From assembly GCA_003724185.1 (NCBI GenBank), contig RHGM01000001.1, positions 310,001-374,000 on the forward strand: a stretch of 64,000 bases of DNA, in the 5' to 3' direction. Below are positions 1-64,000 of this stretch, in pieces (position 1 is the stretch's first letter; each line of letters starts with the position of its first letter). Both the position numbers and the translations under genes were made by a program. The notes beneath the pieces were generated by a model. That model saw only the letters and a program-made list of their open reading frames with translations. It searched no databases and was not told the DNA's origin. This DNA comes from Porphyrobacter sp. IPPAS B-1204. Lineage in GTDB: Bacteria > Pseudomonadota > Alphaproteobacteria > Sphingomonadales > Sphingomonadaceae.

Positions 1-273
1 CCTGCAACCCTGCGCGCTTCGGGCGGGCGGGCCTTTCAAAGCGTTGTTCACGATCTTTCGATCTCGGGCTTCTCGGCCGCTTCGATCAACCGGATGCATG
101 AAGGCCAGATGTGCTGGCTGACCCTGCCCGGTCTCGAATCGCTGCGGGCCGAGGTGGTGTGGTGGGACAACTGCATCGTCGGCTGCGCGTTTTCGGAACT
201 GCTCAGCCCGATCGTCCACGACAATATCCTGCAACGTTACAGCAACGTCGGCGTTTACCGGCAGACGCCCTGA
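1..273 (+). CDS. PilZ domain protein, C-terminal part (5' end outside window)
   Basis: Frame 1 is open from the first base to a TGA at 271-273, giving 90 residues. The visible part holds the second PilZ c-di-GMP-binding motif, D/NxSxxG, as HDLSISGFSA, followed by the alternating hydrophobic strands of the PilZ barrel (MCWLTLPG, AEVVWWDN, VGCAFSELL). The upstream RxxxR motif would lie in the missing part or in the first residues. PilZ proteins bind cyclic di-GMP and act as receptors. Two further PilZ domains occur in this window in the GGDEF-EAL proteins at 41.4-46.5 kb. It converges on the serine hydrolase gene on the other strand. Confidence 0.75.
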   Translation, partial: PATLRASGGRAFQSVVHDLSISGFSAASINRMHEGQMCWLTLPGLESLRAEVVWWDNCIVGCAFSELLSPIVHDNILQRYSNVGVYRQTP

Positions 274-288
274 GGGCGGCGGGGGCGT

Positions 289-1527
289 TTACTTCGCCTC
301 TGCCGCGATCTTCCGGCTCAGGTCCAGAAACTGCCCGCGCTCCGGCCCGCCAGTCGCCGAGGGCCAGTTGCCGACATAGGCAACCACCACTCCCTTGTCC
401 GGAAACAGCGTGATGGCCTGACCGAAGATGCCTTGCGCCCCGAACGTGCCCTCCGGATAGGTCCACCACTGGTAGCCATAGCCAAAGCCGCTGTCGCCGA
501 AATCGACTGCGCTGTCGGTTGCTTCGGCGAACCAGCCTTCGGGCACCACGTCTTTGCCGCCTTCCAGCACGAATTGGCCCATCCGGGCATAATCGCCCAG
601 CGTGATCGAAAGACAGCACCCGCCGATATTCCCGCCGCGCGGATCGACCATCCAGAACATGCCGCCACTGAAGCCGGCCGGATCGACGATCTTCGCCTTG
701 GCATACTCGGCGAGCGGTTTGCCCACGGCGTTTTCCACCAGCACACCGATCAGATTGGTCTCGCCCGTCTTGTAGACCCACTTCGCGCCCGGCTCCGCTT
801 CTCGCGGGAGCTGCTTCATCTGGGCAATGATCGCCTCGGGGCCGTATTCGACCACGAAGCGGTTCATCTGCGCAACATCGGAATTGGGATCACTATAGTC
901 TTCGTTCCAGCGCACCCCGCTGGTCATGGTGGCAAGCTGGCGCACGGTGACACCATCATAGGCCGATCCGACGAGGCCGGGGATATGCTTGGTCACCGGA
1001 TCGTCGAGGCTGATCAGCCCGTCCTTCACCGCTGCCCCCAGCAAGGTCGAGGTGAAGCTCTTGGCAACCGAGAAGCTGGTCCAGCGACGCAACGGCTTGA
1101 ACCCCAAACCATAGGCCTCGTAACGCACCGCGCCATCCTTCAGCACCATGATACCGGCCGTGCTGGTTTCGGCCATCAGCTTGTCGATCTCGGCCTTGAG
1201 CGCCTCGGGGAGCGGCTCGCCCTGTGGCAACGCACGCGGCGTCGGGGATGCGAGCACTTCGTGCCCGGCGAACCACTGCTCCATCTTGGCGAAACGCTCG
1301 GTGCGCTGGGCGTCGGTCCAGAACAACACCTGCAGATCGGCCATGTCGCGTGGCGGAGGCTCGCTCATGCGCACCGCCGGCATGTCAGGATAGGTCCGCT
1401 CGATCACCAACGGCGGCAAGATTTCGATGACGGGGGGTGCATCGGCCGATTGAGCCATCAGCGGCGGATACCCGTCCGCCGCCAGCGCCAGCACCGCGCC
1501 CGCAACCATGCCGTTCTTCAGACCCAT
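289..1527 (-). CDS. Secreted serine hydrolase, beta-lactamase class C / esterase family
   Basis: 412 residues. I chose the ATG at 1527 because it has a GAGAGGG ribosome site and begins a signal peptide (MGLKNGMVAGAVLALAADG). A longer ORF to 1587 has neither. The SxxK active-site motif is SVAK in WTSFSVAKSFTSTLLG. The second motif tyrosine is probably in WVYKTGETNLIG, as is usual for this family (Y..G(D/E)TN). The third box is replaced by the GIFGQ-type loop near the C-terminus. Family members are penicillin-binding-like esterases or peptidases in the periplasm. The substrate cannot be told from sequence, and this is not necessarily a beta-lactamase. It is transcribed toward the PilZ gene. Confidence 0.85.
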   Translation of the reverse strand: MGLKNGMVAGAVLALAADGYPPLMAQSADAPPVIEILPPLVIERTYPDMPAVRMSEPPPRDMADLQVLFWTDAQRTERFAKMEQWFAGHEVLASPTPRALPQGEPLPEALKAEIDKLMAETSTAGIMVLKDGAVRYEAYGLGFKPLRRWTSFSVAKSFTSTLLGAAVKDGLISLDDPVTKHIPGLVGSAYDGVTVRQLATMTSGVRWNEDYSDPNSDVAQMNRFVVEYGPEAIIAQMKQLPREAEPGAKWVYKTGETNLIGVLVENAVGKPLAEYAKAKIVDPAGFSGGMFWMVDPRGGNIGGCCLSITLGDYARMGQFVLEGGKDVVPEGWFAEATDSAVDFGDSGFGYGYQWWTYPEGTFGAQGIFGQAITLFPDKGVVVAYVGNWPSATGGPERGQFLDLSRKIAAEAK

Positions 1528-1594
1528 CGCATTACCCTCTCGCCGATTATGCGGCGAGGATGTGCCGCAGCCGGAGCGCAGGGGCAAGCCTTTC

Positions 1595-2980
1595 TCAGCC
1601 GTCCTTCATCGCCTTCAGCGCCGCCAGCGCCCGCTCGCGCGCGGCCTTGTGCGGCACGATCTTGCGCGGGTAACCCGTGGGCCTGCGCCCGAACTCCTCG
1701 GGATCGTGGACGTAAGGCTCCTCCAGCCCCTTCAATTCCGGCACATAGGTGCGGATATAGCGCGCCGCGTCGAACTTTTCGGACTGCGAGAGCGGCGCCA
1801 TGATCCGGCTGAACATATTGCTGTCCACGCCCGTTCCCGCCGTCCACTGCCAGTTGGTGGCGTTGGAGGCGTAGTCGGCATCGCACAGCGTATCCCAGAA
1901 CCACTTTTCCCCTTCGCGCCAGTCGATCAGCAGGTGCTTGATGAGGAAGCTCGCCGTGATCATCCGCACGCGGTTGTGCATCCACCCGGTCTGGTAAAGC
2001 TGGCGCATCCCGGCATCGACGATCGGGTAGCCGGTGCGGCCCTGCTGCCAGGCCTTCAGATCACGGGCGGCGGCGGGATCATTGGCGGGATCGCGCCAGC
2101 CGAAGCGGTCGAAATCCTCGCGGTAGTTTTTGCTGGCATAGGCGGGGAATTGCAGGATCGCGTTCTGCGAATAGTCGCGCCAGATCAGCTCGCCTTCATA
2201 AGTGCGCCAGCCGTCCGAGCGCTTGTCCTTGAAGCGGTGCCAAATCTGGATCGGCGAAATTTCGCCCCAGTGGAGATGCGGCGAGAGGCGCGACACCTTG
2301 TCGACGCTGGGGAAATTGCGCTTGTCGTCGTAGTCGTCGACATCCGCTTCCCACGCCTTGAGGCGGGCGTGGGCCGCATCCTCGCCCACCTGCCAGAATT
2401 CCGCGATGCCGCCTGACCAGTCGGGCTTGGTCGGGAGCAGGCTCCATGATGCGAGGTCATCGGTGGCGGGCCAGCTTGCGGGTGCCTCCAGACGCTCGGG
2501 CGCGGGGAGTTCGTCGCGTGGCGGGAATTCGGCCCGCACCGCGCGGCTGAAGGGGGTGTAAATCTTGTACTGCCCGCCGGTGCCGGAGGTGATGCTGCCC
2601 GGCGGCATCAGGTAGTTGCCGTGATGGAGTTGCAGGTCGAGGCTCTTGGCCAGCTTGCGCTCGGCGTTGAGCCACCACGGTTCGTAGTGGTGGTTGGCGT
2701 GGATGGTGGTGGCGCCGGTCTCCTCGGACAGCTTGGTGAGCACGTCCACCGCATCGCCGCGCCGCAGGATCAGCTTGGCGTGCCGCTGGGCGAGGCTGGC
2801 GGAAAGGCTTTCGAGCGAATGATGCAGCCACCAGCGCGAGGCCCCGCCATAGGCGTGGTGCTTCGGGCTTTCGTCGTCGAGGACATAGACCGCCACGACC
2901 GGGCCGGCCTTGGCGGCGTGGTAGAGCGCGGGGTTATCGGCAAGGCGCAGGTCGCGCCGCAGCCATACGATTTGGGTCAT
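1595..2980 (-). CDS. phrB: Deoxyribodipyrimidine photolyase (DNA photolyase, class I-like)
   Basis: 461 residues, normal for a class I photolyase. It repairs UV cyclobutane dimers using light and reduced FAD. The N-terminal antenna domain starts with the typical MTQIVWLRRDLRLADNPAL. The C-terminal FAD domain has the conserved TGYPIVDAGMRQL, WMHNRVRM and ATNWQWTAGTG segments, with the tryptophans that carry electrons to FAD. The ATG at 2980 has no strong ribosome site but the N-terminus aligns in full. It is a stand-alone gene with a hairpin repeat immediately upstream. A cryptochrome role is less likely given the CPD-type residues. Confidence 0.95.
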   Translation of the reverse strand: MTQIVWLRRDLRLADNPALYHAAKAGPVVAVYVLDDESPKHHAYGGASRWWLHHSLESLSASLAQRHAKLILRRGDAVDVLTKLSEETGATTIHANHHYEPWWLNAERKLAKSLDLQLHHGNYLMPPGSITSGTGGQYKIYTPFSRAVRAEFPPRDELPAPERLEAPASWPATDDLASWSLLPTKPDWSGGIAEFWQVGEDAAHARLKAWEADVDDYDDKRNFPSVDKVSRLSPHLHWGEISPIQIWHRFKDKRSDGWRTYEGELIWRDYSQNAILQFPAYASKNYREDFDRFGWRDPANDPAAARDLKAWQQGRTGYPIVDAGMRQLYQTGWMHNRVRMITASFLIKHLLIDWREGEKWFWDTLCDADYASNATNWQWTAGTGVDSNMFSRIMAPLSQSEKFDAARYIRTYVPELKGLEEPYVHDPEEFGRRPTGYPRKIVPHKAARERALAALKAMKDG

Positions 2981-2997
2981 TGTGGTCTTTCAATCCG

Positions 2998-3085
2998 TCG
3001 TCATTGCGAGGCGGCGCAGCCGCCGCGGCAATCCATGGCCGGACGGTTCGGTCCATGGATTGCGTCGCTTTGCTCGCAATGACGA
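2998..3085. repeat. Nested palindromic intergenic repeat (REP-like)
   Basis: Outer arms TCGTCATTGCGAG (2998-3010) and CTCGCAATGACGA (3073-3085) are perfect 13-base inverted copies. An inner pair GCAATCCATGG (3028-3038) / CCATGGATTGC (3053-3063) is also perfect. The whole 88 bases can fold into one long structured hairpin between phrB and the DUF457 gene. The two flanking genes run in the same direction, so it could attenuate read-through. A dispersed repeat family is inferred. I see only this copy in the window. Confidence 0.8.
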
Positions 3086-3086
3086 A

Positions 3087-4052
3087 TTAGGGGCTAGGAA
3101 GTTCCTCACACCGTACATCCGGCAGCGCGACCGAGAACCGGTCGCGCGCACGCGGATCGTAGTAGCGGGCGTCGTAGAGGATCACCGAACCATCCGGCGC
3201 GCGTTCAACAACAGGCACCCGCGACCAAAACAGAAAGGCGTCGAGCTGTGAATTGGTCTTGCGGACTTCACTCAGGTCGGGCCAAGCGCAACGCAATTCG
3301 CTTGAAGGCAATTTGAGATAAGTCCCGGTCGGTGCAGCAATATGGGGTCTTAAAACCACATACCATTCGCCTTCCTTCCACCCAATAATCTGCTCTCGCC
3401 GCCAGAATTCAAAAGGCACGGGGCTGGCAATAAACCCACGGGTATCGCCGTACGGATCGCGGAAGTGCCATTGCTTGGTCAGATGGGTGATTGCCCCATT
3501 CACCCCGATATACGCCAACGCCGCCGCAATCCCCACCCGCGCAGGCCGCATCCACTCCCCGCCAGCCTTCTCCCGCTGCCGCGACCACCACACGCTGCCG
3601 ACGAGCAGCGCCCACAGCCACGGGTCGATGATGAAAAGCGTGTCGCCGTAGAACCACTGCGACGAGAACGGCTCCAGCAGCCGGATGCCGTAGACATTCA
3701 GCCAGTCGAAGAAAGGATGGCTGAGACACCCGATAAACGCCATCGCATAGAGCCACCCGAACCGCACCGGCAGCCGCCCCTCGGGCCGCGTGCCGCGCCG
3801 CTCCTGCCAGCGGTCGAACGCCCACAGCAATCCCGCCAGCACCAGCGGAAGCAGCACCAGCGCTGGCGGGCCGTGGGTGATGCCGCGCCGAAAGGCGAGG
3901 TGCTCGGTGCCCTCCAGCCAGAAGAAGCACGCCGCATCCACATCGGGCAGGTTCGCGCCGATGATCAACGCCGGCATCGCAAGGCCCGTGGTGCGCTTCA
4001 GCCCCGCCTGCCCCAGCACCGCGCCGACAAGGCTATGTGTCAGATTGTCCAT
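3087..4052 (-). CDS. DUF457 / YdjM-type membrane-bound metal-dependent hydrolase family protein
   Basis: 321 residues. The N-terminus (MDNLTHSLVGAVLGQAGL) and the segment IIGANLPDVDA are typical of the YdjM/DUF457 family, with conserved histidines in FRRGITHGP and CLSHPFFDWLN. About five hydrophobic stretches lie in the first 190 residues, followed by a soluble C-terminal domain of about 120 residues. The family is annotated as inner-membrane metal-dependent hydrolase, but no reaction is firmly known (the E. coli relative is an SOS gene). It starts 110 bases from the divergent esterase gene. Here it lies beside photolyase, a possible but unproved DNA-damage link. Confidence 0.75.
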   Translation of the reverse strand: MDNLTHSLVGAVLGQAGLKRTTGLAMPALIIGANLPDVDAACFFWLEGTEHLAFRRGITHGPPALVLLPLVLAGLLWAFDRWQERRGTRPEGRLPVRFGWLYAMAFIGCLSHPFFDWLNVYGIRLLEPFSSQWFYGDTLFIIDPWLWALLVGSVWWSRQREKAGGEWMRPARVGIAAALAYIGVNGAITHLTKQWHFRDPYGDTRGFIASPVPFEFWRREQIIGWKEGEWYVVLRPHIAAPTGTYLKLPSSELRCAWPDLSEVRKTNSQLDAFLFWSRVPVVERAPDGSVILYDARYYDPRARDRFSVALPDVRCEELPSP

Positions 4053-4162
4053 ATGTTTGCAGGTTAGCGGTGCGCAGGCAGCGAGGGAACCGCAAATGCG
4101 CTTGGAAAATCGTGCCGCCCTCGCCTATCGCAGCGTCAAAGATTTCGCGGGAGAGCGCCACA

Positions 4163-5113
4163 ATGAACGATACCCCCTACATCCGCCCCGACATGCAGGC
4201 CTTCCTCGACATGATGGCGGCAGTGAACGGGCCGAAGCTGGTCGACATGACGCTGGAGGAAGCCCGCGCATCCTATGTCGCTATGCATGGCATCGCCGAC
4301 CGCCCGGCGCGTGCGCTGCCGGTGATCCGCGATCTCGCCTGCCCCGGCCCGATGGGCGACATTCCCTTGCGCCTCTATGACGCGCGCGGATCCCGCGACG
4401 CAGCCTCACCCGTGATCATGTTCTACCACGGCGGCGGCTTCGTGATCGGCGACCTCGACACGCACCACGCGCTGTGCACCGAAATCGCCGCGCTGATCGA
4501 CCTGCCGCTGGTCGCGGTGCATTATGCGCTCGCGCCCGAAGCGCCCTTCCCCGCCGCGATCCTCGATTGCGAGGCGGCGACGCGGTGGGTGGCGGGCAGC
4601 CCTGCCGAGTTGGGCCGCACCGCCAGCGGGATCATCACCGTCGGCGACAGCGCGGGTGGCAATGCCACGGTTGTTGTCGGCCAACTGCTGGGCGCGAACC
4701 CCGCTGCCGTGCCGGTTGTGCTGCAAGTCCCGATCTTCCCGCTGGTGGAAGATGCCAATGGTTCGGCCAGCATGGCGGCGTTCTCCGAAGGGTTCCTGCT
4801 GACCGCCGACACCATGGGCTTTTTCGATGCGGCCTATGGTGCCGACCGCGCCGACCCGCGTGGCTTCCCGATCCTTGGCGACCACAGCAATGCGCCGCCC
4901 ACCATCGTCGCCACCGCCAGCTTGGATCCGATCCGCGATTCGGGCCGTGCCTATGCCAAGGCGCTGGTCGATGCCGGGCGCGATTGCGTGTTTCTCGAAA
5001 TGCGCGGGGTGACGCACAGCTTCACCAACCTGCGCGGTGCGGTGCCGAGCACGCAGAACGATCTCGAACGCATTGTCGCAGCAATGCAGTTCATGCTGGC
5101 GCACCCGGCATGA
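4163..5113 (+). CDS. Alpha/beta hydrolase, hormone-sensitive-lipase (GDXG) family esterase
   Basis: 316 residues from the ATG at 4163, which follows a GGGAGAG ribosome site. The longer ORF from 4037 is not needed. The oxyanion-hole motif is HGGGF (in MFYHGGGFVIGDLDTHH), the nucleophile box is GDSAGGN, the acid lies in ASLDPIRD and the catalytic histidine in THSFTNL. This is the complete HSL-type triad. Such enzymes hydrolyse short-chain acyl esters in the cytoplasm. The stop overlaps the rppH start by ATGA, so the two are translated together. Confidence 0.9.
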   Translation: MNDTPYIRPDMQAFLDMMAAVNGPKLVDMTLEEARASYVAMHGIADRPARALPVIRDLACPGPMGDIPLRLYDARGSRDAASPVIMFYHGGGFVIGDLDTHHALCTEIAALIDLPLVAVHYALAPEAPFPAAILDCEAATRWVAGSPAELGRTASGIITVGDSAGGNATVVVGQLLGANPAAVPVVLQVPIFPLVEDANGSASMAAFSEGFLLTADTMGFFDAAYGADRADPRGFPILGDHSNAPPTIVATASLDPIRDSGRAYAKALVDAGRDCVFLEMRGVTHSFTNLRGAVPSTQNDLERIVAAMQFMLAHPA

Positions 5114-5589
5114 ACCGCGAGGCCCTGCCCTATCGCCCCTGCGCGGGCTTCATGCTGGTCAACACCGAAGGTCTTGTCTTCGTCGGCCAGCGGATCGATC
5201 CGTCAGCCCACGGCTTCTGGCAGATGCCGCAAGGCGGGATCGACAAGGGCGAGGATGTTCGCACCGCCGCCCTGCGCGAGCTGGAAGAAGAAACCGGCAT
5301 TGGCGCGGATCTGGTCGAAGTGATCGCCCCCGCATCGCGCCCCTTGCTCTATGATCTGCCCGACGAACTGCTCGGCAGGGTGTGGAAGGGCAGGTATCGC
5401 GGGCAGGAACAGCACTGGTTCCTCGGCCGGTTCTTAGGGCAAGACAGCGACATCAATCTCGAAGCGCACAACCCGCCCGAATTCAACGAATGGCGCTGGA
5501 TCGCGCCGGGTCTGCTGCCCGACGTGATCGTGGAGTTCAAACGTGACGTTTACCGCGCCGTGCTGGCGGAATTCCGCGACCTGATCTGA
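5110..5589 (+). CDS. rppH: RNA pyrophosphohydrolase (Nudix)
   Basis: 159 residues, the usual RppH size. It removes pyrophosphate from the 5' end of mRNAs, which opens them to RNase E. The Nudix box runs from about residue 42 to 64 (GGIDKGED...RELEEETGI) with all catalytic glutamates present. The RppH-type N-terminus YRPCAGFMLVN and the HWFLGRF, FNEWRW and FKRDVY segments fit RppH rather than a general Nudix enzyme. The ATG overlaps the esterase stop (ATGA), and it converges on the TPR gene with a gap of 6 bases. Confidence 0.95.
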   Translation: MNREALPYRPCAGFMLVNTEGLVFVGQRIDPSAHGFWQMPQGGIDKGEDVRTAALRELEEETGIGADLVEVIAPASRPLLYDLPDELLGRVWKGRYRGQEQHWFLGRFLGQDSDINLEAHNPPEFNEWRWIAPGLLPDVIVEFKRDVYRAVLAEFRDLI

Positions 5590-5595
5590 CCGGCG

Positions 5596-6096
5596 TCAGT
5601 TGGTCGCAGGCGCGCCCTCAGCGGCGGTTTCCACGGCCAGCCGCGGTGAAGGGCCGCGCGCAATGCTGCTTTGCAGGGCCACGGTTTCAGGGCACGAATC
5701 GCCGCACAGCGATTGCAGCTTGGCCAGATTGCGCTTGGCCTTTTCGATCGCGCCCTTTTCCACCAAGGCCGAGCCTTCGCCCGCAATCGCGGCGAAATTG
5801 TCGGGATCACGCTCCAATGCTTCGCGGTAGTAGCGAATCGCCTTGCCCTGCAGCCCGCTCTGGCGTGCCGCTTCGGCCAGATCGATGAAGATCGGGGTGT
5901 GGCCCGGATCGACCGCCAGCGCAGCTTCGAAGGCGTCAATCGCTGCCTGGGTCTCGCCTGCGGCCAGCGCGGCCTGCCCTTGCGCAATCAGCGCCGCTGC
6001 CTGCGGTTCGGCCGCGCCGATGTCGCCCGCGCTGGAGATGCTCGCCGTCATGGCCAGACAAAGAGACAGAGCGGCAGCAGCAGGCGCGTAACGCAT
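5596..6096 (-). CDS. Secreted tetratricopeptide-repeat protein
   Basis: 166 residues from the ATG at 6096, which is preceded by a clear AAGGAG. A signal peptide (MRYAPAAAALSLCLAMTASI) is followed by TPR-type helices: ALIAQGQAALAAGETQAAIDAFEAALAVDPGH, then a second and third unit to about residue 135. The two late cysteines (LCGDSCPE) may form a disulfide in the periplasm. TPR proteins are scaffolds, and no specific partner can be named. Confidence 0.75.
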   Translation of the reverse strand: MRYAPAAAALSLCLAMTASISSAGDIGAAEPQAAALIAQGQAALAAGETQAAIDAFEAALAVDPGHTPIFIDLAEAARQSGLQGKAIRYYREALERDPDNFAAIAGEGSALVEKGAIEKAKRNLAKLQSLCGDSCPETVALQSSIARGPSPRLAVETAAEGAPATN

Positions 6097-6158
6097 CAGA
6101 AGCTCCTTAAAGGCGTGAGTCCGTGGACCAGCAAGCTCTTGCATAAGATGCTAGGCTA

Positions 6159-7337
6159 TCATGGTGAACGCAAGCAGGCGATGAAAAAACCATCCGTGCC
6201 ATCATGGAGCGGATCGAGCCGGATACCGCCCCCGCGTGGGCGGCCCAGCGGGAGCGTCAGCGGCTCTGCCTGCCAGCCTGGATGGCGGGCGAAGAAGGCG
6301 GCAATGCGGTCGGCGCCCTCGGCATCCAGAACCGAGCAGGTGACGAAGGCAATCGTGCCGCCTGACCGCACCAGTTGTGCTGCCAGATCAAGCACATGAT
6401 CCTGCAGCGCGTTGAGCCGCGCCAGTTCCGCAGGGTCGAGCCGCCAGCGGCCTTCGGGGCTGCGGCGCCACGTCCCGCTGCCCGAACACGGCGCGTCGAT
6501 CAGCACGTGATCGGCCTTGCCGGCCCACGGCCCGAGGGCGCGCATTTCCCGGCCGGGATCGAGCAGGACGGTGTGATCCACCGCCGCCCCTGCCCGCGCC
6601 GCGCGGGGGGCAAGGTTGCCAAGCCGGCGCTTGTCGGTATCGGCCGCCACGATGCTGGCCGCATTGCCGAGCCTTGCGGCAATCGCCAGTGTCTTGCCGC
6701 CCCCGCCTGCGCACAGGTCGATGATGGTGTCACCAGCCGCGATTGGCAAAGCCTCGACAATCAGCTGGCTGCCCAGATCCTGCACCTCGATCAGGCCTTC
6801 GCCGTAAGCATCCCATGTCTCGACCGGGGTGCCCGATGCAAAGCGCAGGCCCTGGGCCGAAGCCAGCGCCTCACCCTGTTCGGGCAGGGCAAGACCGGCG
6901 CGGTCAGCCTTCAGCGCATTGACGCGGATATCCAGCGGGGCGCGGTCCAGCAGCGCGGCGATTTCCCGCCCGCCGAGGCCCGAAGCCCGCAAAGCCGCGG
7001 CGAGCCACTTTGGCGCAAGGCCGGTGCTGGCCGCTTCCTCACCCTCGGCGCGGGGCGCCGGGCCGTGGGCGGAGCTATCGAACAAGGCGGCAATCGCCTC
7101 GTCCTGCCCGGCCACCGCCAGCATCGCGGCGCGACCGCTGGCTGGCACCGGACCGCACAGGCGGATGGCGCGGTAGACCAGATCGCGCACCGCGCGCCGG
7201 TCTTTCGATCCGGCATAGCGGCGGGCGCGGAAATAATCGGCGATGATCCGGTCAGCCGGCGCGCCTTTGCCGCGGGCCGAAGCAATGATGGTGTCGAGCA
7301 GTTCTATGGCAGCCTGAACGCGGGCCGAAGGTGTCAT
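6159..7337 (-). CDS. RsmB/NOP-family rRNA cytosine-5 methyltransferase
   Basis: 392 residues. It has an N-terminal NusB-like helical region (about 1-130), then a SAM-dependent methyltransferase domain with the SAM loop DLCAGGGGKT, motif IV DAPCSGSGTWRR and the catalytic-cysteine motif VI TCSVLDAEG. The family methylates C5 of cytosine in 16S rRNA (C967 in E. coli RsmB). Alphaproteobacteria often carry several paralogues, so I leave out a symbol. The start overlaps the stop of the small upstream gene (ATGA). Confidence 0.9.
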   Translation of the reverse strand: MTPSARVQAAIELLDTIIASARGKGAPADRIIADYFRARRYAGSKDRRAVRDLVYRAIRLCGPVPASGRAAMLAVAGQDEAIAALFDSSAHGPAPRAEGEEAASTGLAPKWLAAALRASGLGGREIAALLDRAPLDIRVNALKADRAGLALPEQGEALASAQGLRFASGTPVETWDAYGEGLIEVQDLGSQLIVEALPIAAGDTIIDLCAGGGGKTLAIAARLGNAASIVAADTDKRRLGNLAPRAARAGAAVDHTVLLDPGREMRALGPWAGKADHVLIDAPCSGSGTWRRSPEGRWRLDPAELARLNALQDHVLDLAAQLVRSGGTIAFVTCSVLDAEGADRIAAFFARHPGWQAEPLTLPLGRPRGGGIRLDPLHDGTDGFFIACLRSP

Positions 7338-7576
7338 TCCCCGTTACCGAATGCGGCGTTGTATTCATCGGGGCCGGGTGCTGCGATGCAGAAGTATTTA
7401 TAGGCCGCCGGTGTTGCAGCGGAACGCAGCGGTTCACGCTCAGCAACGAAAGCCTTGCCGACAGCCTCACATGCTGCCTCGCTTGGATGAAGCGAGGACT
7501 GCAACACCATCGAGGCGTCGACATTGTCAGGATTCCACCCCACGATGATCAACAAAAAGGGGAAAGTCAGTTCCAT
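7334..7576 (-). CDS. Small conserved-looking hypothetical protein between guaB and the RsmB-like gene
   Basis: 80 residues. The N-terminus (MELTFPFLLIIVGWNPDNV) is hydrophobic but short. The rest is polar, with two cysteines. I recognise no family. Support for a real gene is positional: it fills the gap of 248 bases between two same-strand genes, ends in an ATGA overlap with the methyltransferase start, and begins 9 bases after guaB. The ribosome site is weak (AGGAT). Confidence 0.55.
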   Translation of the reverse strand: MELTFPFLLIIVGWNPDNVDASMVLQSSLHPSEAACEAVGKAFVAEREPLRSAATPAAYKYFCIAAPGPDEYNAAFGNGE

Positions 7577-7585
7577 GGTCGGATC

Positions 7586-9052
<1,467 letters not shown>

Positions 9053-9126
9053 CTAAAGGCCGAGAGAGGGTTCTCCGCTTGCGGGAGAATCGTGGCGGCC
9101 CATGTAACCGCACTTGTGCCCTTGCG

Positions 9127-10629
9127 CTAGGGTGCGGCAGGCGCGGGATAACGCGCAGGGTCCGCAAGCACCCGGATCAGGTCTTCGTGCAGCAGCAGAT
9201 CCTCAACCGCGCCGCCCATTTCCAGCACCTCGGCCTTGTCACCGGGGCGGTGATAATGCGTAGTGAGGAAGGGGTCGAGCACGGCGCGGCTGCCATAGGT
9301 GCCCGACAACAGCACGGTGGGCACGCCAGCTTGCAGCAGCGCCCAGCCATCCTGCCGCTGGAGGAACGAATCGGCCAGGTTCTGATCGCCGATCATGCGT
9401 CCGCTGCGCGCCAGCTCGCCAAGGATCACCGTGTCGAGCGCTGGCGTGCGCCCACGCCCGATGAAGCCCAGCGGGCTGCCTGCTGGCGCGACCGCCATCA
9501 TGTCGAAATTCAGCGCCGCAACAATGCTGGACAGCGGCAGCGGCGGCGATTTCACAAAGGCGCGCGCCCCCAGCAGTCCGGCCTCTTCCGCGCTGGTGGC
9601 GAGCACATAGATATCGCGGCCCAGCGGCGGGCCGGCCTTGAGGCGCCGCGCCAGTTCCAGCATCATCGCGATCCCGCTGGCATTGTCGGCCGCGCCGTTG
9701 CAGATCCGGTCAGCCGCGCTGGCCGGGCCGCATTCGCCCAGATGGTCCCAATGCCCCAGCAAAAGCACCGCGCCCGATCCGGGCTGGGTGCCGGGAATCA
9801 TCCCGATAATGTTCTGGCTGGGAAATTCGCGCCGGTCCGCCGTTGCCTCGATGCTGAGGGCCAGATTGAGTTCGAGCGGGGCGAAATCGCCCTTCTTGGC
9901 CTCGCGCTTCCACATGGCCCAGCGCTTTTCCCCGATCACCCGGGCAAGCGCCGCATCGGTGATATAGGCTGACAGCGTGTCCCTTTCTTCGCTGGCGAGC
10001 TCCAGCTTGCCGCGCTCCTCGGCGGCGCGCACTGCGGCGAGCGCCCCTGCATCGGGCAGCACCGTCACCACTGCTGTGGCGCGCTGCACGAACAGGGCAT
10101 CGCGCCGCGCCGTGTCGCGCCCCGGATCGGCCAGCATCAGCGCCACCGCGCCCGCCAGCGCATCGCCCAGCACCGATCCATCGCCATAGCCGACAAACAC
10201 CACCGGCACGCCCGTTCCCGGCCCGCCTGCCGCCAAGGCGCGGCGGCGCGGGGTGAAGACCGCCGCTTCGTTCTCCGCCAGGGTCACAGCTGCGCGCCCT
10301 TCCCCCAAAGTCAGCCGCCCGGTCTGCGGTTCGGTCGCCACCAGATCGACCGGCATCCGCCAATAGGAACCCGGATCATTGGTACCTGACACAAGCCCGA
10401 CCTCGCCCATCCGGCGTTCGAGATATTCGTATGTTGCCTTGCCGCCCGGCGTCCCCGGCTTGCGTCCGCCAAACTCGTCGCTGGCAAGAACCTCGATATC
10501 CGCCATCATCCGCGCCGCGATATCCTCGCCCACGGGATCGGGGCCGATCGCCACCGGCGCATGGGCACAGGCCGCCAGCCACAGGCTTGCCAGCACCGCA
10601 ACCAGCAGCCGGGCAGCCTGTCTGCTCAT
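9127..10629 (-). CDS. M28-family zinc aminopeptidase, lipoprotein
   Basis: 500 residues. The ATG at 10629 lies in an ATGA overlap with the upstream dehydrogenase stop. The N-terminus is a lipoprotein signal with lipobox LAAC (LVAVLASLWLAACAHAP). The zinc ligands are visible: GHWDHLG, GAADNASG (bridging Asp), ATSAEEAGLLG (Glu-Glu), NFDM and the late histidine TTHYHRPGD. A protease-associated-like insert lies between residues about 90 and 200. It probably trims peptides in the periplasm or at the outer membrane. Confidence 0.88.
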   Translation of the reverse strand: MSRQAARLLVAVLASLWLAACAHAPVAIGPDPVGEDIAARMMADIEVLASDEFGGRKPGTPGGKATYEYLERRMGEVGLVSGTNDPGSYWRMPVDLVATEPQTGRLTLGEGRAAVTLAENEAAVFTPRRRALAAGGPGTGVPVVFVGYGDGSVLGDALAGAVALMLADPGRDTARRDALFVQRATAVVTVLPDAGALAAVRAAEERGKLELASEERDTLSAYITDAALARVIGEKRWAMWKREAKKGDFAPLELNLALSIEATADRREFPSQNIIGMIPGTQPGSGAVLLLGHWDHLGECGPASAADRICNGAADNASGIAMMLELARRLKAGPPLGRDIYVLATSAEEAGLLGARAFVKSPPLPLSSIVAALNFDMMAVAPAGSPLGFIGRGRTPALDTVILGELARSGRMIGDQNLADSFLQRQDGWALLQAGVPTVLLSGTYGSRAVLDPFLTTHYHRPGDKAEVLEMGGAVEDLLLHEDLIRVLADPARYPAPAAP

Positions 10630-11378
10630 TCGGCGGTCCAGCCCCCGTCGATGCTGTAATTGGCGCCAGTGATGCCCCGTGCCGCATCGCCGCACAGGAA
10701 CAGCGCCAGCGCGGCGACATCTTCGGGCAGGACGAACTGCTTGGTCGGCTGCTTGGCGAGCAGCACATCGTTCATCACCTGCTCGCGCGTCATCCCGCGT
10801 GCGGCCATCGTGTCGGGGATCTGGTTTTCCACCAGCGGCGTCCAGACATAGCCCGGCGAGATGCAGTTGGCGGTGATGCCGTGGGTCGCCAGTTCCAGCG
10901 CGATGGTCTTGGTGAAGCCCGCCATCGCGTGTTTCGCCGCGACATAGGCGCTCTTGAACGGTGAGGCGGTGAGCGAATGGGCGCTGGCCGTGGCGATGAT
11001 CCGCCCCCAGCCCTTTGCCTTCATCCCCGGCACGGCAAGCCGCGTGGTGTGGAACGCCGCCGACAGATTCAGGGCGATGATCGCATCCCATTTTTCGGGC
11101 GGAAAATCCTCAACCGGCGCAACGTGCTGCATCCCGGCATTGTTGACGAGAATATCGATGGTGCCGATGTCCGCCATCATCTGCGCAATGGCGGCAGGCT
11201 CCATCAGGTTGGCGCCGTTATAGGTGGCGCCAAGTTCCTCGCACAGCGCGGCAATTTCGTCCTGATCACCCAGCCCGTTGAGAATCACCTCGGCGCCTTC
11301 AGCCGCAAGCGCGCGTGCAATCGCCAGGCCGATTCCCGAAGTCGATCCGGTGACGAGGGCACGCTTGTTCTTGAGCAT
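10626..11378 (-). CDS. bdhA: 3-hydroxybutyrate dehydrogenase (SDR family)
   Basis: 250 residues. It interconverts 3-hydroxybutyrate and acetoacetate with NAD. The cofactor loop is TGSTSGIG, with NNAG at about residue 90, and the catalytic Ser-Tyr-Lys are in TASAHSLTASPFKSAYVAAKH. The LVENQIPD...LLAKQPTKQFV segment is typical of BdhA. I chose the ATG at 11378 because AGGAG sits 9 bases upstream; the in-frame ATG at 11387 would be directly against it. Ketone-body use fits the PHA synthase and depolymerase genes at 46.6-49.3 kb. Confidence 0.88.
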   Translation of the reverse strand: MLKNKRALVTGSTSGIGLAIARALAAEGAEVILNGLGDQDEIAALCEELGATYNGANLMEPAAIAQMMADIGTIDILVNNAGMQHVAPVEDFPPEKWDAIIALNLSAAFHTTRLAVPGMKAKGWGRIIATASAHSLTASPFKSAYVAAKHAMAGFTKTIALELATHGITANCISPGYVWTPLVENQIPDTMAARGMTREQVMNDVLLAKQPTKQFVLPEDVAALALFLCGDAARGITGANYSIDGGWTAE

Positions 11379-11483
11379 TCGCCGCATCTCCTGCACGTTC
11401 GGACTATTGCTGATCGCTTTTGCCGCGCCCATCGCGGCTGTCCAGCAAATTGCTGAGCGAACAGGCTGAATGGAGGAAGCACG

Positions 11484-12368
11484 ATGCGTTTGGGCCCGTT
11501 CGATACGTCGAAGATCAATGTCCGTTCCAGCAATGACGGCGGCGGTGGGGGGATGGGCCGTGCGGGCGGCGTGGGCTGCGGGACGCTGGTGATCGCGCTG
11601 ATCGGCGCGGTGGTGTTCGGGCTGGATCCGATGCAGACCATCGGCATGGTGGAGGGTATACAGCAGCAGCAGGCTGGCCCTGCCACCCAGGGCGGCAGCG
11701 GCGGCGATCTGACCGCCGACGAAATCTGCTCCAGCAGCGCCTATGCGACCGAGGCCTGCAACGCGCTTACCAGCCTCGATGCGACATGGCAGGCCAGCTT
11801 CCAGCGCGCCGGAATTCCGTTCGAACAGCCCGTGCTCGATCTTTACCGCAACGGGCAGGTCAACACCGAAGGGTGCGGCAGCGCCTCGTCTGCGGTCGGG
11901 CCGTTCTACTGTCCGGCGGACAAGGGCATCTATATCGACACCAGCTTCTACGACCAGCTGGCACAGATGGCGGGTACCGGCGGCGATTTTGCCCGGCTCT
12001 ATGTGATCGCGCATGAATATGGGCACCACATCCAGAACATCACCGGCCTTGCCCGGCAGGTGCGCGCCGCACAGCAGCGCAATCCATCGCAATCCAACCG
12101 CTTGCAGGTGGCGATGGAATTGCAGGCCGATTGCTATGCCGGGATGTGGGCGGGCAAGAACCGTAACCTGATCGAACCCGGCGATCTGGAGGAAGGATTG
12201 CAGGCCGCCAGCGCAATTGGCGATGATACGTTAATGCGCAATGCCGGACAGAGCATTAATCCGGAGAACTTCACCCACGGCACCAGCCGCCAAAGGATGG
12301 CGGCGCTGCGGCTTGGGCTGGAGCATATCGACGACAGTGCCTGCGACGTTTTCTTTGAAGGAACCTGA
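11484..12368 (+). CDS. YpfJ-family neutral zinc metallopeptidase, membrane anchored
   Basis: 294 residues with a GGAGG ribosome site. The N-terminus MRLGPFDTSKINVRSS and a glycine-rich stretch precede a single membrane helix (VGCGTLVIALIGAVVFGLD). The zinc-binding HExxH motif is HEYGHH at about residue 178, with the third ligand region ELQADCYAGMW, the signature of the YpfJ/KPN_02809 family. The function in the cell is not established. It starts about 105 bases from the divergent bdhA. Confidence 0.9.
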   Translation: MRLGPFDTSKINVRSSNDGGGGGMGRAGGVGCGTLVIALIGAVVFGLDPMQTIGMVEGIQQQQAGPATQGGSGGDLTADEICSSSAYATEACNALTSLDATWQASFQRAGIPFEQPVLDLYRNGQVNTEGCGSASSAVGPFYCPADKGIYIDTSFYDQLAQMAGTGGDFARLYVIAHEYGHHIQNITGLARQVRAAQQRNPSQSNRLQVAMELQADCYAGMWAGKNRNLIEPGDLEEGLQAASAIGDDTLMRNAGQSINPENFTHGTSRQRMAALRLGLEHIDDSACDVFFEGT

Positions 12369-12373
12369 CTGAC

Positions 12374-12880
12374 ATGACGCGCACCCTCCCCCTTGCTGCA
12401 ATTGCCGCAATCGCTGCGATCATCGCACTGCCCGCCCACGCGCAGGTGATGCCCGAACCCGATGTCACCGAAGTCGCCAAGACCCCCTTGCGCGATCTTA
12501 ATATCGACGCGCGCGACATCCCCGAAGTGCTGCAAACCGCGGTCCGCGATCCCTATGCCACGCAAGGCATGGAGACCTGCAACGCACTGGTTACTGCGAT
12601 TGCAAACTTGGACATGGCGCTTGGCGCGGATTACGACATTGCTGAAAGCGACGGCAATGACCGCCTGAGCGAAGGGCGGATCGGGCAGAGCATTGTCGGC
12701 TCGTTCCTGCCGTTCCGCGGGATTGTCCGCGAAGTGTCGGGCGCAGCCGGCAATGAACGCCAGCTGCGCGCCGCCTATACTGCGGGAATGGTGCGGCGCG
12801 CTTTCCTCAAAGGCTGGGGCCTTGGCCGGGGCTGTGCCTACCCTGCCCGCCCCAAGGTGCTGGCTGCGACCGGCGAGTAA
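12374..12880 (+). CDS. Hypothetical secreted protein
   Basis: 168 residues with a clear signal peptide (MTRTLPLAAIAAIAAIIALP, cut after AHA). The mature part has two cysteines (METCNAL and RGCAYPA), likely a periplasmic disulfide. I do not recognise a family. It starts 5 bases after the metallopeptidase stop and uses an AAGGAA inside that gene's end, so the two form an operon. Confidence 0.65.
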   Translation: MTRTLPLAAIAAIAAIIALPAHAQVMPEPDVTEVAKTPLRDLNIDARDIPEVLQTAVRDPYATQGMETCNALVTAIANLDMALGADYDIAESDGNDRLSEGRIGQSIVGSFLPFRGIVREVSGAAGNERQLRAAYTAGMVRRAFLKGWGLGRGCAYPARPKVLAATGE

Positions 12881-12893
12881 GGGTCTGCAAGAG

Positions 12894-12918
12894 CCGGGAG
12901 CGGCCTTAGCCCTCCCGG
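12894..12918. terminator. Candidate bidirectional terminator between converging genes
   Basis: CCGGGAG (12894-12900) and CTCCCGG (12912-12918) form a 7-pair stem with an 11-base loop, followed by TCTTT on the plus strand. It sits where the secreted-protein gene and the M56 peptidase gene converge. The right arm lies inside the last codons of the M56 gene. Confidence 0.4.
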
Positions 12919-14603
12919 TCTTTCCAGCGGGCGATCTGGCTGTCGAGCGTCCTCAGGATCTCCTTGCGGGTGGCTTCGGGGATGTCCTTGTCCCGGGCGA
13001 TTTCGGCGCGGGCTTCTTCCAGACCGCGGCGGGCAGAGACCAAGACCCGCTTCTGGCAGATGCTGATGATCTGCGTTCCGTCGCGGGTGGTGGTTTCTGA
13101 CACCTCCTCGCTGCCGGGCTTGCATTCCTGCTTCACGATCACCCGCGGCATTCCGCCAGCTGCCGCATTGGCGGCATCGGCCGAGGCCATTGCTTCGGCG
13201 ATGATCTTCGGCAAATCGGCGCGCACGCGCTCGGCTTCGGCAAGGCCTTCCCTGATCGACGCCATCATGGCTTCGCGATCGGCGCGGTCCATCGCCCGCG
13301 AACCTTCCAGCATCCGTTCAAGCATCACCTGATCATCGGGCGAGCGCAGCACGATCCGCAGGCGCTTTTCCGTGCCATCGGCGTTGCGCCACACCTGTTC
13401 GGTAACGTCGGTGCGGCCTTCACCTGACGGGGCTTCGGGCGGCTGCGGAGCCTCGGGCGGCAGCGGGGCTTCAGGCGCGTCAGGCCCGGCCGGAGGCGCG
13501 GGCGGTGCGGGGGGTGCAGGCGGCGAGGCGGGCGCGGGAACCTCGGGCACGTCAGGCACTTCGGGCACGCCTTCGCTGGCGGCATAGCTTATCGAGGCGG
13601 TCAGCGGCAGGGCCAGCAGGCCAGCGCCCAGCAGCGCGCGGCCAGCCAATCGGCGACGGGGGGACAGATCGGACATGGCAAGGCTCCTCAGGCGGTGGAT
13701 GATCGACTTTTCGCCGAGCACCGGACAGGCCATCGGCGCGGTCAGGGCGGCGTTGTGGGCAGCGCCGGGCGCGGCGGCAAAGCGGGCGATCAGCGCGGCG
13801 TAGGCGGCACGTTCCTGCGGGGAGCGGCGGGCCATCACCCGCGCATCGCAGGCCGCCTCCTGATCGCGCCGCAGCGCCAGCCAGCCATAACGGCCCAGCG
13901 GATTGAACCAGTGCAGCGCGAACAGCGGCTGGACGATGATATTGACCAGCAGATCAAGCCCGCGGTGGTGCGCCAGTTCATGCGCCAGCGCCAGATCGCG
14001 GGCCTCTCGGTCGTGCAACGCCATGAAGCCGGGCGGCAGGGCAATCACCGGATCCAGCACGCCCATCGCTAGCGGCGCGGTGGTCGCAGGCGTCTCGACC
14101 AGCCGCACCTTGCCCAGCCGGGCAGGCGCACGGCCAACCTCGCGGCCATCGGCCAGCAGGGCATCGCGCAGGCTGAAATAGGCCGAAAAGCGCAGCCACA
14201 AGGTGACCGCCGCGCCGGCCAGCCAGACCAGCAGCAGGGCCTCGACAATCGGCCAATCCGCAACAACCGCGAACAGATCAAACCCCGCAGGCGGGGCCGT
14301 TTCGGCAGGCGTGAAAGCGGGCAAAGCCGCAGGCTCGGCAGCGGCCTGCCAGACGATCATCTCATCAGGCGTGGCGGGTGTTTCGACGGGGGGAACCGGC
14401 ACCGCAAGCGCAGGTTCGGCAGGGCGCGGGGCCATCCACGCGGGCAGCGTCACCGGGGGCAGCACCAGCCGCGCCAGCGGCAGCGCCCACAGCGCATAGG
14501 CCGCCTCCGGCCCGAAAACCCGCGTCACCGGACGGCGCAGCAGCAGCACCGCAGCGATCAACACGCCGGTCCACACCAGCGTGTGCAGCAGCATACCGGT
14601 CAT
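12906..14603 (-). CDS. M56 (BlaR1/MecR1-like) membrane metallopeptidase sensor
   Basis: 565 residues. Hydrophobic segments at about 5-22, 35-55 and 118-140 flank a zinc protease domain with HELAHH (in LALAHELAHHRGLDLLVN) and the downstream EAACDARVM. A further helix lies near residue 310. The C-terminal domain begins with a Pro/Ala/Glu-rich linker (about 330-395) and ends in a charged helical region, and it does not look like the penicillin-binding sensor of BlaR1. In known systems the protease cleaves the BlaI repressor after an external signal. The signal here is unknown. The ATG overlaps the blaI stop (ATGA). Confidence 0.88.
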   Translation of the reverse strand: MTGMLLHTLVWTGVLIAAVLLLRRPVTRVFGPEAAYALWALPLARLVLPPVTLPAWMAPRPAEPALAVPVPPVETPATPDEMIVWQAAAEPAALPAFTPAETAPPAGFDLFAVVADWPIVEALLLVWLAGAAVTLWLRFSAYFSLRDALLADGREVGRAPARLGKVRLVETPATTAPLAMGVLDPVIALPPGFMALHDREARDLALAHELAHHRGLDLLVNIIVQPLFALHWFNPLGRYGWLALRRDQEAACDARVMARRSPQERAAYAALIARFAAAPGAAHNAALTAPMACPVLGEKSIIHRLRSLAMSDLSPRRRLAGRALLGAGLLALPLTASISYAASEGVPEVPDVPEVPAPASPPAPPAPPAPPAGPDAPEAPLPPEAPQPPEAPSGEGRTDVTEQVWRNADGTEKRLRIVLRSPDDQVMLERMLEGSRAMDRADREAMMASIREGLAEAERVRADLPKIIAEAMASADAANAAAGGMPRVIVKQECKPGSEEVSETTTRDGTQIISICQKRVLVSARRGLEEARAEIARDKDIPEATRKEILRTLDSQIARWKDREG

Positions 14604-14989
14604 GGCCGCAGCTCCTTCAGCAGCGCCTCGATCTCGGCGAGATCTGCCGGGGTCAGCGCCTCGCTTTCGGCCAGATGCGCGACCAGCGACACCGCGCTGC
14701 CGCCGAACAACCGTTCAACCAGCCGCCGGGATTCGCCGCCGACATAGGCTTCGCGGGCGATCAGCGGGGTGTAGAGAAACCGCCGCCCGTCAGGCTCGGC
14801 CGCAAGCGCGCCCTTCTGGACAAGGCGGGAAAGCAGCGTCTTGACCGTCGCAAGGCTCCATCCGCGCCCTGCGCAAACCTCCTCGCAGACCTCGGCCGCG
14901 GTCTGGCGCGGGCGGTCCCACAGGGCGTCCATCACCGCATATTCGGCATCGGTGATGCGTTCGCCGGAATTGTCGTCAGACGGGGTCAC
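14600..14989 (-). CDS. blaI: BlaI/MecI/CopY-family repressor
   Basis: 129 residues. It has an N-terminal winged helix (residues about 12-75: ITDAEYAVMDALW, then ATVKTLLSRLVQKGAL, the recognition helix) and a C-terminal dimer helix region (LVERLFGGSAVSLVAHL, DLAEIEALLKELRP). It is coupled to the M56 sensor-protease gene and preceded by two operator-like dyads at 15012-15044, so autoregulation is likely. No beta-lactamase gene is adjacent, so the regulon may be different from resistance. Confidence 0.92.
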   Translation of the reverse strand: MTPSDDNSGERITDAEYAVMDALWDRPRQTAAEVCEEVCAGRGWSLATVKTLLSRLVQKGALAAEPDGRRFLYTPLIAREAYVGGESRRLVERLFGGSAVSLVAHLAESEALTPADLAEIEALLKELRP

Positions 14990-15011
14990 GGGGTGTCTCC
15001 CTTGGCTGTGA

Positions 15012-15044
15012 TTACACCTGTAGTCATACCGACTACGATTGTAA
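15012..15044. promoter_or_regulatory. Twin BlaI/MecI-type operator upstream of blaI-M56
   Basis: TTACACCTGTAGTC (15012-15025) contains the perfect dyad TACA-CC-TGTA. GACTACGATTGTAA (15031-15044) contains TAC-GAT-TGTA with one mismatch to TACAnnTGTA. The two also form an inverted repeat of each other (11 of 14 positions). Centres are 21 bases apart, two helical turns, on the same face. The pair ends 23 bases before the blaI ATG, the expected place for an autorepressor site. Confidence 0.75.
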
Positions 15045-15148
15045 ACCTTGCGCGTGGCTGAACGGGAACCTGCCCGGCGCAGTCTTCGTCAAACGGGAAA
15101 CCGGCCCGGACGAACGACGGGCCGAGGCCGCCAGCAAGACAGGAGCAA

Positions 15149-16180
15149 TCAGTCGGGCTTGGCCGCGCCCGCCCTTGTTGTTGCCGCAGCGATGGCGGCT
15201 TCGTCAAACGCTGGCCGGCCCACCGGAGCGCTGGCGATGCGCGGCATCCGCGCTTCGATGGCAGGGAGCCAGCTGCCGACCTCCGGCCCGATGCTCACCT
15301 GCGGGAGCGAGGCGAGGAAGCGCGCCTTGGCCTCCCACTCCGCCACAGACCGGTTCGCCATGCGGGCCGCTTCCGCCAGCGCCACGGGCTGGCGCAGCGC
15401 GCGGTTGATCAGCGCGTCACCAAAGAACGTCCAGTCATTCTCCGCCACGCAGCCGAAAGATGTGCGGGTGCTGGCCGCCGCGGTCAGGATCGCGGTGTCG
15501 GGGCTGGCGAGCGCAGGCACGAACACGCCCGAATAACACGCGCTGATGATCAGCACGCGCCGCTTGATCCCCGCCTCCTCCAGCGCCGCCTTCAGGCTGG
15601 TGGGAGACAGCACGCCGTAACCGCTGTCCCCGTAGTGATAGGCCAGCCCCAGATCCATGCCGTGGCTGGTGGTGTAGAGCACCAGCACATCCTCGGCCCC
15701 GTCCATCACCGTGCCAAGGTGGCTGATCGCCAGCAGCAGCGCCGAAATCGAGCCGTGGGGGGCATCGTCGCGGGTGCCATCCGGCCCGGCGAGCGTCAGC
15801 GTGCGGCCTTCAGCACCGTAGCGGGCGCCAAGCACGCGCGCCGCCTCCCGCGCCTCACGCGCGAACACCGGATCGCTGTCGAGCGCGATGGTGAGGACAT
15901 AGGCCTCGGGCGTGCCCGGCGTCTGCGCTGGCAGCGCGGCGAGCGCGATATCGAGGCGGCGTTGCTGTTCGCGGATATGGGCCGCGCTGAACCCGCGCTG
16001 CAATTCGGGGCTGAGTTCATAGGACTTGCGCCGATCGGCCCGGCTCTCCCCGCTGCCAAGATCGGGATAGGGCAGCGTGTGCGGCGCCGGCTGGTTGGGA
16101 TTGGGGGCGGAGGATTGGGACAGCGCCGGGGCGGCCATCAATGCCGCCAACACCCCTGCGATGATCCTGCCCCTGTTCAT
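15149..16180 (-). CDS. Secreted C13-family (legumain-like) cysteine peptidase
   Basis: 343 residues. The signal peptide is MNRGRIIAGVLAALMAAPALS. The caspase-like fold is shown by the catalytic histidine in VLYTTSHGMDLGLA and the catalytic cysteine in VLIISACYSGVFVPAL, the C13 arrangement of His-Gly and Ala-Cys-Tyr-Ser-Gly after hydrophobic strands. C13 members include asparaginyl endopeptidases and GPI-transamidase. The bacterial forms are little studied. It is transcribed in the same direction as blaI-M56 but stops 105 bases before the operator. No obvious substrate gene is nearby. Confidence 0.82.
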   Translation of the reverse strand: MNRGRIIAGVLAALMAAPALSQSSAPNPNQPAPHTLPYPDLGSGESRADRRKSYELSPELQRGFSAAHIREQQRRLDIALAALPAQTPGTPEAYVLTIALDSDPVFAREAREAARVLGARYGAEGRTLTLAGPDGTRDDAPHGSISALLLAISHLGTVMDGAEDVLVLYTTSHGMDLGLAYHYGDSGYGVLSPTSLKAALEEAGIKRRVLIISACYSGVFVPALASPDTAILTAAASTRTSFGCVAENDWTFFGDALINRALRQPVALAEAARMANRSVAEWEAKARFLASLPQVSIGPEVGSWLPAIEARMPRIASAPVGRPAFDEAAIAAATTRAGAAKPD

Positions 16181-16228
16181 CTTCCGGCAAGCTGCCCGCG
16201 CGCAGCCCCCCCCGTCAAGCCAATGGTG

Positions 16229-16675
16229 TCACAGCAGCCGCGTCCGCTGATCCGGGGTCAGCAGCGCGCAGGCCTCGGCGGTCTTGCCGAACCAGCGGTA
16301 ACGGTTGCGGGCGACAAGGTCATAGGCCCAATCGCGCAAGGGCCTCGGGATGATCTGGAACACCAGCCCCAACCGCCACCAGCCGCCCAATGCGCGGGCG
16401 ACTTCGAAATAGCCGGTGCTCTTGCTGAAGGCGCGGCCATTGCGGATGAAGACATAGCTTTCGTCCCAGTCGATCCCGAAATGATCGCACAGCGCCAGAC
16501 CCAGCGGCCCTTGCGCGGGGGTGAAGGCGATGGCGGCCTTGTGATCGTGCTTCATGATGAAGCTCACCCCGCCCGAACACAGCACACAGACGTGATCGAA
16601 GATGAACACCGGGCGGCTGTCATCAAAGGCGGGCACGGCGGGGTTGTCGCGGTAGCTATAGGGTGCGGGGCTCAT
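16229..16675 (-). CDS. DCC-family thiol-disulfide oxidoreductase (DUF393)
   Basis: 148 residues from the ATG at 16675, which overlaps the upstream gene's stop (ATGA). The family signature DxxCxxC is present as FDHVCVLCSGG, followed by FTPAQGPLG and the C-terminal RWFGKTAEAC. Proteins of this family have a thioredoxin-like fold, but their substrate is unknown. Coupling to the saccharopine-dehydrogenase-like gene suggests a shared pathway. Confidence 0.85.
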   Translation of the reverse strand: MSPAPYSYRDNPAVPAFDDSRPVFIFDHVCVLCSGGVSFIMKHDHKAAIAFTPAQGPLGLALCDHFGIDWDESYVFIRNGRAFSKSTGYFEVARALGGWWRLGLVFQIIPRPLRDWAYDLVARNRYRWFGKTAEACALLTPDQRTRLL

Positions 16676-17769
16676 GCGTCGGTCACCTCGATATCGAAGC
16701 TGGCAAATTCGGCGCGGTATTCCGCAAGGTCGATCACGCCGAGACAGGGGCGAGCGCCGGGGGCGAACTGCCGTCGTGCCGCCATCTGCCGGGCAATCAG
16801 GATGACGGGGATGCACGGAATGTATGGCCCATGCCCCGAACGGGCGATGATCCAGTGGCGGCGGGTCAGGGGCGTGCCGCTCTCGCCTTCGCCGCTGATG
16901 GTCATGAAAAACCCGCTGGTGCCCGTGCCGAGCCCATCGAACAGGCTGGCCAGCCGGACGAGCTGCGGAGCGAAGCGGTCGAGCCGGGGCAGCAGTCCGA
17001 TGCGTGCGAGCCAGCCCATCAGCGCGGTGCCAAAATGCAGCGGCGCAATCGCATGGCCCGCCCAGAAGGAATGGTCCTGTAGCCCCGGATAGCGCGCCGC
17101 AAACAGATCGAGGTCAGGTGCATTGGCCCGCCCGAACCAGCGGTGGCCGACACCCGGCAGGTGGACTCGCCGCAGGTCGCTCCACCCGGTGACCGGGGTC
17201 ATCTGACCACCGCGTAACGTCGTGAACCGCTGGCCGACGAAACTGAGCACCGCCGCCACCGTCCCTGTGCCCGCGTTGGATTGCTCGGCCCCGCTGATCC
17301 CGTATTCGACGCTGCGGATGCTGCGCATCACCAGCGCGGCTTCGTCGAGGTAGGCTGCGGTCAGCGCCGGAACTGAACTCGCGCCCGCCAGCACCGCCAC
17401 CCCCGCCGCCTTTGCCTTGTCATCGAGCACCCCGATCCCGGTGACGAATTCGCGGGCGTCGGCAATGTCGCAATAATGCGCCCCGCAGGCGATGGCGGCT
17501 TCGGCGACGGCGTAGGATTGCCCGTTGTAAGGCCCGACCATGTTGATGACGAGATCGGGCTTTAGCGCCGCCAAGGCATCGGCAGGGCCATCAAGGTCAT
17601 AGGCGCCCGCCTCGGCCCGATTGGCTGCGGGGAGCGCGCCCACGAAGGCCTCGGCCTTGGCGTGGCTGCGTGCGGCGATGATCAGTTGAATGGCAGAATC
17701 GCCAGCAAGGCTGCGCGCCACATGGGCACCGAAATTGCCGTAACCGCCGATGATGGCGACGCGCAGCAT
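16672..17769 (-). CDS. Saccharopine dehydrogenase-family NAD(P)-binding oxidoreductase
   Basis: 365 residues. A Rossmann fold opens the protein (MLRVAIIGGYGNFGAHVARSL, GxGxxG-like with GGYGNFG), followed by VINMVGPYNGQSYAVAEAAI and HYCDIADAREF, the usual saccharopine-dehydrogenase NADP domain signatures. The C-terminal half is less conserved. True lysine-pathway saccharopine dehydrogenase activity is unlikely. Many relatives act on lipids or are uncharacterised. It forms a two-gene unit with the DCC protein. Confidence 0.8.
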   Translation of the reverse strand: MLRVAIIGGYGNFGAHVARSLAGDSAIQLIIAARSHAKAEAFVGALPAANRAEAGAYDLDGPADALAALKPDLVINMVGPYNGQSYAVAEAAIACGAHYCDIADAREFVTGIGVLDDKAKAAGVAVLAGASSVPALTAAYLDEAALVMRSIRSVEYGISGAEQSNAGTGTVAAVLSFVGQRFTTLRGGQMTPVTGWSDLRRVHLPGVGHRWFGRANAPDLDLFAARYPGLQDHSFWAGHAIAPLHFGTALMGWLARIGLLPRLDRFAPQLVRLASLFDGLGTGTSGFFMTISGEGESGTPLTRRHWIIARSGHGPYIPCIPVILIARQMAARRQFAPGARPCLGVIDLAEYRAEFASFDIEVTDA

Positions 17770-17801
17770 TGCCCGTCAAATCTTCCCTAGAACCGCGATC
17801 C

Positions 17802-18014
17802 TCACCACTCTGGCTCAAGCCAATTCTTCATCGGCGTGCATTGGCAAATATACGTCCACTCGCCGCGCTCTTCAAAATGGATCACGCGCTCGATTGCGAC
17901 GATCAGACGTCCATCTTCAAGGTCGTCCATGTCGACAACATCGCCGACACGAGGAAGCGTCGGCATTTCGCGCCGACGCTTCGCTCCGTTGATGGCGAAC
18001 TGGACAAGAATCAT
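17802..18014 (-). CDS. Small hypothetical protein coupled to sdhA
   Basis: 70 residues: an N-terminal basic stretch, an acidic turn (GDVVDMDDLEDGRL), then FEERGEWTYICQCTPMKNWLEPEW with two cysteines. Start and sdhA stop share a base (TGATG), so translation is coupled. I recognise no domain. It occupies the place where sdhB usually follows sdhA, but it is far too short and lacks the ferredoxin cysteine clusters, so it is not a remnant of sdhB that I can identify. Confidence 0.6.
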   Translation of the reverse strand: MILVQFAINGAKRRREMPTLPRVGDVVDMDDLEDGRLIVAIERVIHFEERGEWTYICQCTPMKNWLEPEW

Positions 18015-19882
18015 CAGTAAACGCGCGCCTTGGGTTCGATGTACTTGATGTCGTCCGTCAGCGTGTACTCATGCACCGGGCGGTAATCGATCCGGCTGTT
18101 CGAGCCGCGCCCGCCCCAGCCGTCGAACCAGGCGATGGTGTGCTTCATCCATTCGGCATCGTTGCGATCGGGGTAATCCTCGTGCGCGTGGGCGCCGCGG
18201 CTTTCCTTGCGGTTGGCGGCCGAAGCCATGGTGACGTTGGCCTGCGACATCAGGTTGTCGAGCTCCAGCGTCTCGATCAGATCGCTGTTCCAGATCAGCG
18301 ACTTGTCGGTAACGTGGATGTCCTCCATCCGCTTGTTCTGCTCGGCGAGCTTCGCCACGCCTTCGTCCATCAGCTTTTGGTCGCGGAACACGGCGCAGTG
18401 CTTCTGCATCGCCTTCTGCATTTCCGCACGGATCTGCGCGGTGGGCGAGCCGCCCTGCGCATAGCGGAAGTGATCCAGACGGGTCAGGGCGAAATCCGCG
18501 CTGTCGGCGGGCAGTTCGGGCTGCTTGGCCTTGGGCTGCAGGTTATCGCGCAGGTGGTGGCCGGTTGCGCGGCCGAACACCACGAGGTCGATCAGCGAGT
18601 TCGAGCCGAGGCGGTTCGCCCCGTGCACCGAAACGCAGGCCGCTTCGCCCACGGCATAAAGGCCGGGGATGACGGTGTCCGGATTGCCATCCGGCCCCAG
18701 CGTGACGACCTGCCCGTGATAGTTACACGGAATGCCGCCCATGTTGTAATGCACTGTCGGGGTGACAGGCAGCGGCTGGCGGGTGAGATCGACGCCCGCG
18801 AAAATCTTGCCGCTTTCGGTGATGCCCGGCAGGCGCTGGGCCAGCACGGTCGGGTCGATGTGATCGAGGTGGAGGTAGATGTGATCCCCCTCCGGCCCGA
18901 CACCGCGCCCTTCGCGCATTTCCAGCGCCATCGACCGGCTGACCACGTCACGTGACGCGAGATCCTTCGCCGACGGGGCGTAACGTTCCATGAAGCGTTC
19001 GCCTTCGGAGTTGGTGAGGTAACCACCCTCCCCGCGCGCGCCTTCGGTGATCAGCACGCCCGCGCCGTAGATGCCGGTGGGGTGGAACTGCACGAACTCC
19101 ATGTCCTGCAGCGGCAGCCCCGCGCGCAGCACCATCCCGCCGCCGTCGCCAGTGCAGGTGTGGGCCGAGGTCGCGGTATAATAGCAGCGGCCATAGCCGC
19201 CCGTCGCCAGCACGACCGATTGCGCGCGGAAGCGGTGGATCTTGCCGTCATCAAGGCACATGGCGATCACGCCGACGCACTTACGCTCCCCGCCCTCGTC
19301 CGACATGATGAGGTCGAGCGCGAAGTATTCGATGAAGAAATCCGCGTCATACTTCAGGCTCTGCTGGTACAGCGCGTGGAGCATGGCGTGGCCGGTGCGG
19401 TCAGCCGCGGCGCAGGTGCGCTGCACCGGCGGGCCGGCGCCCATGTTCTGCATGTGGCCGCCGAAAGGGCGCTGGTAGATCGTGCCATCGGCGTTGCGGC
19501 TGAAGGGCACGCCGGCGTGCTCCAGCTCGTAAACCGCCGCCGGGGCTTCGCGTGCGAGATATTCGATCGCGTCCTGATCGCCCAGCCAGTCCGACCCCTT
19601 GACGGTGTCGTACATGTGCCAGGTCCAGTGGTCGGGGCTGTTGTTGCCCAGCGAAGCGGCAATCCCGCCCTGCGCCGCAACCGTGTGCGAGCGTGTCGGG
19701 AACACCTTGGAAATGTTCGCGGTGCGCAGGCCGCTTTCGGCTGCGCCCATCGTCGCGCGAAGGCCCGATCCGCCCGCGCCCACCACCACCACGTCATAGG
19801 TGTGATCGACGATCGTGTAAGCGCCCTTCAGATGCGCGCCGCCCACGTCATTTGCGGTTCCGCGTGCTGCTGACGTAGCCAT
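18014..19882 (-). CDS. sdhA: Succinate dehydrogenase flavoprotein subunit
   Basis: 622 residues. It oxidises succinate to fumarate in the citric acid cycle, as part of respiratory complex II on the inner membrane. FAD binding: [20 protein letters not shown]. The covalent-FAD histidine is in [10 protein letters not shown]. Active-site segments are [30 protein letters not shown] and the [14 protein letters not shown] helix. The C-terminal domain ends in the typical [12 protein letters not shown]. The start overlaps the sdhD stop (TGATG). sdhB is not next to it. Confidence 0.97.
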
Positions 19883-20268
19883 CAGGCCTGACCTCCGAAT
19901 GCGAGCGCGGCAACGCTGAAAATTCCGAAAGCGCCGCCGCCAATGGTTGCAAGATTGAGCGCCGAGATCGCAGCAAACTTGCTGCCGGCGTCATGAATGT
20001 AATCCTCGATCAGCACTTGCAGGCCGAGGCGTGCGTGCCAGAACAGGCTGGTCACCAGCAGGATCATCGCGGTCGCCGAGACCGGCTGCGAGAGCCATTT
20101 TGCCACATTGGCGTGGCCGTAATCGCCCAGCAGCGCGAGGCTGACCAGCAGCCAGCTCATCAGCACCACATTGCCGATCGCGGTGAAGCGCTGCACCAGC
20201 CAGTGATGCGGCCCGTGGTGCGCCGCGCCAAGGCCCCGCACGCGTCCGATGGAAGTTCCGTTACCCAT
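19882..20268 (-). CDS. sdhD: Succinate dehydrogenase hydrophobic membrane anchor subunit
   Basis: 128 residues with three membrane helices (about 28-48, 64-85, 101-122). The quinone/haem region is marked by [13 protein letters not shown] at the start of helix 1 and by [18 protein letters not shown], which carries the haem-ligand type histidine and the conserved Asp-Tyr. It anchors SdhAB with SdhC. It starts 12 bases after sdhC. Confidence 0.93.
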
Positions 20269-20280
20269 GTCGCGCGCTCC

Positions 20281-20661
20281 TCAAGCCAGCATAATCACGG
20301 CCCAGAAGGCCGCGGTGAAAAGGATCGCGATGATCGGCGAAGCGATCGACCACATGCGGTTGGTGTCGAGTTCGTAACCCGCCCCGATATCGAGCACGAA
20401 GTGCCTGAGGCCGCTCATCATGTGGGTGAAGAACGCCCATGACAGGCCGACCAGCACCACCATCCCCAGCGGCGATCCCATCACCGATTGGAAGGTCGCA
20501 TAGGCTTCCGGCCCGCTGGCGAGCGCACCCAGCCACCACACCAGCACGCCAAGGCCGACAATCGCCAGCCCGTCACCCGTGGCACGGTGGAGGATCGATA
20601 CCAGCATGTGCGGCCCCCAGCGCCACACCTGCAAATGGGGAGAAAGCGGTCTTTGGTTCAT
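20281..20661 (-). CDS. sdhC: Succinate dehydrogenase cytochrome b556 subunit
   Basis: 126 residues from the ATG at 20661 (MNQRPLSPHLQVWRW), the normal SdhC N-terminus. The longer ORF to 20697 is not used. The SILHRATGDGLA signature binds quinone and haem. The second helix has the axial haem histidine region HMMSGLRHFVLDIG. There are three membrane helices. It is the first gene of sdhCDA, and 108 bases separate it from a divergent SDR gene. Confidence 0.94.
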   Translation of the reverse strand: MNQRPLSPHLQVWRWGPHMLVSILHRATGDGLAIVGLGVLVWWLGALASGPEAYATFQSVMGSPLGMVVLVGLSWAFFTHMMSGLRHFVLDIGAGYELDTNRMWSIASPIIAILFTAAFWAVIMLA

Positions 20662-20769
20662 GGTGATCCCGTCTGGTCCCTTAATCTGGCATCCCACTTA
20701 GCGCGCCTGCCGCGTGAGGCAAGCGGTGAGCGGTGGACATGACTTGCAAATTTCTGGATAGGCGATTGC

Positions 20770-21495
20770 ATGGGACACATTCTTGTAACCGGATCGAGCC
20801 GCGGGATCGGCAAGGCGGCGCTGGCAGCACTGGCTGCGCGGGGGGCAAAGGTCATCGGCCACGCCTCACGCGCCGGGGTTCAGGGTGCGGGCGAAGTGCC
20901 GATCATCGCCGCCGATTTCGGCGATCCGCTGGCGGCGCAATCGCTGTGGGACCGGGCGCTTGACCTTGCCGATGGCGAGATTGACGCGGTGGTGAACAAC
21001 GCCGGCCGGTTCGAGGCGAACCGGCTGGACCGGTCGGATATCGAATGGCTCGATGCGTGGGAGGACACCATGCGGGTCAACCTCACATCCGCCGCACAAC
21101 TCTCGCGGCTGGCGGTGCTGCACTGGCAGAAGCGCGGGTTTGCCGGACGGTTGGTTCACGTAGCGAGCCGCGCCGCCTATCGCGGGGACAGCCCGGCGCA
21201 CTGGCATTATGCCGCCGCCAAAAGCGGGATGGTGGGAATGCACAAGACCATCGCGCGCGCCTATGCCAAGGACGGCATCCTCAGCTTTGCCGTCACGCCA
21301 GGTTTCACCGACACCAGCATGGCGGATGATTACCTCGCCAGCCGCGGCGGTCCGGGCCTGCTGGCGGACATTCCGCTGGGCCGGGTGGCAACGCCGGAGG
21401 AAATCGCCAGCATCATCGCCTTCTGCGCATTGGACGCGCCGCCCAGCATGACCGGCGCGGTGATCGACGCCAACGGAGCGAGCTTTGTCCGCTGA
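20770..21495 (+). CDS. Short-chain dehydrogenase/reductase
   Basis: 241 residues. The cofactor loop is TGSSRGIG, followed by NNAG, and the catalytic residues are in HVASRAAYRGDSPAHWHYAAAKSG (Ser, then Tyr-x3-Lys). The C-terminus TGAVIDANGASFVR is typical of FabG-like SDRs. The substrate is not predictable. The last 11 bases overlap the start of prmA, so the two are co-transcribed. Confidence 0.87.
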   Translation: MGHILVTGSSRGIGKAALAALAARGAKVIGHASRAGVQGAGEVPIIAADFGDPLAAQSLWDRALDLADGEIDAVVNNAGRFEANRLDRSDIEWLDAWEDTMRVNLTSAAQLSRLAVLHWQKRGFAGRLVHVASRAAYRGDSPAHWHYAAAKSGMVGMHKTIARAYAKDGILSFAVTPGFTDTSMADDYLASRGGPGLLADIPLGRVATPEEIASIIAFCALDAPPSMTGAVIDANGASFVR

Positions 21496-22402
21496 TACAA
21501 CCACGTGGAAGCTGTCGCTGTTTGCCCCAAAGCCGGTCGTTCAGGCGGCGTTGCTGGCACATGACCTGATCGACGACTGGGATTACGAACTCGTCATCGC
21601 GGGCCGCGAAGTCGCCGAGGACCGCCCCGACGATTGGGTGCTCGAAGGCTGGTATCCGCGCAAACCCGGCAAGGCAGAGAAAGCCGCGCTGGAGGGACTG
21701 TTCGCCGACGCGCCTCCCAAAATCACCATCGAAGAACTCCCCCCTGAAGACTGGGTGACGCTGAGCCAGCACAACGCCCCGCCGATCCGCGCCGGACGGT
21801 TCCACGTGCACACCCCCGATTACCCGGCTGATCCTGACCTGATCGACTTCGTGATCCCCGCAAGCCAGGCCTTCGGCACCGGCCAGCACAAGACCACCGC
21901 CGGATGCCTCGAAATGCTCGGCCACATGAAGGCCAGCGGCGTGATCGCCCGCAATGTCGCCGATATCGGCACCGGCACCGGGCTGCTGGGCTTTGCGGCG
22001 CTGGCCCTGTGGCCGCGGGCGCTGTGCACGCTCACCGATATCGACGCGGTCTGCGTGGGCGTGGTCGAGGAGAATGCGCGATTGAACGCTGTCCCGATGG
22101 GCGCAGGCGCGGGAGAGGCGGTGATGATCGTCGCTGACGGGATGGACGATCCCTTGCTCCAGTTGCGTGGCCCCTATGATCTGCTGATCGCCAATATCCT
22201 CGCAGGCCCGCTGGTCAGCCTCGCCCCCGATTTCGCCAAGGCGGTTCCGCCGGGTGGCAGCCTGCTGCTGGCCGGATTGCTGGCGGGCGAACAGGAAGCG
22301 GCGGTCAAACGCGCGATGCATCTGGCCGGGTTCCGCATGGCTGCAAGGCTCCAGCGCGGCGACTGGGCGATCCTGTGGCTGCGCAGAAGGCGCGTCAGGT
22401 AA
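21485..22402 (+). CDS. prmA: Ribosomal protein L11 methyltransferase
   Basis: 305 residues. It trimethylates ribosomal protein L11. The N-terminal substrate domain (residues 1-95) precedes the SAM domain with AFGTGQHKTTAGCLE (the PrmA signature), VADIGTGTGLLGFAAL and the NPPY-like DLLIANILAGPL. The start is TTG at 21485 inside the SDR gene, with GGAG 6 bases upstream at 21475-21478. No ATG is available nearby. The 3' end overlaps the convergent sigma-factor gene by 8 bases. Confidence 0.93.
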   Translation: MSADTTTWKLSLFAPKPVVQAALLAHDLIDDWDYELVIAGREVAEDRPDDWVLEGWYPRKPGKAEKAALEGLFADAPPKITIEELPPEDWVTLSQHNAPPIRAGRFHVHTPDYPADPDLIDFVIPASQAFGTGQHKTTAGCLEMLGHMKASGVIARNVADIGTGTGLLGFAALALWPRALCTLTDIDAVCVGVVEENARLNAVPMGAGAGEAVMIVADGMDDPLLQLRGPYDLLIANILAGPLVSLAPDFAKAVPPGGSLLLAGLLAGEQEAAVKRAMHLAGFRMAARLQRGDWAILWLRRRRVR

Positions 22403-23582
22403 GCATCGCCCGCCGCCGTTCCAGCCACAGCCGTTCGGCCCGTGGCGGATCGAGCATCAGTGCCGTGTCCAGCGCTTTTGCTGCTGAGCCTTCCCGTTCG
22501 GCCTTCGCCAGCAGATCGGCGCGGGCGACATGGAAGGGCCGCGCCAGCGCCAGCCGCTCGGCGGGGAGCGCGTCCAGCGCCGCCAGACCGGCCTCCGCCC
22601 CCTCCACCTGCGCCAACGCAAGCGCGCGGGACAGCGCCACCATTGGCGAAGGGCGCAGCGCCAGCAGCACATCATACAAGCGCAACACCGCCCCCCAATC
22701 CACTGCGCCATCAAAGGCGCGCCGCGTGTGGGCCAGCTGGATCGCGGCCATCACCTGATAAGGCCCCGAGCGCCCTGCCTGCGCCGCCCGGTCCATCAGC
22801 CCGCGTGCAGCCTCGATCCGGGCAAAGTCCCACAGGCGCACCTCCTGCTGCGACAGCGGCACCATCGCCCCCTCGCCATCCAGCCGCGCTGCGGCCCGTG
22901 ACCGTGCCAGCAGCACCAGCGCCGCCAACCCCAGCGCCTCGGGCTCCTGCGGTAAAAGGTCAGCCACCATCAGCGCCAACCGCTCGACCTCCGCGCCGAG
23001 GTCTTCCTCTAGCGCCGCAGACAGTTCCCCGCCCGCATCGGCATAGGCGGCGGTAAAGGCGAGTTCGAGCGCCAGCAGCACCGCCTCCAGCCGTTCGGGC
23101 CATGCCTTGCGCGGCGGCAATTCGAAGGCGATCCCCGCCTCGCGCACCTTGGCCTTGGCGCGGGTGATGCGCTGGAACATCGTGGGCTCGCTCACCACGA
23201 ACAGGCGGGCAATGGCAGGTGTCGGCAGTCCGCAAATGACCTTCAAGGCCAGCGGCGCGCGCACCTCCGCCGCCAGCGCCGGGTGGCAGCAGATGAACAG
23301 CAGGCGCAGGCGTTCGTCCGGGATCGGTTCGGGGAGCGCGATAATGTCGGCCATGTCGGTCACCCCGGCCAGAGCATCGATTGTGCGCGCCTCGGCCTGC
23401 CGTTTGCGCAGGGCATCGAGCGCGCGGCGCTTGCCCGCCACGAACAGCCATGCGGCAACATCGTGCGGGGCCTCGGCCAGCGCGACGCAAGCGGCGGCAG
23501 CATCGGCGAAAGCATCCTCCGCCGCGTCCAGATCGCGCAGCTGCGCGGCAAGCGCGGCCACCACGCGGGGCCGCGCCGCCAT
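22395..23582 (-). CDS. ECF-type sigma factor with C-terminal TPR-like extension (ECF42-like)
   Basis: 395 residues from the ATG at 23582. No strong ribosome site is visible, and the frame stays open to 23681, so the N-terminus is uncertain. Sigma region 2 lies at about residues 10-75 (AEDAFADAAAACVALAEAP, AAWLFVAGKRRALDALRKRQ) and region 4 near LKVICGLPTPAIARLFVVSE. The remaining 200 residues are the DUF6596/TPR-like extension (WDFARIEAARGL, YQVMAAIQLAHT). This architecture next to a DGPF protein is the ECF42 group. These sigma factors lack a normal anti-sigma factor, and the extension is thought to control them. Confidence 0.88.
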   Translation of the reverse strand: MAARPRVVAALAAQLRDLDAAEDAFADAAAACVALAEAPHDVAAWLFVAGKRRALDALRKRQAEARTIDALAGVTDMADIIALPEPIPDERLRLLFICCHPALAAEVRAPLALKVICGLPTPAIARLFVVSEPTMFQRITRAKAKVREAGIAFELPPRKAWPERLEAVLLALELAFTAAYADAGGELSAALEEDLGAEVERLALMVADLLPQEPEALGLAALVLLARSRAAARLDGEGAMVPLSQQEVRLWDFARIEAARGLMDRAAQAGRSGPYQVMAAIQLAHTRRAFDGAVDWGAVLRLYDVLLALRPSPMVALSRALALAQVEGAEAGLAALDALPAERLALARPFHVARADLLAKAEREGSAAKALDTALMLDPPRAERLWLERRRAMLT

Positions 23583-23605
23583 GATCGCCTGCGAAAGCGC
23601 GGCGC

Positions 23606-23965
23606 TCAGGCCTCGGCCCCCAGCGGCCAGATCGGGCGCACTTCGATCCCGCCCTTGGGCACCGGAATGCGCCGCGCCCATTCCAGCGCGTGATCAAGGC
23701 TGGGCACATCGATGATGTAGAAGCCGCCGAGTTCCTCGTGGGTTTCGGCAAAGGGGCCATCATGCAGGCTCACCGAACCATGGTCGAACCGCAGCGTGGT
23801 TGCGGTGGCAGCGGGCTTCAACCGCTCGCCCGAGAACGGCACGCCCGCTGCGACCAGATCCTCGGCCAGCTTCATGTGCCCCGCCAGCGTCGCCTCCAGC
23901 AGCGCCGCGCCTTCGGCCCCGGCATAGGCGCTCTCGTCCTCGTTGATCATCAGCATGAATTGCAT
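23606..23965 (-). CDS. YCII/DGPF-family protein, partner of the ECF sigma factor
   Basis: 119 residues. The N-terminus MQFMLMINEDESAYA and the namesake motif DGPFAETHEELGGFYIID mark the DGPF branch of the YCII family (ferredoxin-like fold with conserved His/Asp). Such genes lie directly before ECF42 sigma genes in many bacteria. Their role, enzyme or signal sensor, is unclear. A GGAG ribosome site precedes the ATG at 23965. Confidence 0.9.
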   Translation of the reverse strand: MQFMLMINEDESAYAGAEGAALLEATLAGHMKLAEDLVAAGVPFSGERLKPAATATTLRFDHGSVSLHDGPFAETHEELGGFYIIDVPSLDHALEWARRIPVPKGGIEVRPIWPLGAEA

Positions 23966-24055
23966 CGCACGTCTCCGTCACCGGCCCCGCCGGAATGGCA
24001 AGGCTCTGACACGGAGACGGGCACGGCAAGCCGGATTCGACAGGGTGCGCGAAAT

Positions 24056-25228
24056 TTATTCGGCAGGCTCGGCGCCGGCGTCTTCGGTTGTCTTGCCCTT
24101 CCGCGTCCAGGGATACATGAACTGCCCGGCATAGCCGCGCGGCACGTCTTCGGGGATGCCGTAATCCTTGGGCCAGCGGTCCTCCGGCAGGTGGAAGGTG
24201 CCGAACAGTTTGTCGATCCACGGGAAATGGATCGCAAAGTTCACGTCAAACGCCTCACGCTCCAGCCCGTGGTGCCAGTGGTGGAACCGCGGCGTGGCGA
24301 TCCAGTGGCCCAGCCGGTTGAAATTGCCGCCGACATTGGCGTGCAGCAGCGACGACCAGACATAGATGAACCCGATATAGGCCTGCATCACAGAAGCGCC
24401 GAAGCCCAGCGTGAACAGCGGCAGCGAGGTCACTGCGCGCAGCAGGACCACCTCGACAATGTGCATCCGCGATCCGGCCAGCCAGTCCATCGATTTGGCG
24501 CTGTGGTGCACCGCGTGGAATCCCCACAGGAACGGCACCTTGTGGAACAGGCGGTGGTACCAGTATTGCAGCATGTCCGACGCGACCAGCACGATGGCGA
24601 ACTGCACCAGCCACGGCAGGTCAGCCACCATCGCCCGGAAGGCCTGCCAATTGCTCGTATTGGCATTGATGATCTGCGACGGCGCCAGCGACAGGAACGC
24701 CAGAATCTGAACGAACATCGAGCTGATGAGGAAGTAGAACAGATCCTCGCGCCATTCATTGCGGAACAGGCGCTGGTCGCGCCGGTGCGGGACGAAGCGT
24801 TCCAGCGGCGCATACATGAAGCCGGTCGCCAGCAGATTGACGATGAAGAAATCGATCCCGAAGAACATCCCCCAACCGCGCACGTCGTCCGCCTGCACCG
24901 CCGCCCCGCCGAGCAATGCCGCGCCCAGCCCGATCATCAGCGCGGTCATCCCCAGCACCTTGCGCGGGCGCAGCAGCAGGCTGAGCAACGCGAGCGCATA
25001 GCTCGCCAGCAGCAGCACGTGGATCGCGGTGCGGAAGCCCGCCCAGTCGCGCACGATCTGCAGTTCCGGCGTGGTGAACCATGCCGGGAATTTCAGCGCG
25101 ACGACCATCACAAAACCGCTGATCGCGAACAGCAGCGCAAAGAACCCGGCAAACCAGCCGGAGCCGAACCGCCGGACTTCCACCGGCGATTCCAGATCGC
25201 GCATCAGTTTCTGAAGATACCCTGCCAT
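24056..25228 (-). CDS. Sterol desaturase/fatty-acid hydroxylase-family membrane protein
   Basis: 390 residues from the ATG at 25228; an ATG at 25240 would add four. Eight-histidine di-iron motifs are present: HRLFH (in YWYHRLFHKVPFLW), HAVHHS and HHWHHG, in the order of the family. Five or six membrane helices occupy about 20-200. The enzyme likely hydroxylates or desaturates a lipid using O2 in the membrane. Bacterial members often act on carotenoids or ornithine lipids. The exact substrate is unknown. Confidence 0.87.
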   Translation of the reverse strand: MAGYLQKLMRDLESPVEVRRFGSGWFAGFFALLFAISGFVMVVALKFPAWFTTPELQIVRDWAGFRTAIHVLLLASYALALLSLLLRPRKVLGMTALMIGLGAALLGGAAVQADDVRGWGMFFGIDFFIVNLLATGFMYAPLERFVPHRRDQRLFRNEWREDLFYFLISSMFVQILAFLSLAPSQIINANTSNWQAFRAMVADLPWLVQFAIVLVASDMLQYWYHRLFHKVPFLWGFHAVHHSAKSMDWLAGSRMHIVEVVLLRAVTSLPLFTLGFGASVMQAYIGFIYVWSSLLHANVGGNFNRLGHWIATPRFHHWHHGLEREAFDVNFAIHFPWIDKLFGTFHLPEDRWPKDYGIPEDVPRGYAGQFMYPWTRKGKTTEDAGAEPAE

Positions 25229-25316
25229 AGTGCCCCACATGGATTGCTATTCTGCGTTAGCATGAACAGCCTTACCACAAAGTAACTTGCCTGCGAATGT
25301 CCCCGGCGGGCAAGGC

Positions 25317-25823
25317 TCAGACCGGGCCTGCCGCGTCCAGCGCATCCTTGAAGGCTTCAAGCGCATTGCGGGTGAAAGCTTCCATATTGGCGATGCGGTC
25401 GTCGCTGCCGGTCTGGACCATGCAGGTGACGGTCATGCCGCTGGGCGCAGCGATGGCGACGACGCTTTGCCCGGCAGGAGCGCCACTTGGGTGCGCCGAT
25501 CCGCCGACCGAGCCGCTTTCGGCCAACCCCCAGTCCGCGCCGAAATTGTCACGGATGGCGCGGGCTTGCAGCATGGCATATTCCTCGCTCGCCCCGCGCA
25601 TCCCGCTGTAAGCCTCACGCGGGAGCGCAAACAGCACGTCGCGGGCGCGGAAGGAATAGACCACGCCCCCGCCCACGAAAAAGTCGAGCGCACCGGGGAC
25701 GGTCAGCAGGCTCGCGGCGATGAGGCCCCCGGTGGCGCCGTCGGCGACGGCGACCTTTTCGCCCCGCGCACGCAGTCGCCGCGCGATCTGCGAGGCCAGA
25801 TGATGAAAGGCTTCGAAATTCAT
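25317..25823 (-). CDS. CinA C-terminal-domain (PncC-like) protein with altered signature
   Basis: 168 residues, the size of a stand-alone PncC (nicotinamide mononucleotide amidase). The fold markers are VAVADGATGGLIAASLLTVPGA, FFVGGGVVYS and GLAESGSVGG. In active members the first motif reads AESCTGG and its serine is the nucleophile. Here it reads ADGATGG, so Ser and Cys are replaced by Gly and Ala. Activity is therefore doubtful. It may be a binding or regulatory relative. Confidence 0.75.
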   Translation of the reverse strand: MNFEAFHHLASQIARRLRARGEKVAVADGATGGLIAASLLTVPGALDFFVGGGVVYSFRARDVLFALPREAYSGMRGASEEYAMLQARAIRDNFGADWGLAESGSVGGSAHPSGAPAGQSVVAIAAPSGMTVTCMVQTGSDDRIANMEAFTRNALEAFKDALDAAGPV

Positions 25824-25851
25824 CGCCGGTCGAATTCCCTGACAAGGTCGC

Positions 25852-26847
25852 TCAAGGCTGGATCCGCCGGATCGTGGTGATCTCCCCGCCGACCTGGGAT
25901 TCGGTCGTGGTCACCACGCTGGTGATCCGCGCCAGTCTGGCCGTAAGCGGCAATCCGGTCAGCGGATCGAATTCGACCTCGACATCATCGGTGATGCTGA
26001 TCGATTGAAGTTCATCGCCCGGCTTCGCGCCGCCCGTTCTGGCCGCTTGCGCCTTCAGCCGCTCGACCGTCGCAAGGGTGGCCGCCCGCATTTCTGCGGG
26101 GTCGTAGAGCGTGGTCTGGAACAGGCGCAGATTGCCCGCAGGTGTGCGGTTCAGCGATCCCTGCACCACCGCTGGGATCGGCGCGGTCAGAATACCCCCG
26201 GTCACCTCGGTTTCGGCCTCGACGGCCTCGCCCAGAACCAGTTCCGCGCCGCCATAGCCCAGCACGTTCGGCCAGCCGCGGATGATCTGCGCAGGAGCAT
26301 CCTCGGCCGAGACATTGATGATCGGATCAAGGACGCTTCTGACCGCCACAATGGCCGCTTCGTCCAACGGCGCACCGGACATGGCGGCGGCGGCCTCAGG
26401 CAGCTGGCGTAGCGCCGCGCGCATCGCCTCCCAATCCAGCATCCGCACCATCTCGCCCCCCGCATCCAGCTCGACCGTCATCGGCAGGAGGTAGACTCGC
26501 AGCGCTGCGGGCACGGCATCCAGCACCCGCTTGTCTGCCAGATCGAACCGCTGGCCTTCGCTGGCAAAGGCCAGCGTCTCCAGTCGCAGCACATACCCGC
26601 TGGCGATCCGATCAAAGGTCAGCTGCTGTTCGAAATCGATGACGCTGTCACCGCTCGGGCGCTTGCGCTCGAACCTGAGGGCGTAGGTGACGGGCGTGCC
26701 GATCGGCGGATCAAACGGGATGGTGACCGCTTCGCCAGCAATGTCCCCGGCGGGCGGTGCGGCAGGGGGTTCCTGTCCAAGCGCCGGGGCGGCGAGCGCG
26801 AGGGTGAATGCCGCCAGCAGCAGCGTTCCGCGTTTGGCGTGTGTCAT
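25852..26847 (-). CDS. Hypothetical secreted protein
   Basis: 331 residues from the ATG at 26847, which has an AGGAGAG ribosome site. The signal peptide is MTHAKRGTLLLAAFTLALAA, with cleavage near PALGQ. The mature protein opens with a Pro/Ala linker, then a beta-rich region (VTYALRFERKRPSGDSVIDF, LTFDRIASGYVLRLETL), suggesting a periplasmic beta-barrel or lipid-binding-like fold. No family is recognised. It starts 19 bases after the ligA stop and is probably co-transcribed with ligA. Confidence 0.65.
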   Translation of the reverse strand: MTHAKRGTLLLAAFTLALAAPALGQEPPAAPPAGDIAGEAVTIPFDPPIGTPVTYALRFERKRPSGDSVIDFEQQLTFDRIASGYVLRLETLAFASEGQRFDLADKRVLDAVPAALRVYLLPMTVELDAGGEMVRMLDWEAMRAALRQLPEAAAAMSGAPLDEAAIVAVRSVLDPIINVSAEDAPAQIIRGWPNVLGYGGAELVLGEAVEAETEVTGGILTAPIPAVVQGSLNRTPAGNLRLFQTTLYDPAEMRAATLATVERLKAQAARTGGAKPGDELQSISITDDVEVEFDPLTGLPLTARLARITSVVTTTESQVGGEITTIRRIQP

Positions 26848-26866
26848 GGCGCTCTCCTGCGTGGCA

Positions 26867-29870
<3,004 letters not shown>

Positions 29871-29928
29871 GGTGTTCCCCCCTTCAATTGTCCGCAGCAT
29901 AGCGCAGGCAAGGCAGCGGGCAACGGGA

Positions 29929-30846
29929 TCATTCGCCGCCCCTGAGCACCGCCAGCATTGCGGCTTCATTGGCGTCATGGGCCGGGTTGCCGGGGGTGAT
30001 GATCGCGAAGTGGCTTTGCCCGATATTCTCGCGCACGGTGACCTCGGCCCCGCCGGACGCCAGCGCAGCCTGCGTGGCGGCCGAGGGCGCGGGGAGCTTG
30101 GCCTGAACGAACAGGATCTGCGCCAGTTGCGGCGCGTGGGTGGCGGGGGAAATCGCGGCGAAAAGCCTCGGGAAAGTATCGGGCGCGGCGCCCATGAAGG
30201 GGTCGACGGCGGAGAACTGGCACAGCGCATCAAAGGCAGGCCGCTCCGCCCCGACATCGCCCGGCCCGTCGAGCACGATGGCGGCGCGGGCGGTCAGCGG
30301 TGCACGGGTGCCGAGCGGGCCGTCCTCCTCCTGTGGGCTTGCCAGCCATTGCGCCGGCAAAGCGCCCGCCGAATGGCCGACCAGCGTGACGCGGGCGCGG
30401 TCAATGGGGTACTTTGCCGCGACCTCGTCAATCAGCCGCGCCGAGGCCGCCCAGTCTGCAAAAGACCCCGGCCACCCCCCGCCATCGCCGACCTCGCGGT
30501 AATCGACATTGAGCGTCGCGATGCCGAGGCTCTGCCAGCGGGTGGCGAGCGGGGCCATGTAGGCCTGGCTGGCGATCCCCGTCTTCCAGCACCCGCCATG
30601 ATAGATCACCGCCAGCGGAAACGGGCCTGTGCCTTGGGGCAGGCGCAATTCGGCAAACCCGCGCGGATGATCAGCATAGCGCAGGATCGCATCGGGCGCG
30701 GAGGGCGCGAGGTTGGCGTCGGTGCCGAACATGGCGTTGTTGGGCTGCACGGACGTCGAAGCCTCCTCGGGCGCGGGTGTCACAGGGGCGCAGGCGGCGG
30801 CGATAAGGAGGATGGGGAGGAGGCGGATCGGACTACTCCCCGGCAT
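29929..30846 (-). CDS. Alpha/beta-hydrolase lipoprotein (second of a tandem pair)
   Basis: 305 residues from the ATG at 30846; a TTG at 30852 is also possible. The lipobox is IAAAC (SPIRLLPILLIAAACAPV). The key segments match the previous gene: AVIYHGGCWKTG, DYREVGDGGGWPGSF, LVGHSAGALPAQWLA, and the late histidine in IGQSHFAIITPG. The two copies differ mainly in the lid region. The 5' end overlaps the 3' end of the small membrane-protein gene by 14 bases. Confidence 0.8.
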   Translation of the reverse strand: MPGSSPIRLLPILLIAAACAPVTPAPEEASTSVQPNNAMFGTDANLAPSAPDAILRYADHPRGFAELRLPQGTGPFPLAVIYHGGCWKTGIASQAYMAPLATRWQSLGIATLNVDYREVGDGGGWPGSFADWAASARLIDEVAAKYPIDRARVTLVGHSAGALPAQWLASPQEEDGPLGTRAPLTARAAIVLDGPGDVGAERPAFDALCQFSAVDPFMGAAPDTFPRLFAAISPATHAPQLAQILFVQAKLPAPSAATQAALASGGAEVTVRENIGQSHFAIITPGNPAHDANEAAMLAVLRGGE

Positions 30847-31108
30847 CTTCAAGACCGTCAGGCGGATAGGGAATGTAAATGGGAGCCGGCTCTTGTTCCT
30901 TTTCCTGCACCTTCACGGCAATCACTACGACGCAGACAGCAAAGCTCGCAAGCGGCACGCCGAAACCCCACAGCACGGCGCGGCCGCTTGTCATGCCGAT
31001 GAGCTTGAGAAACAGGGCGATGATCGCGCCGTTAATGAACACCAATCCCAGGCCCGCGAGGATGAACAACAAGATGTAAGCTTCACCAAAACCGCCCAAA
31101 CCGAACAT
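30833..31108 (-). CDS. Small hypothetical membrane protein downstream of recN
   Basis: 91 residues with two membrane helices (about 9-34 and 43-65, AVLWGFGVPLASFAVCVVVIAV) and an acidic, proline-rich tail (EKEQEPAPIYIPYPPDGLED). The ATG at 31108 shares a base with the recN stop (TGATG). The GTG one codon upstream is less likely. No family is recognised. The coupling implies expression with recN. Confidence 0.6.
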   Translation of the reverse strand: MFGLGGFGEAYILLFILAGLGLVFINGAIIALFLKLIGMTSGRAVLWGFGVPLASFAVCVVVIAVKVQEKEQEPAPIYIPYPPDGLEDAGE

Positions 31109-32775
31109 CACACCCCCTCCAGCAACCGGTCCGCTTGCGCCCGCGCTTCGGGCGTCACCTCGGCGCCGGAGAGCATCCGCGCGATTTCCTCCTGCCGCCC
31201 GCTGTGATCGAGCAGCACCACGCTGGTCTTCGTGACCGTGCCGCTGGAGGCCTTGGCGATCAGGTAATGCTGCCCGCCCCGCGCCGCGACCTGCGGAGAG
31301 TGCGTCACCGCCAGCAATTGCCCTTCACGCGACGCCAGCCGCGCCAGCCGATCGCCGATGGCCGAGGCGACCGCCCCGCCCACGCCGCGGTCAATCTCGT
31401 CAAAGATGATCGTCGCCGCCCCGCCCTGCTCCGCCAGCGCGACCTTCAGCGCGAGGATGAAGCGCGAGAGTTCCCCGCCGCTCGCGATCTTGTTCAAGGG
31501 CGCAAAATCCGCGCCGGGGTTGGTGGAGATCAGGAACTCCACCGCGTCCATCCCGCTCGCGCCCCACTTGTCTTCAGGCAGCGCCACAACACTGGTGCGG
31601 AACCGCGCCGCATCCAGCTTCAAAGGCGCCAGCTCCGCCGCGACCGCCGCATCCAGCCGCCCTGCCCCCGCCACCCGCGCCGCATGGGCCGCCTCCGCCG
31701 CCGCAAGGTAAGCCTTGCGCGCTTCCTTGGCGGCGGCTTCCAAAGCATCGAGCTGCGCCTCCCCGCCCTCGATCGCGTCCAAACGGGCGCGCATGGTGCG
31801 CATCAGTTCGGGCAGGTCATCGACCTCGCAGCGATGCTTGCGCGCCGCCGCCCGCAGTTCGAACAGGCGGGTTTCGGCCCGCTCCAATTCGTGCGGGTCA
31901 TGCACCAGAGCCTCGGCGGCAAGGCGCAGCTTGTCCTCCGCCTCGCTCGCCTCGATCACAGCGCGATCAAGCGCATCCAAAGCCTCGGTCAGCAGCGGGT
32001 GCTGATCGGCGATCCGGTCCAGTTTGCGCGCCGCCACCCTTAGCGCGGCCAAGGGCGAATCCGATCCGTCCCACAGATGGCGCAGCGTCTCCAGCTCACC
32101 CGAAAGCTTCTCGCCCTTCTGCATGTCGGCGCGGGTCAGGGCGAGGCGGACCTCCTCCCCCGCAACCGGCTCCAGGGTGGACAGTTCGGCCAGATGCGCG
32201 ATCAGCAAGTCCTGATCGGCCTTGGCCTGCTCCACCGCACCCCGCGCTTCGGACAACTGCGCCTCGGCCCGCGCCCAATCGGCATAGGCACGCTCCAGCC
32301 CCGCGACCTGCGTTCCGGCATAGCGGTCCAGCAGCAGCCGGTGCCCGCGTGGGTTCACCAGCCCGCGATCATCGTGCTGGCCGTGCAGTTCCACCAGCGC
32401 AGGCGCCAGTTCGCGCAGCAGGGCGACGCTGGCGGGTTGATCGTTGATGAAGGCCTTGGACCCGCCATCGGCCTTCACCTGCCGCCGGATCAGCAGCGGC
32501 TCACCCGGTTCGATGGCGATTTCCGCATCGTCCAGCGCGGCGGCGATCCCGGCAGGCAGGGCCGCGAATTCAAAGCTGGCGGTCACGCTCGCCTTGTCCT
32601 CGCCGCTGCGGACCAGCCCGCTTTCCGCCCGATCCCCCAGCACCAGCCCCAGCGCATCGAGCAGGATCGACTTGCCCGCGCCCGTCTCCCCCGTCAGCAC
32701 GCCCAGCCCGCGCGCGAAATCGAGATCGAGCGCTTCGATGAGGACAATGTTGCGGATCGACAGACGGGTCAGCAT
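31108..32775 (-). CDS. recN: DNA repair protein RecN
   Basis: 555 residues, the usual RecN size. It is an SMC-like ATPase of double-strand-break repair. Walker A is GETGAGKSILLDALGLVLGD at about residue 29. The central coiled coil covers roughly 150-380 (long Ala/Glu/Arg helices). The C-terminal half has the ABC signature ASGGELSRFILALKVAL, Walker B TIIFDEIDRGVGG and the switch LAVTHSPQVAARG. It lies between bamD and ligA, as in many alphaproteobacteria. Confidence 0.97.
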   Translation of the reverse strand: MLTRLSIRNIVLIEALDLDFARGLGVLTGETGAGKSILLDALGLVLGDRAESGLVRSGEDKASVTASFEFAALPAGIAAALDDAEIAIEPGEPLLIRRQVKADGGSKAFINDQPASVALLRELAPALVELHGQHDDRGLVNPRGHRLLLDRYAGTQVAGLERAYADWARAEAQLSEARGAVEQAKADQDLLIAHLAELSTLEPVAGEEVRLALTRADMQKGEKLSGELETLRHLWDGSDSPLAALRVAARKLDRIADQHPLLTEALDALDRAVIEASEAEDKLRLAAEALVHDPHELERAETRLFELRAAARKHRCEVDDLPELMRTMRARLDAIEGGEAQLDALEAAAKEARKAYLAAAEAAHAARVAGAGRLDAAVAAELAPLKLDAARFRTSVVALPEDKWGASGMDAVEFLISTNPGADFAPLNKIASGGELSRFILALKVALAEQGGAATIIFDEIDRGVGGAVASAIGDRLARLASREGQLLAVTHSPQVAARGGQHYLIAKASSGTVTKTSVVLLDHSGRQEEIARMLSGAEVTPEARAQADRLLEGV

Positions 32776-32851
32776 GAATGCGGAACAGATAGCGCACAGC
32801 TACCCCCGCGTCACCTGCGGAACGACTGCCAATCCCCAAGGAGTGGCGGCG

Positions 32852-35263
32852 TCATTCCCCTGCGGTAACAGGGGCGTTCTTCACGTGGGCATCAAACCAG
32901 TCGATCATTTCGGCCAGCGTGTGCAGCACCGATTCGCGGCCGCGATAGCCGTGATCCTCATGCGGCAGCATCACCAGCCGCGCCGTGCCGCCCGTGCCCT
33001 TGACCGCCGCGAACATCCGTTCCGATTGTTCGGGGAAGGTGCCCTGGTTGCTGTCATTCTGGCCGTGGATGAACAGGATCGGTTCGTTGATCTTGTCCGC
33101 CGCCATGAACGGGCTGAGCCGGTAATAGGTTTCCGGCGTGTCCCAGAACACCCGCCGTTCCGACTGGAACCCGAACGGGGTGAGCGTGCGGTTGTAAGCG
33201 CCCGACCGGGCAATCCCGGCGCGGAAGATATCGCTGTGCGCCAGCAAGTGCCCGGTCATGAAAGCACCGTAGCTGTGCCCGCCCACGCCCACGCGCACAC
33301 CGTCACCAAAGCCGCGTTCGACGGTGAAATCGACTGCCGCCTTGGCGCTGGCCACCACCTGTTCGATGAAGCTGTCATTGACCGTTTCGGGGTCAGCGCC
33401 GACCACCGGCATCGCTGCGTTATCGAGCACGGCATAGCCCTGCGTCAGGAAGAACAGCGGCGAATATCCGCCGACGCGGGTGAAACGCCAGGGGGAATCG
33501 CGGTTCTGCCCGGCGGTCGCTGCATTGCTGTATTCCAGCGGATAGGCCCAGACGACCACCGGCAGCTTGTCACCCGGCTTGTAGCTGGCCGGCAGATAGA
33601 GCGTGGCGGTGAGATCGACCCCGTCAGCGCGCTTGTAGGTCACCAGTTCGCGCTTGATGCCGGTCAGTTCGGGGTGGGGATCGGGGAAGCTGGTCAGGAA
33701 CCGCGCCTCGCCGCCGTTATGCAGGCGGAAATTGCCCGGATTGGTGGGGCTTTCGTAGGATGTGACAAAGGTGCTGCCATCTTCGGCCAGCACATCGACA
33801 ACCGCTTCGAATTGCTCACCCGAATTGCGCCACAGCTCTTCGGTTTGCAGCGTGGCGAGATCGAACCGGCGCAGGAACGGGCGATACCCTTCCGGGGTTG
33901 CGCCAAGCCCGGACAGCAGCAGCTTGCCATCCACCATCCGCGCCACGCGGGTGCCGCGGTCGGAATAGGTCTGCAGCGGGCTGCCCGGATCATTGTAGGC
34001 ATCCTGCGCGTTGCGGATCGCGAGTTGGCGCGGAGCGGCGGTGCCGGTGACATCGATCAGGGTCTGGCGGATCTCGCGCGTGTCGCGGTCATATTCGTAG
34101 GCGATCAGATCGTCCGACCCCTCGATCCCCATGGCGCCCGATGCGCGGTCTTCCATCCGGGCGAGCACCCGTGCTTCGCCCTTGAACGGTGCGGCCAGGG
34201 CAAGCAGGTTGTCGCGGTTGGTGGTCTTGACGCGCGGATCGCCGCCGTCCTGCGCCTCGGCCCACATCAGCATCGCATCCTGCGTCGGGTGCCACTGGAT
34301 GTTGCGCCGACCGGTGACGACGCCCTGCACCGGCAGATCATCGGCCAGCGGTTGCTGCGCGATGGTCTCCACCAGCTTGCCATCGGCTGTGTAGACCGCG
34401 CTGATCGTGGGGAAGCGCGACCACGGAACCTGATAGGAAAAGGGCGGCTCCAGCCATTCCATCAGCATGTATTTGCCATCGGGCGACGGCGTGACAGAGG
34501 TGTAGATGCGCGGCGTGCCGATGGCGCGCTTGCTGCGCCCGTCAGCCGACATGATCACCGGCTGCGATGTCGTCATCCAGGTGAACAGCGCCTCGTCATG
34601 CGGGTTTTCGAGCAGATCCTGATAGGTGGGGTTCTGCGCCTGCTTGCCGCCGGTGGCGAACTGGATCGCGGGGCCGCGCGGGGTGAGCGGTTCGATCGGC
34701 ATGGGGCCGCGATTTTCAGGAATCGTCAGCACCAGCAGCGATCCGTCGGCCAGCCATTCGGGCGGCTGGAAGATCGGGTTGACGCCGCCGGTCATTACCT
34801 TTCGCGCAGCGGCGGTGGCGGTGTCGAGCACCCAGAGGTCAACACCGTCCGTGCGGGTGTTGGCAAATGCCACCTTCGCTCCGTCGGTCGTCCAGGTAAA
34901 GCGCGACAGATCGGCGTCGGCTGGCAGCGCCACGGCGCGGGTCTGGCCGCTGGCGATATCCTGCAAGGTCAGTCCGGTGGCCGAACGGGTGCGGTGCCGG
35001 TCATTGGTGGCGGAATCGAGCCGCAGTCCGGCCAGCTTCTCCATCGGCTTGGCGAGATCGGCGACGGGCGGCAGCGCCTCGCGCTGGATCAGCAGCAGCT
35101 GGTCCCCGCCGGGCGAGACCGAAACGCCCGGGCTCGGCGCGCGGGTGACGATGTCGGCGACGGCGGCTGGCGGGGTCCGGTATCCATCCTCCTGCGCGGC
35201 CGCGAGAGCCGGAATGCTGACAGCAAGCCCGAAGGCGGCGGCAAGACGGATCGATCTGTAAAT
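32852..35263 (-). CDS. Secreted S9 (prolyl-oligopeptidase family) peptidase, probable ATT start
   Basis: 803 residues if started at ATT 35263. The first ATG (35044) would remove the signal peptide and about 50 residues of mature N-terminus. Upstream of it the frame stays open and encodes IYRSIRLAAAFGLAVSIPAL (signal), then AAAQEDGYRTPPAAVADIV and a conserved-looking VSVSPGGDQLLLIQREALPP. No ATG, GTG or TTG lies in frame before the stop at about 35305. AGGGGAG sits 7 bases before the ATT. The propeller region precedes the catalytic domain: nucleophile GGHSYGAFMTG, acid HGQNDSNQG, histidine LPHEDHGYRG. It likely cleaves peptides in the periplasm. Confidence 0.82.
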   Translation of the reverse strand: MYRSIRLAAAFGLAVSIPALAAAQEDGYRTPPAAVADIVTRAPSPGVSVSPGGDQLLLIQREALPPVADLAKPMEKLAGLRLDSATNDRHRTRSATGLTLQDIASGQTRAVALPADADLSRFTWTTDGAKVAFANTRTDGVDLWVLDTATAAARKVMTGGVNPIFQPPEWLADGSLLVLTIPENRGPMPIEPLTPRGPAIQFATGGKQAQNPTYQDLLENPHDEALFTWMTTSQPVIMSADGRSKRAIGTPRIYTSVTPSPDGKYMLMEWLEPPFSYQVPWSRFPTISAVYTADGKLVETIAQQPLADDLPVQGVVTGRRNIQWHPTQDAMLMWAEAQDGGDPRVKTTNRDNLLALAAPFKGEARVLARMEDRASGAMGIEGSDDLIAYEYDRDTREIRQTLIDVTGTAAPRQLAIRNAQDAYNDPGSPLQTYSDRGTRVARMVDGKLLLSGLGATPEGYRPFLRRFDLATLQTEELWRNSGEQFEAVVDVLAEDGSTFVTSYESPTNPGNFRLHNGGEARFLTSFPDPHPELTGIKRELVTYKRADGVDLTATLYLPASYKPGDKLPVVVWAYPLEYSNAATAGQNRDSPWRFTRVGGYSPLFFLTQGYAVLDNAAMPVVGADPETVNDSFIEQVVASAKAAVDFTVERGFGDGVRVGVGGHSYGAFMTGHLLAHSDIFRAGIARSGAYNRTLTPFGFQSERRVFWDTPETYYRLSPFMAADKINEPILFIHGQNDSNQGTFPEQSERMFAAVKGTGGTARLVMLPHEDHGYRGRESVLHTLAEMIDWFDAHVKNAPVTAGE

Positions 35264-35290
35264 GGTTGTTCTCCCCTGATCCCGCGACTT

Positions 35291-35314
35291 TGACCATGCC
35301 GGTCAGGCTGGTCA
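35291..35314. promoter_or_regulatory. Palindrome TGACC-N5-GGTCA upstream of the S9 peptidase
   Basis: TGACC (35291-35295) and GGTCA (35301-35305) form a perfect dyad, and a second GGTCA lies at 35310-35314. On the minus strand this gives a TTGACC that could be a -35 element about 45 bases before the proposed ATT start. It could be an operator or chance; no regulator is identified. Confidence 0.25.
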
Positions 35315-35354
35315 AGGCCCGCGCTGAAGTGGGGGAGCGGTGGGGTGGGGGAGC

Positions 35355-35459
35355 GCCCTCAAGCAGCGCAGCGGTAGGGCAACAAGAACGCCCTCAAGTA
35401 GCGTAGCGGTAGGGCAACAAGAACGCCCTCAAGCAGCGGAACGATGGGGCAATAGGAAC
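35355..35459. repeat. Three tandem copies of a 35-base unit
   Basis: Units at 35355-35389, 35390-35424 and 35425-35459, each beginning GCCCTCAAG and ending in an AA-AGGAAC or AACAAGAAC tail. The first two differ at 2 positions and the third is more diverged. There are no spacers, so it is not CRISPR. It lies in the 302-base gap between the S9 peptidase and bamD genes, which holds no other supported gene. Confidence 0.85.
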
Positions 35460-35538
35460 ACCGACCCGGCTGCACAGCAGCCGCAAGGCCGACCGGCCGC
35501 CCGCAGCGGGCGCGGCTCCGCCGCGCGTCTAGCGAGGA

Positions 35539-35560
35539 CGTGCGCCCGGAGGGGCGCACG
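35539..35560 (-). terminator. Strong hairpin just downstream of bamD
   Basis: CGTGCGCCC (35539-35547) and GGGCGCACG (35552-35560) form a perfect 9-pair GC-rich stem with a 4-base loop, 5 bases after the bamD stop codon. No U-tract follows on the minus strand, so it may terminate weakly or protect the transcript end. Confidence 0.45.
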
Positions 35561-35565
35561 CAAAC

Positions 35566-36360
35566 CTAAGACGCAGTCACGCCCTCGGCATGCTTGCCAA
35601 CCAGCTTGAAGGCGCGCTCGTACCACTCGGAGCCGGGGTAGTTTGCCCCCAGCACCGCAGCATACTTCACCGCCTCGCCCCGCACGCCCAGCGCGAGGCT
35701 GCTTTCGGTGAGGCGATACAGCGCCTCGGCCGTGTGGCTGGTGGTGTCGAACTTCTCGACCACGTTGCGGAACCGCATGTCGGCGGCGAGCCACAGGCCC
35801 ATGCGCTGGTAGTGGCGGCCGATCTCCATCTCCTTGCCCGCAAGGTGATCGGCGACGAGGTCCAGCTTCAGCCGGGCGTCAGCGGCATATTCGGTCTGCG
35901 GGAAACGGCGGTTGACCTCGCGCAGCGCGGTCTGCGCCTGCTCGGTGATCTTCTGGTCGCGGTTCACATCGCTGATCTGCTCGTAATAGCTGAGCGCGAT
36001 CAGGTAGTAGGCGTAGGGCGCGTCCTTGTTGCCCGGGTGGATCGACAGGAACCGCTGCGCGTTGCCGATCGCCTTGTTGTAATCGCGCGCGATGTAATAG
36101 CTGAACGCGCTCATCAGCTGGGCACGGCGGGCCCAGGGCGAATAGGGGTGCTGGCGCTCCACCTCGTCGAACAGCGCTGCGGCCTGCAGGGTGTTGCCGC
36201 GGTCAAGCCGCCGCTGCGCCTCGGCATAGAGCGATTCGACATCGCGCGCGACGTAGGCGACGTCCTTGCCCTCCCCGCTGCCGGCACAGGCGGACAGGGT
36301 CGCAAGGGTGGCGGCGGCAACAGCCGCTTGCGCAAGACGAGTGGTGAGCTTTGTCGACAT
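35566..36360 (-). CDS. bamD: Outer-membrane assembly factor BamD
   Basis: 264 residues from the ATG at 36360, with AGGGGC before it. It is a lipoprotein (lipobox LSAC in ATLATLSACAGSGEGK) with TPR repeats through the whole mature part (VESLYAEAQRRLDRGNTLQAA, HPYSPWARRAQLM, GNKDAPYAYYLIALSYYEQI, RRFPQTEYAADARLKL). It works with BamA to insert beta-barrel proteins into the outer membrane. It marks the right edge of the recN-ligA housekeeping block. The gene on its other side is divergent and accessory-like. Confidence 0.93.
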   Translation of the reverse strand: MSTKLTTRLAQAAVAAATLATLSACAGSGEGKDVAYVARDVESLYAEAQRRLDRGNTLQAAALFDEVERQHPYSPWARRAQLMSAFSYYIARDYNKAIGNAQRFLSIHPGNKDAPYAYYLIALSYYEQISDVNRDQKITEQAQTALREVNRRFPQTEYAADARLKLDLVADHLAGKEMEIGRHYQRMGLWLAADMRFRNVVEKFDTTSHTAEALYRLTESSLALGVRGEAVKYAAVLGANYPGSEWYERAFKLVGKHAEGVTAS

Positions 36361-36466
36361 GGCCGCCCCTATAGCCAGCCCTGCGCTGAACGCCAAGTGA
36401 AGCCGCACCCCTCCCCGCCCCTCGCCCACATTTTCCTACTCCGGCGTTTTGTGATCCACCTGCCCC

Positions 36467-37369
36467 ATGACCCGCCGCAAAGACCCCCGCACCGCCCGCC
36501 TCCCCGTCGCCATCGGAGAGCTGCCCGCCTTCACCCCCGTCCCCCGCCAGTGCGATCGCCACGACGGCTGGACCCCCGACCGCCAGCGCGCCTTCATCGA
36601 GGCGCTGGCCGACACCGGCTCGGTCAAGGCCGCATCCAAGGCGGTCGATATGAGCGAGCGCGGCGCCTACTTCCTGCGCCGCCAGCCCGGTGCCGAGGGG
36701 TTCCGCGCCGCATGGGAAACCGCGCTCCAGCTCGGCGTCGCCCGGATCGAGGACGTGGTGATGGACCGCGCCCTCAACGGCGTGGAGGAGGAGGTCTTCT
36801 CCTACGGCAAGTACGTCGGCACCCGCACCCGTTACAACGACAGCCTGCTGATGTTCATCCTGCGCAACCGCGCCCCCGAACGCTTTGCCGCAGGCGGCGG
36901 GCCGAAAGGCCTCAACGCCGTCAGCCAGATGCAGCTCGACCGGCTCAAGAAGCAGTGGATCGCCGAGCACGAGGCGGGCAAACCCAACGTGTCCATCGCC
37001 GAGGTGAAAGCGAGCATCGACCAAAAGATCGAAGTCATCCGCCGCCGCTTCCAGCGCGAGGCCGAACACCGCTGGGCCGCCCTCAGCGAGGAAACCCGCG
37101 CCGCCTGGACCCACTTCCTGTCCCTGCGCGACCGCGATCTGGCCGCGATGGAGGCCGACGCCAAGACCCGCAAGGTGCTGGACGTGGCGTGGGATGCGGC
37201 GAGCGACCACTTCGACCCGCCCGCGGCGAAGCGCCTTCCCTCACCAAAGCACACAGCCGAGGAAGATGAAAACCGTCACCCGCCCGATGGCTGGTCCTAC
37301 GGCCAGCCCAAGCCTGCCCCGCCGCTTAGGACGGAGTGGACGATCAAGGATGAGGGGTTTGATCCGTAG
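36467..37369 (+). CDS. Phage-terminase-small-subunit-like / HTH protein, hypothetical
   Basis: 300 residues. The N-terminal third (WTPDRQRAFIEALADTGSV, KAASKAVDMSERGAYFLRRQ) looks like the helix-turn-helix DNA-binding region of terminase small subunits. The middle is a charged helical stretch (QLDRLKKQWIAEHEAGKPNV to AEHRWAAL). The C-terminal 60 residues are proline-rich. No large terminase, portal or capsid gene is near, so this is not a prophage in view. A host regulator or an orphan mobile-element gene is possible. Confidence 0.5.
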   Translation: MTRRKDPRTARLPVAIGELPAFTPVPRQCDRHDGWTPDRQRAFIEALADTGSVKAASKAVDMSERGAYFLRRQPGAEGFRAAWETALQLGVARIEDVVMDRALNGVEEEVFSYGKYVGTRTRYNDSLLMFILRNRAPERFAAGGGPKGLNAVSQMQLDRLKKQWIAEHEAGKPNVSIAEVKASIDQKIEVIRRRFQREAEHRWAALSEETRAAWTHFLSLRDRDLAAMEADAKTRKVLDVAWDAASDHFDPPAAKRLPSPKHTAEEDENRHPPDGWSYGQPKPAPPLRTEWTIKDEGFDP

Positions 37370-37388
37370 CCGGTGAAGGCGCGCAAAT

Positions 37389-37426
37389 CCTCCCCTCAAG
37401 GGGAGGGGGACCATCCGCAGGATGGT
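37389..37426. repeat. Two adjacent palindromes in the gap before ccdAB
   Basis: CCTCCCCT/AGGGGAGG (37389-37406, 8-pair stem) and ACCATCC/GGATGGT (37410-37426, 7-pair stem, 3-base loop) lie side by side. From memory, this combination resembles intergenic elements in sphingomonad genomes. It may act as a terminator for the upstream gene. Only one copy is seen here. Confidence 0.6.
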
Positions 37427-37463
37427 GGAGGGGCGGGTGCGGGTTCGCACTTGATGCATACCC

Positions 37464-37481
37464 TCAATGCATATACATTGA
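37464..37481. promoter_or_regulatory. Palindromic operator candidate of ccdAB
   Basis: TCAATG (37464-37469) and CATTGA (37476-37481) are perfect inverted arms around CATATA. The element overlaps a possible -10 (TACATT, 37474-37479) with a -35 TTGATG (37451-37456) 17 bases upstream, and it ends 4 bases before the first ATG. This is the expected place for repression by the CcdAB complex. Confidence 0.4.
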
Positions 37482-37485
37482 CCAT

Positions 37486-37746
37486 ATGAACCGCCACACA
37501 ACTTCAAGCTTCATGGCACCGAGCGCACCGCGCAAGCGCACGACCATGACCATCCGGCCCGAATACCTTGCCGATGCGAAACGGCTCGGCATCACAGTAT
37601 CCGAAGCCGCAGAACGCGGCCTGCGCGATGCCATCCGCGAGGCTGAGGCAGCGCGCTGGCTTCAGGAAAACGGTGAAGCGGTCGCGGCGGCGAATGACTG
37701 GGTGGAGGCCAATGGCCTGCCGCTCGCGGATCGCCGCCTGTTCTGA
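37486..37746 (+). CDS. ccdA: CcdA-family antitoxin
   Basis: 86 residues from the ATG at 37486. Later in-frame ATGs at 37513 and 37546 are possible and no strong ribosome site decides between them. The N-terminal part (RTTMTIRPEYLADAKRLGI, TVSEAAERGLRDAI) is the ribbon-helix-helix DNA-binding domain, and the C-terminal tail (ENGEAVAAANDWVEANGL ... RRLF) is the toxin-binding region typical of CcdA, including the final Phe. The stop overlaps the toxin start (ATGGC after TGATG), as in a toxin-antitoxin operon. Confidence 0.85.
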   Translation: MNRHTTSSFMAPSAPRKRTTMTIRPEYLADAKRLGITVSEAAERGLRDAIREAEAARWLQENGEAVAAANDWVEANGLPLADRRLF

Positions 37747-38045
37747 TGGCGCGCTTTGACGTTTACGCCTTGAAGCGCGGCGGGGCGCTGGTGGTCGATT
37801 GTCAGGCTGATCTGCTGGATGGGCTGAAGACCCGCGTGGTGGCGCCGCTCATTGCGGAGAGCGACGCGCCCAAGCCTGCGCGACATCTCAATCCGGTGTT
37901 TGTGGTTGGTGGGGAGCGGTTTGTGCTGATGGCGCAGTTTCTCTCGGCGGTTGAAGTGCGCGAGTTGGGGGCGAAGGTGGGGGCGCTGGAGAGCGAGGGC
38001 GAGACTGTGCTGGGAGCGCTGGATTTTTTGCTGACCGGTGTGTGA
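37746..38045 (+). CDS. ccdB: CcdB-family gyrase-poison toxin
   Basis: 99 residues, the usual CcdB size. Family markers are MARFDVYALKRGGALVVDCQADL at the N-terminus, the central VAPLIAESDAPKPARHLNPVF, and LMAQFLSAVEVRELG. The fold is SH3-like. Known CcdB traps DNA gyrase, although the C-terminal Trp-Gly-Ile triplet needed for poisoning in E. coli F-plasmid CcdB is not obvious here (it ends LLTGV), so its potency is uncertain. It is translated with ccdA. Confidence 0.85.
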   Translation: MARFDVYALKRGGALVVDCQADLLDGLKTRVVAPLIAESDAPKPARHLNPVFVVGGERFVLMAQFLSAVEVRELGAKVGALESEGETVLGALDFLLTGV

Positions 38046-38106
38046 GGCGGTGATCCTTCAGTGAAGTGCGGGCCAGCGCACTACCGCGCCTAGACCAGTG
38101 GGAAAT

Positions 38107-38817
38107 TCAGACGCCGAACTCAAGCCAAGCTCGTGTTCGTAGTTGTTGCAGGTTCAGGCCATTGCGCTGCAAGAATTGACCCGCCTCTCCTGACGCGATT
38201 ACGTTAAAGACCCTAATCTTCGCGTCAAGGACGCTACCGAAACGTAGCTTTCCGGTCTTCCCGTTCATCGTGATCGCGAATCCATCATCCATTTGGGCTA
38301 TACGGACGACTATGCCTTTCTGCATGATCGAGAGGCTGCCGTGTCCGTCCGATGTCCACCTCTTAGATGAAACGAAACGTTTTCTGGCCTCAACAAGCTT
38401 GATGTACTTCGCGTGATATTCGGAGGCCACAGTGGATTGCGTCAGCCTATCGCAACAATCAGTACCGACTGCTAATGCTCCCCAGGCTCCATGCTCTACT
38501 GCGTAAACATAACGCAGCTCTGTGCCACAAAGCTCGCATTCGCCAACTAAGTCGCCTAGATCGTCCACACCAATCCAAGTCCAACCAGAACGGGGCATGA
38601 TGTGACCATGCTCAACTGCATGGCAGCCTTTGCAGAGCGCTTCGCAGTCGCTGTTTGAGTATTCCCAAGGCAAGCGACCTTGGATGTACCGCTTGTGATG
38701 CACTTGTAGAACGATACCGTCAGCAGCAGAACGTAGGCATCGGCTACAACAGCCGCCATGCAGCAGAATGACGTCGTTTCTAAACTGGACCCAATTTGCG
38801 TGGCGGTAATGGTTCAA
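38107..38817 (-). CDS. HNH-type nuclease-like protein with extra zinc motif
   Basis: 236 residues from the TTG at 38817, which has AAGGA 9 bases upstream. A TTG at 38847 is less supported, and no in-frame ATG occurs before residue 74. The HNH core covers about residues 23-71: CxxC (CCSRC), VHHKRYIQG, NSDCEALCKGCHAVEHG. A second CxxC (GECELCGTELRYVYAVEHG) with DCCDRL 23 residues later is a zinc motif of its own. The last 90 residues have no recognised domain. Its A/T content is clearly higher than its neighbours, which suggests acquisition. Cleavage targets are unknown. Confidence 0.7.
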   Translation of the reverse strand: MNHYRHANWVQFRNDVILLHGGCCSRCLRSAADGIVLQVHHKRYIQGRLPWEYSNSDCEALCKGCHAVEHGHIMPRSGWTWIGVDDLGDLVGECELCGTELRYVYAVEHGAWGALAVGTDCCDRLTQSTVASEYHAKYIKLVEARKRFVSSKRWTSDGHGSLSIMQKGIVVRIAQMDDGFAITMNGKTGKLRFGSVLDAKIRVFNVIASGEAGQFLQRNGLNLQQLRTRAWLEFGV

Positions 38818-38985
38818 TACTATTGTTCCTTCTGCCCATGAGACCAATACCGGGTTAGGGCATGACAGAGTCTCACCTCGAATGGCAAAGCGCGCAACAC
38901 CCTCTGTCTAGCAATCGACAGGCATCGCACCCTCGCACGCAAGTGGGGATGGAGAAGCCGCTCAGACGAATTATCGTCGGGAACA

Positions 38986-39228
38986 TCAAACGATCTTGAA
39001 CGGCTTCTTCCCACCCACGTTCTCACGCTTGACCAGTCCGCGCGTAATCAGTCCGCCCAAAAGCGAGTAGGTCAGGTAGTTCTTCTGCCGGCCCGCAAAA
39101 TCGGACTCGAGCCCGAGGTCGCGAGCAATCTGGTTGTTGATCGCGCCCTCCGGTCGCGCTTTCAGATACTCTAGGATTGCATCTTCAAGATCGGCTCTGG
39201 CTTTGGCGGCTTTCTCACTGGGTTTCAT
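38986..39228 (-). CDS. Small winged-helix-type DNA-binding protein
   Basis: 80 residues from the ATG at 39228, with AAGGGGGG 8 bases upstream. A helical N-terminus (KAAKARADLEDAILEYLKAR) is followed by NNQIARDLGLES and SLLGGLITRGLVKRENVGGKKPFKIV, a helix-turn-helix with a beta wing. It lies 168 bases upstream of the HNH gene on the same strand. Such pairs occur in mobile defence or modification loci, but no direct function is shown. Confidence 0.55.
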   Translation of the reverse strand: MKPSEKAAKARADLEDAILEYLKARPEGAINNQIARDLGLESDFAGRQKNYLTYSLLGGLITRGLVKRENVGGKKPFKIV

Positions 39229-39297
39229 ATGCAACGCCCCCCTTCAGGTGAAGCTTGCCAGAAAACTCATCTGGAGCAAGGCCTTCGCCTTGCCATT

Positions 39298-39404
39298 CCC
39301 CTCCCGCTTGCGGGAGGGGTTAGGGGTGGGAGCGAGCGGAGCGAGCTTTGCTCAGGTGCGCCAGAGACAGGCCCACCCCCGGCCCCTCCCGCGAGCGGGA
39401 GGGG
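39298..39404. repeat. Large mirror-symmetric palindromic repeat
   Basis: Two hairpins each with a 10-pair stem (CCCCTCCCGC/GCGGGAGGGG) lie at 39298-39319 and 39383-39404. They are flanked inside by GGGGTGGG (39323-39330) and its complement CCCACCCC (39372-39379), so the whole 107 bases form one inverted repeat. It is similar to intergenic elements common in sphingomonads. It fills the 309-base gap between the winged-helix gene and lepA, where I see no other gene. Confidence 0.8.
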
Positions 39405-39537
39405 AGAGGGTTAGCCACGGCAAAGCCGCGGCCATGACGTCGAACGGGCTGGCCTTCGGCCACCCGCCGGCCGGAGTTACAGCCTCTCGCTTCTAAGCCT
39501 GCGGTCGCTGCGCGATCCTCGGCTTAGGCGCGGGGCT

Positions 39538-41355
39538 TCACTCTTCCCCCATCCGCAGCGCCGCAATGAAAGCTTCCTGAGGAATACTGACGTTGCCGTA
39601 CTCCCGCATCCGCGCCTTGCCCTTCTTCTGCTTGTCCAGCAGCTTCTTCTTGCGCGAGATATCCCCGCCGTAACACTTGGCGGTCACGTCCTTGCGCATC
39701 GCGGCGATGGTTTCGCGGGCGATCACTTTTCCACCAATTGCCGCTTGGATCGGGATCTTGAACAGGTGGCGGGGGATCAGGTCTTTCAGGCGCTCGCACA
39801 TCCCGCGGCCACGTTCTTCGGCGACGTGGCGGTGAACGATCAGGGATAGCGCGTCCACCGGCTCGGCGTTGACGAGGATATTCATCTTCACAAGGTCGCC
39901 CTCGCGCGTGCCGATCTGTTCGTAATCGAAGCTGGCATAGCCGCGGCTGATCGACTTCAGCCGGTCGTAGAAATCGAACACCACTTCGTTGAGCGGCAGT
40001 TCATAGGACACCTGCGCGCGGCCGCCCACGTATGTGAGTTCGGTCTGGATGCCGCGGCGGTCCTGACACAGCTTCAGGATCGCGCCGAGATATTCGTCAG
40101 GCGTGTAGATCACCGCCTTGATCCACGGTTCCTCGATCATCTCGATCCGGTTGGTGTCGGGCCAATCGGCGGGGTTGTGGATGTCGATCACCTTGGCATC
40201 CTCGGTCTTGGAATGGCCGAGATGGATGCGGTAGACCACGCTTGGCGCGGTGGTGATAAGGTCGAGGTCGTATTCGCGGCTGAGGCGTTCCTGGATGATC
40301 TCCAGATGCAAGAGGCCGAGGAACCCGCAGCGGAAGCCGAAGCCCAGCGCCGCGCTGCTCTCCATCTCGAAGCTGAAGCTGGCATCGTTGAGCCGCAGCT
40401 TGGCGATGCTCTCGCGCAGCTTTTCAAAGTCGGCAGCGTCCACCGGGAACAGGCCGCAGAACACCACCGGCTGCACTTCCTTGTAGCCCGGCAGCGGGGT
40501 GTCGGAGCCGTTCTTGACCGTGGTGATGGTGTCACCGACGCGGGCCTGCTCCACCTCCTTGATCTGGGCGGTGATGAAGCCGATTTCGCCGGGGCCGAGT
40601 TCGGAAAGGTCGGTGCGCTTGGGGGTGAAGCAGCCGACGCGGTCGACGAGGTGCTGCGTGCCGCCCTGCATGAAGCGGATGTTGAGGCCCTTGGTCAGCT
40701 TACCGTCAATCACGCGCACGAGGATGACGACGCCGAGGTAGGGGTCGTACCACGAGTCCACGAGGCTGGCGGTGAGCGGCGCGTCGATCTTGCCCTGCGG
40801 CGCGGGGATGCGCTGGACGACCGCTTCGAGCACGTCCTCGATGCCGATACCGGACTTGGCGCTGGTCATGACCGCGTTGGACGCATCGAGGCCGATGATC
40901 TCCTCGATCTCGGCGCGGACCTTTTCGGGCTCGGCTGCGGGGAGGTCGATCTTGTTGATGACGGGGACGATTTCGTGGTCGTGCTCGATGGATTGGTAGA
41001 CGTTGGCGAGGGTCTGGGCCTCGACCCCCTGCGCGGCGTCCACCACCAGCAGCGCGCCCTCACACGCGGCGAGGCTGCGGGAGACCTCGTAGGCGAAGTC
41101 AACGTGGCCGGGGGTGTCCATGAGGTTGAGCTGGTAGGTCTCGCCATCCTTGGCGGTGTAGTTCAGGCGCACGGTCTGCGCCTTGATGGTGATGCCGCGC
41201 TCTTTCTCGATGTCCATGTTATCAAGGACTTGCTCGGACATCTCACGCGCGGTAAGGCCCCCGGTGAACTGGATCAGCCGGTCGGCAAGCGTCGACTTGC
41301 CATGGTCGATATGCGCGATGATGCTGAAATTGCGGATCTTGGAAAGGTCAGTCAT
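39538..41355 (-). CDS. lepA: Elongation factor 4 (translational GTPase LepA)
   Basis: 605 residues. It is a ribosomal GTPase that helps back-translocation or ribosome assembly. The N-terminus [20 protein letters not shown] holds the P-loop, DTPGHVDF is G3 and NKIDLP is G4. EF-G-like domains II and III follow, and the LepA-specific C-terminal domain ends [10 protein letters not shown]. It is a housekeeping gene that bounds the accessory stretch on the right. Confidence 0.97.
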
Positions 41356-41410
41356 TGCCCCGCGACTTAGCGTCAGGTCAGTCGGTTGTCATTCGCCAAA
41401 AACGCAACAC

Positions 41411-43576
41411 CTAGGCAGGCTGCATGGCATATCCGAACTTGGGGATTGCGCTGCCCTGATCCATGCTGAGAAACTTGCCCGGCGCCAGCGCCGCCAACGG
41501 CGATCCAGCCGCGGCGAGCGCATAGGGGGATACGCGGTTGCGGGTGCACAGCCCGCCCGATCCGTCCTCGATCAGCGACTGTTCGAACTCCAGCCCCTGC
41601 ACATCGCCATTGGATCGCGTCACTGTGGCCACCGCCAGCTGCCCGCCGCCCAGATCGACCACGAACTGCGTGCCCTTGGGCACATCGGCCAGGCCCTGGA
41701 TCAGCGCGCCGGTTTTCGACAGGTTGCGCAGCGTGACCTCATAGGCATAGTCATCGTGGATCACCTGGATCTTGCGGAACACCGTGCGCCGCCGGGCGCG
41801 GCGGGTGCGGTCGGAGCCGGGCTCGATCTTCCAGCTGCCGCCCGCCATTTCCTGCGCCAGCATGTCCTCGTCGACCGGCTCGCTGAAGATCGGGCCTTCG
41901 AGGTAACGCACCCCGCTCGCCGTCAGCGCGGCGAGCAGATCGGCGCTTTCGATCCCGCCCGCCATGGTGTCCATCTGCAGCGCCCCCGCGAGCGCGACGA
42001 TGGCGCGCACCAGACCGAGTTCGCGGCTGTCCTGACGCTCTGCCTCGGCCACAAGGCGCTGGTCGATCTTGATCGCATCGAAGGGCGCGCGGCGCAGGTA
42101 GGCGAGCGAGGAATAGCCGCTGCCGAACTCGTCCAGCGTCAACCGCACCCCCAGCTTGAACAGCGCGGCAAGCGTGCGATCAACCACATTGCTGTCGCCG
42201 AAGAACACCGCCTCGCTGATCTCCAGTTCGAGCCGGGCCGGACTGATCGCAGCGCTGTCGATCGCTTCGGCGACCAGCGCCGTGAAGTCATCGGCAAGGA
42301 ACAGCGCAACCGGCACGTTCACGGCCACCCGCACGCTATCGGGCCATGAGGCGGCGCGCTGGCAGGCGGCGGCAATTGCCCAGCGCCCGACATCGCCGAG
42401 CATGGCCGACCCGTCGACGATCTGGGCGAATTCCTCCTCGTCGATCACCCCGCGTTCGGGATGCTCCCAGCAGACATGCGCCTCCAGCGATGCCACCGAT
42501 CCGGCGGCGGCTTCGACAATCGGTTCGAAGCGCAGGAACAATTGCTGTTCGCGCAGCGCGGTGCCGAGATCCTGTTCAAGCCGGCGGCGGAAGATCGTTT
42601 CATTCTCCAGCTCGCCGGAGAAAAAGCGATACTGCCCCCGCCCGCCGTTCTTGGAGGCATAGAGCGCAAGGTCAGCGGCGCGCACGATTTCATCGCGGGT
42701 CACGCCGTCATGGGGTGCAATCGCAATGCCGACCGATGCGCCGATCACGCAGCGCCCGTCTTCCAGACTGTAAGGCTGGCGCAGCATGGTGATGATCTTG
42801 ATGGCGAGATCGCCGAGCACCCCGCGATCGTCGATATCGGGGAGCATCACCTGAAATTCGTCACCGCCGAGCCTTCCGATCTCGCATTCGCGGTCAATCG
42901 CGCGGGTCAGGCGAGCCGCGACCTGCTTGAGCAGTTCGTCCCCGGCGCCGTGCCCCAGCGTGTCGTTGACGTGCTTGAACCGGTCGAGGTCAATCATCAT
43001 CACCGCACAATTGCGGCGCGCCGCGCGGAAGGCGGTGAGCGTCGCTTCGATCTGGTGCGCCATCCGATGGCGGTTGCTCAGCCCGGTAAGCGAATCAAAG
43101 CGCGCAAGCCGCGCAGTTTCTTCCTCGCGGTAATATTCGTCGCTGATATCGGCCCCGGTGCCGCGGAAGCCTGCAAAGCGGCCATCACTGGTGGTGACGG
43201 GCTGGCCTGACAGGCGCAGCACGGTGCCTTCAGGTCGCCGGGCAGCGCGCACCGCCATGCCGGAAAAGGACTTGTGCGCACCCAGCATCAGCGCCAGCGA
43301 TTTGCCACGCTCTTCGCGGTCGGCGACGGTGAAGATGGTGGCCAGCGGTTGGCCAAGCAGATCGGGCAGCGGAATATCGAGCCGTGCGGCAATGGCGGCG
43401 GACAAATAGGTGAGATGACCCTCGGCATCGCTCGCCCAGAACCAGCCCAGCCCCGATTGTTCGAGTTCATCAAGCATGGCGAGGCGCTCGCCGTCAGACA
43501 GCGCCGAAGCGGCTGCGACAGACGTGTTGCGCGCAGCACCCAGGCTGCGGGACGACAAGAGACCCTTGAGGGACAT
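41411..43576 (-). CDS. PAS-GGDEF-EAL-PilZ protein with degenerate EAL domain
   Basis: 721 residues. PAS-like domain at about 30-150, GGDEF at about 155-320 with an intact RLGGDEF (235-241), EAL at about 335-585 and PilZ at 595-680 (motif NLSKTG). The EAL domain departs from catalytic consensus: the EAL triplet reads EAH (365-367), the DD pair reads DE (482-483), and AEGVE reads AGGIE (539-543), so the catalytic Glu is Gly 540. Phosphodiesterase activity is therefore unlikely. The GGDEF half may still make c-di-GMP. It is a paralogue of the next gene, 145 bases away. Confidence 0.88.
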   Translation of the reverse strand: MSLKGLLSSRSLGAARNTSVAAASALSDGERLAMLDELEQSGLGWFWASDAEGHLTYLSAAIAARLDIPLPDLLGQPLATIFTVADREERGKSLALMLGAHKSFSGMAVRAARRPEGTVLRLSGQPVTTSDGRFAGFRGTGADISDEYYREEETARLARFDSLTGLSNRHRMAHQIEATLTAFRAARRNCAVMMIDLDRFKHVNDTLGHGAGDELLKQVAARLTRAIDRECEIGRLGGDEFQVMLPDIDDRGVLGDLAIKIITMLRQPYSLEDGRCVIGASVGIAIAPHDGVTRDEIVRAADLALYASKNGGRGQYRFFSGELENETIFRRRLEQDLGTALREQQLFLRFEPIVEAAAGSVASLEAHVCWEHPERGVIDEEEFAQIVDGSAMLGDVGRWAIAAACQRAASWPDSVRVAVNVPVALFLADDFTALVAEAIDSAAISPARLELEISEAVFFGDSNVVDRTLAALFKLGVRLTLDEFGSGYSSLAYLRRAPFDAIKIDQRLVAEAERQDSRELGLVRAIVALAGALQMDTMAGGIESADLLAALTASGVRYLEGPIFSEPVDEDMLAQEMAGGSWKIEPGSDRTRRARRRTVFRKIQVIHDDYAYEVTLRNLSKTGALIQGLADVPKGTQFVVDLGGGQLAVATVTRSNGDVQGLEFEQSLIEDGSGGLCTRNRVSPYALAAAGSPLAALAPGKFLSMDQGSAIPKFGYAMQPA

Positions 43577-43721
43577 CTCCTGGGCAAACCTCCAAACATC
43601 AAGCCCGGTTGCAGTGGCACATCCGCACCGGCTTGTTCGCCAACAGGTAAAGTCCGATGGTTAGTTTTTCGCTAAGACGCCCGCTTTCCGGATATGGCTA
43701 AGGCGGCGCTAACCGTGCTGG

Positions 43722-46454
43722 CTACCAGCCACCATTGCTGGCCGCTTGTCCGGGTTGCCCCTTGAGCACGGCGAAAGTCCCGTCGGCGCGGCGGCGCAAG
43801 GGTTGGTGGAATTCCACCCCGACCCGGTTTTCGCGTGACCAGCGCACCTGCGCGGTCACCGACTTGTCGGCCGAAAACTCGATCCGGATCGCACTGCCCG
43901 CGGCCATGTTCCAGAGGCCTTCGATCATCGCCCCGCTTTCGGAGATGTTGCGCAGGGTGGCGTTGAGGCGGTTGCCGTTGTGCACCACCATCACCTTGCG
44001 CAGCAGGTTCTGGCGCGGTGCGCGGGCACATTGCGGCCCGTCAGCTTCGGCCACCAGATCGCCCGAAACCAGCGCGGTCGCATCGGCTGCGTTCATCGGC
44101 TTGAAGTAGATATAGCCCTGAATGTGGCTGCACCCCAGCAGGCGCACCAGCTCCAGCTCGTCCAGCGTTTCCACGCCTTCTGCCGTGGTGTCCATGTGCA
44201 GCGCTTCGGCCAGCGAGGTGATCGAGGCGATGATCGCGCCGTTGCGGCTACCCTCTTCGGTCGCGCCCTGCACAAAGCTGCGGTCGATCTTGATCTTGTC
44301 GAACGGCGCTTTCTTCAGATAGCCGAGCGAGGAATAGCCCGTGCCGAAATCGTCGAGAGCAAGGCGCACGCCGACACGCTTCAGCGCCTTGAACATGGCA
44401 TCGGTGCCGGCGTTATCGTTGAGGAACACGCTTTCGGTGATTTCCAGTTCCAACCGCGACGGGGCAACGCCCGCATGGGCCAGCGCATTGGCCACGATGG
44501 TCGGCAGTTCCGGATTGGCGAATTGCAGCGCGGAAACGTTGACCGCACAGCGCACCCCGCGCGGCCAGCGGGCAAGATCCGCACAGGCCGTGCGCAGCGC
44601 CCATTGGCCGATCCGGTCGATCAGGCCCGCATCCTCGGCAATCGGCACGAACTTGGCCGGGCTGACCCAGCCCCGCTTGGCATGGTTCCAGCGCATCAGC
44701 GCTTCGAAGCCGACGATCTTCTCGTCTGCGGCATAGACCACCGGCTGATAGTAAAGCTCAAGCTCGCCCTTTGAGATGGCTTCGCGCAGATCCTGCTCCA
44801 GCTCGGCGCGTTCTTCGGCGGCGGCGTGCAGGTCTTCGGCGTAGAAGCGGAACACCCCGCGCCCGGCATCCTTGGCGGCATAGAGCGCAAGGTCGACATT
44901 GCGGATCAATTCGTCGCTGGTCGCGCCATGCTCGGGCGCAAGGGCAATCCCGACCGATGCGCCGATCACCACGCTCTGGCCCTGGATCGAATAGGGCTGC
45001 GACAGCGAGTTGATGATCTCCGCCGCCATGTGGCCCAGCATGTTGCGATCCTGGTGACCGGGGACGATCACCTGAAATTCATCGCCGCCAAGCCGTCCGC
45101 AGCGACCCGCCTGACCGATGGCCCGTTCCAGACGCTGCGCCACTTGCTTCAACAGCGCATCGCCCGCCGGGTGGCCAAGGGTATCGTTGACGTGCTTGAA
45201 ACGGTCGAGATCCAGCATCAGCACCGCGCAGGCCCGTTCCCGCCCGCTGGGGGCGGCAAGGATCTGTTCCAGCGCCTGGCTCATCTGCACACGGTTGGCG
45301 AGGCCGGTCAGCGAATCGTAATGCGCAAGACGCGAAACCTGCTGTTCGCTGCGGCGCTTCTCCGTCAGGTCGGTGCCGTGGCCGCGAAAGCCGCAGAAAT
45401 TCTTGTAACTGTCGTAGACCGGACGCCCGGCCAGCGCCCACCAGCGTTCGTCCCCCGTGGTCGCAGCGCGCACTTCCACATCATGGAACGCCGACCGGGC
45501 AGACAGATGGAACGACAATGTGCGCTCCGCCTCGGCAGCGCCGGGGGTGGGATCGACAATCTCGCTCAAAGGACGGCCAACAATGTCGTCAGCCACCTTG
45601 CCCAGCGCCATCGCCGCCTTGGGCGAAATGTAGGTGATCAGCCCGCGGCGGTCGGTTTCCCAGAACCAGCCCTGCCCGGTCTCCTCGAAGCTGCGCAGGA
45701 TGTCCTCGGCGCGGGCCGCCACCCGCTCGCGCGCTTCGCGGGCAAGGCGGCGCTTTTCGGCGGCTTTCCATTCCAAACGGGCGATCAGCGACAGCGTGAT
45801 CGCCGCCGCGACCACCGCCGCATAGGTGAGCGTGCCCGGCACCAGCACGGCAAAACCCGCCCAGCTGGCAATCTTGGCGCAGAACAGCGAAATGATCCGC
45901 ATGTCGAACAGCGCGGCGGCTGCGGCGTTGATGCAGACCAGAGTGGCAATCGCCCACTGCCAGGGCAGGCCCTCGCCCACCCAGCTTGCCAACGCGAAAC
46001 CGGCACAGGCCATCGGCGCCACGATTCCGATCAGCACGACCATAAGCCGCATCAATCCCGACTTTTCCGACTTCCTTTCAGTCGCGGCAAACAGCGAGCC
46101 GCACGCGAACAGCCCGGCCGATGCCAGTGCAGCGCCGGTGGTTGTCGTCGTCGGCAGGCCCTGATGCACAACCACCGACATGGCAAATGCAACCAGCAGG
46201 AACAGCGTCATCCCGCCCGCCTCGCGGGGGAGGAAAAAGCTTTGCTCGCTGGCAGGCTCGTCGATCGCCTGATGCAGACCGCCCGATTTTTCGGCGATGA
46301 CCCGCGGCGTGCCTCGCCGCTCGCCCCGGGCGCGGGAATCGCTTTCGACGGAGACGGAGTTCTTCTTTTCGTCGGCCACCGGACGCAGTTCACGCCCGCC
46401 ACCAGACGGTCGCGGATTGGTGGTCACAAATCGGCGCAAAGGTTCCCCAGCCAT
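43722..46454 (-). CDS. Membrane PAS-GGDEF-EAL-PilZ cyclic-di-GMP enzyme
   Basis: 910 residues. After a disordered N-terminus (1-75), about five membrane helices lie at 80-225, then a PAS domain (about 245-365), GGDEF (about 375-535, RLGGDEF intact at 454-460), EAL (about 550-800) and PilZ (about 812-890, NISESG). All EAL catalytic sites are kept: EAL at 584-586, DD at 701-702, AEGVET at 758-763. Both synthesis and breakdown of c-di-GMP are possible; the PilZ domain may report ligand back. It is the likely template for the neighbouring soluble copy. Confidence 0.9.
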   Translation of the reverse strand: MAGEPLRRFVTTNPRPSGGGRELRPVADEKKNSVSVESDSRARGERRGTPRVIAEKSGGLHQAIDEPASEQSFFLPREAGGMTLFLLVAFAMSVVVHQGLPTTTTTGAALASAGLFACGSLFAATERKSEKSGLMRLMVVLIGIVAPMACAGFALASWVGEGLPWQWAIATLVCINAAAAALFDMRIISLFCAKIASWAGFAVLVPGTLTYAAVVAAAITLSLIARLEWKAAEKRRLAREARERVAARAEDILRSFEETGQGWFWETDRRGLITYISPKAAMALGKVADDIVGRPLSEIVDPTPGAAEAERTLSFHLSARSAFHDVEVRAATTGDERWWALAGRPVYDSYKNFCGFRGHGTDLTEKRRSEQQVSRLAHYDSLTGLANRVQMSQALEQILAAPSGRERACAVLMLDLDRFKHVNDTLGHPAGDALLKQVAQRLERAIGQAGRCGRLGGDEFQVIVPGHQDRNMLGHMAAEIINSLSQPYSIQGQSVVIGASVGIALAPEHGATSDELIRNVDLALYAAKDAGRGVFRFYAEDLHAAAEERAELEQDLREAISKGELELYYQPVVYAADEKIVGFEALMRWNHAKRGWVSPAKFVPIAEDAGLIDRIGQWALRTACADLARWPRGVRCAVNVSALQFANPELPTIVANALAHAGVAPSRLELEITESVFLNDNAGTDAMFKALKRVGVRLALDDFGTGYSSLGYLKKAPFDKIKIDRSFVQGATEEGSRNGAIIASITSLAEALHMDTTAEGVETLDELELVRLLGCSHIQGYIYFKPMNAADATALVSGDLVAEADGPQCARAPRQNLLRKVMVVHNGNRLNATLRNISESGAMIEGLWNMAAGSAIRIEFSADKSVTAQVRWSRENRVGVEFHQPLRRRADGTFAVLKGQPGQAASNGGW

Positions 46455-46655
46455 CAGCGTCCATTGGCAGAACAGGCCTGAGAAAATCGTTAATCGCGAA
46501 GGTTAAATCTTACACGATTGTGGCGCATCGCGCGCAAAGCCACTGCGCGGCAGGCTTGCAACTTGGCGTGAGGCGCTGCATTCTGAACCGCATAGGCCGC
46601 GTTAACAGTTTGCCCTGCAAAACCGGGAAGCAAGACGGCCAGACAAGGGGATCCC

Positions 46656-48353
46656 ATGGCACGCAGCGAAGTCAGACTTGAGAACGAAGCCGCCCAGTCC
46701 ACCAACGCATTGGGGCCGCTGATCGGCGTAGCGCGGGAGGATTTCGTCAGCGCGGTGGCGCTGCTGCTGCGCGAGACCGCGTCAGACCCGTCGCGCTTCA
46801 TCCGCCATTCCACCGCGATGGCGCAGGACATGGTCAAGATCATGACCGGCAAGAGCGAGCTTGCCCCCGATCCCAAAGACAAACGGTTCATGGACCCGGC
46901 CTGGGCCTTCAACCCGTTTTTCCGTGCCGGCGCGCAATATTACCTCGCCGTGCAGAAGGGAATGAGGAACTGGCTGGAGGAGCTGGAGCTTGACGAGCTG
47001 GAGCGTAACCGCGCGAATTTCATCGCCAATATCATCCTTGATGGCCTTGCCCCCACCAACACCCTGATCGGCAACCCGACCGCGCAGAAGCGGGTGATCG
47101 ACAGCGGCGGCCTCTCGCTGATCAAGGGCTTGCAGAACGCCTATAACGACATCGTCCACAACAAGGGCATGGTTAGCCAGGTCGACAAACGCCCCTTCAA
47201 GCTGGGCGAAAATGTCGCCACGTCCAAGGGCGCGGTGGTGCTGCGGACCGAGATGATGGAGCTGATCCATTACGCCCCGACCACGGACGAAGTGTACGAG
47301 ATCCCGCAGCTCACCATCCCGCCGCAGATCAACAAGATGTACATCAATGACCTCAGCCCCGATAAGTCGGTGGTCAAATGGCAGGTCGATAACGGCATCC
47401 AGACCTTCGTGATCTCGTGGCGCAATCCGACCAAGGAACAGGGCAAGTGGGGGATGGCCGATTACGTCCATTCCTGCCGCGAAGCGATGGAGGCGGTGGC
47501 CGCGATCACCGGCGCCAAAAAGGTTAACGTGTCGGCCGGATGTTCCGGCGGTCAGACCGCCGCCATGCTGGCCTCAAAGCTGGCTGCCGACAAGTCAGAC
47601 CTGCTCGGCACGCTCACTCTGATGGTCTGTGTGCTGCATCCGATGGCTACCGATATCGAGGCCGGATCGCTGGTCAGCGAAAACGGCATGAAGCTCGCCC
47701 GCCAGCGCGCCAGCAAGGCGGGCGTCATCAAGGCCGACGATCTGGCGCGCGGCTTCGCCTGGCTGCGCCCGAATGACCTCATCTGGAACTACGTCATCAA
47801 CAACTACCTGCTGGGCAGTGATCCGCCGGCATTTGACGTGTTGTTCTGGAATGCCGACGCCACCAACCTTTCTGCCAGCCTGATGGGCGACTTCCTGACC
47901 GTCTATGAAACCCTCGCCTTCACCAAGAAGGGCGAGGTCGAGATGGTCGATCACAAGATCGATCTTTCCAAGGTGACATCGGACCTGTTCATCCTTGGCG
48001 GGGTGACCGATCACATCACCCCGTGGAAGGCGACCTACCGTTCGACCCAGCTGTTCGGATCGAAGGACGTGACCTACGTGCTCAGCCAGTCGGGCCACAT
48101 GCAGGCAATCCTCAACCCGCCGACCAACCCCAAGGCGAAGTATTTCGTGCAAGCCAAGAAGGGCAAGCTCCCCGCCACCGCCGACGAGTGGTTGCAGGGC
48201 ACCGAGGAGGTGAAAGGCAGCTGGTGGCCGCTGTGGATGGAGTGGGTGCAGGCACGTTCGGGCAAGAAGAAGGCCGCCCCTGCCGCGCTTGGCAATGACA
48301 CGTTCAAGCCCACCGACCCTGCGCCGGGACTCTACGTCGTCGAAGAAGTCTGA
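46656..48353 (+). CDS. phaC: Polyhydroxyalkanoate synthase, class II-like
   Basis: 565 residues, close to Pseudomonas PhaC1 (about 559). It polymerises hydroxyacyl-CoA into storage granules. The lipase-like nucleophile box is SAGCSGGQT with Cys 296. The first Gly of the canonical GxCxGG is Ala here. The acid is in GGVTDHITPWKAT and the histidine in SQSGHMQAILNPP. The N-terminal region (FMDPAWAFNPFFRAGAQYYL) is typical. The ribosome site AAGGGG precedes the ATG. It is followed by a PhaZ-like gene, as in pseudomonads. Confidence 0.9.
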   Translation: MARSEVRLENEAAQSTNALGPLIGVAREDFVSAVALLLRETASDPSRFIRHSTAMAQDMVKIMTGKSELAPDPKDKRFMDPAWAFNPFFRAGAQYYLAVQKGMRNWLEELELDELERNRANFIANIILDGLAPTNTLIGNPTAQKRVIDSGGLSLIKGLQNAYNDIVHNKGMVSQVDKRPFKLGENVATSKGAVVLRTEMMELIHYAPTTDEVYEIPQLTIPPQINKMYINDLSPDKSVVKWQVDNGIQTFVISWRNPTKEQGKWGMADYVHSCREAMEAVAAITGAKKVNVSAGCSGGQTAAMLASKLAADKSDLLGTLTLMVCVLHPMATDIEAGSLVSENGMKLARQRASKAGVIKADDLARGFAWLRPNDLIWNYVINNYLLGSDPPAFDVLFWNADATNLSASLMGDFLTVYETLAFTKKGEVEMVDHKIDLSKVTSDLFILGGVTDHITPWKATYRSTQLFGSKDVTYVLSQSGHMQAILNPPTNPKAKYFVQAKKGKLPATADEWLQGTEEVKGSWWPLWMEWVQARSGKKKAAPAALGNDTFKPTDPAPGLYVVEEV

Positions 48354-48483
48354 TACAACGGCTTCGCGCTGGCGGTGTTCCCGCAAGGGAACCACAGCGC
48401 AAGTTTGTGGGCGCGCGCGCTAAGGGATCGGTGTGCGCGCCCAACCCGCCTCCCATGCGGGGGCGAAGAAAGGACGTGAATAC

Positions 48484-49347
48484 GTGACCAATCCCATGGA
48501 CGACGCGGTCGTCTCGATGGAGCAAGTGGGCGGCCGGACGCTACGGACTGCTGCCTGGCGGCTCGATATGCCCTCCGACCATCTGCCGGTTCTGTTCTTC
48601 AATGGCATCGGCGCCAACATCGAAGCGGTGGCCCCGCTTGCTGCTGCCCTGCCCGAACGTGGCTTCATCATGTTCGACATGCCCGGCACCGGCGAATCGC
48701 CTGATCCGCTGATACCCTACAATCCTGCCACCATGAGCTGGACCGCAGCCCAGTTGCTGGGAAAGTTCGGCCTCGACGAGGTTGACGTGATGGGCGTGTC
48801 ATGGGGCGGCGCGATGGCGCAGCACTTTGCGCTGCAGCACCCGGGGCGCACCCGGCGGCTGACGCTGATTGCCACAACGCCCGGAATGCTGATGGTGCCG
48901 GGCAACCCCGCCGCCTTCACCAAGATGGCCGACCCGCGCCGCTACATCGACCCGGAATTCATGAACGAACACTTCGCCACGCTGTATGGCGGGGTCGACA
49001 AGGACGGGGCCGCGCACCAGAAGGACAGCCATATCGGCCGGCTCAAGCCCCCGTCCCCACGCGGCTACATGTATCAGCTTATGTGCATGATGGGCTGGAG
49101 CAGCCTGCCTGCCCTGCCCTTCATGAAGAAGGAAACGCTGATCATGATGGGCGAGGACGATCAGATCGTGCCCGTTATCAACGGCAAGATCCTGAAGGCG
49201 ATGATCCCCAATTCGCGGCTTCAGACCTTCGCAGGCGGCGGGCATCTGTTCCTGCTGACCCATGCCGATGAGTGCGTGGCGGCGATCCGTGAATTTCTGG
49301 ACGCGCCGGATACGGCCAAGGAAACGCGGCGGATGGCGGCGGCTTAA
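48484..49347 (+). CDS. phaZ: PhaZ-like poly(3-hydroxyalkanoate) depolymerase
   Basis: 287 residues from the GTG at 48484, with AAAGGA 9 bases upstream. The GTG at 48433 is less supported. The sequence follows Pseudomonas PhaZ: LPVLFFNGIGANIEAVAPL, FDMPGTGES, nucleophile box MGVSWGGAMAQHFALQHPGR, MLMVPGNPAAF, RYIDPEFMNEHFATLYGG, and a C-terminal GEDDQIVPVINGKIL and GGGHLFLLTH. It degrades medium-chain PHA inside the cell and lies directly after phaC. Confidence 0.85.
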   Translation: MTNPMDDAVVSMEQVGGRTLRTAAWRLDMPSDHLPVLFFNGIGANIEAVAPLAAALPERGFIMFDMPGTGESPDPLIPYNPATMSWTAAQLLGKFGLDEVDVMGVSWGGAMAQHFALQHPGRTRRLTLIATTPGMLMVPGNPAAFTKMADPRRYIDPEFMNEHFATLYGGVDKDGAAHQKDSHIGRLKPPSPRGYMYQLMCMMGWSSLPALPFMKKETLIMMGEDDQIVPVINGKILKAMIPNSRLQTFAGGGHLFLLTHADECVAAIREFLDAPDTAKETRRMAAA

Positions 49348-49380
49348 GGCCGGCGCATCCCGAGGGGCTCCATCCTGCGG

Positions 49381-49401
49381 ACGCGGCATCCTGCCGTGTT
49401 T
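49381..49401 (+). terminator. Hairpin after phaZ
   Basis: ACGCGGCA (49381-49388) pairs with TGCCGTGT (49392-49399), one G-U pair, 3-base loop, followed by TT. It ends the phaC-phaZ unit before the DUF1328 gene. Confidence 0.45.
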
Positions 49402-49403
49402 GC

Positions 49404-49429
49404 GGAACATTCAGGTTCGCAACCCCGTA
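49404..49429 (+). promoter_or_regulatory. EcfG-like general-stress promoter candidate upstream of DUF1328 gene
   Basis: GGAAC (49404-49408) and CGTA (49426-49429) with a 17-base spacer resemble the alphaproteobacterial EcfG consensus GGAAC-N16/18-CGTT (3 of 4 in the -10). The position is about 30 bases before the ATG. It fits the stress expression reported for such small membrane proteins, but the evidence is one site. Confidence 0.3.
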
Positions 49430-49457
49430 GCGTGGATACGTTACGGAGGAAAAATCT

Positions 49458-49640
49458 ATGTATGGATGGGCATTTACACTCGCCATTATCGCGCTTGTCG
49501 CTGCGGTTCTGGGCTTTGGCGGCATCGCGGGTACGCTGGTCGACATCGCAATCATCATCTTTGTGATCGCTTTGATCGGCAGCGCGATACTGTTCTTTGT
49601 CGGATGGAAAGCCGCGAAGGGCGTGTCAAAGCGCCTTTGA
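49458..49640 (+). CDS. DUF1328 small membrane protein
   Basis: 60 residues, two membrane helices (AFTLAIIALVAAVLGFGGIA and VDIAIIIFVIALIGSAILFFV) and a basic C-terminus, matching the YtjA/DUF1328 family. The ribosome site is GGAGG before ATG. The function is unknown; related proteins are stress-induced in alphaproteobacteria. It is a single gene. Confidence 0.9.
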   Translation: MYGWAFTLAIIALVAAVLGFGGIAGTLVDIAIIIFVIALIGSAILFFVGWKAAKGVSKRL

Positions 49641-49643
49641 CAG

Positions 49644-50597
49644 TTAGCTGCCCCGGCTGACCCCGCATTGCCCCGCTTTCGGCAGCCGCCCGGCTTCGGC
49701 CAGTGCGGTCGCCGCTTCGCGCGGGCGGTCGGTGGCGAGGATGTCGACGCCTTCCCTGCCCAGCTCGGCATAGCGTTCGTCCATGCCGTAGCGGTCGATC
49801 ACCGCATCGATGGAGCGCGGCGGGCGGCCCAGCGTGCCGAAGATCACTTCGATATCGGCCTTGTCGAGTTCGCGGTAGAGTTCGGGGCGCGGCAGGCGGG
49901 TGCCGGTGAAGGCAACCATGCGATGCTCGGGAATGCCTGCTGCCTTCAGCGCGGCAACATCGCCGACCTCATCGATCGAGACCGACAGCAGCATCTCCGG
50001 CGCAGCGCGGTGCAGCGCGGCGGCCTGTTCCACCGAATAGGCGATCAGGATCACGCTGTTCGCCATGCCCGCTCTGCGAATTTCGGCAACGACCTTGCCG
50101 AAGTCGGCCGACCGCTTGAAATCGATCTGCATCACCGTGCGCCCCTTGGCCCAGGCAAGCGCCTCGGCCAGTGTCGGAATTGCGTAAGGGGTGACCCAGC
50201 CCCAATTGTCCTTCAGTTTCAGCTGGCTGAGCGACGCCCAATCCTGCGCCTCCGCCTCGCCGGTGCCGGTCGTGGTGCGGTCAAGCCGGTCGTCATGCAG
50301 CAGGAAATGCACCCCGTCCGCGCTCTGTGCGACATCGACCTCCATGATCGCGGGATGCGCGGCGAGCAGCGCGTCCATTGTCGGGATCGCGTTTTCCGGC
50401 AGGCCCGGCGTCGGCCCGCCGCGATGGGCGGAAATCAGCGTCTGCCCCGCCGCCTCGAAACAATCGAGCATGGCCGAAAGATCGCTCTCCGGTGCAAGCC
50501 GCCAGGCACCGCCATCCTGCGCTGCAAGCGGCGTGGTGAACGCAGCAAATCCTGCAAGTCCTCCAAAACAGATGCGAAAAACCCGATTGCGACCCAT
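49644..50597 (-). CDS. Secreted glycerophosphodiester phosphodiesterase
   Basis: 317 residues from the ATG at 50597, with AGGGG upstream. The ORF to 50675 is not needed. The signal peptide is MGRNRVFRICFGGLAGFAAF. The GDPD barrel shows the metal/catalytic residues SAHRGG, PENAIPTMD, MEVDVAQS and LLHDDRLDRTTTGTG. It hydrolyses glycerophosphodiesters to alcohol and glycerol-3-phosphate in the periplasm. It runs divergently from the amidohydrolase gene. Confidence 0.9.
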   Translation of the reverse strand: MGRNRVFRICFGGLAGFAAFTTPLAAQDGGAWRLAPESDLSAMLDCFEAAGQTLISAHRGGPTPGLPENAIPTMDALLAAHPAIMEVDVAQSADGVHFLLHDDRLDRTTTGTGEAEAQDWASLSQLKLKDNWGWVTPYAIPTLAEALAWAKGRTVMQIDFKRSADFGKVVAEIRRAGMANSVILIAYSVEQAAALHRAAPEMLLSVSIDEVGDVAALKAAGIPEHRMVAFTGTRLPRPELYRELDKADIEVIFGTLGRPPRSIDAVIDRYGMDERYAELGREGVDILATDRPREAATALAEAGRLPKAGQCGVSRGS

Positions 50598-50689
50598 TGT
50601 CTTGCCCCTTGGCTCCAGATGCACTTCCAACGCCCCCTTGTAGGGCCGGCCGCTTTGCGACATTCTCCGCCCCATAAGGGAGAGACAGA

Positions 50690-52456
50690 ATGGCGCAATA
50701 TGACCTGATCATCCGGGGCGGCACGATTGTGGATGGCACCGGGCAATCGGCCTTCACCGGCGATGTGGCGGTGAAGGACGGATTGATCGTGGCCGTGGGC
50801 CGGATCGCGGGCAGCGCCGCCGAGGAGATCGACGCCAGCGGCAAGGTGGTCGCCCCCGGCTTTGTCGACATTCACACCCATTACGATGGGCAAGCGACCT
50901 GGGATCAGGAGATGGCCCCGTCCAGCTGGCACGGTGTCACCACGGTGGTGATGGGCAATTGCGGCGTCGGCTTCGCGCCGGCCCGGCCTGACCGCCACGA
51001 ATGGCTGATCAGCCTGATGGAAGGGGTGGAGGATATCCCCGGTACCGCGCTGGCCGAGGGGATCACGTGGGACTGGGAAACCTTCCCCGAATATCTCGAC
51101 GCGCTGGAGAAGCTCCCCCGCACGGTAGATATCGGCACCCACGTCCCCCACGGCGCGGTGCGCGCCTATGTGCTTGGTGACCGCGAACAGCCCGGCGCAG
51201 TGCCGACGGCAGACGACATCGCGGAAATGAGCCGCATCGTCGAGGAAGGCGTGCGTGCGGGCGCGCTGGGCTTCTCGACCTCGCGCACGGTGCTGCACAA
51301 GTCGGTCGATGGCGAACTGGTCCCCGGCACCACTGCCACCGCCGAAGAACTGATCGCAATCGGCAAGGCAATGGGCCGCGCCAAGGCGGCAGGCGGCCAT
51401 GCCGTGTTCGAGATCGCCAGCGACCTCAAGCGCGAATGGGACGAATTTGGCTGGATGGGCCAACTCAGCCGCGAGGCCGGCATTCCCGTCACCTTCGCCG
51501 CGCTGCAATCCATCGCCAAGGAGCTTTCGCTGGACGAACAGATCGCCCAGATGCGCGCCGAGAACGACAACGGCGCGCAGATCGTCGCGCAGATTGCGCT
51601 GCGCGGCAACGGCATCGTCATGGCGTGGCAGGGCACGGTCAACCCCTTCGCCTTCCGCCCGAGCTGGATGGCGATCAAGGACTTGCCGTGGGAGGAGCAG
51701 AAGGCGCACCTCCTCGACCCCGCCTTCAAGGCCAAACTGTTGGCCGAGCCCAATGACTACACCAACGCCCCCAAGGACATCGGCGGGGTGGTGATGGCGA
51801 TCAGCATGGGCTGGACGCTGCAGTATGAAATGGACCCCGATTTCGATTACGAGCCGGGGGCGGAAGCCAGCATCAACGCCCGTGCGGCGGCGGCGGGGGT
51901 GAGCCCGCAGGAATATGCCTATGACCTGCTGTGCCGCGATGAGGGCAAAGGCTTCATCTACCTGCCGATCCTCAATTACGCCGACGGCAATCTCGATTTC
52001 CTGCACCCGCTCCAGCACGCCGATGACACGGTGAACTCGCTGTCGGATGGCGGCGCGCATTGCGGGACGATCTGCGATGCCGCCTCGCCCACCTTCATGC
52101 TCGAACATTGGGTGAAAAGCCGCAAGCGGGGGGCAAGGATCAGTCTGGAGCAGGCGATCAAGCGCCAATGCCGCGATACAGCGGTTTTGTACGGCCTCGA
52201 AGATCGCGGCGTGATTGCGCCGGGCTATCTGGCCGACATCAACATCATCGACATGGACGGCCTGAAGCTGGGCAAGCCGTGGCTGGCCTTTGATCTGCCC
52301 GCGGGCGGCAAGCGGTTGCTGCAGAAGGCGGACGGCTATGTTGCCACCATCAAGAGCGGCGTCGTGACCTTCCGCGATGGCGCATGGACTGGCGCAGCCC
52401 CCGGCGGGCTGATCCGCGGCCCGCAGCGCGCGGCGTTGGCCGAGGCGGCGGAGTGA
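50690..52456 (+). CDS. N-acyl-D-amino-acid deacylase-family amidohydrolase
   Basis: 588 residues. The urease-fold metal motif HxH is in [15 protein letters not shown], followed by [12 protein letters not shown], typical of D-aminoacylases. The C-terminal amidohydrolase end [15 protein letters not shown] is present. An acidic ligand is seen in [18 protein letters not shown]. It may act on N-acyl-D-amino acids or a related amide. The substrate needs testing. Confidence 0.85.
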
Positions 52457-52468
52457 TCCGCCGCCGAC

Positions 52469-53551
52469 CTAAGGCTCGATCACGATGCCCTTGGCCGGGT
52501 CGATCTGCCCGGCCACCATCGCGGTGAACACTGAGCGCGCCGCCTCAAGTCCCTGATGCCGCTCGATCGCGACCGTGCCATCGGCGGCCTTGAGGAATTC
52601 GTGCCAGGCCGCTGCAACCAGCTTGCCACCTTCCTCGGGGCCGTGGGCCTTGAAGAAGGCGACCGCATGATCGGGCGCGAAGAACAGCGCGGGCTTGGGG
52701 CCGGGCATCGGCGCCCCGCCGCCGAAGGTCGAGCGCGCTTCGATATGGGTCATCCCCACCAGCGCCGAATGGGCCAGCGCGGCATCGAAATGGCGATGCA
52801 CCTTAGCCAACAGCTCGGCATTGCCGGCAAAGTCCACACTGACGCTGCGAAGCACAGGCACACGCTCCAGATCGTCATAGGCGATCACGTCATCGTAAAG
52901 ACCAGTCGCAGTGACAAAACCGACATTGCCCTTCGAGGTCAGCCCCACCCGCCTGATCCCCGGCGAAGTCTGCCGCGCCACGCTGGCGAGGCCCAGTGCG
53001 GTCTTTGACGAGGCGCTGGTGACAATCAGCTGCTCGGCACCGAACCAGTCCTGGCCGCGCAGGAAATACTCGATGAGGAAGCCGGTGCGGAACAGCGGGC
53101 TAAAGATCATCCGTTCCGCCTCACGCGCGGGATCATGCTCCGAATCAACCGCGAGGCGCGTGTAGCTGTTGTAGACCGGGCTCATCGGCTGACGATGCGC
53201 GGCGGTGTCCATGAAGCCACCCGGCGTAATGCGGCCGGGGATCACATCCAGATGGCTCGCCATCGGCAGGTAGCCATAGACCCGCTCGCCCACGGCAATG
53301 TCAGGGTGCAGGCTTTCGATCACCCGCGCATGGCCCCACATCGGCACAATGCCCATGCCTTCGGGCGCGGGGAAAAAGTCCCAATATTTGAAGCTGTCAC
53401 CCGCCACGGCGTAGGTGACATTGTTGGCGGTAACCGAGAAGCTTTCGATCGCAAGCCGCACCGCGCCATCGGCCAGCGGGGCCAGCGGCTGTTCGGCAAG
53501 AACGGCATCGGTAAGCGCGCCCTTGCGGACGTGAACCTGAACGGCATTCAT
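52469..53551 (-). CDS. DUF2855 / MDR-like protein
   Basis: 360 residues from the ATG at 53551, with GGAGGGG 8 bases upstream; a TTG at 53557 is less likely. The sequence resembles the DUF2855 family: a zinc-less alcohol-dehydrogenase-like N-terminal domain (FSVTANNVTYAVAGDSFKYW, PMWGHARVIES) and a C-terminal region (VTSASSKTALGLASVARQT). No reaction is established for the family. It converges on the amidohydrolase. Confidence 0.7.
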   Translation of the reverse strand: MNAVQVHVRKGALTDAVLAEQPLAPLADGAVRLAIESFSVTANNVTYAVAGDSFKYWDFFPAPEGMGIVPMWGHARVIESLHPDIAVGERVYGYLPMASHLDVIPGRITPGGFMDTAAHRQPMSPVYNSYTRLAVDSEHDPAREAERMIFSPLFRTGFLIEYFLRGQDWFGAEQLIVTSASSKTALGLASVARQTSPGIRRVGLTSKGNVGFVTATGLYDDVIAYDDLERVPVLRSVSVDFAGNAELLAKVHRHFDAALAHSALVGMTHIEARSTFGGGAPMPGPKPALFFAPDHAVAFFKAHGPEEGGKLVAAAWHEFLKAADGTVAIERHQGLEAARSVFTAMVAGQIDPAKGIVIEP

Positions 53552-53579
53552 CGGCAATTCCCCTCCTTGGTGGCGGGGA

Positions 53580-54707
53580 TCACACCCGCATCGGCATCAG
53601 CACGTAAAGCGCACGGGCCTGTTCGTTTTCTCGGATCAGGGTCGGCGCACCGGCATCAGCGAGGTGCAATTCCACCGTGTCGCTGTCGATCTGGCCGAGG
53701 ATGTCCTTCAGATAATTGGCGTTGAAGCCGATCTCCAGCCCTTCCGAACGGTATTCGGCGGCGATTTCTTCAGCCGCAGTGCCGTTGTCGGGCGAGGTGA
53801 CCGACAGCGTCACGCGGTCCTGATCCAGACCGATCTTCACCGCACGGGTCTTTTCGGTGGCGATGGTGGCCACGCGGTCCACGCCCGAGAAGAACAGCTT
53901 GGGATCGACCTTCAGCAGCTTGTCGTTGGCGGTCGGGATCACGCGGCTGTAATCGGGGAAGGTGCCGTCAATCAGCTTGCTGGTCAGCACCACGCCGCCT
54001 TCGCCGCCCATGGTGAAGCGGATCTTGCTCGCCGAAAGGTCGATCAGCACGTTGCTGTCGATCGCCTCGTCAAGCAGCTTGCGAAGCTCGCCCACCGCCT
54101 TGCGGGGGATAATGACATCCGGCATCCCTGCGGCGCCTTCCGGGCGCGACACGGTGAATCGGGCGAGGCGGTGGCCATCAGTCGCGGCCGCCTTCAGCAG
54201 CGGCTCGTCCTCGTCGGTCACGTGGAGGAAAATGCCGTTGAGGTAGTACCGCGTTTCCTCGGTCGAGATCGCGAACCGGGTGCGGTCGATCAACTCGGCC
54301 AGCAGGCGCGCAGGCAGTTCGAAGCTGGTCGGCAAATCGCCTTCAACGATCACCGGGAAATCATCGCGCGGCAAGGTCGGCAGCTTGAAGTTCGACCGGC
54401 CTGCCTTGACCTCCAGGCGGTTTTCGCTGGTGGTCAGGCTGACCTGGCTGCCTTCGGGCAGTTTGCGGGCAATGTCGAACAGCAGGTGAGCCGACACCGT
54501 GATGGCGCCCGGCTGATCGACCGAGGAGGCCGACATGCTCTCAACCACTTGCAGGTCAAGGTCAGTCGCCATCACCCGCACGCTGCCGCCATCGCTGGCG
54601 TCGATCAGCACGTTCGACAGGATGGGGATGGTATTGCGGCGCTCCACCACGGATTGAACATGGGAGAGGCACCGCAGCAGCGTCGCGCGTTCGATCGTGG
54701 CCTTCAT
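53580..54707 (-). CDS. dnaN: DNA polymerase III beta subunit (sliding clamp)
   Basis: 375 residues. The ring-shaped clamp holds DNA polymerase on DNA. Conserved segments: NTIPILSNVLIDA, FPVIVEGDLP, FPDYSRVIPTA, and the C-terminal YVLMPMRV, which contributes to the partner-binding pocket. The ribosome site is AGGGACAAG. It is not next to dnaA or recF here, as in many alphaproteobacteria. Confidence 0.97.
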   Translation of the reverse strand: MKATIERATLLRCLSHVQSVVERRNTIPILSNVLIDASDGGSVRVMATDLDLQVVESMSASSVDQPGAITVSAHLLFDIARKLPEGSQVSLTTSENRLEVKAGRSNFKLPTLPRDDFPVIVEGDLPTSFELPARLLAELIDRTRFAISTEETRYYLNGIFLHVTDEDEPLLKAAATDGHRLARFTVSRPEGAAGMPDVIIPRKAVGELRKLLDEAIDSNVLIDLSASKIRFTMGGEGGVVLTSKLIDGTFPDYSRVIPTANDKLLKVDPKLFFSGVDRVATIATEKTRAVKIGLDQDRVTLSVTSPDNGTAAEEIAAEYRSEGLEIGFNANYLKDILGQIDSDTVELHLADAGAPTLIRENEQARALYVLMPMRV

Positions 54708-54894
54708 CGCTTGTCCCTATCGGTCCTGTATATGGCAGAGGGGCGAAGGAATCGCCCTCAAGCGCCGGAATCTGCGCCAAACCTTAGCGCAGGCGAGCAT
54801 ACGGGCAAGTTGGCGGCTTTGCGAGGGGCGACTCCGCTGGGGATAAGGGAGTGTCAGTGGCTATTGATGGGCGCTTGGCAGTTCGCGCAGGCGA

Positions 54895-55443
54895 TTATCC
54901 GCCGAAAAGCTGGCTGTAGACCGATACGATCTTCCCCGCAGCGGCCAGATAGGTCGACAGCAGAACGAGATCGGCTTCTCCCTTGGGTTCGAAGTTCATC
55001 CCCCTGTCGTCGAAATAGCTGAACAGGAAATCGATCCCGGCATCGGTGAGGCCTTCCTTCGAGAAGTACACCACTTCGCCATCGCTGCTGAGCAACACCA
55101 TCGCATCGATTGCGGAATTCAGGGTGGTGACAGGGTATCCCGTCTTGTCCAACCGCTCACCGGCGTCCAGCACGATCGCGTTGGCCACGGCGAAGTTGAT
55201 ATAGGCATCATGCTTGGCAGGGGCGACGTTAGTCTTGACCGCGCATTCCTTTGCCAGCGCCATGACCTTCTCGGTGACTTGCGCCCCGCTGTCATTGGTC
55301 AGCATTTCATCGACAAGCTGGCTTTGGAGGGACTCGGGCATGCCAAGGCCGACGCAATTCTCTTGCGCGGGGGTCAACGCCCGCGCAGGAGCCGATGGCA
55401 CCAAGGCAAGCACCGCGAACGCCCCGATCATCATCAACTTCAT
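54895..55443 (-). CDS. Hypothetical secreted protein
   Basis: 182 residues from the ATG at 55443, with GGGGGG upstream. The signal peptide is MKLMMIGAFAVLALVPSAPA, cut after ARA. Two cysteines (ENCVGLG, KECAVKT) may pair. The C-terminal half is amphipathic helix. I recognise no family. It stands alone between dnaN and fabG. Confidence 0.6.
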   Translation of the reverse strand: MKLMMIGAFAVLALVPSAPARALTPAQENCVGLGMPESLQSQLVDEMLTNDSGAQVTEKVMALAKECAVKTNVAPAKHDAYINFAVANAIVLDAGERLDKTGYPVTTLNSAIDAMVLLSSDGEVVYFSKEGLTDAGIDFLFSYFDDRGMNFEPKGEADLVLLSTYLAAAGKIVSVYSQLFGG

Positions 55444-55478
55444 CTCTGCCCCCCAAATCAGCACGGCCCGTGCCGCTG

Positions 55479-56243
55479 TTAGCCCAGCATCGCCATTCCG
55501 CCGTTCACATGCAGCGTTTCGCCCGTGACATAGGCGGCTTCGCGGCTGGCGAGGAAGGCGACTGCGGCGCCTATTTCCGCGCCCTCACCCATCCGGCCCA
55601 TCGGGATGCGGCCATTGATCGCGGCCTGCTGCTTTTCATCGAGCGCCGCGGTCATCGCGGTGCGGATGAAGCCGGGGGCAACACAGTTGGCGGTGATCCC
55701 GCGGCTCGCAACCTCCTGCGCGAACGCCTTGGTCATGCCGGTCAGGCCCGCCTTGGCTGCGCAGTAATTCATCTGGCCGGGGTTACCGGTCGCGCCCACC
55801 ACGCTGGTGATGTTGATGATCCGCCCGAACCGCGCCTTCATCATCGGCTTGGCGGCAGCGCGCATCAGGCGGAAGCTCGCTTCGAGGTTGATGCGGATCA
55901 CCTGATCCCATTCATCATCCTTCATCCGCATCCCCAGATTGTCGCGCGTGATGCCCGCGTTGTTCACGAGAACGTCCATCGTGCCGAGCGTGTCCAGCAT
56001 CGCCGGGATCAATTCCTCGACCTGCGTGGTGTTGCCCAGATCGCAGGTGATCTCGACATGGCCATCGTGATCGTGGTGGGGATAGGCTTCGTTCAGCTCA
56101 TCGCGGAAGGCGCGAAGCTTGGCCGAGTTCGACCCCGACAGCGCCAAACGCGCGCCCTGCGAGGCGAGCGCGTGCGCGATGCTCGATCCGATCCCGCCCG
56201 ATGCGCCGGTGACCAGCGCGTTCATGCCTTTGAGGGAAAACAT
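55479..56243 (-). CDS. fabG: 3-oxoacyl-[acyl-carrier-protein] reductase
   Basis: 254 residues. It is the NADPH-dependent reductase step of fatty acid synthesis. GASGGIG loop, NNAGITRDNL, catalytic Ser-Tyr-Lys in ITSVVGATGNPGQMNYCAAKAG, and C-terminus GETLHVNGGMAMLG. The start is the ATG at 56243, sharing a base with the fabD stop (TGATG). A GTG one codon upstream is inside fabD. The order fabD-fabG is the normal fatty-acid cluster. Confidence 0.95.
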   Translation of the reverse strand: MFSLKGMNALVTGASGGIGSSIAHALASQGARLALSGSNSAKLRAFRDELNEAYPHHDHDGHVEITCDLGNTTQVEELIPAMLDTLGTMDVLVNNAGITRDNLGMRMKDDEWDQVIRINLEASFRLMRAAAKPMMKARFGRIINITSVVGATGNPGQMNYCAAKAGLTGMTKAFAQEVASRGITANCVAPGFIRTAMTAALDEKQQAAINGRIPMGRMGEGAEIGAAVAFLASREAAYVTGETLHVNGGMAMLG

Positions 56244-57181
56244 CACGCCATCTCCTTCGCAAAAGCCTCAAGATCCTGCATGGTCACGAGGCTTGTCACC
56301 TGTGCATCGCGGTCCGTCCGGCTGACCATCGGTCCGACGACCTTTCCGCCCAGTTCCACAAAGCTTTCGACCCCATCGGCACGCATGGCAAGCACGCTTT
56401 CGCGCCAGCGGACACGGCCGGTCACCTGTTCGACCAGCAGCGCGCGTTCGGCGTCGGGGTCGGTGACGGCAGCAGCGGTGACATTGGCGTAGAGCGGCAG
56501 CGTGAACGCCGATGGCGGCGTTTCGGCCAGCGCCTCGGCCATGCGCGCGGCGGCAGGGGCCATCAGCGATGAATGGAACGGCGCCGAGACATTGAGGATC
56601 ATGCCGCGCTTGATCCCGTGTTCCTTGACCAGCGCCACCGCCCGCTCGATCGCGGCAGTGTGGCCCGACAGCACAACCTGCGAAGGGTCATTGTCATTGG
56701 CGACTTCGCAGACTTCACCTTGGGCAGCCGCTTCGGCTAGCGCCTTGGCCTGAGCAATGTCGGCGCCCAGCAGCACGGCCATCGTTCCTTCACCCAGGGG
56801 AACCGCCGCCTGCATTGCCTGCCCCCGCAGCTTGAGCAGGCGGGCGGTATCGGCAAGGCTGAAAGCACCAACGGCGCACAGCGCCGTGTATTCACCGAGC
56901 GAATGGCCCGCAACGCAGTTGCCATGCGCGGCCAGCTTGATCCCGAAATCGTGCTCCAGCACGCGGACAGTGGCCATCGCATTCGCCATGATCGCCGGCT
57001 GGGCATTTTCTGTGAGGGTCAGTTCTTCTTCCGGCCCGCCGAACATCAGCGCGGAGAGATTTTGCTTCAGCGCCTCGTCCACCTCGCCGAACACCTCGCG
57101 CGCGGCGGCGCTGGCTTCTGCGAGCTCTGCCCCCATGCCGACTTTCTGACTGCCCTGCCCCGGAAAAATGAACGCGCGCAT
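56243..57181 (-). CDS. fabD: Malonyl CoA-acyl carrier protein transacylase
   Basis: 312 residues. It loads malonate onto acyl carrier protein. N-terminus MRAFIFPGQGSQKVGMGAEL, nucleophile box AGHSLGEYTAL with the catalytic Ser, His in VSAPFHSSLM, and the C-terminal VGPMVSRTDRDAQV. The ribosome site is GAGGG. It is coupled to fabG. Confidence 0.97.
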   Translation of the reverse strand: MRAFIFPGQGSQKVGMGAELAEASAAAREVFGEVDEALKQNLSALMFGGPEEELTLTENAQPAIMANAMATVRVLEHDFGIKLAAHGNCVAGHSLGEYTALCAVGAFSLADTARLLKLRGQAMQAAVPLGEGTMAVLLGADIAQAKALAEAAAQGEVCEVANDNDPSQVVLSGHTAAIERAVALVKEHGIKRGMILNVSAPFHSSLMAPAAARMAEALAETPPSAFTLPLYANVTAAAVTDPDAERALLVEQVTGRVRWRESVLAMRADGVESFVELGGKVVGPMVSRTDRDAQVTSLVTMQDLEAFAKEMA

Positions 57182-57215
57182 CGACGACCCTCTTTATGAG
57201 TTTTGGGGCGCGCCG

Positions 57216-58046
57216 TTACGTCCGCGCGGGCGGGCTGGCAAGGCCGAAGGGCACAACCCTGTTGGCAGAGTTATGGCCGATCAAGGCGCGGCCGAGATAG
57301 GGAATGCCCGCCCGATCACACCAGAACCGGGCGATGTCTTCCTCGCTTTGGCCGAATTCGACATAGTTTTCCGGCACGTCCGTCACCGCTCCCAATCTGA
57401 GGCCCGCAAGCCGCGGCAGCGTTCCGGCAAGGTGGAAGAACATCCGGTCGATGGCATAGAGATGTTCGGCCACTTCCTCGACCATCACCACATGGCCGGT
57501 CAGATCGGGCATCATCGGAGTGCCCGCGATCATCGCCAGCGTGATGAGGTTGAAGGCAGCCGCCGGTGTGGTGCCGTCAAGGCTCGGTTCGACCCCGCTG
57601 GTGTCCCCGCCAAGCCAGCGCAGCACCCGCCGGATCGCCTCGCGCCCGCCTTCGGAACGGGCGCTGACCGGCATGTGCCCGTGGACGCTCTGCCCGATTC
57701 CCGCACGGTAGAGCGCAGCGAGCAGATAGCCTGCATCGGAAAAGCCCACATAGGTCTTGGCCCGCGCCGACACGTTCATCTGCGCCACCGCCGCCTCGGC
57801 AATGCGGTTCGAGCCGTATCCCCCCTTGGCGAACCACACGACATCGAAGGCCGGATCATTGGCACATTCGAGCAAAGCCGTGAGGCGGCGCAGGTCGCTG
57901 CCCGCAAAATGGCCTTCGCGTTCAAAGCACTGGTCGTGGAAGGTGACGCGGTGGCCGGGGAATTCGGCGGCGACAAGTTCTTGCAGCGCAGTCTGCTGCT
58001 CGCGGGTGATCGGCGTGGCGGGCGCGCATATGGCGATATTCGTCAT
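57216..58046 (-). CDS. LD-carboxypeptidase (S66 family)
   Basis: 276 residues from the ATG at 58046; the longer ORF to 58088 is not used. The LdcA family nucleophile Ser is in VGFSDAGYLLAA, the glycine motif is FAKGGYGSNRIAE, and the C-terminal domain has MVEEVAEHLYAIDRMF. It removes the terminal D-amino acid from wall-derived tetrapeptides in the cytoplasm. It runs divergently from the Mur-ligase gene, 56 bases apart, and they probably share a promoter region. Confidence 0.85.
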   Translation of the reverse strand: MTNIAICAPATPITREQQTALQELVAAEFPGHRVTFHDQCFEREGHFAGSDLRRLTALLECANDPAFDVVWFAKGGYGSNRIAEAAVAQMNVSARAKTYVGFSDAGYLLAALYRAGIGQSVHGHMPVSARSEGGREAIRRVLRWLGGDTSGVEPSLDGTTPAAAFNLITLAMIAGTPMMPDLTGHVVMVEEVAEHLYAIDRMFFHLAGTLPRLAGLRLGAVTDVPENYVEFGQSEEDIARFWCDRAGIPYLGRALIGHNSANRVVPFGLASPPART

Positions 58047-58102
58047 GTTACGCAGCCTATGGCGCTTGTCAGGGGGCGCGCAAGCCAATAACCAAGGATG
58101 AT

Positions 58103-59530
58103 ATGGATAATGGGGTCACCGCCGGGACGCTTGCAGAGCGCCCGCTGTTCTTTTGCGGCATCGGCGGGTCCGGTATGCTGCCCTTGGCGCAGATCGCGCA
58201 GGGTTTCGGCTTGCCGGTGGCAGGCTCCGACCGCAGCCGTGATCAGGGGCGCACGCCAGACAAGTTTGCGTGGATGGAGGCCAATGGCTTCACGCTGTTC
58301 CCGCAGGACGGCAGCGGGGTGACATCGCCGGATCAGGTGCTGATCGCCTCCGCCGCAATCGAGGACAGCGTGCCCGAAGTCGCCCGCGCCCGTGAACTGG
58401 GCTGCAAGCGGCTGAGCCGCGCCGAACTGCTTGCGCAAATGTTCAACGCCGCCGATTTCTCGGTCGCGGTGGGCGGCACCTCGGGCAAGTCGACCGTGAC
58501 CGGCATGATCGCATGGATCCTCCACGAAGCAGGCTATGATCCCACGGTGATGAACGGCGCGGTGATGAAGAACTTCGTTTCATCCACCAACCCCTTTGCC
58601 AGCGCCCAGATCGGATCGCGTGATCTGTTTGTCAGCGAGGTTGACGAAAGCGACGGGTCGATCGCGCTTTACCGCCCGACTATCGGCGTGCTGCTCAATG
58701 TCAGCCTTGACCACAAGAGCATCGAGGAATTGCGGGTGCTGTTTGGCAGTTACATCGCCAAGGCAGGGACAGCCGTGATCAATCTCGATAGCCCGGAGGC
58801 AGCCTATCTGGTCCCGCGCGCCGCAGCGAAGGTCACCTTCGGTCTCAAGACGCGCACCGCTGATATCACAGTTGAACCGGACTCGATCGACCAGAGCGAA
58901 CTTGGCGTGCGCGCGGCGGTGATCGACAACCGCAAGCGCGAGGTTTTCCCGCTGATCCTGCCCATGCCGGGGCTGCACAACCTGTCCAACGCGCTGGCCG
59001 CCATCGCGGCGGCAAGTGCTGCAGGCATCGGGATCGGACACGCCGCTTACGCGCTGCGCAGTTTTCAGGGGCTAGCCCGCCGGTTCGACGTGATCGGCAC
59101 CACGCCATCGGGCATCACGGTGATCGATGATTTCGGCCATAACCCGGAAAAATGCGCGGCAACCCTGCGCACGCTGAAGGCCACTCCCGGTCGGGTCATC
59201 GCCTTCTTCCAGCCCCACGGCTACGGCCCGTTGCGCCAGATGGGCGAAGAGCTGGCCGCCACCTTCGCACGCGAACTGGGGCCGGATGACATCACGATCT
59301 TGTGCGATCCGGTCTATTTCGGCGGCACGGTGGACCGCAGTGTCGGCAGCGAACGGATCGTCGCGCTGATCAAGGTCCGCGGAGGGCAGGCCGAGCACAT
59401 CGCTGACCGTGATGCCTGCGCCGACCGGATTGTTGCACTGGCGCAAGGCGGTGACCGGATCGTGGTGATGGGTGCGCGCGACGATACCCTGACGGAGTTT
59501 GCCCGATCGATCCTCGTCCGCCTGGCATGA
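58103..59530 (+). CDS. Mur ligase-family protein (MurC/Mpl-like)
   Basis: 475 residues. The N-terminal Rossmann domain has the MurC-type GIGGSGMLPLAQIA. The ATP loop is GGTSGKSTVTGM rather than the GTHGKTTT of MurC/Mpl. NVSLDHKSIEEL, DDFGHNPEKCAATL and the C-terminal ligase domain follow. A likely role is joining a peptide or amino acid to a sugar acid or glycan precursor. Mpl-like recycling is suggested by the LD-carboxypeptidase next door. It could instead be a different Mur-like ligase of an unknown pathway. AAGGATG is the ribosome site. Confidence 0.75.
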   Translation: MDNGVTAGTLAERPLFFCGIGGSGMLPLAQIAQGFGLPVAGSDRSRDQGRTPDKFAWMEANGFTLFPQDGSGVTSPDQVLIASAAIEDSVPEVARARELGCKRLSRAELLAQMFNAADFSVAVGGTSGKSTVTGMIAWILHEAGYDPTVMNGAVMKNFVSSTNPFASAQIGSRDLFVSEVDESDGSIALYRPTIGVLLNVSLDHKSIEELRVLFGSYIAKAGTAVINLDSPEAAYLVPRAAAKVTFGLKTRTADITVEPDSIDQSELGVRAAVIDNRKREVFPLILPMPGLHNLSNALAAIAAASAAGIGIGHAAYALRSFQGLARRFDVIGTTPSGITVIDDFGHNPEKCAATLRTLKATPGRVIAFFQPHGYGPLRQMGEELAATFARELGPDDITILCDPVYFGGTVDRSVGSERIVALIKVRGGQAEHIADRDACADRIVALAQGGDRIVVMGARDDTLTEFARSILVRLA

Positions 59531-59814
59531 GCCTTCATGCCCGCGCCGTGCGCCATGCCTTGCGAATGCTGGGTGCGGTGATGATCGGGGTGGTTCTGGT
59601 GCTGACGGTTGACCGGCTGTACGGCCATTCCACCATCGCCTTTGCCGCCGCGATTGTGCTGCTGCTTATCGCCAATGCGCCGATGCTGCGGTTCAATTGC
59701 CCCGATTGCGGCAAGAACGCCTTCTTCCGCGGGATGTTCGTAGTGCCCTGGCCCAACCGCATCTGCACGCGCTGCGGGCGGGATCTGTCACAGACCCATT
59801 CGCAAAATCGCTGA
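59527..59814 (+). CDS. Small membrane protein with zinc-ribbon tail
   Basis: 95 residues. It overlaps the Mur-ligase stop (ATGA). Two membrane helices (about 13-30 and 36-50) are followed by a C-terminal zinc ribbon: FNCPDCGKNAFF ... RICTRCGRDLS (CxxC-x20-CxxC). No family is recognised. It is translated together with the ligase. Confidence 0.65.
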   Translation: MSLHARAVRHALRMLGAVMIGVVLVLTVDRLYGHSTIAFAAAIVLLLIANAPMLRFNCPDCGKNAFFRGMFVVPWPNRICTRCGRDLSQTHSQNR

Positions 59815-59841
59815 TGGCCGAGGGCGCGGCGCGGGGGTAGC

Positions 59842-61392
59842 GTGACGGCCATGCACCCTCGCGATTTTAGCCTCGATACGCTGCTGGCGAACTGCGCCGC
59901 GCGCCATGCCCACCGGCTTGCCACGGTTGACGGCACCCAGCGCCTGACCTGGGCCCAGCTTGATGCGCGCGTCACCAACCTTGCCCACTGGATGCTTCAG
60001 CGCGGGATCGGCCCCGGTGACCGCATCGCCCTGCTGCTGACCGACGGAGCGCCGTTCCTCACCTCGCTGCTGGCTTGCAGCCGGATCGGAGCGATCGCGG
60101 TGCTGCTCAACTGGCGGCTTGCTCCGGCAGAACTGGCATGGATCTGCGGCAATGCCGAGCCAGCGATGACCTTTGTGAACCATCGATTTTCCGCGCTTCT
60201 GGCCGAAGCTAACGCAGGCGAAGTCCACGAGGTCGAAGAAACCCATGCGGCGGATGGCCTTTTCGAGAGCGCGGCCAGCACCGCACACAGCCCGGTGCCA
60301 TATGCCGATGATCTCGACCTGAACTTAGCACCCGACCGACCGCTCTACATGATGTACACCAGCGGCACGACCGGGCGGCCCAAGGGCTGCCTGCAAGCCG
60401 GCAGCGCCCTTGCCGCCAGCGCGCTCGGCTTCGCGCAGCATCGCGGTTTCAACCACTCGGAACGCCTGCTTTCGGTCAACCCGCTGTTCCACGTGGTGGG
60501 GATGCAGCAGGTCGCCGCCATGCTCGCTTGCGGCGGCACCAGCGTGTTTGCAGGCCGCGATGACAGCAACGCCGCGATCCTCGATCTGCTCCATCGTGAG
60601 GGCTGCACCACCACCAGCGCCTTCCCCACGATCTGCTTCCCGTGGCAGGGCATGGAGCCGATCCGCAATGGCGTGATGCCGCTCACCAATTACACCGGCG
60701 GTGCAGGCATGGGGCGCCCGCAGATGTACGAATTCATCGAAAACGAGTGGGATGCCCGCGTGGTCGGCGGCTATGGCCAGACCGAGATTTGCGGCTTTGC
60801 GACCTTCATGGACTATGCCGACATGCTGGAAGCGCCCCGCTCGATCGGGTGGACGTTGCCGCATTTGACCATGACCGTGCTGGATCCCGAGGGGAACCAC
60901 CTGCCCCCCGGCGAGGAAGGCGAACTGTGTCTGCGCGGCCCGTCGGTGATGCTCGGCTACTGGCGCAATCCGGAGGCATCCGAGGCCGCATTGGGCCACG
61001 GCTGGCTGCGCACCGGCGATCTTGGCACGATGGACGCACGCGGGCGCGGCTACCTGCTGGGCCGCGCCAAGGAGCTGATCAAGACCGGCGGTGAAAACGT
61101 CTACCCCGCCGAGGTCGACGCCGTCTTCGCCGCCATGCCCGAGGTCGCCGATGCCGGCTGCTGCGGTGTGCCCGACAAGCAATGGGGCGAGGCGGTCAAG
61201 GCCTTCGTGGTGCTGAAGCCGGGCCATGAATTGACCCGCGAGGAAATCACCGCCCGCTTCAAAGGCCAGATCGCAGGCTACAAACGCCCGCGCTACATCG
61301 AGTTTGTGGACACGCTCCCCCGCGATCCGATCGGCAAGCTGCTGCGGCGCGACCTGTCGGCACGGCCGGTGACGCCGGATCAGGCGGCGTGA
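59842..61392 (+). CDS. Acyl-CoA ligase / AMP-binding enzyme
   Basis: 516 residues from the GTG at 59842; an ATG at 59851 is also possible. The AMP-binding motif is MMYTSGTTGRPKGC, with GYGQTEICGF (A5) and the hinge LLGRAKELIKTGGENVYP. The catalytic lysine is in PIGKLLRRDL near the end. It activates a fatty or aromatic acid to its CoA ester via an adenylate. The substrate is unknown. Confidence 0.9.
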   Translation: MTAMHPRDFSLDTLLANCAARHAHRLATVDGTQRLTWAQLDARVTNLAHWMLQRGIGPGDRIALLLTDGAPFLTSLLACSRIGAIAVLLNWRLAPAELAWICGNAEPAMTFVNHRFSALLAEANAGEVHEVEETHAADGLFESAASTAHSPVPYADDLDLNLAPDRPLYMMYTSGTTGRPKGCLQAGSALAASALGFAQHRGFNHSERLLSVNPLFHVVGMQQVAAMLACGGTSVFAGRDDSNAAILDLLHREGCTTTSAFPTICFPWQGMEPIRNGVMPLTNYTGGAGMGRPQMYEFIENEWDARVVGGYGQTEICGFATFMDYADMLEAPRSIGWTLPHLTMTVLDPEGNHLPPGEEGELCLRGPSVMLGYWRNPEASEAALGHGWLRTGDLGTMDARGRGYLLGRAKELIKTGGENVYPAEVDAVFAAMPEVADAGCCGVPDKQWGEAVKAFVVLKPGHELTREEITARFKGQIAGYKRPRYIEFVDTLPRDPIGKLLRRDLSARPVTPDQAA

Positions 61393-61482
61393 GGCGAACG
61401 ATCAGGCAAGGACCGCTTTGGGCCGTTTGATCAGCAAGCCGTGGATGTTCTCAATCAGCAACAAGCAATGCTCTCAGGTCGC

Positions 61483-62802
61483 TCATCTCATATCGAAGAG
61501 TTCGCGGTGGAACCGGCCCGCGGGCAGACCATCGGCGTGCATGGCTTGATAGAGGCTATCGCCAAACTTTGACGGGCCGCAAAACCACACGTCAGCAGAG
61601 CGCCAACCGGGGGTCCATACGGCGAGTTTTGCCAGATCTACAAATCCCTCAAGGCCCGTGTCGACAATATGTAGCCGCACACCCGCAGCATCGGCAGCCC
61701 TGCGAACCTCATTGATGAAGGCATCGTCAAGTGCGCCTGTCGAATAGATCAGATCCACATCCTGAGACTGTCCTGCGATAGTGATCGCTTCCATCCGGGC
61801 AATGAATGGGGTGATGCCAACCCCGCCTGCTATCCAGAGCTGCGGTCCCTCTGCCGATCCAAAGTCAAAGCGACCATAGGGGCCCTCGACCGTGATTGCC
61901 TGACCCACCTCTATGATGCCCGGCAGGCGCCGGGTGTAATCGCCAATTCCCTTGATGCTGAAGGCAAGGCGGCCGGTGTTCGCCCAGCCAGAGGAAATGG
62001 TGAAAGGATGCGCCCGTTCTGTTCCGGCGAATTTCAGGAAGGCGAACTGTCCGGCAGCATGTCCAGGCCAAGCGGTGGTCAGCTTCACACCGACATCAAG
62101 GACCGAATTTCCTTCGTGGAAATGAAAATCAGTGACTTCGCCTGTGAACCGGTGCGATTTGCCGATCCTCCCGAAGATCGACATGCCTGCCGCCACTGCT
62201 GCCGTTCCGATTAGCACGATCATCAGCAGACTGATCGGCGCAGTCCAGTAGCTGGCCGGGGTCAGCACAATCGTGTGGAAGATCAGGACAAGAAACAATG
62301 CCGCCATCAGGCGGTGGGTCTTGAAAAACAGGTGGTAGGGAAACCGCCGCCACAAGGCGAGCGCTCCCAGCACAAGCAGCAGATAGAATGCCCATTCACC
62401 CAGATCGGAGGCCAGATCCCGATAATCGGCGAAGGGGCGAGGTTCGGCCGCTGCGCCAGCGGCGCGCTGTCGCGGTGCCAGCCACCCCAGTTCTACCAGC
62501 CATTTTGGTGCCTTTTCCACCAGCCAGTGAAGCACCGCCATAACAACGGCACCAATGCCCAGCCATTTGTGCAAGCGATAGAATTTGTCGAGGCCTCCCA
62601 ATGCGGTTTCCACTTGCACAGGCCTTGCAGCCAGCAGGATGGCCGCCGCCATGAAGGCCATGGCAAGGATGCCGGTCAAAGGCACAAGCAGCCCGCGCGC
62701 CGACCAGATACCGCCCGACATCAGCGCCCAATCAACGCTCGCAAGCCACAGCGCGATCACCAAGGCGGTGATTGCGGCAAACACAAATTTGAGACGCATC
62801 AT
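61483..62802 (-). CDS. Ferric-reductase-like flavocytochrome with FAD/NAD domains
   Basis: 439 residues from the ATG at 62802. The membrane part (about 1-210) has helices with haem histidines (FYRLHKWLGIGAVVMAVLHW and THRLMAALFLVLIFHTIV) typical of the ferric-reductase-like domain. The C-terminal ferredoxin-reductase module carries FAD-binding AHPFTISSGW and NAD-binding WIAGGVGITPFIARM. It may move electrons across the inner membrane to iron or oxygen. It is a single gene without an obvious metal-transport partner. Codon use is slightly less GC-biased than its neighbours. Confidence 0.82.
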   Translation of the reverse strand: MMRLKFVFAAITALVIALWLASVDWALMSGGIWSARGLLVPLTGILAMAFMAAAILLAARPVQVETALGGLDKFYRLHKWLGIGAVVMAVLHWLVEKAPKWLVELGWLAPRQRAAGAAAEPRPFADYRDLASDLGEWAFYLLLVLGALALWRRFPYHLFFKTHRLMAALFLVLIFHTIVLTPASYWTAPISLLMIVLIGTAAVAAGMSIFGRIGKSHRFTGEVTDFHFHEGNSVLDVGVKLTTAWPGHAAGQFAFLKFAGTERAHPFTISSGWANTGRLAFSIKGIGDYTRRLPGIIEVGQAITVEGPYGRFDFGSAEGPQLWIAGGVGITPFIARMEAITIAGQSQDVDLIYSTGALDDAFINEVRRAADAAGVRLHIVDTGLEGFVDLAKLAVWTPGWRSADVWFCGPSKFGDSLYQAMHADGLPAGRFHRELFDMR

Positions 62803-63112
62803 GTCCGCTGCCGCTTGACGCAGGCGCTGGCCGGTCGGTCTAAGCCTTGAGAGGCTGCACAGGGGGATGGGGTAATGTGCACTTGCGTTTGCTCCCACAC
62901 CTGCCGCTAGGGCAGGTCGCCGGGGAATGTGGCTGCGCAAAAAATGCAGCTTGCAAGCAATGTCCGCCGGTTTCGGGCGAAGCTCGAAAAGTTACGTCGA
63001 ATGGCTATACCGCGTTCACGTGAATTGGTTCCATGCACGAATGGCCGCCCTCCGGCGACCCACCCATTTTCAGACATTCGCCAAGGCTCACCGTTTTCCC
63101 GAAAGCTGTCCC
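62803..63112. other. 310-base gap without a supported gene
   Basis: It lies between the ferric-reductase-like gene and the GST gene. Short ORFs here have no ribosome site or recognisable product. Composition is lower in GC than the coding DNA. It probably carries the promoter of the reductase gene, but I cannot define it. Confidence 0.6.
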
Positions 63113-63763
63113 TCAGCCTCCGTTGCTTTGCAGCCCCTTCCGCCCCGCTTCCTCCCGCGCAAACGCACGCTGATAGGCCTCCCGCGCCGTCAGCCGCGCG
63201 CGATAGGCCTTGAGAGTGTCGGGCACGCCTTCATCCAGTCCCACGCTCTCAGCGAGGATCAGCGCGTAGCCAACGCAAATGTCAGCGACGGTAAACCGGT
63301 CGGCGCACAGGAACTCGCGCCCTTCAAGGCGCTGCTCGACCTTCACCAATCGCTTGTGGAACCACTTGGCATAGGCGTGGCCGGCCTCCTGCAACCCCTT
63401 GTCCTTCTCGAAAATCGCGAACCGCATATAGACGGTCTGCGGGAAGGTGATCGTTGCGTCGGCGTGGTAGGTGTAGTCCAGATATTCGCCGTAATCGCGC
63501 TCCCCCGGCGCAATCGCCAGCGGGGTGTAGCCTCCGCGTGTTGCCAGATAATGGGCAATGGCGCAGCTTTCGGTCAGCTGCGTCTCGCCATCGACCAGCA
63601 TCGGCACCGTGCCCAATGGGTTTATCGCCATGTATTCGGGCGCGAGATAGCGCGGCGGGAACGGCAGGATCTTGAGGTCGATGTCGACCCCCGCCTCCTC
63701 GGCCGCCCATGTTGCGCGAAGGCCCCGCGAGCGCGCGCAGGTGTACAGGATCGGTCTGGTCAT
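63113..63763 (-). CDS. Glutathione S-transferase family protein
   Basis: 216 residues from the ATG at 63763. The longer ORF to 63871 overlaps the upstream gene and is not used. The N-terminal thioredoxin-like domain (MTRPILYTCARSRGLRATWA) has NPLGTVPMLVDGETQLTES, the glutathione-binding cis-Pro and Glu-Ser. The helical C-terminal domain has LCADRFTVADICVGYAL, the family Asp motif. It conjugates or reduces using glutathione; the substrate is unknown. Confidence 0.9.
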   Translation of the reverse strand: MTRPILYTCARSRGLRATWAAEEAGVDIDLKILPFPPRYLAPEYMAINPLGTVPMLVDGETQLTESCAIAHYLATRGGYTPLAIAPGERDYGEYLDYTYHADATITFPQTVYMRFAIFEKDKGLQEAGHAYAKWFHKRLVKVEQRLEGREFLCADRFTVADICVGYALILAESVGLDEGVPDTLKAYRARLTAREAYQRAFAREEAGRKGLQSNGG

Positions 63764-63773
63764 GGCGCTGCGA

Positions 63774-64000
63774 TTAGTGCGCTTTGTCCGCGCCCACACC
63801 CAGCACTTTGTGCAGGACAAAGGCGATGGCCGCGCCCAGCACCAGTCCGACCAGCCCGGACAGCGCGGCATAGGTCAGCCAGCCTGCCACCCCGCCCAAT
63901 GCCCCGGCAGCGGCGGCCACGACGCCTTCGGCCCCGTGGATGATGTCGTAAAGCCCGTGAAAGCCGATCTCGTGCGTGCCGTGGACAATGATCCCGCCGC
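63774..64000 (-). CDS. DUF808 membrane protein, C-terminal part (5' end outside window)
   Basis: 75 residues before the TAA at 63774-63776. The visible part has IIVHGTHEIGFHGLYDIIHG and the terminal helix LSGLVGLVLGAAIAFVLHKV, with the GGxIxVHG-type segment of the YedI/DUF808 inner-membrane family. It ends 10 bases before the GST start on the same strand. Confidence 0.65.
   Translation of the reverse strand, partial: GGIIVHGTHEIGFHGLYDIIHGAEGVVAAAAGALGGVAGWLTYAALSGLVGLVLGAAIAFVLHKVLGVGADKAH

Follow-up and report, generated by a model that had tools for sequence, protein, structure and literature searches.

A conserved ATT codon as the very likely start of a gene for a likely secreted S9D-like protease in Porphyrobacter and Erythrobacter

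To our knowledge, few bacterial genes have a conserved start codon other than ATG, GTG or TTG. One is infC, which encodes initiation factor IF3, starts at ATT, ATC or ATA and is autoregulated by IF3. The protease gene described here resembles infC in its non-canonical AUN start behind a Shine–Dalgarno (SD) sequence, but its product is not IF3, so the feedback loop is absent. IF3 discriminates against non-canonical starts, and in Streptomyces repression by IF3 of sigR, which starts at GTC, has been demonstrated by experiment (PMC5472188). The sigR start is likewise conserved, outside infC and missed by gene callers, but the codon is GTC rather than ATT and the gene encodes a sigma factor rather than a protease (PMC5472188). 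In Staphylococcus aureus, cvfC1 starts at AUU and ccpN at AUA, and the output of the three non-canonical starts that were tested was roughly 10% of that from AUG in poor medium (PMC13009471). The cvfC1 and ccpN starts are also conserved and follow an SD sequence. They differ in having an extended SD and in belonging to Firmicutes, whereas the SD of the protease gene is ordinary; they were mapped by ribosome profiling and reporters, whereas the protease ATT is known from sequence comparison. Borrelia burgdorferi bbe22 (pncA) is, like the protease gene, an enzyme gene with an AUU start that is truncated in public databases, but its start is reported to have been demonstrated by experiment (PMC13398362), and the protease ATT was deduced by comparison. 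A search of the titles and abstract openings listed from the open-licence literature found no earlier reports of non-canonical starts in Erythrobacter or related bacteria. On comparative grounds, the protease gene is a new addition to this small class.

We analyzed a window of 64,000 nucleotides from Porphyrobacter sp. IPPAS B-1204 (contig RHGM01000001.1, positions 310,001–374,000). Positions are those of the window, and its relevant features are listed in Table 1. The minus-strand frame 32852–35302 contains 816 open codons; in its translation (P0001), the ATT is residue 10 and the ATG at 35044 is residue 83. An earlier note on this DNA proposed the ATT as the start, and its description of the frame holds. 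No ATG, GTG or TTG lies in frame on the minus strand between the TGA at 35305–35303, 13 codons upstream of the ATT, and the ATG at 35044. The AGGGGAG motif does sit 7 nt before the ATT (spacer AACAACC). The signal peptide that the note placed after the ATT can be recognized by eye as a candidate, with two arginines, a hydrophobic run and then AxA ahead of QEDGY. Starting at 35044 would remove 73 residues, in agreement with the claimed loss of the signal peptide and about 50 mature residues; among them are residues 34–82, which can be aligned to the chloroplast glutamyl endopeptidase of Arabidopsis.

Table 1. Features of the protease locus (window positions; SD, Shine–Dalgarno).
Feature	Position	Strand	Basis
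recN, downstream neighbour, whole open frame	31108..32799	-	Pfam SMC_N match
Coding sequence, ATT to stop, 803 residues, S9D glutamyl-endopeptidase-like serine protease	32852..35263	-	Frame translation, homology
Active-site motif GGHSYGAFMT, Ser673 of P0001	33254..33283	-	Exact match, residues 670-679
ATG, first in-frame canonical start, rejected as start	35042..35044	-	Sequence read, alignment to plant enzyme
Signal-peptide-like N-terminus, 23 codons, AxA before QEDGY	35195..35263	-	By eye
ATT, putative start codon	35261..35263	-	ATT at same aligned codon, six genome records
AGGGGAG, SD sequence	35271..35277	-	7 nt before ATT; predicted duplex energy -8.3 kcal/mol
Predicted promoter TTGACC-N17-CAAAGT	35287..35315	-	TTGA position conserved among orthologues
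Palindrome TTGACCA-N12-TGGTCAA, operator-like	35290..35315	.	Spans predicted promoter
TGA, in-frame, upstream end of frame	35303..35305	-	Sequence read
bamD (YfiO), upstream neighbour, whole open frame	35566..36435	-	Open frame and homology

The late canonical start is unusual within the window. The window was compared with 20-kb segments from three relatives, and 39 frames, several of them shadow frames, were retained; in no other does the first canonical start come as late as in the protease frame (codon 87), and the runner-up (codon 74) is a frame with just 44 aligned codons. Starts were inspected by eye in nine of the 39. In seven, a canonical ATG is sensibly placed; six of these are conserved in relatives, and the seventh is at codon 161 of the M28 peptidase frame. 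The remaining two lack a Pfam match and are antisense shadow frames. The 29 other frames were assessed from tabulated first canonical starts alone.

By homology, the product is an S9D glutamyl-endopeptidase-like serine protease. It matches Pfam families PF00326 and PF02129, and NCBIfam gave only matches below the cut-offs. Among solved structures, it matches the Arabidopsis enzyme (CGEP, PDB 10eq) over residues 34–802 with an E-value of 3e-185. The S9D motif and plant catalytic residues used here come from PMC12871690. GGHSYGAFMT is present exactly; serine, aspartate and histidine follow in the S9D order, with S673, D746 and H780 aligned to the plant triad region, and a candidate for the hinge-loop W-x-Y-P, WAYP (residue 581), aligns with WSYP in the plant. 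Motif and triad positions are thus common to both proteins, and the bacterial enzyme may cleave after glutamate. CGEP differs in being a plastid enzyme with a C-terminal prosequence missing from bacterial homologues (PMC12871690), while the signal-peptide-like N-terminus is a feature of the bacterial protease, which is likely secreted. The dN/dS between this genome and the five others with ATT is 0.09–0.13, so the protein is under purifying selection.

Orthologues were collected from one scan of named genomes (69 distinct loci) and from searches of 61, 114 and 397 genomes, which are overlapping sets. Requiring at least 68% identity and a readable 5′ end, and dropping twelve duplicate loci with the same sequence in both collections, left 30 distinct orthologues. 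The gene is uncommon, found in 16 of 114 genomes of the genus (E-value 1e-100). An ATT preceded by an SD occupies the same aligned codon in six of the 30: this genome, Erythrobacter ramosus JCM 10282 (L031), the metagenome-assembled genome PH2015_14S (L032), G089 (L101), E. donghaensis DSM 16220 (L033) and Porphyrobacter sp. AAP60 (L045). In the remaining 24, an ATG falls at aligned codons 6–14, at most four codons off, and in 11 it is exactly at codon 10. The leader of one ATG genome, L036 (AAGGGAGAACCACCATG), is identical to that of this genome (AGGGGAGAACAACCATT) at 14 of 17 bases.

The earlier note took a sequencing error to be the main alternative and looked to the N-termini of relatives to decide. 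An error at a true ATG agrees with the ATG at or near this place in 24 of 30 orthologues. But the identical ATT stands in six different genome records, and a base difference common to several species is biological. Sequencing or assembly error was therefore ruled out, and we regard it as extremely improbable.

Another possibility is that translation begins at an internal canonical codon, either the ATG at 35044 or an ATG or GTG that relatives have in the signal-peptide stretch, and yields a cytoplasmic protein. Codons of this kind are present, and several public records (P0014, P0017) take one of them as the start. PH2015 has ATG at aligned codons 26 and 29, its first canonical codons falling inside the signal-peptide stretch; E. 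donghaensis has ATG at codon 29, also within that stretch; and G089 has GTG at codon 31 in the stretch and at codon 44. However, their positions vary between genomes, and in this genome they have no SD. A canonical start is absent before aligned codon 45 both here and in E. ramosus. The alignment to the plant enzyme begins just past the signal-peptide-like stretch, 49 residues before Met83, and Met83 itself aligns with a glutamate. An internal start is accordingly very unlikely.

Very unlikely, too, is a start further upstream or in another frame followed by a frameshift. An overlapping open frame begins at ATG 35297, and in AAP60 both ATG and GTG occur in frame before the ATT, the closest of them being a GTG at a distance of 14 codons (another GTG lies at codon 43). 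Yet ATG 35297 is replaced by TTG in the four other genomes with the bamD–recN arrangement, and its frame runs into a TGA in E. donghaensis; on these grounds we reject the frameshift. The AAP60 upstream GTG has no SD and lies inside the predicted promoter, and in this genome the way upstream is blocked by the in-frame TGA.

What remains at the orthologous N-terminus is no usable canonical start, and a non-canonical codon behind an SD that is conserved between species in six genome records. The note's preference for ATT as the best reading is thus borne out, and a conserved ATT start is very likely and well backed by comparison. Invariance of the codon is by itself modest support and not proof, since 17 of the 85 mature codons that end in T keep this third base across all six genomes. 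ATT occurs in 17 codon columns of any of the six genomes, and only the start column has it in all six. For isoleucine, the gene prefers ATC to ATT (25 to 4 in this genome). On the opposing side, codon periodicity in the signal-peptide stretch was not seen in the five ATT genomes compared over just 23 codons: variable sites number 9, 3 and 7 by codon position, against 7, 5 and 4 in 20 codons upstream.

The ATT requires two changes on a protein tree of 26 orthologues and three on a DNA tree of 15, two of them forced by well-supported branches; the DNA tree omits L035, whose frame contains a stop. A single clade of the six ATT genomes is rejected on the DNA tree (p-AU 0.0006), which implies more than one gain or loss of ATT. 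An early gain that later reverted to ATG in the lineage of L034/L104 (and L035) fits, and so do repeated gains. The leaders of that lineage (and L035) are unlike the leader of this genome. The L035 orthologue (L003/L035, G014), which bears an ATG, has one in-frame TAG, owing either to decay of this copy or to a fault in its assembly.

In five of the six ATT genomes, the protease gene is flanked by bamD and by a gene which, from its Pfam SMC_N match, we take to be recN. A search of the 2.5-kb flanks in AAP60 found neither of the two, so the ATT is independent of the bamD–recN location. The L035 copy also lies between bamD and recN, the L034/L104 copy is beside recN alone, and the remaining orthologues listed have neither in the fetched flanks. 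From these arrangements, the gene seems to have moved between genomic places.

A promoter is predicted upstream, from which a transcript would begin just ahead of the SD. A strict sigma-70 consensus scan did not find this promoter, so its support is conservation of position: TTGA lies 50–54 nt upstream of the start in 14 of the 16 orthologues listed. The palindrome across it looks like a candidate dedicated operator. With at most one mismatch, it is the single such site per genome in five ATT genomes; it was not found in a search of the AAP60 genome, and a reversed-pattern control gave zero sites across the six genomes searched. Chance would give 0.07 sites in the window at up to two mismatches. 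An RNA structure at the start was considered and rejected, as the fold of 105 nt is ordinary (z = -0.06); the palindrome is therefore interpreted as a DNA element. Within the bamD–protease interval, at positions 35351–35462, a repeat with 35-bp spacing occurs three times in tandem.

We think it probable that the gene encodes a likely secreted S9D-like protease, very likely started at ATT 35263 through its SD, with an output that would be low and limited by IF3. The SD would direct the ribosome to AUU, where pairing of the initiator tRNA would include one mismatch. Most initiation complexes formed on AUU would then be discarded by IF3, so that little enzyme would be made and then exported. Predicted SD duplex energies are -8.3 to -8.4 kcal/mol in the six ATT genomes compared with -6.4 to -11.6 kcal/mol in 21 ATG orthologues. 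Lying within the range of the ATG orthologues, they reject an extra-strong SD that compensates for ATT, and with an SD no stronger than theirs, low output is expected.

Control of the protease by IF3 is plausible by analogy because infC itself has an SD-backed ATA (36) or ATC (4) in 40 of the 41 loci read by tblastn in the order Sphingomonadales. In the loci read, infC thus most likely starts at one of these codons. The sole miss is L167, where no SD-backed candidate start was found. These loci (L128 of this genome, L126–L137 and L147–L175) comprise 12 from genomes of the genus, all ATA, and 29 further ones from a search that yielded loci for 30 of 58 matching genomes.

The ATT may be a real start that is merely tolerated, slightly harmful and fixed by drift with no regulatory role. 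Low yield may be harmless for such an enzyme, and the AUU start of S. aureus cvfC1 had no media effect (PMC13009471). Weighing against drift, ATT has been kept over 0.36–0.62 synonymous changes per site though it is one base from ATG, and rejection of a single ATT clade means that it was gained or lost more than once. We give drift a little short of an even chance. More tentatively, and in our view rather doubtful, the ATT could be a selected translational throttle that ties protease output to the balance of IF3 to ribosomes. That balance would itself be set by infC from its ATA start, the single-site palindrome would be dedicated to transcription control, and gain or loss of ATT would switch the throttle on or off between lineages. 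The natural ATG and ATT versions in close relatives make the purpose of non-canonical starts directly testable.

Gene callers mask such starts: four public records from three species begin at four different places. In E. ramosus, one record, P0002 (804 aa), has its first residue at the position of the ATT (M-HRSIR), and another, P0014 (758 aa), starts past the signal peptide; E. donghaensis P0017 (785 aa) begins within the signal peptide and AAP60 P0024 (816 aa) at the upstream GTG. The signature used, in which the orthologous N-terminus lacks a canonical start and an invariant AUN follows an SD, can be applied genome-wide. Eleven close metagenome protein clusters (P0003–P0009, P0011, P0023, P0027 and P0028) are 748–784 aa long. 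In the five sequences read (P0003, P0006, P0009, P0011 and P0027), the first Met lies inside or after the signal-peptide region. These short proteins suggest further lineages without a canonical start, although cut contigs may also account for them.
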